Virus record (IMG/VR): IMGVR_UViG_3300048017_000062
Location: 1 to 20,120 of that record
DNA: 20,120 nt
Source of the DNA: a virus
Direction: 5' to 3' (one strand)
The translations under genes and the position numbers were made by a program. Under the pieces are notes generated by a model. That model did not search any database. It was not told the origin of the DNA and worked only from the letters and a program-made list of their open reading frames with translations. Shown here piece after piece: positions 1 through 20,120 of the stretch. Each line of letters begins with the position of its first letter. The stretch's first letter is position 1.

Positions 1-73
1 CTAGGGTGTATTCTCTTACTAGGTTTATATATTACTAGGGATTACGAAGCCATCTCTTGATACCCCGAAAATT

Positions 74-559
74 TTATAGATCTCTAATAGATTGAATGGC
101 TGTGTTGAAACCATTATCAAATGCATTGCAGATATCTCCACAACTACAAAGACTGTCTTCTGCTTCTTCCTCTAGCCTTGCGATGATACGCTCACGAATC
201 TTTCTCTCAAGAATGATCTGGTCAACCTTATCATTAACATCATCAAGATAGGTGCGACCACCGTCAATCTTAGTATATAGTCTATTCAGGCCATCCGTTA
301 CATTCTTAGGAGTTAGTTCCTCTAGGGCCCTCTCAAGATCTCTTTTGTCGATATCTTCGATAGTTCTGTCAAGCCAATTGGGCTGATTAACATTAACAAT
401 ATAGGGATCAATCTTCTGTGTTGTATATACGTTAGATAGTTCATCCAGGTTTGCTTCGATGCCCTCGATCTTTTCATCTATACGAGATAGGTGATTAGAT
501 ACACGCAAACCTAGTAGTGAGATGTCGTATCGAAGACTATCGATAAATTCTTTTTTCAT
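74..559 (-). CDS. hypothetical coiled-coil protein
   Basis: 161-residue protein of unknown function. Residues 1-45 are rich in heptad-like hydrophobic/charged alternation (DEKIEGIEANLDELSNV), and residues 95-135 (KVDQIILERKIRERIIARLEEE) form a second likely coiled coil, so an oligomeric or scaffold-like helical protein is plausible. A C-x-C-x3-C cluster (CSCGDIC, about residues 138-144) near the C-terminus is unusual for such a protein. The start is supported by AGAAGGTG about 5 nt upstream, which lies inside the end of the 27-residue membrane peptide gene just upstream, so the two are probably translated together from the promoter at 669-697. It is the last gene before the window edge; nothing convincing lies in 1-73. 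Confidence 0.75.
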   Translation of the reverse strand: MKKEFIDSLRYDISLLGLRVSNHLSRIDEKIEGIEANLDELSNVYTTQKIDPYIVNVNQPNWLDRTIEDIDKRDLERALEELTPKNVTDGLNRLYTKIDGGRTYLDDVNDKVDQIILERKIRERIIARLEEEAEDSLCSCGDICNAFDNGFNTAIQSIRDL

Positions 560-561
560 TA

Positions 562-645
562 TTACACCTTCTTGTTAATCAATAGTATTACGATTGATAA
601 TACGATACCAATTACGTACCCAATAAAACTTCCAAATATTGTCAT
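562..645 (-). CDS. 27-aa single-pass membrane micropeptide
   Basis: Very short gene: ATG at 645, TAA at 562-564. The peptide begins MTIFGSFIGYVIGIV and continues with a hydrophobic stretch to about residue 23, ending in NKKV: one transmembrane helix with a short positive tail, suggesting the C-terminus faces the cytoplasm. AAAGGA sits 5 nt upstream of the ATG, a consensus promoter lies about 23 nt upstream, and the next gene starts 2 nt after its stop, so expression is well supported despite the length. Function unknown; small phage membrane peptides include lysis and superinfection-exclusion factors, but nothing here identifies one. Confidence 0.6.
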   Translation of the reverse strand: MTIFGSFIGYVIGIVLSIVILLINKKV

Positions 646-668
646 GTTATCCTTTTCTTTGTTATACC

Positions 669-697
669 AGTATATCTAACCCATACCGTATTGTCAA
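669..697 (-). promoter_or_regulatory. sigma70-like promoter (TTGACA-17-TATACT)
   Basis: On the minus strand TTGACA (697-692) is followed by a 17-nt spacer and TATACT (674-669). This is an almost perfect housekeeping-sigma promoter, about 23 nt upstream of the 27-aa peptide start. It drives the two genes at 562-645 and 74-559. Confidence 0.8.
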
Positions 698-729
698 TAC
701 CTATGTTGGGTTTAGTTACTCTTATTTAC

Positions 730-752
730 CGCCGAACTTTTACGCCGAACTT
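730..752 (-). repeat. two 10-bp direct repeats upstream of promoter
   Basis: CGCCGAACTT occurs at 730-739 and again at 743-752 (plus strand), 13 bp apart, about 33 bp upstream of the -35 box of the promoter at 669-697 and overlapping the stop codon of the gene at 751-996. It could be a regulator-binding site or chance. Confidence 0.4.
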
Positions 753-996
753 AACTTCTCCTGTTTGCGTCGAACAGGGTCCATTCGTTTACTTCCCATT
801 GGCTATGCTTGTCCCCACCAGCGATAATGCTGTAAGCCATATCATAGATACCAACGAAGGTAGGCCCTGTCCCCATCCCCATGTCTTCACCATCACGATC
901 GGTCACTTCCAATGCCCAGTGTGATGGCTCACCATCGTAATTAACTCTAATAATCTTAATGTTGATAAAATCTTCGTAGTCTAGATCACTCATCAT
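751..996 (-). CDS. hypothetical acidic protein
   Basis: 81-residue soluble protein, no family recognised. It reads as a compact beta-rich domain with a central Gly/Met-rich loop (DRDGEDMGMGTGPTF, about residues 33-47) followed by a hydrophobic strand. Two adjacent ATG codons (996 and 993) could both start it; GGAG lies just upstream and fits the second slightly better. It overlaps the end of the preceding gene (986-1345) by 11 nt in a GATGATGAGTGA arrangement, so it is translationally coupled. It is the last gene of the operon that begins at 2581. Confidence 0.7.
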   Translation of the reverse strand: MMSDLDYEDFINIKIIRVNYDGEPSHWALEVTDRDGEDMGMGTGPTFVGIYDMAYSIIAGGDKHSQWEVNEWTLFDANRRS

Positions 997-1345
997 CTTC
1001 TCCGTTCAAAACCTTTAGCCATCTCTTGTACTCTTCAATACTATAAAGTTCCATGCCATCTTCTCTATAAGATTCTATGTTACGAATAGCGTAGCCCTTT
1101 TGCTTTTCTATTTCTATTATCAGTCTGTCTCTTAATTCTTCTTGTGCTTCTTCTATGGTTGTACATTTGGTGCCGATAAAGTCATCTGCTATATACCCCC
1201 AGTGAGTCGCCTGATAATACATTGAGCCATACGAAAACTCCTGGGTGACATACCACAATCTATCCTTAGTCTTAGAATGATCAAGATTTACATAGTTGCA
1301 CCAAATCTGGTTTAGTTTGCATATCTCTTGCTCTAGTGGTGTCAT
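986..1345 (-). CDS. hypothetical protein
   Basis: 119-residue protein without a recognised domain. It is rich in aromatic residues (QIWCNYVNLD, YQATHWGY) and ends in an acidic tail (NGEDDE). Residues 60-90 are a charged amphipathic helix (TTIEEAQEELRDRLIIEIEKQKG). GGAGAAGAG directly precedes the ATG, which overlaps the stop of the upstream gene as ATGA. Its own stop is UGA, buried in the start region of the next gene; UGA here is used as an ordinary, coupled stop. Confidence 0.72.
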   Translation of the reverse strand: MTPLEQEICKLNQIWCNYVNLDHSKTKDRLWYVTQEFSYGSMYYQATHWGYIADDFIGTKCTTIEEAQEELRDRLIIEIEKQKGYAIRNIESYREDGMELYSIEEYKRWLKVLNGEDDE

Positions 1346-1533
1346 CTCTTCTCCAGGGCGTGTAGACGCTTCTTGATGTCCCTAAGTTCCTGGCTAATCT
1401 TCTTGGTATTGCGATCTGCCAATGCTCCACGATCTTTTAGTTCTCCATTTACATAGATAACCCACATAGAGATAGCCACAAAACTGAGGATACCTAGGAC
1501 GGTTACAAGACCATCAATTGGAATCTCAATCAT
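1342..1533 (-). CDS. small membrane protein with cytoplasmic coiled coil
   Basis: 63 residues: one transmembrane helix at about 8-28 (GLVTVLGILSFVAISMWVIYV) followed by a basic, heptad-patterned tail (KKISQELRDIKKRLHALEKR). This design is common among small phage membrane proteins that oligomerise. Its ATG overlaps the UGA of the 56-aa gene upstream (ATGATTGA), and its own UGA overlaps the next start (ATGA). No family assignment. Confidence 0.7.
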   Translation of the reverse strand: MIEIPIDGLVTVLGILSFVAISMWVIYVNGELKDRGALADRNTKKISQELRDIKKRLHALEKR

Positions 1534-1696
1534 GAATTACCTCTACCTGCTTTATCATAATGTTGTGGTAGTTCTCGTACAACTCTTTAATCTCTGGATG
1601 ATTGCTATCCCATAGTGCACCTTCAAGCCACTTGATAAAAAGAAACTCACCGATTTGGTCCTTGACCTTGCTAACTGTATAGTTATCTAGTTTCAT
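1526..1696 (-). CDS. hypothetical 56-aa protein
   Basis: Starts ATG at 1696, inside the ATGA overlap with the gene at 1693-1989, and stops at UGA 1526-1528, overlapping the next start. The peptide begins MKLDNYTVSKVKDQIGEF and carries a helical, Trp-containing middle (FIKWLEGALW). It fills exactly the gap between two genes with coupling overlaps at both ends, which is the main argument that it is real. Function unknown. Confidence 0.65.
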   Translation of the reverse strand: MKLDNYTVSKVKDQIGEFLFIKWLEGALWDSNHPEIKELYENYHNIMIKQVEVIHD

Positions 1697-1989
1697 TTGT
1701 CTGTTCCTTTGCTAGTCTCTTTCTTTTGAAATTCAATTCCTGCCTCAAAAGCAACCCAATAGCCATTGGTAACTCCAGACTCATAGGCTATAGCCTCAAG
1801 TGGAGTAGCCCTACGCCAGTCAAGCACTGGTCCACCACTATTGCAAGCGTGTAGGTGGTCTGAATCTACTTCTACTTCACAAGTGCAATCAACAAATTCT
1901 TCATCAATCTCTTCGTAGTATTCTCCACAGCAGCCAGGGTCTCCACAACCCCAAACGGTGTTATCTTGTTTTACATAATATAGGGTCAT
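1693..1989 (-). CDS. Cys-rich small protein, probable zinc binder
   Basis: 98 residues. The N-terminal half contains many cysteines (CGDPGCCGEYY at about 14-24, CTCEVEV at about 35-41, HLHAC at about 45-49), a likely metal-binding knuckle. The second half (ATPLEAIAYESGVTNGYWVAFEAGIEF) resembles the helical YxxGxxxG pattern seen in other short proteins of this phage. GGAGAGAAGTAA immediately precedes the ATG and is part of a 26-bp repeat described separately. It is coupled to the neighbours on both sides. No named family. Confidence 0.7.
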   Translation of the reverse strand: MTLYYVKQDNTVWGCGDPGCCGEYYEEIDEEFVDCTCEVEVDSDHLHACNSGGPVLDWRRATPLEAIAYESGVTNGYWVAFEAGIEFQKKETSKGTDK

Positions 1990-2091
1990 TTACTTCTCTC
2001 CTTTGATAAGGGCGATAAAGCCTTCAATTACCCTTGTTATAAGTGGTGATAAGGCAACGCCAATGCAAATACCTTGCAAAATTTCAGCCAT
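1990..2091 (-). CDS. 33-aa membrane micropeptide
   Basis: ATG at 2091 overlaps the UGA of the upstream gene (TGATG); stop TAA at 1990-1992 abuts the ATG of the next gene. The peptide starts MAEILQGICIGVALSPLI and is one hydrophobic helix ending in the tail ALIKGEK. The same tail ends the gene just upstream (2091-2327), because both carry the 26-bp repeat. GGAGAGAAG precedes its ATG. Function unknown. Confidence 0.6.
   Translation of the reverse strand: MAEILQGICIGVALSPLITRVIEGFIALIKGEK
1992..2017 (-). repeat. 26-bp direct repeat, copy 1 (gene 3' end plus RBS)
   Basis: Matches 2093-2118 with one mismatch; similarity extends more weakly another 10 bp. It encodes the end of a protein (…ALIKGEK) together with the Shine-Dalgarno AAAGGAGAGAAG used by the next gene. 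Confidence 0.8.
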
Positions 2092-2327
2092 CACTTCTCT
2101 CCTTTGATAAGAGCGATACACGCTTCAACGTCTGCAATCGGCAACCATTGGGTTTCTAGCAACTTGATGATGCGTTCTACCGCCCTATCGTCGCCATAGC
2201 AAATAGGGCAGGTGTACATTTCGGAGTAGTAGTAATCGCAAGGCTTACAATACTTACGCTCATTTAGGGTACGGTCTGCCACCTCTGGCTTTTTACCCCA
2301 AACTTCTGCCTGTCTTGGATCTTCCAT
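2091..2327 (-). CDS. zinc-ribbon-like small protein
   Basis: 78 residues with two CxxC knuckles (CKPC at about 27-30, CPIC at about 40-43) separated by aromatic residues (DYYYSEMYT), a classic rubredoxin/zinc-ribbon layout, followed by a helical C-terminus (DRAVERIIKLLETQWLPIADVEACIALIKGEK region). Its ATG overlaps the TAA of the upstream gene by one base (TAATG). It probably binds zinc; the partner is unknown. Its 3' end is copied in the neighbouring 33-aa gene. Confidence 0.72.
   Translation of the reverse strand: MEDPRQAEVWGKKPEVADRTLNERKYCKPCDYYYSEMYTCPICYGDDRAVERIIKLLETQWLPIADVEACIALIKGEK
2093..2118 (-). repeat. 26-bp direct repeat, copy 2
   Basis: Second copy of the element at 1992-2017, placed identically at the 3' end of a gene so that it supplies both the C-terminal residues ALIKGEK and the ribosome-binding site of the following gene. 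Confidence 0.8.
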
Positions 2328-2581
2328 TAAAACATCTCCAATTCATCAAAGTCTTCTTTACGTGCAATGAAGGTAGTCTGAAAGTCCAGTTGCTTGCCCC
2401 ATACAATAATTTCTGGTACTAATGGGTGCATACGATAGCCATCACGCTCTAGTTCTTTGAGTATCTTATCGTCATACTCTACTAGGAATAGCATGTCATC
2501 GCTATCCCACTCCATCTCATGCTCAAGATTATTTGTGCACACTAGGGTGGTTGGTTTGTTTGCTCTTAGTAATTGGGCCAT
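2327..2581 (-). CDS. hypothetical protein, first gene of operon
   Basis: 84 residues; begins MAQLLRANKPTTLVCTNN. One CxxN and one HEMEW segment sit in the first third; the rest is a mixed alpha/beta soluble protein (ILKELERDGYRMHPLVPEIIVWG). No family recognised. The ATG lies only 6 nt downstream of a perfect -10 box (TATACT) of the promoter at 2588-2616, so the transcript would start at or next to the A of the ATG: a leaderless mRNA. There is no Shine-Dalgarno, which agrees. It heads the operon that runs down to 751. Confidence 0.75.
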   Translation of the reverse strand: MAQLLRANKPTTLVCTNNLEHEMEWDSDDMLFLVEYDDKILKELERDGYRMHPLVPEIIVWGKQLDFQTTFIARKEDFDELEMF

Positions 2582-2587
2582 GTATTA

Positions 2588-2616
2588 AGTATATCCCCAC
2601 TACCCTGCAATGTCAA
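2588..2616 (-). promoter_or_regulatory. sigma70-like promoter giving a leaderless transcript
   Basis: TTGACA (2616-2611), 17-nt spacer, TATACT (2593-2588), then 6 nt and the ATG at 2581. The expected start point coincides with the start codon. It drives the 2581-to-751 operon. Confidence 0.85.
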
Positions 2617-2640
2617 GCCCTTTATGATAATATTGGTTAT

Positions 2641-3228
2641 ATGAAAGATTATATAATTGATGGTATTGGTGTTGGAAAAAATCCAGACCTATTCCAGCGT
2701 AGCCAGGCATACAATGAAGCGTTCAATAGGCTAGGAAGTTCACCAGACAACGTGAAGGTTATTAAAAACTTCATAGGTCCCGATGACCGCCAGGTGCTTC
2801 TCGACCTAGTGTCGGAGTCTGAGCCAACCTCGATAGACAATAGATGGAATAGAAAAGACTACCGAACAGTTGAATTGTCAAACTATATAGACAAATATAC
2901 AGACAAGGCCCTAAGACAGATGTCTAATAGTTTTGAACTATATCTTGTGCCCACTGGAACTTTTAGTCTGATTGAATGGTCTCCTGGAACAGAGATGCCT
3001 ATGCACGTTGACGATCTTGGTGATGGTCACTCACAAATTTCTGGAGTGATTTACCTCAATGACGATTACCTAGGTGGAGAGATTAGTTTTCCTACTCTTG
3101 GTATAGAGATATCTCCTAATGCTGGTGACCTTATCATTTTCCCTGGTAACCTGAACTACCCCCACAAAGTGAATTTGGTAACATCTGGAAACAGGTATAC
3201 CATTCCTCTATGGGCAGACATCGTCTAG
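2641..3228 (+). CDS. 2OG-Fe(II) oxygenase, prolyl-4-hydroxylase-like
   Basis: 195 residues from the ATG at 2641; an in-frame ATG at 2533 is rejected because it would run through the divergent gene and its promoter. The C-terminal half is a double-stranded beta-helix with the full iron and 2-oxoglutarate set: H122-x-D124 (MHVDD), distal H175 (YPHKV) and R185 (GNRYTIPLW), plus the family signature GVIYLNDDYLGGEISF at 135-150. Such enzymes hydroxylate proline, lysine or small substrates using O2 and 2-oxoglutarate. One of only three plus-strand genes, it stands alone between a divergent promoter and a convergent gene 1 nt away, so it is its own transcription unit. No clear Shine-Dalgarno; a weak -10 (GATAAT, 2626-2631) lies 9 nt upstream. 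Substrate unknown. Confidence 0.88.
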   Translation: MKDYIIDGIGVGKNPDLFQRSQAYNEAFNRLGSSPDNVKVIKNFIGPDDRQVLLDLVSESEPTSIDNRWNRKDYRTVELSNYIDKYTDKALRQMSNSFELYLVPTGTFSLIEWSPGTEMPMHVDDLGDGHSQISGVIYLNDDYLGGEISFPTLGIEISPNAGDLIIFPGNLNYPHKVNLVTSGNRYTIPLWADIV

Positions 3229-3229
3229 C

Positions 3230-3481
3230 CTAGAATGGTGGCTCGTCAAAGCCGTCTTCCTTAAACTTCTGGTACATACTCTCCAGGCTAGTGTATTTGA
3301 TTCTGATTGTCTCTACCGCCCAACCCTCACAGGCTGAGTCAGCATCCTGCAATGCCTTGACGCAACGATCATTCTCATCCATCCTAGAGACACGCTTGAC
3401 TACCTCGAAATACATATCTATCTCTGGAAAGATCTTCCAGGCTAACCATTCACGAAAGCCCTCTGTCCAACCACGGATCAT
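3230..3481 (-). CDS. hypothetical protein
   Basis: 83 residues, mostly helical, starting MIRGWTEGFREWLAWKIFPE. It has an amphipathic Trp-rich N-terminus that could touch a membrane, and a C-terminal acidic stretch (EDGFDEPPF). No family recognised. Its ATG overlaps the UGA of the upstream gene (ATGA), and its stop is 1 nt from the convergent oxygenase stop, with no terminator between. Last gene of the operon starting at 3956. Confidence 0.65.
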   Translation of the reverse strand: MIRGWTEGFREWLAWKIFPEIDMYFEVVKRVSRMDENDRCVKALQDADSACEGWAVETIRIKYTSLESMYQKFKEDGFDEPPF

Positions 3482-3702
3482 CCTAGGTTCCTCTTGGCAT
3501 TCTCCAGACCCTCAACAACCTCACTGTTATGGGGACAGATAGTGTGCTCACACTCTCCGTCTGCCAGGTAGTCCTCACAGATACTTTTGTTCAGAATCTT
3601 TGTTACTACTGTTAGTGCAGCCTTAAAGCCTTCGTTGTACTTTACCTGACCGATGTTCTCAAAGTCAGATAGTTTCATATTTGCTAAACTGTTGAAGTCC
3701 AT
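3478..3702 (-). CDS. small Cys/His protein
   Basis: 74 residues. The first half contains YNEGFKAALTVV, similar to the YDxGxxxG helix of its upstream neighbour and of the gene at 6364-6591. The second half carries C-x8-C-x4-C-x2-H (ICEDYLADGECEHTICPHN), a possible zinc site. AAGGAGAAG precedes the ATG. It overlaps the upstream gene by 19 nt. Function unknown. Confidence 0.68.
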   Translation of the reverse strand: MDFNSLANMKLSDFENIGQVKYNEGFKAALTVVTKILNKSICEDYLADGECEHTICPHNSEVVEGLENAKRNLG

Positions 3703-3956
3703 GACTTCTCCTTAAAGTTTTCCCAGTTGTCTTCTTTTGCCGCATGGTTCTCTACCATGGGAATGATGTCTCTTACCTGAATTGGTTCTTCCCTTACCCA
3801 GTCAATAGTTTCTATGTTGTGGTTAAGCATCTCAAGTATCTCGTTGTGTTTATCCTTTTTACCCACCGATACCCCATGCGAAAAGCCAAGATCGTATGCC
3901 TCTTGGGCTAGTCTTACTTTCCACTGGAATGTCTTGGGTAGCCTAAAAATTCTCAT
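3684..3956 (-). CDS. hypothetical protein, leaderless operon head
   Basis: 90 residues starting MRIFRLPKTFQWKVRLAQEA. The segment AYDLGFSHGVSVG (about 19-31) matches RYDEGYSVGWQVG in the gene at 6364-6591, suggesting a small phage family. The start codon is 6 nt from a -10 box (TATACT) with a TTGACT -35 at 17-nt spacing, and no Shine-Dalgarno is visible, so this is a leaderless gene heading a three-gene operon to 3230. Confidence 0.7.
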   Translation of the reverse strand: MRIFRLPKTFQWKVRLAQEAYDLGFSHGVSVGKKDKHNEILEMLNHNIETIDWVREEPIQVRDIIPMVENHAAKEDNWENFKEKSWTSTV

Positions 3957-3962
3957 AGTTCA

Positions 3963-3991
3963 AGTATACCTATGAAGACCGCAAAAGTCAA
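3963..3991 (-). promoter_or_regulatory. promoter giving a leaderless transcript
   Basis: TTGACT (3991-3986), 17-nt spacer, TATACT (3968-3963), 6 nt, ATG at 3956. Same geometry as the promoter at 2588-2616. Confidence 0.82.
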
Positions 3992-4011
3992 TGGTTTTAA
4001 CAAAAAAGAGT

Positions 4012-4017
4012 TACAAT
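4012..4017 (+). promoter_or_regulatory. -10 box for divergent leaderless gene
   Basis: TACAAT followed by exactly 6 nt and the ATG at 4024; the -35 is not convincing. The spacing matches the minus-strand leaderless promoters, and this supports the 4024 start over the upstream in-frame ATG at 3991. Confidence 0.5.
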
Positions 4018-4023
4018 TATATT

Positions 4024-4245
4024 ATGGATCAAAGATATCGCATCTACGAAGACAGAACCTATGTCGTTGAGATCAACGGCAAGGAGTATGAATTCCTAGG
4101 CAATGAGATTATGGAGGTCGTCTCTAATGACCTCATATGCCCACATGACTATGTTGACAATAGCAGCCTATCGTGTGACTGTGGCCTTCGTCATCACTAC
4201 TGTGAGGACTGTGGAGAGCAAATGGAAGAGTGTGACTACTCGTAA
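4024..4245 (+). CDS. small zinc-finger-like protein
   Basis: 73 residues from ATG 4024 (MDQRYRIYEDRTYVVEING). An in-frame ATG at 3991 exists but would lie upstream of the likely start point. The N-terminal half is a beta-rich segment; the C-terminal third is a Cys/His cluster (LICPHDYVDNSSLSCDCGLRHHYCEDCGEQ, about 38-67) with C-x-C and CxxC knuckles, probably binding one or two zinc ions. Convergent with the next gene, overlapping it by 10 nt. No family recognised. Confidence 0.68.
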   Translation: MDQRYRIYEDRTYVVEINGKEYEFLGNEIMEVVSNDLICPHDYVDNSSLSCDCGLRHHYCEDCGEQMEECDYS

Positions 4246-4436
4246 GACATTAATTTGTCTTCAATTGTAGGGTATGCCTCATGGCAGCCATAGCAATAGT
4301 GGGTAGGAAGTTCTGGCTCCCAAAGGCATCCACCAAGAGCAATGCCCTCAGCCCTGGCTAACTCAATAGCAGTAAAGGATGGCATACCATAAATAATGTT
4401 CACGAGATCGTGATTGCAGTTTGGACAATTGTTCAT
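4236..4436 (-). CDS. zinc-ribbon small protein
   Basis: 66 residues with two knuckles, CPNC at 4-7 and CYGC at about 48-51, and the segment NIIYGMPSFTAIELA between them. I recognise the general pattern CPNCxHDLVxIxYGMP from small bacterial zinc-ribbon proteins of unknown role that also occur in phages. TAGAAT lies 6 nt upstream of the ATG, again the leaderless spacing, and no Shine-Dalgarno is visible. It stands between two plus-strand genes as a single-gene unit. Confidence 0.72.
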   Translation of the reverse strand: MNNCPNCNHDLVNIIYGMPSFTAIELARAEGIALGGCLWEPELPTHYCYGCHEAYPTIEDKLMSYE

Positions 4437-4442
4437 ATATCT

Positions 4443-4448
4443 ATTCTA
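4443..4448 (-). promoter_or_regulatory. -10 box, leaderless spacing
   Basis: TAGAAT on the minus strand, 6 nt from the ATG at 4436. No good -35 is seen, so the call rests on the -10 and the spacing. Confidence 0.4.
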
Positions 4449-4458
4449 TCATAGGTAG

Positions 4459-4464
4459 TATAAT
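4459..4464 (+). promoter_or_regulatory. -10 box, leaderless spacing
   Basis: Consensus TATAAT on the plus strand, 5 nt upstream of the ATG at 4470. The -35 is weak. It overlaps the divergent promoter region of the gene at 4236-4436. Confidence 0.5.
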
Positions 4465-4469
4465 TAGGT

Positions 4470-4601
4470 ATGGCTAAAAGTGCTATGTATTTTAATTGTC
4501 CATGCGGTGCTTGGCATCAGATACCGTGGTACGTATACAAAGAGTTGATCTCTGAGACAGCGACTGCTGATTGCTACTGTAAATTAATAAACAATCTCTA
4601 G
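4470..4601 (+). CDS. 43-aa Cys-rich peptide
   Basis: Starts ATG 4470 and stops TAG at 4599-4601. The peptide begins MAKSAMYFNCPCGAWHQIPW and ends with CYCKLINNL: two C-x-C pairs about 25 residues apart form a plausible zinc site. A perfect -10 lies 5 nt upstream of the ATG. Its end overlaps the convergent oxygenase gene by 18 nt. The promoter and paired cysteines make it likely real. Function unknown. Confidence 0.6.
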   Translation: MAKSAMYFNCPCGAWHQIPWYVYKELISETATADCYCKLINNL

Positions 4602-5156
4602 TTTAAATTCTTCTTGAGTTGTAAACCAGAATAGCAGCGTGTATCTCTCTTCGCTAATGCCCTCTACTTCATGCCAATACTCCTCACCATCGGATGGGAA
4701 CAACACCAAGTCAGCCTTCTTTGGCTCATAGGTGTATGGTATGTTCTTAAAGAATAGTTCTCCATCTGTACCCATGCTGTTCAGGTAGATTAATCCGCTA
4801 TACTTCATGTGTGTGTTGGATCCATCATCAACGTCATAGTGTCCTAGGATTACCGCTCCTGGATCCTGCTTACCGAACCAGAAGGAGGCAATGTGTATCT
4901 CTGGCTCATCATACTGAGATTTTACTTCACTAATAACCTTATCAAATATAGGCAGAAGGTCTGGCATTATGTCTGCTATGCCTTCTGTGTTCCAGGCAGA
5001 TCGATCCTGGTGGTACAGGTCTTTTCCAAACAGCCAGGCATAGCGTAAGCCAGTTGGATCCCTATAGAACTTATCTATGTTTGTATCTATGTACTGTATA
5101 TACTTCTCAACATCGTTATCCGATATGAAGTCATTGATCACTTTGATTTTATGCAT
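4584..5156 (-). CDS. 2OG-Fe(II) oxygenase
   Basis: 190 residues from the ATG at 5156 (MHKIKVINDFISDNDVEKYI), chosen because TATACT lies 5 nt upstream; an in-frame ATG at 5171 would add five residues but overlaps that -10. The fold is a P4H-type double-stranded beta-helix: H106-x-D108 (GHYDVD), distal H162 (YWHEV), R171 (ERYTLLFWF), and the strand SGLIYLN preceding DGELFF. All iron and 2-oxoglutarate ligands are present. N-terminal residues 5-25 match the usual opening of these enzymes (ΨINDFIS). Expressed alone from a promoter tucked against the tRNA-Arg gene. Substrate unknown; homologous in kind, not closely in sequence, to the four others in the window. Confidence 0.87.
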   Translation of the reverse strand: MHKIKVINDFISDNDVEKYIQYIDTNIDKFYRDPTGLRYAWLFGKDLYHQDRSAWNTEGIADIMPDLLPIFDKVISEVKSQYDEPEIHIASFWFGKQDPGAVILGHYDVDDGSNTHMKYSGLIYLNSMGTDGELFFKNIPYTYEPKKADLVLFPSDGEEYWHEVEGISEERYTLLFWFTTQEEFKLEIVY

Positions 5157-5161
5157 ACTTA

Positions 5162-5167
5162 AGTATA
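5162..5167 (-). promoter_or_regulatory. -10 box between tRNA-Arg and oxygenase gene
   Basis: TATACT, 5 nt upstream of the ATG at 5156. The matching -35 position (5185-5190, TTCCAA) falls inside the tRNA-Arg T-arm and is poor. The oxygenase may be read from here or by read-through from the tRNA. Confidence 0.5.
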
Positions 5168-5175
5168 TCATCTTG

Positions 5176-5248
5176 TACCCCCAGTTGGAATCGAACCAAC
5201 GACGAACAGATTAGAAGTCTGACACTCTATCCACTGAGTTATGGGGGC
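5176..5248 (-). tRNA. tRNA-Arg(TCT)
   Basis: 73-nt cloverleaf on the minus strand. Acceptor GCCCCCA pairs with TGGGGGT (one G-U at position 1-72), discriminator A, D-arm with TCAGTGGATAGA, anticodon loop CTTCTAA giving anticodon UCU (reads AGA/AGG), T-loop TTCGATT. CCA is not encoded. AGA is a rare codon in GC-rich hosts, so the gene may offset host codon bias. Confidence 0.93.
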
Positions 5249-5253
5249 TAATA

Positions 5254-5466
5254 CTACCTAAAATACTTAGATAGTCGCTTCTTAAATCTTGGCTTGATGA
5301 AGCAGTACCATTGATTTTTTAGGTAATATATGTTGACGCTTATTGAAGTCCTTACGAGCCTTCTACTTGCTCTGTGTTTCGGCTTCCTTTTCTTTAACGA
5401 AATTGATAACAGCCTTGATAGCGTATTCATAAAGAACATCTTCGCCCTTGTTAGCATATAGTTCAC
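5254..5466 (-). CDS. doubtful basic reading frame
   Basis: A 70-codon frame (or 58 codons from the ATG at 5427) giving a very basic product, ending KKRLSKYFR. It overlaps the gene at 5363-5590 out of frame by about 100 nt (or 65 nt), far more than other overlaps in this phage, and has no convincing Shine-Dalgarno. It is listed because the stretch 5249-5362 otherwise contains no gene and this frame stays open across it. It may be a transcribed spacer in front of tRNA-Arg instead. Confidence 0.22.
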   Translation of the reverse strand: MNYMLTRAKMFFMNTLSRLLSISLKKRKPKHRASRRLVRTSISVNIYYLKNQWYCFIKPRFKKRLSKYFR

Positions 5467-5590
5467 TCTCTAAAGATTTAAGGATTTCATTATAGGTTGC
5501 ATTTCGATAGAAACGCCTCTGGTCGTCAAGCAACGTCTGAGTTACATGTATGTATGAGTCTGGCCAGGGACACTTAAGGCTAGTAGTCAT
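5363..5590 (-). CDS. hypothetical protein
   Basis: 75 residues, begins MTTSLKCPWPDSYIHVTQTL. Mostly helical after residue 15; the last third (LYEYAIKAVINFVKEKEAE) is an amphipathic helix. It overlaps the 3' end of the upstream membrane-protein gene by 11 nt. No family recognised. Confidence 0.65.
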   Translation of the reverse strand: MTTSLKCPWPDSYIHVTQTLLDDQRRFYRNATYNEILKSLESELYANKGEDVLYEYAIKAVINFVKEKEAETQSK

Positions 5591-5780
5591 CGTGAGTTAC
5601 CCCATGCTTATCGTCAATGTACTTGTGAATCTTACGCAATGCCACAGCCTTCGATACCGCAAAGCCTACGAGCAAAAATACAGCGTTCCAAAAGAACTCT
5701 GATACCATGTGCTCAAGCCCAAAGGTTACATCTAGAATGGTAGAGAACAGTTCTCCGCCATCGTGGTCGTGCTCAGCCAT
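5580..5780 (-). CDS. small membrane protein
   Basis: 66 residues: a His/Asp-rich N-terminus (MAEHDHDGGELF), one transmembrane helix at about 29-48 (FFWNAVFLLVGFAVSKAVAL), and a charged cytoplasmic-type tail with RKIHKYIDDKHG. The HDHDGG start could bind metal. AGGAGAA lies about 8 nt before the ATG. Function unknown; part of the ThyX-GroES operon. Confidence 0.7.
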   Translation of the reverse strand: MAEHDHDGGELFSTILDVTFGLEHMVSEFFWNAVFLLVGFAVSKAVALRKIHKYIDDKHGVTHDDY

Positions 5781-5784
5781 TTAG

Positions 5785-6081
5785 TTATTCTCCTATTAGT
5801 TCTACAAGTTCTGGATATGTTAGGTAGATTGGGTTACGATCAAAAACAGATCTATCAATCTTCTTAAGTTCTTCCCAGTTGTCTAGCATCTGTAGCCATA
5901 CGCCCTCTGGAACAACTGGCTTCCACTCATCACCAATGTACATGGTTGGAATCTGCGTCTTATCGATGATGGTGTATGACCAAATCAGGCCAGCGTCCTC
6001 GTTAGGGGCAATCAAAATGCCTGCTGGGTCTAGTCGTAGCCCAATGCCACGCAATTCACCTGGTGTTGGAGTATTAGTCAT
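5785..6081 (-). CDS. hypothetical protein
   Basis: 98 residues, begins MTNTPTPGELRGIGLRLDPAG. Alpha/beta composition with a segment of strands (GLIWSYTIIDKTQIPTMYI) and a Trp-rich helix (GVWLQMLDNWEEL). No family recognised. Starts 2 nt after the GroES-like gene and is clearly co-transcribed with it. Confidence 0.68.
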   Translation of the reverse strand: MTNTPTPGELRGIGLRLDPAGILIAPNEDAGLIWSYTIIDKTQIPTMYIGDEWKPVVPEGVWLQMLDNWEELKKIDRSVFDRNPIYLTYPELVELIGE

Positions 6082-6083
6082 GA

Positions 6084-6371
6084 CTACTCCACTACTGCAA
6101 AAATGTCACGGTATGCAATGATGAGATATTCGTTGCCATCGTGAGTGATTTCAGTACCCTGGTACTTAGAGAAGATAACCTTGTCTCCAACTTTTACGTC
6201 CAAAGTCATTTTAGTGCCGTCTGCGAAGGTCGCTCCTGGTCCTACAGCGGCTACAGTGGCCTCCTGTGGCTTCTCATCGGCACTTCCTGCGATGATTAGA
6301 CCGAACTCAGTCTTCTTCTCTTCTTTCTTGGGTAGTTCTAGCACTACCTTATCTTCTAGTGGCTTAAGCAT
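6084..6371 (-). CDS. groES: GroES-like co-chaperonin
   Basis: 95 residues, the usual size of a GroES/Cpn10 subunit (95-100). The opening MLKPLEDKVVLEL matches the Cpn10 start; residues 15-35 form the mobile loop that docks on GroEL (KKTEFGLIIAGSADEKPQEA, with the G-hydrophobic-hydrophobic triplet GLI and the KPQEA hinge); then VAAVGPG and VKVGDKVIFSKYQGTEI and the final EYLIIAYRDIFAVVE strands. Phage GroES homologues (T4 gp31 is the model) replace the host lid so that GroEL can fold phage proteins, often the major capsid protein. It overlaps the upstream small gene by 8 nt. Host GroEL is needed; no GroEL is encoded here. Confidence 0.95.
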   Translation of the reverse strand: MLKPLEDKVVLELPKKEEKKTEFGLIIAGSADEKPQEATVAAVGPGATFADGTKMTLDVKVGDKVIFSKYQGTEITHDGNEYLIIAYRDIFAVVE

Positions 6372-6591
6372 TTACTGTCTCCTTAATAATCTTAATTGCC
6401 TCTTGCAATCCATTGTTATATTCTATGTTACCATCACGCATGGCTTTTTGCAAGGCCTTGATGGTAACTTTTTTTGCTTCTATCCTGCTGGCGGATGATC
6501 CTAGATCAAATCCCACTTGCCAGCCTACGGAGTATCCCTCGTCATATCGATTACGAAAGAGATTCTTTATCCAATTACTGTTTGGTGTCAT
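6364..6591 (-). CDS. hypothetical protein with YDxGYxxGxxxG motif
   Basis: 75 residues. The segment RYDEGYSVGWQVGFDLG (about 15-31) resembles AYDLGFSHGVSVG in the gene at 3684-3956, and its C-terminus (YNNGLQEAIKII) resembles YNEGFKAAL in 3478-3702: a small helical phage family with Gly spaced along one helix face. It overlaps ThyX upstream by 17 nt and GroES downstream by 8 nt. Function unknown. Confidence 0.7.
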   Translation of the reverse strand: MTPNSNWIKNLFRNRYDEGYSVGWQVGFDLGSSASRIEAKKVTIKALQKAMRDGNIEYNNGLQEAIKIIKETVNA

Positions 6592-7297
6592 TGAATGCCT
6601 TGTGTGTCTCTGGGAATACCTGTTGTGTTAGATCGTTAATAACCTTAGCATACTCCTGGATCTCTACCTGGGCATCATGACCTAGTCTCTGTTCGAGGAA
6701 TGTCATCACTCCCTGTAGTGATACTGTCCAACGCCAGCGTACGTACATACCATAGGCAGGCAGGAATAGACGTGCCAACTCTGGAGCAACTCCATCATCC
6801 ATTGCTTGGTGATATATCTCTGTGCCTTCAGCAATTAGTTTAATAAGTTTATTAGTGTATACTCCACCAGTTCCCTCAAAGATTGGCTCACCGCTGCCTT
6901 GCTTAGAGTTCTCTGGCTTACTACGCCACTCGTCCGCTAGTGGGACGTAGAACTGTTCATCTTCGGTAATGTATCGTCGTGATGATTCGTTCCATCCGTT
7001 TTGGTCATCAACATGTGTCGATCCAACTGCATACTTCCACCACTGACGTGCAACGAATAGAGGTGCATAGACCTCAAAGGTGAGTGCTGCATGGCGGAAA
7101 GGGCTAGTGTGTCCCTCACGGATAAGGAACCTAATAAGTTTTTCATCTCTTGCCTCAAAACTGGTTGACTCTTTGTCATAACTGACACGAGCGGCGTTTA
7201 CAATTGATAGGTCATCTCCAAGGGTGTCTACCAAACGGACGTATCCGTCATCCAAAACCTTGACTGGTTCTGGGAAATCTTTAATATTTAAAGTCAT
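6575..7297 (-). CDS. thyX: FAD-dependent thymidylate synthase ThyX
   Basis: 240 residues, within the ThyX range. It makes dTMP from dUMP using methylene-tetrahydrofolate and reduced FAD, supplying thymidine for phage replication. Signatures: HTSPFRHAALTFEV (63-76), then R84-QWWKYA and the S-x-NESSRRY end (93-109). This is the ThyX motif RHRxxSxNExSxR in an extended form with about seven extra residues, as in many phage ThyX proteins. The C-terminus GHDAQVEIQEYA closes the dUMP site. AGGAGAG sits 5 nt before the ATG, and a consensus promoter lies at 7328-7356. First gene of the operon that continues through GroES to 5363. Confidence 0.96.
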   Translation of the reverse strand: MTLNIKDFPEPVKVLDDGYVRLVDTLGDDLSIVNAARVSYDKESTSFEARDEKLIRFLIREGHTSPFRHAALTFEVYAPLFVARQWWKYAVGSTHVDDQNGWNESSRRYITEDEQFYVPLADEWRSKPENSKQGSGEPIFEGTGGVYTNKLIKLIAEGTEIYHQAMDDGVAPELARLFLPAYGMYVRWRWTVSLQGVMTFLEQRLGHDAQVEIQEYAKVINDLTQQVFPETHKAFNDTKQ

Positions 7298-7327
7298 TTG
7301 TCTCTCCTAATAACTTGTTGTGTTTAT

Positions 7328-7356
7328 AGTTTACATCAGTAATGGGAAAATGTCAA
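7328..7356 (-). promoter_or_regulatory. promoter of thyX operon
   Basis: TTGACA (7356-7351), 17-nt spacer, TAAACT (7333-7328); the ATG is 31 nt further with a proper Shine-Dalgarno. The -35 starts 2 nt after the 3' end of tRNA-Gln. Confidence 0.72.
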
Positions 7357-7357
7357 G

Positions 7358-7429
7358 CATCCCTACCTGGATTCGAACCAAGAATAACAGAGTCAAAGTC
7401 TGTTGTGTTGCCAGTTACACCATAGGGAT
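7358..7429 (-). tRNA. tRNA-Gln(TTG)
   Basis: 72 nt on the minus strand. Acceptor ATCCCTA pairs perfectly with TAGGGAT, discriminator G as in many bacterial tRNA-Gln, D-arm GTGTAACTGGCAACAC, anticodon stem ACAGA/TCTGT with loop CTTTGAC (anticodon UUG, reads CAA/CAG), T-loop TTCGAAT. CCA is not encoded. Confidence 0.93.
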
Positions 7430-7432
7430 ATG

Positions 7433-7990
7433 TTAGTCCGCTTGGTATTGCTGTCGCTCTACCTTGGTGTAGTCTTTACCAAAGTCAGAGAATAGGCTCT
7501 TGTCTGTTTCACGATTTACAATGCCACGTGACCAAGAGAATCCTGCGTCTCCACCCCATGCAAGCCACATGATATAACCATTAGATGGGTTAGCCTGGTT
7601 AGCCCAGTCTTTACCCTTCTTGTCTACCTCGTGACGTGAGAAGTATGAGTACATACGCTTAACTGTACTAAGAGATAGTGACTCTCCTCTTGCCAACTGC
7701 CCTGCTCTAGTCCAGCCTACAGAGGTTCCAGCACCAGTTGCCTTTCCGTCTTCCTTAAACTTAATAGCCTTACGTGCTGCGGCACGTGCACCTGCTGGTG
7801 GAGAGTATCCATCGGCCTTGTTCATTGAGTCAGTGTCATATTCTACATCGTCAGAGTCTTCGAACAGGTCGTCAGCCTTTTCTACAGGAACACAGTTAGG
7901 GACCATGGCTCCACCCTCGCCTGGCTTCATTCCACGCTGTACATATCCATCCCAGCATGGAGACTGCTTTGTGATTAAATCATTAGTCAT
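7433..7990 (-). CDS. conserved phage protein with CWxGY and WGGDAG motifs
   Basis: 185 residues from ATG 7990; longer in-frame readings are rejected because they run through the Dps gene. The ATG overlaps the Dps stop (ATGACTAA), and GAGGAG precedes it. Two blocks: residues 9-35 contain SPCWDGYVQRGMKPGEG and VPNCVPV, a short module I associate with phage head-region proteins, and residues 62-155 contain PPAGARAAARKAIKFKEDG, GQLARGESLSLSTVKRMYSYFSRH and WLAWGGDAGFSWSRG. I recognise the second block as a recurrent phage domain without a firm function; it is often encoded near portal or prohead protease genes. Linker 39-60 is acidic. It may be a structural or DNA-associated protein. Confidence 0.8.
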   Translation of the reverse strand: MTNDLITKQSPCWDGYVQRGMKPGEGGAMVPNCVPVEKADDLFEDSDDVEYDTDSMNKADGYSPPAGARAAARKAIKFKEDGKATGAGTSVGWTRAGQLARGESLSLSTVKRMYSYFSRHEVDKKGKDWANQANPSNGYIMWLAWGGDAGFSWSRGIVNRETDKSLFSDFGKDYTKVERQQYQAD

Positions 7991-8435
7991 TGTACATCTC
8001 CTCGGTTTCCATACTTGCACGAATCTGCCAGCAGAACTTCTGAGAGATTGTTTGGCGGTCAGCAAAGAAATTTGCCAATCCAAATTCATTTGACGCAGTG
8101 GCAAGTTTGCCTGCAACAATAAGATCTTCGATGTGCTTCTCGATAGAGATATATAGATCGGAAAGCATTGGTTGTGCATCGCCTACAATAAGCGGCTCAC
8201 CGACAGACGACGAATCAAAGAAGTCTACCAAGCGATATGGAGCATACTCTTTAAATACTCTTAGCCACTCGGCATAAGTGTCTGTTGCACTGTCGTAGTT
8301 CTCGTAGATGTCTCCGAAGAATTCGTGGAACTGTCTGAAATCGTCCCCTTCGACATTCCAGTGGTAGCCATGTGCCTTAAACTTAAGAGCAATATTATCT
8401 GCCAGAAGGCTTCTTATGATTTGTGTTAGTTCCAT
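7983..8435 (-). CDS. dps: Dps-like ferritin-family protein
   Basis: 150 residues from ATG 8435 (MELTQIIRSLLADNIALKFK); an in-frame upstream ATG at 8474 would overlap tRNA-Trp. Dps proteins form 12-mers that oxidise Fe(II) with H2O2 and protect DNA. The signature AHGYHWNVEGDDFRQFHEFF is present. By Dps spacing, ferroxidase ligands H25, H37, D52 and E56 are conserved, while the residue matching E. coli D67 is G41 with D42 beside it. No Lys-rich N-terminal tail, so non-specific DNA binding is doubtful. TATAAT lies 6 nt upstream of the ATG, hence probably leaderless. Coupled to the following gene. It may protect phage DNA from oxidative damage or sequester host iron. Confidence 0.88.
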   Translation of the reverse strand: MELTQIIRSLLADNIALKFKAHGYHWNVEGDDFRQFHEFFGDIYENYDSATDTYAEWLRVFKEYAPYRLVDFFDSSSVGEPLIVGDAQPMLSDLYISIEKHIEDLIVAGKLATASNEFGLANFFADRQTISQKFCWQIRASMETEEMYND

Positions 8436-8441
8436 AATTAT

Positions 8442-8447
8442 ATTATA
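8442..8447 (-). promoter_or_regulatory. -10 box of leaderless dps
   Basis: Consensus TATAAT, exactly 6 nt upstream of the ATG at 8435; the -35 region (AAAACA at 17-nt spacing) is poor. It sits just downstream of tRNA-Trp. Confidence 0.6.
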
Positions 8448-8471
8448 GCATCTTTCTATTTTTATGTTTTG

Positions 8472-8542
8472 CACCCCCTATAGGAGTCGAACCTATGCCT
8501 GCAGTTTTGGAGACTGCCGTGCTACCGTAACACTTAGGAGAT
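8472..8542 (-). tRNA. tRNA-Trp(CCA)
   Basis: 71 nt on the minus strand. Acceptor ATCTCCT pairs with AGGGGGT (two G-U pairs), discriminator G, D-arm GTGTTACGGTAGCAC, anticodon stem GCAGT/ACTGC with loop CTCCAAA (anticodon CCA), T-arm ATAGG-TTCGACT-CCTAT. Position 8 appears to be A instead of the near-universal U. CCA is not encoded. Its D-arm differs at one base from that of the UCA tRNA at 8623-8693. Confidence 0.9.
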
Positions 8543-8546
8543 GTGG

Positions 8547-8618
8547 TAGTCCCAAGGGGAATCGAACCCCTCCTATCGCCGTGAAAGGGCGACGTTCTAA
8601 CCGATAAACTATGGGACC
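8547..8618 (-). tRNA. tRNA-Glu(TTC)
   Basis: 72 nt on the minus strand. Acceptor GGTCCCA pairs with TGGGACT, discriminator A followed by an encoded CCA (8546-8544). Anticodon stem TCGCC/GGCGA with loop CTTTCAC (anticodon UUC), T-arm AGGGG-TTCGATT-CCCCT. Four nucleotides separate it from the tRNA-Trp gene. Confidence 0.94.
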
Positions 8619-8622
8619 TTGG

Positions 8623-8693
8623 CTTGCCCAGCAAGATTTGAACTGGCTCTTACTGTTTTGAAGACAGTTGTGCTACCGTTACACTATGGGCAA
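8623..8693 (-). tRNA. tRNA with anticodon UCA (UGA-reading, Trp-like)
   Basis: 71 nt on the minus strand. Acceptor TTGCCCA pairs perfectly with TGGGCAA, U8-A9, D-arm GTGTAACGGTAGCAC, anticodon stem ACTGT/ACAGT with loop CTTCAAA, which places UCA at 34-36. T-arm GCCAG-TTCAAAT-CTTGC has one mismatch (C-U). Discriminator G73 and an encoded CCA (8622-8620). It is too short for a selenocysteine tRNA. G73, A37-A38 and the D-arm resemble the neighbouring tRNA-Trp, so charging by TrpRS is the most likely outcome; U34 would read UGA and possibly UGG. UGA is used here as a normal stop by at least twelve genes, which makes this tRNA puzzling. Confidence 0.88.
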
Positions 8694-8750
8694 TTGTCTT
8701 AGCAATTGCTCACGTATTCATAGAGCCCACCCCGAACTAGTCATACATAA

Positions 8751-8756
8751 AGTATA
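8751..8756 (-). promoter_or_regulatory. -10 box for the tRNA cluster
   Basis: TATACT on the minus strand, about 57 nt upstream of the first tRNA. No clear -35. It lies just after a terminator, so a fresh promoter is expected here. No gene or structure is seen in 8694-8750. Confidence 0.5.
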
Positions 8757-8764
8757 TCATGAGG

Positions 8765-8797
8765 CAAAGAAAAAAGCCAGAGCATTTAGCCCTGGCT
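8765..8797 (-). terminator. intrinsic terminator
   Basis: Minus strand: a 9-bp stem AGCCAGGGC/GCTCTGGCT (one G-T pair) with loop TAAAT (8797-8775), followed by TTTTTTC. It lies 15 nt past the stop of the membrane protein at 8812-9228 and ends the large operon before the tRNA cluster. Confidence 0.85.
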
Positions 8798-8811
8798 CTT
8801 AACTTTTTTAA

Positions 8812-9228
8812 TTACTCTGCACGTGGTGCAGTCTTGCCACCAGACTTCTTTGCAGGAGTCTTTGGTGCTGCAGGAGTTGCAGGTGCAACCTTGGCAGGAG
8901 CCTTCTTAGCAGGAGCCTTAGCCTGGTTTGCCTTTGCAACCTGTGCTGCTACTGCCTTGCTATACATCTCAGCGAGTTCATTTCCAGCCTTAACCGCATC
9001 GGCGGTTGACTTAGACTTGAGTGCCTGGTCAACCTCTGCGAGGCTTGGTACTCGACCAAACGCAGCGTCCTTCGGGTTAACTGCTCTAAGACCAACTGGT
9101 AGAATACCAGCAGCCAAAGCCCAGACTAGGTCTAGTGGGTCAGTTACACCAGCAAGGTAAAGTGCTACAGCAGCAGACAGAACTGATCGTCCGTATGATG
9201 CCAGCAGTGCCTTTGTCTTTTTATCCAT
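8812..9228 (-). CDS. membrane protein with histone-H1-like tail (holin candidate)
   Basis: 138 residues. Two hydrophobic segments at about 12-26 (GRSVLSAAVALYLAG) and 33-49 (DLVWALAAGILPVGLRA) are joined by a short turn (VTDPL), followed by AVNPKDAAFGRV. I know the pattern YGRSVLxAxxALYLAGVTDPxDL…GxxPVxLRAVNPxDxAFG from many phages, where it is unnamed or called holin-like. Residues 98-138 are a low-complexity Ala/Lys/Pro tail with AKxAPAKK repeats, as in histone H1 or Hc1 proteins, likely to bind nucleic acid or teichoic acids. AAGGAG is upstream of the ATG. It is the last gene before a terminator. The holin role is unproven. Confidence 0.8.
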   Translation of the reverse strand: MDKKTKALLASYGRSVLSAAVALYLAGVTDPLDLVWALAAGILPVGLRAVNPKDAAFGRVPSLAEVDQALKSKSTADAVKAGNELAEMYSKAVAAQVAKANQAKAPAKKAPAKVAPATPAAPKTPAKKSGGKTAPRAE

Positions 9229-9243
9229 TTTGTTTCTCCTTAT

Positions 9244-9414
9244 TTACCATAATGTCCATTTATTGGCATTAAGCATTTTTTCGTGTTGACCACAAACATC
9301 TATAATTTTGACTTCGTCTTCATAGATGTCAATGGCCTCTTCCTCACAACCAGATACTTCACAGACCTTATATAGATATTCATCTAACTCTGTGTTATCT
9401 TTTAGTCCTAACAT
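9244..9414 (-). CDS. 56-aa treble-clef-like peptide
   Basis: ATG 9414, TAA 9244-9246. It begins MLGLKDNTELDEYLYKVCEV; the cysteines form C-x4-C (CEVSGC, about 18-23) and a distant C-x2-H (CGQH, about 41-44), the same C…C…CxxH arrangement as the DUF7455-type gene at 11806-12048 but on a shorter frame. AGAGGTGAAC precedes the ATG. Probably zinc-binding; function unknown. Confidence 0.62.
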   Translation of the reverse strand: MLGLKDNTELDEYLYKVCEVSGCEEEAIDIYEDEVKIIDVCGQHEKMLNANKWTLW

Positions 9415-9435
9415 AGTTCACCTCTTTCAGTGATC

Positions 9436-9855
9436 CTACTTGGCACCGTCTTCGTTTGGAAAAGTTTTTTCTAATTCCTTGTACGCTTCATAGATGCTTT
9501 TAATAACGTCATAGTGTGGTGACGATACAGCAGAACCATAAGTCATTGCCCATTCAAGTTGGGGGGCAACTACAGTGGCGAATTTCTTGTTTGCTGCTTG
9601 TGCCTCTTCTATGTAGTTAAATGCCCAGTCCCTTGAATCAGATAGAAACTTAACAAACCCATCATTCTTCTCAATTTTAAGAGAGTTAAATTCCTGATCT
9701 AGTTTACCATACTCTATCTTCAAAGCAGCGTTATTTATCGCCTCTTGTGCATACATGGTTGCTGCAGTTTTTTGCAACTTTCTCTGAACCACATTGTCTA
9801 CAATCAATACAACAATTACTATTAAATTGACTATGTGGATAATTGTGTCGATCAT
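9436..9855 (-). CDS. membrane-anchored helical protein
   Basis: 139 residues. The N-terminus is one transmembrane helix at about 3-22 (DTIIHIVNLIVIVVLIVDNVV). Residues 25-70 form a coiled coil (QEAINNAALKIEYGKLDQEFNSLKIEK), followed by DGFVKFLSDSRDWAFNYIEEAQ, a segment I associate with hypothetical proteins of aquatic phages. Soluble C-terminal half. Its ATG overlaps the UGA of the upstream gene (ATGA). Function unknown; localisation at the inner membrane is likely. Confidence 0.72.
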   Translation of the reverse strand: MIDTIIHIVNLIVIVVLIVDNVVQRKLQKTAATMYAQEAINNAALKIEYGKLDQEFNSLKIEKNDGFVKFLSDSRDWAFNYIEEAQAANKKFATVVAPQLEWAMTYGSAVSSPHYDVIKSIYEAYKELEKTFPNEDGAK

Positions 9856-10091
9856 AGGTCTTCCTTGCCGCCTTCACGAACCAACAGAACAATTGCCCCA
9901 TTGTCTTCCAGGGCAGTCTTTACCCTAATCATATACTCAATTGCCGAACGCTTTTCCTCATCCAATAGACGCATAAAGATATCTTCTTTAGCCTTAATCG
10001 TAATAAAGTTGTCGTTGTCAATTAACTGTACCCCAAAATTCTTGGGTGGAGTGATAGAATGAAAAGCCATCTTCATTGCATCTGTATACAT
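9852..10091 (-). CDS. hypothetical protein
   Basis: 79 residues, begins MYTDAMKMAFHSITPPKNFG. Mixed alpha/beta: strand FGVQLIDNDNFITI, then a charged helix (EDIFMRLLDEEKRSAIEYMIRVKTAL) and strand GAIVLLVREG. No family recognised. AAGGATTAAT precedes the ATG. The UGA stop overlaps the next start. Confidence 0.68.
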   Translation of the reverse strand: MYTDAMKMAFHSITPPKNFGVQLIDNDNFITIKAKEDIFMRLLDEEKRSAIEYMIRVKTALEDNGAIVLLVREGGKEDL

Positions 10092-10092
10092 A

Positions 10093-10380
10093 TTAATCCT
10101 TGTCCGTTGTTAGATATTGCCAAGTGGTAGCCCAATCAGCCTTTGATCTATGTCTGTTGAATTCACGAGAGATCTTTCCATTTTCTAGATAGATTCCTCC
10201 CCAGACTCCCCAGCCCTTATTCGTTACTGCAACTGCGAAACATTGTCTTGCAACTGGGCAACTAGAGCACACAGAGTCTATCTCTTTACGAACCTCTAGG
10301 TTTTCTTCGTACTTATCAAAAAAGTCTTCGAGTTCCATGTCCAAACATGCGGCTTCATCTTTCCATTCATGCTTGTCCAT
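10093..10380 (-). CDS. whiB: WhiB-family transcriptional regulator
   Basis: 95 residues from the ATG at 10380; a TTG at 10389 would add three residues. WhiB proteins are iron-sulfur regulators restricted to Actinobacteria and their phages; they bind the housekeeping sigma factor and redirect transcription. All landmarks are here: cluster cysteines C12, C38, C41, C47 (C-x25-C-x2-C-x5-C, in EAACLD and SVCSSCPVARQC), the FF…ENLEVRKEIDSVC helix, the beta-turn GWGVWGG (56-62), and a basic C-terminus (REFNRHRSKADW) that may bind DNA. Phage WhiB (WhiBTM4 is the known case) inhibits host WhiB2 and causes superinfection exclusion. It starts just after the stop of the upstream gene. Confidence 0.95.
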   Translation of the reverse strand: MDKHEWKDEAACLDMELEDFFDKYEENLEVRKEIDSVCSSCPVARQCFAVAVTNKGWGVWGGIYLENGKISREFNRHRSKADWATTWQYLTTDKD

Positions 10381-10381
10381 T

Positions 10382-10591
10382 TTATCCAACTAACTTATTT
10401 GGAATCTCCCAACCATCAGCAGTGATTTCGTAACGCTTCTGTACGATCCATCTACCGTTGACGTATCTGCCTTCAGCAGACATAACGCCATTTTCTTTGG
10501 TTCTGTTTTCTAGGACGGTCCAGCCATCCCATGAAAGAGCCCTATTGTTTTCTACAATTTGCTCCATAGTTTCAAGTGAGTTAATTAACAT
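10382..10591 (-). CDS. hypothetical protein
   Basis: 69 residues starting MLINSLETMEQIVENNRAL. After a helix, the rest is strand-rich with regular aromatic residues (SWDGWTVLEN, GRYVNGRWIVQKRYEITADGWEIP), a small beta-sheet protein. AAGGGGTAATT precedes the ATG. It immediately precedes WhiB and is probably coupled with it. No family recognised. Confidence 0.66.
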   Translation of the reverse strand: MLINSLETMEQIVENNRALSWDGWTVLENRTKENGVMSAEGRYVNGRWIVQKRYEITADGWEIPNKLVG

Positions 10592-10622
10592 AATTACCCC
10601 TTATATTATTGTGATTATTTTA

Positions 10623-10973
10623 TTAGTAGCGATACACGCCAACTTCAACATCCTTGGCATCTGCCAAGTCTACCTGCTTTGATACAGGCTCCTTTGGCTT
10701 GCTAAAGAATGCGAAGTAATCAATGTCTTTGACATTGTTATCAATCCAACTAGGAGGAACCCTAATGAATCTGATTTTGATTCCACGAGCCTTGAGACTT
10801 CTCTCTGACACGTTTGAAAACTCTAATGCCATTGCATTGATGTTGGCAGGACCTGCTGAGAATAGCAAGAACTCTTTGTCCTCGCTTGCTAGGGACGACA
10901 TTGCTGTCCCCATTGCTCTCAAAAAGACAGCGTAGTCATTAAAGTTTTTTGTTCCTTGAACCGTTACGATCAT
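10623..10973 (-). CDS. SLOG/Rossmann-like protein (tentative)
   Basis: 116 residues. It opens with strand-loop-helix MIVTVQGTKNFNDYAVFLRAM, then EFLLFSAGPANINAMALEFSN and ARGIKIRFIRVPPSW. This order, a G-S/T-x-x-F loop after strand 1, a Gly-containing loop before a helix, then a strand ending in a PPSW-like turn, resembles the nucleotide-binding SLOG fold of YspA-type proteins. The usual GGAxGAD motif is replaced by AGPANIN, so the assignment is my inference. It overlaps the upstream membrane-protein gene by 35 nt. Confidence 0.7.
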   Translation of the reverse strand: MIVTVQGTKNFNDYAVFLRAMGTAMSSLASEDKEFLLFSAGPANINAMALEFSNVSERSLKARGIKIRFIRVPPSWIDNNVKDIDYFAFFSKPKEPVSKQVDLADAKDVEVGVYRY

Positions 10974-11376
10974 CTTCCAGTCCTTCCGTTAGTTTTTCTA
11001 CAATAAAGATTATCTTATCCAATTGTACCTTATCCATACCGATTGTGTCAACTGGCTTAGTTGAATCACCGACGACAACCCCATCTTCCATTTCAGAAAC
11101 ACAGAGTTCTCCATCTTTAATCCAATAGGCCTGGTTCTCCACAAAAATAACACGGAGATACATAGAGTCACGATGCTTTGTCGCCTGTGTCTCAATGATG
11201 TTTTTGTCAAAGTAATCCTGTAGAATTACAACTGGTCTCAGCAACTCAAATACGCTGCTCTGTCTGTATACTGGTCTCACTGCAAGCATGGCATTCCTGG
11301 CAACCCTGCGATTGAAGTAAAGACGTGCCAACCCCAATGTTAGTATAGTTATGAGGGATCCAAGAAAGTATTCCAT
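10939..11376 (-). CDS. membrane-anchored hypothetical protein
   Basis: 145 residues from ATG 11376; a longer reading to 11484 overlaps the nuclease gene out of frame and is rejected. The start MEYFLGSLITILTLGLARLYF is a signal anchor (TM about 3-20) followed by RRVAR. The remainder is a soluble domain with strands (MYLRVIFVENQAYWIKDGELCV) and an acidic helical end. GAGG lies about 9 nt before the ATG. No family recognised; could be a periplasm-side or membrane-tethered cytoplasmic factor, topology uncertain. Confidence 0.68.
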   Translation of the reverse strand: MEYFLGSLITILTLGLARLYFNRRVARNAMLAVRPVYRQSSVFELLRPVVILQDYFDKNIIETQATKHRDSMYLRVIFVENQAYWIKDGELCVSEMEDGVVVGDSTKPVDTIGMDKVQLDKIIFIVEKLTEGLEDDRNGSRNKKL

Positions 11377-11398
11377 TGATGTAGTCCTCTTATGACAA

Positions 11399-11806
11399 TT
11401 ACTTGCCAGATTCTTTGCGAGCCTTAGCCAATGACTCAAAGTCCTTGACCTTGGTGTCGCCAAGATATCCCCAGGCGTAACCATCCTTGATCATCTTATT
11501 GTTGATTGACTCAGACTCACCGTCTAGGTATACCCATCCAAGGATACGTCCATACTTCTCAGATGAATCCATCTTCTCTGTACGAATAGTAACAGTCTTA
11601 GCAGCCTTAATGTGCTTCTTTAGATATTCCTTGGCCTCTAGCCCTAGGGCCTTCTCTGCCTTGTCTGTGGTGCGTGACTCTGGGGTATCAATACCTGCCA
11701 GGCGAACACGTGACTTAAATAGGATATCGAATCCTAGATCGATTACAACGTCGATGGTGTCTCCATCTACTACGTTGTCTACTGATTTTACATAATACTC
11801 AAACAT
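11399..11806 (-). CDS. staphylococcal-nuclease-like thermonuclease
   Basis: 135 residues. SNase family enzymes cut DNA and RNA with Ca2+. All catalytic positions fall at the numbering of mature S. aureus nuclease: R35 (RVRLAGID), D40-T41, E43 (TPES) and R87 (EKYGRILG), and the opening VVDGDTIDVVID is typical. No signal peptide is seen, so it acts in the cytoplasm unless released by lysis; degradation of host DNA or RNA for nucleotide recycling is a fair guess. Its ATG overlaps the TAA of the upstream DUF7455-type gene (TAATG). Confidence 0.93.
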   Translation of the reverse strand: MFEYYVKSVDNVVDGDTIDVVIDLGFDILFKSRVRLAGIDTPESRTTDKAEKALGLEAKEYLKKHIKAAKTVTIRTEKMDSSEKYGRILGWVYLDGESESINNKMIKDGYAWGYLGDTKVKDFESLAKARKESGK

Positions 11807-12048
11807 TATCTGTCGCTTCCTATTAGTCTATTTTCTACGAGTTTTTCTCTCTCGTCAAGAATGTTGTATGCGAAGTTCATCATCTTCTCATAACCAGTTG
11901 TGCTGTCCATGATCTTGTTGTAGTGGTGGTTACAAAACATAAGGTCTCCAGTAACTCCTGTTACCTGAACATATGCCTGTGCGTCACAACTATCACAGCG
12001 ATCATTGGCAGTGAGTACCCACTCTACTGTCTCTACCACTTCTGTCAA
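11806..12048 (-). CDS. DUF7455-type zinc protein
   Basis: 80 residues. The core DRCDSCDAQAYVQVTG…LMFCNHHY matches a small family (DUF7455) known to me almost only from Actinobacteria and actinophages: C18-x2-C21 and C39-x2-H42 would bind zinc. Function unknown in general. The only plausible start is TTG at 12048, placed directly after the TAA of the FmdB-like gene, with AAGGA about 9 nt upstream. The C-terminal half is helical and charged. This gene is good host evidence. Confidence 0.85.
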   Translation of the reverse strand: MTEVVETVEWVLTANDRCDSCDAQAYVQVTGVTGDLMFCNHHYNKIMDSTTGYEKMMNFAYNILDEREKLVENRLIGSDR

Positions 12049-12225
12049 TTACTTGTCCTTGCTGTAGAATCCGCTACCCTTGAATTGGATGCCAATTCCT
12101 CCGATAACCTGGTTCATTCTATACCCACACTTTTGGCACATGTGCTCTGGCGATGGATCGTGAATGCTCCTAATCTCTGTTAGGGTAGTCTCACATTCTC
12201 TGCAAACGTATTCATATGTTGGCAT
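12049..12225 (-). CDS. FmdB-like zinc-ribbon protein
   Basis: 58 residues, ATG 12225, TAA 12049-12051. It begins MPTYEYVCREC and ends IQFKGSGFYSKDK, the two diagnostic ends of the FmdB/CxxC_CxxC_SSSS regulatory-protein family. C8-x2-C11 and C30-x2-C33 form the zinc ribbon. Bacterial members are putative regulators, without a settled role. It lies in a perfectly coupled position: its ATG overlaps the upstream TAA (TAATG), and its own TAA abuts the next start. Confidence 0.85.
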   Translation of the reverse strand: MPTYEYVCRECETTLTEIRSIHDPSPEHMCQKCGYRMNQVIGGIGIQFKGSGFYSKDK

Positions 12226-12428
12226 TAGTTAACCTTCTTGCCAAACTTAGCCCAAAGACGCTCGTGGACGAAATAGCCAATGGCTTCCCATCCAATGTAA
12301 AGCAGTGCACCCCAAGTGGCATACTCCCACTCTCCAGTAAACAGGTAGATTACCCCTGCCACACCAACAAGGTGAAAGGTTTCCCAACTTGCTGTCTTTA
12401 GAAAACTACGTTTTTTTGAATCAGTCAT
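12225..12428 (-). CDS. DUF2061 small membrane protein
   Basis: 67 residues. Pattern KRSFLKTASWETFHLVGVAG…YLFTGEWEYATWGALLYIGWEAIGYFVHERLWAKF matches the DUF2061 family: a basic N-terminus, two transmembrane helices (about 15-30 and 36-53) and the terminal Y-x-x-HERLW motif. Cellular members are of unknown function. Its position directly after the endolysin gene makes a lysis-helper or holin role worth testing, but the size, two helices and position are the only hints. The ATG is 4 nt after the endolysin stop. Confidence 0.82.
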   Translation of the reverse strand: MTDSKKRSFLKTASWETFHLVGVAGVIYLFTGEWEYATWGALLYIGWEAIGYFVHERLWAKFGKKVN

Positions 12429-12432
12429 TTTA

Positions 12433-13236
12433 TTACTTAATCTTTCCCCACGTTAGTGGACCAACAATTCCATCGGCAGTTAGTTTGTTCTTCTTCTGAA
12501 GGTCAACAACTGCTAGGTGAGTCTTGTCTCCAAATGTTCCAGGAGTGTCTCCGACAACACCGAGAGAGTTCTGTAGGTAGCGTACTAGCCCATTCTTTGA
12601 ACCCTTCTTAAGTGTACCCTTTAGTGCTGGCTTTGTCAAGACATTTGTTGCTGGCTTCGGTGCTGGCTTGGTTGCTGGCACTGCTACCGTTGCATCCTTA
12701 ATAATCTCGACTGGTGCATCTTCTGGAGTGGCAACATTAGCAAATCCCTTTGCTGCCTCCATCTTAATAAGAGCATCTACGAAAGCCAGTGGCTCTACGA
12801 AGCCCTTGCCATCTGCTGACCAGCCGTGCTCCTTGCCCTTCCAGATTTCCCAGTGAAGGTGAACTCCAGTAGACATGCCAGATGTTCCCATAATTCCCAG
12901 AACTGTTCCAGCCTCGATCTTCTGACCAGCCTTGACCTTCATCGATCCAGGCTTAAGGTGTGCATACAGAGAGGTGTAGAAGTCCTTGCCAATCTTGTGC
13001 TGAACAACAACGTAGTTTCCAAACCCTCCTCCTGGAGCGGTAGACACTGCTGCCTTCAGAACCTTTCCGTCATAGAAAGATTCGATGTATGTTGGACCCT
13101 TGCCGAGACCGAAGATGTCCGTACCATTGTGGTGCTTCTTTTCTTTTTTAACTGGGTGCATACGCCAACCCATTTTGCTACTGACCTTCCAGGTTTTTCC
13201 CTGTGCTCCGTCAATAGGATATTGTGCTTTAGCCAT
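12433..13236 (-). CDS. endolysin: M23 endopeptidase plus peptidoglycan-binding domain
   Basis: 267 residues. Residues 18-150 are an M23 (LytM-like) zinc endopeptidase that cleaves peptide cross-bridges: H36-x3-D40 (HNGTD), H93 (YAHL) and H126-x-H128 (HLHWE) are the zinc and catalytic set, with GWRMHPV and GNYVVVQH strands. A Pro/Ala-rich linker (about 165-205) leads to a C-terminal PG_binding_1 domain (GSKNGLVRYLQNSLGV … GDKTHLAVVDLQKKNKLTADGIVGPLTWGKIK). No signal peptide, so export needs a holin. The best Shine-Dalgarno in the window, AAAGGAGGT, lies 8 nt before the ATG, and an extended -10 promoter is just upstream: strong, separately controlled expression. Confidence 0.93.
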   Translation of the reverse strand: MAKAQYPIDGAQGKTWKVSSKMGWRMHPVKKEKKHHNGTDIFGLGKGPTYIESFYDGKVLKAAVSTAPGGGFGNYVVVQHKIGKDFYTSLYAHLKPGSMKVKAGQKIEAGTVLGIMGTSGMSTGVHLHWEIWKGKEHGWSADGKGFVEPLAFVDALIKMEAAKGFANVATPEDAPVEIIKDATVAVPATKPAPKPATNVLTKPALKGTLKKGSKNGLVRYLQNSLGVVGDTPGTFGDKTHLAVVDLQKKNKLTADGIVGPLTWGKIK

Positions 13237-13257
13237 AGTTATGACCTCCTTTGTTTA

Positions 13258-13266
13258 ATTATATCA
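13258..13266 (-). promoter_or_regulatory. extended -10 promoter of the endolysin
   Basis: TGATATAAT on the minus strand (TGnTATAAT), no clear -35, about 21 nt before the ATG with AAAGGAGGT between. The TGA is also the stop codon of the upstream SGNH gene. Confidence 0.65.
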
Positions 13267-13281
13267 GTTGTCGCTGATATA
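13260..13281. repeat. hyphenated palindrome over the endolysin -10
   Basis: TATATCAG and CTGATATA form perfect 8-bp arms around a 6-nt centre. One arm overlaps the endolysin -10 box; the other lies in the last codons of the SGNH gene. It could be an operator or a weak hairpin at the end of the modification operon; no T-run follows. Confidence 0.7.
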
Positions 13282-14184
13282 GATGTTGTAGATAAAGTGG
13301 TAGAAGAAGTCCTGTAGTGCAACGCCTGCATGCGATTCATCCAAAGCCTGGAAGTAGTATTTCTCCCAGATGTCTTGTTTGTGTGCTTCGGTGTATGCAT
13401 GGGAGTGCTTCCAAATATCCTCACCAGTGAAGACATGGAAATTGTCAAAGTAGTCTCTTGGATCCAACTCGAAGTGAATGAATCTTTGAGACATCTCTTT
13501 AGTGCTCCAAGAGTATGCGTATAGTTTGATGCCATTCGATCTGCAATACTCTACAAGAGACATGTACATGCCTATGGATAGGTAGTTAACCTTGCTAACC
13601 TTGACATTATCAATTGGATTACGGTCTACCTCTTTGATGTTGGTGGAAGATATGTTGACGTACTCTCTATCAATGTCTGGTAAATTTACAAAAAGAATTT
13701 CTGGATTTCCATAAAGTTTAATATACTTGAATATCTGGATCACAACCTCCATGATTGTGGCACCTGGAAAAGCAATGTTAAAATAACCAGACATCTTATG
13801 GTCTTGGCTTAGTCTATTGTAGAGTTTCTTTGTCCACAACTTATTCTCTGGGATACCCTCGCCAGCGGTCATAGAGCATCCTGCAAACACAACATGCTTG
13901 CCATCGTGCTCTGTGGTAAATTCATCGCATCTGAGTTGGCTTGAGTTTAATTTATAAAAGTACCTCATGTCATACCCTGGGAACAGTTTTTGCATATTCT
14001 CTTTTGTTTTTTCATATGAGTATGCCCAGAGGTTAAAGTTATTCAAGATAGACATGTCTGGCTTAAAGGATAATTCAGATGTCAGCCCAAATTCTTCCAT
14101 CTCCTTTTTGATATCCTGATTGTCATATTCACGATAGGCCTTCAGGGTATCCTTTAAGTCCTTATCCTCATTCCAGGCCTTCAT
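13264..14184 (-). CDS. SGNH-hydrolase-like protein 1
   Basis: 306 residues from the ATG at 14184, which overlaps the carbamoyltransferase UGA (ATGA) and has GAGG 8 nt upstream; a GTG at 14217 would add 11 residues. Residues 97-112 (HVVFAGCSMTAGEGIP) form SGNH block I with nucleophile S104 (GCS replaces GDS). A Gly-containing FPGATI and the strand ILFVNLPDIDRE follow, and D282-x2-H285 (DESH) supplies the other catalytic residues. Family members are esterases or O-acyl/acetyl transferases on sugars. The extra 95-residue N-terminal region is unassigned. It is similar in layout to the gene at 15681-16538. No signal peptide, so the substrate is intracellular. Confidence 0.82.
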   Translation of the reverse strand: MKAWNEDKDLKDTLKAYREYDNQDIKKEMEEFGLTSELSFKPDMSILNNFNLWAYSYEKTKENMQKLFPGYDMRYFYKLNSSQLRCDEFTTEHDGKHVVFAGCSMTAGEGIPENKLWTKKLYNRLSQDHKMSGYFNIAFPGATIMEVVIQIFKYIKLYGNPEILFVNLPDIDREYVNISSTNIKEVDRNPIDNVKVSKVNYLSIGMYMSLVEYCRSNGIKLYAYSWSTKEMSQRFIHFELDPRDYFDNFHVFTGEDIWKHSHAYTEAHKQDIWEKYYFQALDESHAGVALQDFFYHFIYNIYISDN

Positions 14185-15617
14185 CGAATAATCCTCGTTC
14201 CGTATGTCTGCTCCCACTCAATGATATCGTTTTCATCATTCAGTAGCGGCTGTCCCTTAATGTTTAGGCTGGTATTTAGAAGTATCGGAACGCCAGTCTC
14301 CTCGTAGAATCTTTTTAGCAGTGCATATAGCCCAGGGTGTTGCTCTGCGTTCACTGTCTGTACCCTGGAAGTTCCATCTACGTGAACCACCGACGGAATC
14401 AGTTCTGGCTTAAGGCATCTAGGAGTGTACTGCATGTAAGGGCTTGTGTAGTCCATATCAAACCACTCAGAAGCATGCTCTTCCATTACTACTGGAGCAA
14501 AAGGTCTGAATAATTCACGCTTCTTTATCCTATTAACCTTGTCCTTGATGTTTGGATCTCTTGGGTCTGCCAGGATACTTCTATTTCCCAACGCTCTTGG
14601 TCCAAACTCTGCCCTACCGCTTGCAACTGCTGCGATCTGGTTGGTCATAATTTCATCAAAGATTTTATCCACAGGATATTCTCCAGGAATGTTGTGCCCC
14701 AGGTATGGACCCTTCCAGTTTAAGTGCTTGCCATGGAGTGCTGCGGCTGCACCCAAAGAACTACCAGCGTCTCCTGGGTTTGGCATAATCCAAACGTTTG
14801 GGAATATGTCCCAAAGCATTGTGTTGGCCTTGCTGTTCAAGGCACAGCCACCCATAAAGACTAGGTTAGGGCTATCCATTTCCTGTCTAACAATATACAT
14901 AAAGTCCCACAGTCTGTCTTCGTACACCTTTTGTACAGATGCTGCGATATCAAACCTGTCCTGCTCAGTTATTTCCTGGTCCCAGTCAAAGATGCCCTTG
15001 TGAAAGTTGTACCTTTGCTTGTAGACCGATGGGAAGTATTTAGACACCTTGTCAAAGTAAACATCTGGGTTGCCATATCCAGCCATCCCCATCATGATGT
15101 ACTCCTCTTCATTGGCCTTTAGTCCCAGAAGATCTGTAAAAGCCGAATAGAATAGTCCAAAACTGAATGGGTATGCCCATTTCTTGTGAAGCCTTATGTC
15201 ATCCCTGTGACCATACCAAACGCTAGATGTAGTAAATTCACCGATTGCATCCAATACAACGATAACAGCATTGTCGAATGGGCTAGTGTAGTAGCCTGCT
15301 GCAGCGTGTGAGTAGTGGTGGCTAAACTTGTTAGTCTTAATATTCTTAAGGCCAGTAGATAGATAGAAGGGCTTTCCTCCACCGAACCCACCGTGAAGTT
15401 TGATTCTGAGTTTCTTGAGCCAAGACTTCTCGTAATATGCAATGCTATCTGGAAGGCCATTGTCAACAAGGCAGTCATCGAATAGTCCACGATTCGTGAA
15501 CCAGTCGTTCTTTACCTTGCTATATCTCTCGGAATGTCCTGCGAACAGTATCTCTCCATCATCAATGTATGCTGCTGCTGCATCGTGTGTTGTCTCGTTA
15601 ATACCAAGTATCTTCAT
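14181..15617 (-). CDS. NodU/CmcH-family O-carbamoyltransferase
   Basis: 478 residues, somewhat shorter than typical 540-600-residue members. These enzymes transfer a carbamoyl group from carbamoyl phosphate via carbamoyl-AMP to a hydroxyl of a sugar, antibiotic or nucleoside. N-terminal Kae1-like domain: MKILGINETTHDAAAA (1-16), metal motif H100-x3-H104 (HHYSH), VLDAIGE (121-127), GGCALN (256-261) and D283 in NPGDAGSSLG. C-terminal domain: RAEFGPRALGNRS (335-347) and RPFAPVV (371-377), both diagnostic. It sits between two SGNH paralogues and is preceded by a 26-aa micropeptide whose stop overlaps its ATG. Substrate unknown. Confidence 0.94.
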   Translation of the reverse strand: MKILGINETTHDAAAAYIDDGEILFAGHSERYSKVKNDWFTNRGLFDDCLVDNGLPDSIAYYEKSWLKKLRIKLHGGFGGGKPFYLSTGLKNIKTNKFSHHYSHAAAGYYTSPFDNAVIVVLDAIGEFTTSSVWYGHRDDIRLHKKWAYPFSFGLFYSAFTDLLGLKANEEEYIMMGMAGYGNPDVYFDKVSKYFPSVYKQRYNFHKGIFDWDQEITEQDRFDIAASVQKVYEDRLWDFMYIVRQEMDSPNLVFMGGCALNSKANTMLWDIFPNVWIMPNPGDAGSSLGAAAALHGKHLNWKGPYLGHNIPGEYPVDKIFDEIMTNQIAAVASGRAEFGPRALGNRSILADPRDPNIKDKVNRIKKRELFRPFAPVVMEEHASEWFDMDYTSPYMQYTPRCLKPELIPSVVHVDGTSRVQTVNAEQHPGLYALLKRFYEETGVPILLNTSLNIKGQPLLNDENDIIEWEQTYGTRIIR

Positions 15618-15697
15618 TAGTATATATACCGCTTTTCTTTCTTCTCAGCCTTCTGGATCTTATATTTCCAGTATAGCATTCTAATCTTCTTTATCAT
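15617..15697 (-). CDS. 26-aa basic micropeptide A
   Basis: ATG 15697, TAA 15617-15619 overlapping the carbamoyltransferase ATG (TAATG); it overlaps the upstream SGNH stop by 17 nt. AAAGGA lies about 7 nt before its ATG, so it has its own ribosome-binding site. Begins MIKKIRMLYWKYK and ends RYIY. It shares MI-x-KIR, WK-x-K and the terminal YIY with the 25-aa peptide at 16545-16622, so the two are paralogues. Strongly basic with a Trp/Tyr core, consistent with binding RNA, membrane lipid or a partner enzyme. Function unknown. Confidence 0.72.
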   Translation of the reverse strand: MIKKIRMLYWKYKIQKAEKKEKRYIY

Positions 15698-16538
15698 TAT
15701 TAATCCTTTCGATGAAGCAGTCCGCAACAAACCTGTGCCTGATTGTTCCATCGTGATGTCCATCTCTAGCCAAGAAGAACAGGTTTTTGTCTAGCCCAGC
15801 CAGATCTTGCTTTGTTAGGCCCATAAAATAGTCTGTCATTTTTTGAAATGGAATGCTTTGAAAAGTTTTGAGATCAGTCCTTTCGGATTGGGTGGATGTC
15901 AGGCTGTCCCAGGATGAGGCGTACAATTCTATTCCATTCATATTACAAAAAATCTCTAGCATTCTATAGTAATTTTGAAACTGGAACAGTAGAGTCTCCA
16001 TCTGCTTGTCGTCAATGTTTATTGTATTTTCTCTATAGTCGAACATAAGAACATTTCTAAAACCGATGTCATCGCCGTTTTCCCAAAAGGCTATGTGCCT
16101 TGAGAAGTCTGCAAACATTACAAATATGTAGTCTGGCTTTCCATACTTGTCGCAGTACTTAAAGATATTGGAGACAAGCCTGTCTGCACCGCCGCCTGGA
16201 TAACCTAGGACCTGTAGTGGTCCAGCATTGTCAAAACTTTTGTGGACTCTATTGGTCCACCTTGTGTCCTCTGGTATGCCCTCTCCAAAAGTTGAAGAGC
16301 AACCAGCAAATAAAATGTTTGTCTTACTCGGATCCAGGGCGACAAAGTCTTCTGACCTATGTCCATCGTTGTTTAATTTATATGTTATTCCAGGGGTAGG
16401 TTTTACCTTAAAGTCATGCTGCTCTGGATACGTCAAGAAGTACTCCCTGCCCCCTAAAAAGTAGTGGGTGGCAGGGTCTATCTCATACGACATCTCGGTG
16501 TGCTTGAAGACATCCCTATCAAAACTATAGTCAAACAT
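15681..16538 (-). CDS. SGNH-hydrolase-like protein 2
   Basis: 285 residues. Block I is NILFAGCSSTFGEGIPE (74-90) with nucleophile S81; GYPGGGADRL and YIFVMFADFSRH follow the same order as in the other copy, and the end carries D259-x2-H262 (DGHH). Shared residues FAGCS-x-T-x-GEGIPE and FKY-x-x-x-YG-x-P between the two proteins show duplication rather than convergence. Family role: sugar O-acetylesterase or acyltransferase. GGAAC is just before the ATG. Downstream of micropeptide B and upstream of micropeptide A. Confidence 0.83.
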   Translation of the reverse strand: MFDYSFDRDVFKHTEMSYEIDPATHYFLGGREYFLTYPEQHDFKVKPTPGITYKLNNDGHRSEDFVALDPSKTNILFAGCSSTFGEGIPEDTRWTNRVHKSFDNAGPLQVLGYPGGGADRLVSNIFKYCDKYGKPDYIFVMFADFSRHIAFWENGDDIGFRNVLMFDYRENTINIDDKQMETLLFQFQNYYRMLEIFCNMNGIELYASSWDSLTSTQSERTDLKTFQSIPFQKMTDYFMGLTKQDLAGLDKNLFFLARDGHHDGTIRHRFVADCFIERINNDKED

Positions 16539-16544
16539 GGGTTC

Positions 16545-16622
16545 CTAGTAGATGTAGGTCTTGCCTTTTAGACTCTTGCGATGCTTTCTTTTCCACAACC
16601 AATACCTTATCTTACGAATCAT
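16545..16622 (-). CDS. 25-aa basic micropeptide B
   Basis: ATG 16622 overlaps the upstream oxygenase TAA (TAATG); TAG 16545-16547 is 6 nt before the SGNH protein 2 ATG. Begins MIRKIRYWLWKRKHRK and ends TYIY. Highly basic with three aromatic residues in the core. Its relation to micropeptide A (15617-15697), with the same ends, the same length and the same position immediately upstream of a biosynthetic gene, is the main evidence that both are real genes. Confidence 0.72.
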   Translation of the reverse strand: MIRKIRYWLWKRKHRKSLKGKTYIY

Positions 16623-17284
16623 TACTCGGTTCCGTCCGACTCAATGATTTCTTCTCTGCTGTGAAACCAGTGTGGCAAGGCGTACCTAGTACCAGAAGTT
16701 ACTTCCGCAATTTTGTGAACTGCAAGGTAATTAGATGGGAAGAAGATGATGCTTCCTGCTGGTGGCTTAATCTTTAGTCCATAATGCATGAACTCAATCT
16801 CTCCACCCTCATAGTCATCGTTGAGATACATTACAGAAGAAACCAGTCTGCTACTGACCCCCTGGTCCTGGTGTTCTGGAAGATGTCCGCCTTTTGTATA
16901 TCTTAGAAGATTAATCTCAAACTCTCTGCCCTTAATCACTCTTCCAGCATATGGGTATAGGGTATTCTTGTAGTGATCAGCGGCGTAGTCTAGACTAGAG
17001 TAAAGTGCGTCAGAGACTGACTTCATCTCTGTAGCGTAGTAGTCCCAGGCCTGGATGTCCTTTGACTCTGGCAAGTACTTCTTCTGGCAAAATACTGAAT
17101 CTCCGTATGCCCAATCAGTCCATGGTCCAACAGTAGTTTCAGCGTTGCCATGCTCACCGCTAACAAACCGATCATCAATGCTATTTATACTATCTATGAT
17201 GCCCTGTGCGTCTGGGATGGCGTTCTTGTATAGAACTACCCCGACACCTAGAACATCAAATTCTAGATCAGTTTTTTGGAACAT
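16622..17284 (-). CDS. 2OG-Fe(II) oxygenase, P4H-like
   Basis: 220 residues from the ATG at 17284 (MFQKTDLEFDVLGVGVVLYK), chosen for GGAAGG upstream and a 17-nt overlap; a longer reading to 17341 runs deep into the previous gene. Iron ligands H138-x-D140 (PEHQDQG) and H190 (AVHKI), 2-oxoglutarate-binding R200 (SGTRYALPHWF), and family strand SVMYLNDDYEGGEIEF (150-165). The match to the plus-strand oxygenase (GVIYLNDDYLGGEISF) is close in this core. Second of three consecutive oxygenase genes in transcription order nearest the micropeptide. Hydroxylation of a protein side chain or small molecule is expected. Confidence 0.9.
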   Translation of the reverse strand: MFQKTDLEFDVLGVGVVLYKNAIPDAQGIIDSINSIDDRFVSGEHGNAETTVGPWTDWAYGDSVFCQKKYLPESKDIQAWDYYATEMKSVSDALYSSLDYAADHYKNTLYPYAGRVIKGREFEINLLRYTKGGHLPEHQDQGVSSRLVSSVMYLNDDYEGGEIEFMHYGLKIKPPAGSIIFFPSNYLAVHKIAEVTSGTRYALPHWFHSREEIIESDGTE

Positions 17285-17870
17285 ACTTAATTGCCTTCCA
17301 GTCTCTCGTTTCTTCCTCTGTGTGGAAGTCTGGGTCCGCATGCTGAGGCCTTGAGGTGTGCATAAATAGGCCAGTGTATCTGTCTCCTCGTGTTACCTGG
17401 GTAATGCCATGAATATATTCTGAACCTGCTGATGGGAAGAATACCGCAGAATATTTCTTTGGCTTGTACTCAAACTCTTGGTTAGGGAAATAGATTACTC
17501 CGCCGTCATAGTCTTCTGGATCGTTCAGATACATAATCGTGCTGAACTCGATAAAGGCTTCTGGGTCTTGGGCATCCATGTGTACGCCTCCAGAGTCGTG
17601 TCCTGGTGTCCAGTGGGACCCAAAAGTCTTGAAGACATAGATTGGGTTCTTGAAGCCGTTAACATCTTCATGCACCTTGTTAGACTTAAGACCATACTTG
17701 ATTAGAATGTCCATGGTTCTCTTGTTGTATGGAAAGCCTGTACCACCGAAGTACGTCTTGTATCTGTCTGGATGGGGATTAACCTCTGATGGCATGTCCT
17801 GCTCCTGGATTAGTATCTCCGCATCTTCTGGCGTGATGAAATCCTCAATGATTGTGATTCTGTGACTCAT
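17268..17870 (-). CDS. 2OG-Fe(II) oxygenase
   Basis: 200 residues. Opens MSHRITIIEDFITPEDAEIL, the usual start of P4H-type enzymes. Ligands H97-x-D99 (GVHMDAQD) and H154 (YIHGI), R164 (GDRYTGLFMH), with FSTIMYLNDPEDYDGGVIYFP (109-129) as the central strands. AAGGAGAAATA precedes the ATG, which overlaps the TAA of the upstream gene (TAATG). It is about as distant from the other oxygenases here as they are from each other, so they are likely specialised for different substrates or sites. Confidence 0.9.
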   Translation of the reverse strand: MSHRITIIEDFITPEDAEILIQEQDMPSEVNPHPDRYKTYFGGTGFPYNKRTMDILIKYGLKSNKVHEDVNGFKNPIYVFKTFGSHWTPGHDSGGVHMDAQDPEAFIEFSTIMYLNDPEDYDGGVIYFPNQEFEYKPKKYSAVFFPSAGSEYIHGITQVTRGDRYTGLFMHTSRPQHADPDFHTEEETRDWKAIKYVPKN

Positions 17871-18712
17871 TATTTCTCCTTAGATTCTACGCCCAATAGT
17901 CGCTTATCGTCTTCCGTGATGTCATCATCATGGCTGAAAACAAGTTGTGGCAGGTTTGGGTCTGCTTCTGCCAACTTAACATATAGCGGTTGCCACATGT
18001 GAAGTCTTTGATTCTGGAATGCAAGAAACTTTTCATCTTGCATATAGTTCTGACCAAACAGATTCTTCCAGTGGTCTTTCCTAATTAGGTGTAGGAACAA
18101 CGCTTGATAAAATTCCTTTGGGTCGTCTGAGCCCCAGGCTGGTCTGTAGTGAAAATCAAACTCAGGCTGAACAATGATAGCGTCATTAGGCTTTGTCATA
18201 AACTCTTTGTCGTGTGCTACAAAGCCCCAGTCACGATTCCCTCCAATATGGAGATCAACCATATAGGAGCCAGGAGACCAGTCTAGGTGTACCTGAAGGA
18301 ATGGCTTACGCCCCTCTGCAGTGATTTGGTGATGGGCATACAGGTAATACCCCAACTCAACATCTTCTGTGCCTAGGGCATCTCTTACTTTTCTGATTGC
18401 CTTGTCGAAGAGGTGTTGTGGGATTGGAACAGCATCTTCCCACTTATTCATTTGCTTCGTGTATACGATATCTGCAAGATCTTTTGCATACAGGGCTGCC
18501 CGAAGTTCCTCAAAGTCAGCCTCGTCGAAGAAGTTTTCAATGATGAATGGCTCAAAGAACTTTACGTTCTTTGTGAAGATGTTCTCTATCTCAAGGTATT
18601 CGTCCTTGGTGCAGAACTTCCAGTCTATCGAATCTGGATCTGGGTGATTCTCGTATAGTGCAAAAGTGCTTTCTTTAAAATTTACCAATGTTTCTCCAAT
18701 GCTCACGTCCAT
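17870..18712 (-). CDS. divergent non-haem iron oxygenase-like protein
   Basis: 280 residues, longer than its two neighbours. Residues 50-75 (VKFFEPFIIENFFDEADFEELRAAL) resemble the helix that starts P4H domains. H142-x-D144 (VHLDWSP) and H188 (FHYRPAW) with the intervening KPNDAIIVQPE fit the iron triad on a cupin-like fold; the usual Arg/Lys for 2-oxoglutarate is not obvious (candidates R190 or R211), so cofactor use is uncertain. The C-terminal 70 residues are an extra acidic helical part. ATG 18712 is 4 nt from the stop of the glycosyltransferase; the Shine-Dalgarno is weak. Confidence 0.75.
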   Translation of the reverse strand: MDVSIGETLVNFKESTFALYENHPDPDSIDWKFCTKDEYLEIENIFTKNVKFFEPFIIENFFDEADFEELRAALYAKDLADIVYTKQMNKWEDAVPIPQHLFDKAIRKVRDALGTEDVELGYYLYAHHQITAEGRKPFLQVHLDWSPGSYMVDLHIGGNRDWGFVAHDKEFMTKPNDAIIVQPEFDFHYRPAWGSDDPKEFYQALFLHLIRKDHWKNLFGQNYMQDEKFLAFQNQRLHMWQPLYVKLAEADPNLPQLVFSHDDDITEDDKRLLGVESKEK

Positions 18713-18716
18713 TATA

Positions 18717-19541
18717 TCAATTAATTACTCTTGTTGCTTCGATGAATTTCTTTCCATCTGCCTCGTAAAATTTCATATCTGTATGAATATAGGATACGTC
18801 ATTGTACTGATGCGGCAACTTAAACATCTTATTCTTATCTATCTTATGATACTCTAAGAATTGTTTTGCAGCATCTAGGCTAAAATAGTCAACGACCCTG
18901 TCATAGTTGTGCTCTAGGGAGAATGGGCAGTAGATATTCTCAATCAGCCTTTTCTCTAGGTCTTGGTAGAGATCTCCTGGTGCAGCAAAGACATCTATTC
19001 CGTTCATAAAGAAGTTCAGGGATAGCAACTCTTCTTCCCCATAATATTTTACCTCTCCAGGGTATTGTGCTCTCTGCAGAAGTTCGGATTTAGCGAATAT
19101 AAAATTTCTATCTACATACTGGCTTAGGGCAAACTTGTTGTCCCATACTGGATTTTTTTCTAGAAAGTATAGATCTTTGTGGAAAAGGTTTGGCCTTGTG
19201 TGTCCAGAGACAACCACATCCCTCTCCCCCACAAACTCCATAAGCCTGCTATCCCAAGAATCCGAAAGCATAACATCATCGGACATGATGAGAATAAACC
19301 CAGATGCTTGGTCAATTTTTTTCATCTTAATTTCGCATGGACTCTTGATGGAGTCCCAGGTCTTAAACTCATAGTACATCTGGTCATAGTTATCGAACAT
19401 CTCGGACCGATTAATGTTGTTCTGATCTATTACAAATACAGAGAAGTTGTCTCCAGAGGCCCTGCTGTATAGGTTATCGACTACGTCCTTTAAGTTTTTA
19501 TCTCTGTAGGAATATAAGATTACCTGAATGTGATCACTCAT
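18717..19541 (-). CDS. glycosyltransferase, GT60/PF11397-like (GT-A fold)
   Basis: 274 residues. HIQVILYSYRDKNLKDVVDNLYSRA (4-28) matches the opening I-x-V-x-x-YRD-x-x-L of the GlcNAc-transferase family PF11397; FSVFVIDQNN is strand 2, FILIMSDDV (82-90) carries the acidic DxD-type metal/nucleotide-sugar site, and SWDSRLMEF the following helix. Family GT60 includes the Dictyostelium enzyme that adds GlcNAc to hydroxyproline of Skp1, after a prolyl-4-hydroxylase. Three oxygenases are encoded directly downstream, so such a relay is an attractive inference. A generic GT2-like role on glycan is the alternative. Its ATG overlaps the upstream stop by 8 nt. Confidence 0.7.
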   Translation of the reverse strand: MSDHIQVILYSYRDKNLKDVVDNLYSRASGDNFSVFVIDQNNINRSEMFDNYDQMYYEFKTWDSIKSPCEIKMKKIDQASGFILIMSDDVMLSDSWDSRLMEFVGERDVVVSGHTRPNLFHKDLYFLEKNPVWDNKFALSQYVDRNFIFAKSELLQRAQYPGEVKYYGEEELLSLNFFMNGIDVFAAPGDLYQDLEKRLIENIYCPFSLEHNYDRVVDYFSLDAAKQFLEYHKIDKNKMFKLPHQYNDVSYIHTDMKFYEADGKKFIEATRVIN

Positions 19542-20120
19542 TCTTGCCCCTTTTTAGAATGGAGGTGAATATTTTTCTAACCCATGCTGACTTCTTGTAA
19601 TGACTAAATAAATCTGTGCGTCTCTTCTCTGCACGTAATTCATACTTATTTAGTTCTTCAGAGTCAGTCACCACATCAAGTTCCCAATCATCTCTCTTGA
19701 ATGGTATCATCTGGAAGATCGGAGTTCCCCTGGGAATCATACCCCTAAAATTACGCTTGAGAAAGAATGACACAAAGACTGGCAGACCCCAGTTGTCTGC
19801 GTCTACGATGCCCGATAGGGTGTAGAACGGCAGGTCGTGCCTATTCATGGGGTGTGTAATCATCACAGAGTATCCTGGTGGGGTCTCATAGTACCAATCC
19901 ATTCTCCAACCGAAGTGTACTGGATGGCAGTTGTCTGGGATGGGGACATCAATCATGGTCCTCTGATCAACTGGCAGGCCGTGCCCACTCCAAGTTATGA
20001 TTGGTTTTCCAGATGGGTCCATGTCTACATAAACATCATTTTTTAAAACATACACATATCCCATGGTTAGTGCGTCAAAGTAGGGCATGCACATCTTGGT
20101 GGAAGATATGGATCCGTCGG
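19534..20120 (-). CDS. DUF6065-like protein, 5' end cut by window
   Basis: The frame is open to the window edge (…GSISSTKMCMPYFDALTMGY), so the true start lies beyond 20120; the ATG at 20094 is internal. The visible 194 or so residues include PPGYSVMITHPMNRHDLPFYTLSGIVDAD and RGMIPRGTPIFQMIPFKRDDW, which I recognise as the DUF6065 pattern, a family of unknown function found in bacteria and phages beside oxygenase and glycan genes. No catalytic set is obvious. A basic C-terminus (KKSAWVRKIFTSILKRGK) could touch a membrane or a partner. It is the most upstream visible gene of the modification operon. Confidence 0.72.
   Translation of the reverse strand, partial: DGSISSTKMCMPYFDALTMGYVYVLKNDVYVDMDPSGKPIITWSGHGLPVDQRTMIDVPIPDNCHPVHFGWRMDWYYETPPGYSVMITHPMNRHDLPFYTLSGIVDADNWGLPVFVSFFLKRNFRGMIPRGTPIFQMIPFKRDDWELDVVTDSEELNKYELRAEKRRTDLFSHYKKSAWVRKIFTSILKRGKNE

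Follow-up and report, generated by a model that had tools for sequence, protein, structure and literature searches.

The window analysed here is the entire IMG/VR virus record IMGVR_UViG_3300048017_000062 (20,120 bases). A single coupled operon occupies positions 13264-20118 on the minus strand and encodes, in order, a DUF6065-like protein, a GT-A glycosyltransferase (GT), three 2OG-Fe oxygenases, a micropeptide, an SGNH protein, a second micropeptide, a NodU-type O-carbamoyltransferase (NodU), and a second SGNH protein (Table 1). Junctions within the operon range from -23 to +6 nt: DUF6065/GT -8, GT/2OG-1 +4, 2OG-1/2OG-2 -1, 2OG-2/2OG-3 -23 with the approximate start at 17290 or -17 with the ATG read from the sequence, 2OG-3/micropeptide 1 -1, micropeptide 1/SGNH 1 +6, SGNH 1/micropeptide 2 -17, micropeptide 2/NodU -1, and NodU/SGNH 2 -4. 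The last gene is followed after 27 nt by that of an M23 lysin. The original prediction of one co-expressed operon, with these genes in this order and no gap of more than a few bases, agrees with this tight packing, and each of the families that it named was found again, in some cases below the curated cut-off; the gene set is all there, the DUF6065 gene being cut short by the contig end. The three oxygenases in a row were confirmed, and the window has one more 2OG-Fe(II) oxygenase, its fourth, beyond the operon at 4584-5171 (minus strand; PF13640, 1.3e-8), adjoining a tRNA-Arg gene.

Table 1. Genes of the operon and the lysin gene that follows it, with positions in the 20,120-base window.
Feature	Position	Strand	Evidence and remarks
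DUF6065-like protein, truncated by contig end	19534..20118	-	phrog_7084 3e-31; PF19541 18.1 bits
GT-A glycosyltransferase, GT60/GT27-like	18717..19541	-	AlphaFold pLDDT 87; VIA; hhalign
2OG-1, divergent 2OG-Fe(II) oxygenase	17870..18712	-	weak phrog matches; H142, D144, H188, R190 invariant in relatives
2OG-2, prolyl-hydroxylase/PKHD type, core gene	17268..17870	-	PF13640 2.9e-8; 67% mean column identity
2OG-3, prolyl-hydroxylase type	16622..17284 (ATG at 17284)	-	PF13640 4.8e-16
Micropeptide 1, MIRKIRYWLWKRKHRKSLKGKTYIY	16545..16622	-	C-terminal tail family
SGNH/GDSL-like protein 1	15681..16538	-	family alignment GCSxTxG and DxxHxG; PDB profile matches all GDSL/SGNH
Micropeptide 2, MIKKIRMLYWKYKIQKAEKKEKRYIY	15617..15697	-	C-terminal tail family
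NodU/CmcH-type O-carbamoyltransferase, both domains	14181..15617	-	PF16861 5e-55; PF02543 9e-43
SGNH/GDSL-like protein 2	13264..14184	-	same family evidence as protein 1; ATGA overlap with NodU stop
M23 peptidase and PG-binding lysin	12433..13236	-	PF01551 1e-19; AGGAGG upstream; context after the operon, not part of it

The host is probably an actinobacterium, since the window carries a WhiB gene (10093-10389; PF02467, 6e-13) and phage WhiB has been suggested as a key indicator of actinophages (PMC10202952); from the same actinophage and WhiB literature we infer a freshwater origin. The minus strand also encodes a phage GroES (6084-6371; Cpn10, 1.6e-30), ThyX (6575-7297; 3e-36), and a canonical tRNA with anticodon UCA (8620-8693; 'SeC' in ARAGORN, Rfam tRNA 59.6 bits). 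The last could be an opal suppressor, yet TGA is the stop codon in 12 of the 43 listed window ORFs; no such tRNA was seen in 35 related loci checked. In related viral contigs, tmRNA genes were predicted at L012:7338-7650, L023:13439-13754, L024:4889-5266, and L026:4702-5033, with tag peptides such as ANSRSAFALAA.

Two of the three operon oxygenases exceed the PF13640 cut-off and carry the HxD...H motif, whereas 2OG-1 is assigned by its invariant HxD...H, its profile matches being weak. Searched against the PDB, the 2OG-2 family profile finds Prolyl 3-hydroxylase 1 first (3.7e-6) and the 2OG-3 profile finds prolyl 4-hydroxylases first (2.3e-7). The model of the glycosyltransferase aligns in VIA with polypeptide GalNAc-T2 (Z 20.4, 230 residues, rmsd 2.8), and the top 29 entries are all polypeptide GalNAc-transferases (Z 17-20); other GT-A families follow from Z 16.6 down, with lysyl hydroxylase LH3 at 15.8. 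The model thus suggests the GT-A catalytic fold of GT27, at fold level only. The GT60-like call of the original prediction was upheld by profile-profile alignment (hhalign Prob 98.5, E 2e-15) to A4, a GT60-like phage family with a member that passes PF11397. The enzyme itself scores 14.3 bits against PF11397, below the cut-off of 21, and is therefore described as GT60-like only and not as a GT60 member. The GT profile gave no match against PDB sequences. Fold and profile do not fix the acceptor; GT-A relatives also include glycan and teichoic-acid transferases.

The DUF6065-like protein falls short of PF19541 (cut-off 26.6 bits) and is related to it through phrog_7084. A model of a relative (L055:6382-7101) suggests a dUTPase-like beta fold: VIA matches it to dUTPases with Z up to 9.9 (127 residues), all 50 of the best matches listed being dUTPases, and Foldseek is borderline (E 1.4e-3). 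Relatives in isolates come mostly from haloarchaeal viruses, tailed ones among them; in halovirus HF2 one (L168:6884-7768) lies near a ribonucleotide reductase gene.

Both carbamoyltransferase domains of the NodU-type protein score over their cut-offs (Carbam_trans_N 147.4 bits against 24, Carbam_trans_C 186 against 27), and it matches phrog_1601 (1e-107) and, in the PDB, novobiocin carbamoyltransferase (4e-53), GdmN, and TobZ. The SGNH proteins gave no Pfam match; the PDB matches of their family profile are all GDSL/SGNH esterases (best E 0.0013), with the block I serine (S81) invariant and the block V Asp-x-x-His (D259, H262) conserved in at least 90% of members.

With NodU as bait, 80 viral loci were found (62-81% identity), and the GT profile gave 78 further locus identifiers, some on contigs already found with NodU. 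DUF6065 and a 2OG oxygenase stand beside the glycosyltransferase in 76 of the 78 GT-bait loci, NodU is present in 51, SGNH in 44, and a micropeptide in 24; counts within families are not independent and the contigs are incomplete. The homologues are therefore not scattered without co-occurrence, the finding that the original prediction had named as contrary to it, but the opposite. Gene order in the 78 GT-bait loci is nearly always c11-DUF6065-(DUF6065)-GT-2OG; the idea that c11 is itself a divergent DUF6065 was weak (Prob 31). The core is constant across relatives and the decorating enzymes are variable. Because the relative order of the NodU, SGNH, and 2OG genes differs among related loci, the claim that gene order reflects stepwise building of the product did not stand in its strict form. 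The search for bacterial relatives found one NodU locus, in Streptomyces; neither a micropeptide nor SGNH could be recognised in the ORFs listed for it. No paper describing the operon turned up in literature searches on phage acyl shuttles or on phage glycosylation systems with prolyl hydroxylases.

The two micropeptides had been noticed in the original prediction and are both present, but were underrated there: they belong to a conserved family that is under purifying selection and has SGNH and NodU as partners. Members are 24-33 residues long and strongly basic, and their C-terminus is practically invariant as aromatic-Ile-Tyr. In the NodU loci, 52 of 401 small basic ORFs terminate in FIY or YIY, where about 0.5 would be expected from the rate in long ORFs; a chance origin of the tails was rejected on this basis (P ~1e-85 against the long-ORF rate, overstated since members are related). 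Since many contigs carry this gene set and the tails lie far above chance, the operon is more than a chance assembly. The 43 distinct strict micropeptides all have Tyr at -1 (43/43), with Ile at -2 and Phe or Tyr at -3; position -3 can take F, Y, W, or H, and -1 in linked members only Y. Synonymous codons vary in the tail, TAA, TAG, and TGA all serve as stops, and pN/pS in four subgroups is 0.07, 0.19, 0.24, and 0.31. Gaps in operons lacking a strict micropeptide sometimes contain FTY or YTY variants.

Among 62 distinct micropeptides, SGNH lies within 3 kb of 50, NodU within 3 kb of 46, and one or the other within 3 kb of 58, leaving four unlinked and eight with NodU yet no SGNH at that distance; these counts are inflated, as NodU or GT baits supplied the greater part of the loci. 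A bait-free control, in which 2.9 million viral contigs were scanned for the tail pattern with no enzyme as bait, placed 22 of 26 micro-ORFs of the first pattern beside operon genes; of the four unlinked, three are copies of one sequence with a different composition. The second pattern returned mostly unrelated chance matches (2/6 linked). Neither PHROG nor Pfam has a family covering the window micropeptides at a meaningful E-value, and tblastn against GenBank phages found only that of marine virus AG-345-D19, in which a YIYEE micropeptide precedes NodU (45% identity). The family has no database entry that we found and was probably overlooked because annotation skips ORFs so short. An amphipathic helix in the micropeptides was unsupported (mean z 0.06). 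Proteins of the GT family have a C-terminal tail, modelled at low confidence, that mostly ends in Ile-X (of 72, IY 19, ID 17, IH 12) and recalls the micropeptide tails; with IY in only 19 of 72, a C-terminal tag common to GT and micropeptides is doubtful.

Gene identities, set conservation, and micropeptide selection and linkage were computed, and from here on we infer every reaction, substrate, and sugar, as well as the shuttle role. We give a probability of roughly 0.5 to the reading that the operon serves to build a polypeptide-linked glycan and to decorate it. The prolyl-hydroxylase-type 2OG oxygenases would hydroxylate side chains, the GT60/GT27-like GT-A transferase would attach a sugar to side chains that are hydroxylated or belong to Thr or Ser, the NodU-type enzyme would carbamoylate hydroxyls, and the SGNH enzymes would transfer or remove acyl groups, with the micropeptides acting for SGNH and NodU as the C-terminal FxYxxF tail does in DltX and PatA. 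The leading candidate substrate would be the Pro/Thr-rich product of a phage gene that many relatives have just upstream: of 51 loci, 23 contain a mucin-like Pro/Thr/Ser-rich ORF on the upstream side of the GT core and none has one on the downstream side, a link that is synteny within related phages, the window contig ending before its position. A genome-wide spatial link did not emerge, Pro/Thr-rich ORFs in genome pieces being not clearly nearer 2OG genes than other ORFs (3/8 v 26%, no enrichment), and this ORF is for that reason a candidate only.

Modification of a polypeptide is favoured over that of DNA, as in the original prediction, because the GT model best matches GalNAc-transferases, the GT profile is related to GT60, and two oxygenase profiles find prolyl hydroxylases. 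Hypermodification of phage DNA, with an oxygenase making a hydroxymethyl base that GT, NodU, and SGNH then decorate, has in its favour the predicted dUTPase-like fold of the DUF6065-like protein, which the polypeptide-glycan reading leaves unaccounted for, and a weak Tet_JBP match in one oxygenase; moreover, a phage NodU-family enzyme carbamoylates 5-hydroxymethylcytosine (PMC8670742). In that study, however, it was only in modified contigs that the carbamoyltransferase gene was accompanied by one for thymidylate synthase (PMC8670742), whereas none of the 22 long relatives has a thymidylate-synthase-type hydroxymethylase (PF00303) and no Tet_JBP match reaches the cut-off in these records, which are possibly incomplete. 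An enzyme forming a hydroxymethyl base was thus found in 0 of 22, in line with the earlier statement that no TET-like enzyme is visible, and with the oxygenases matching prolyl hydroxylases best, a DNA target appears distinctly unlikely. The enzymes might instead assemble or modify a polysaccharide, either free or on the host surface, for instance in superinfection exclusion or receptor masking, as cyanophage sugar clusters with NodU may; in cyanophages and pelagiphages NodU is surrounded by sugar-nucleotide and glycosyltransferase genes and in some cases adjoins tail fibres. Yet the window operon has no recognised gene for sugar-nucleotide synthesis, polypeptide transferases are the closest match to its GT, and prolyl-hydroxylase-type oxygenases would not be expected in glycan assembly, which makes this reading unlikely too.

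Within the polypeptide-glycan reading, the micropeptides can be compared with PatA and DltX, in which a C-terminal FxYxxF tail holds an acyl group on its Tyr and hands it to an SGNH enzyme: the acetyl-Tyr of the Neisseria gonorrhoeae PatA peptide FIYANF is used by the SGNH enzyme PatB, and the DltX Tyr plays the same part for DltD (PMC12148441). The phage peptides share an F/Y-x-Y at the C-terminus, which is the first half of FxYxxF, an invariant Tyr, and an SGNH partner (within 3 kb for the 50 of 62 given above), and FIYANF contains their FIY. They differ in stopping at Tyr with no xxF, in being very short and very basic, and in sitting with a carbamoyltransferase in phages with no detectable MBOAT or AT3 loading enzyme (none in 30 records, possibly incomplete). 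For want of the xxF and of MBOAT or AT3, the micropeptides may work like DltX/PatA shuttles but are not counted as members. With MBOAT and AT3 undetected, they are tentatively proposed, at odds clearly short of even, to be small tyrosine-tailed acyl (or carbamoyl) shuttles for SGNH and NodU, feeding SGNH and perhaps loaded by NodU, the choice of NodU as loader being speculation based on adjacency. The specific scheme of an MBOAT-free shuttle class, in which NodU would put carbamoyl on the C-terminal Tyr and SGNH would pass it to a protein-linked glycan, is improbable as it stands.

The small size, strong positive charge, nearby partner genes, and duplication of the micropeptides in the window would equally suit scaffold or membrane-tether subunits, or a modified, RiPP-like substrate. 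This account, which is compatible with the glycan reading, has a fair chance of being right, somewhat short of even; a tether would not obviously need the invariant terminal Tyr, given the freedom at -3, and the operon has no recognised peptidase or exporter. Being short ORFs that end in a conserved C-terminus immediately ahead of a gene, the micropeptides also recall ribosome-arrest leader peptides regulating the next gene, but all three stop codons are in use, the marine relative runs on past the motif (YIYEE), and many micropeptides lie after NodU and not before it, and we regard this role as very improbable.

If the polypeptide-glycan reading is true, freshwater phages can hydroxylate, glycosylate, and decorate their own proteins by a self-contained pathway; if the shuttle role is also true, the tyrosine acyl shuttle of membrane MBOAT/AT3 systems has a viral form in peptides of ~26 residues, small enough for direct synthesis and test.

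Several known systems share parts of the operon. The phage 5hmC carbamoyltransferase systems found by MetaGPA (PMC8670742) also have a phage-encoded NodU-family enzyme, but in the relatives of the window no thymidylate-synthase-type hydroxymethylase was found and the neighbours differ. Cyanophage and pelagiphage clusters, which belong to tailed phages, combine NodU with GT and 2OG oxygenases; their NodU is ~30% identical to that of the window, and the regions read contain no micropeptide of the window type, except in AG-345-D19. TobZ, novobiocin carbamoyltransferase, and GdmN are clear sequence matches in the PDB to the phage NodU, which has both Pfam domains and differs from them in its operon with oxygenases and SGNH; its carbamoyl transfer to a hydroxyl is predicted. 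Below the PF11397 cut-off and with acceptor and sugar only putative, the operon GT differs from GT60 proper, yet its predicted fold is closest to polypeptide GalNAc-transferases and its profile is related to phage GT60. The Skp1 pathway consists of a prolyl hydroxylase and a GT60 enzyme, and the operon GT likewise adjoins genes of the prolyl-hydroxylase type.
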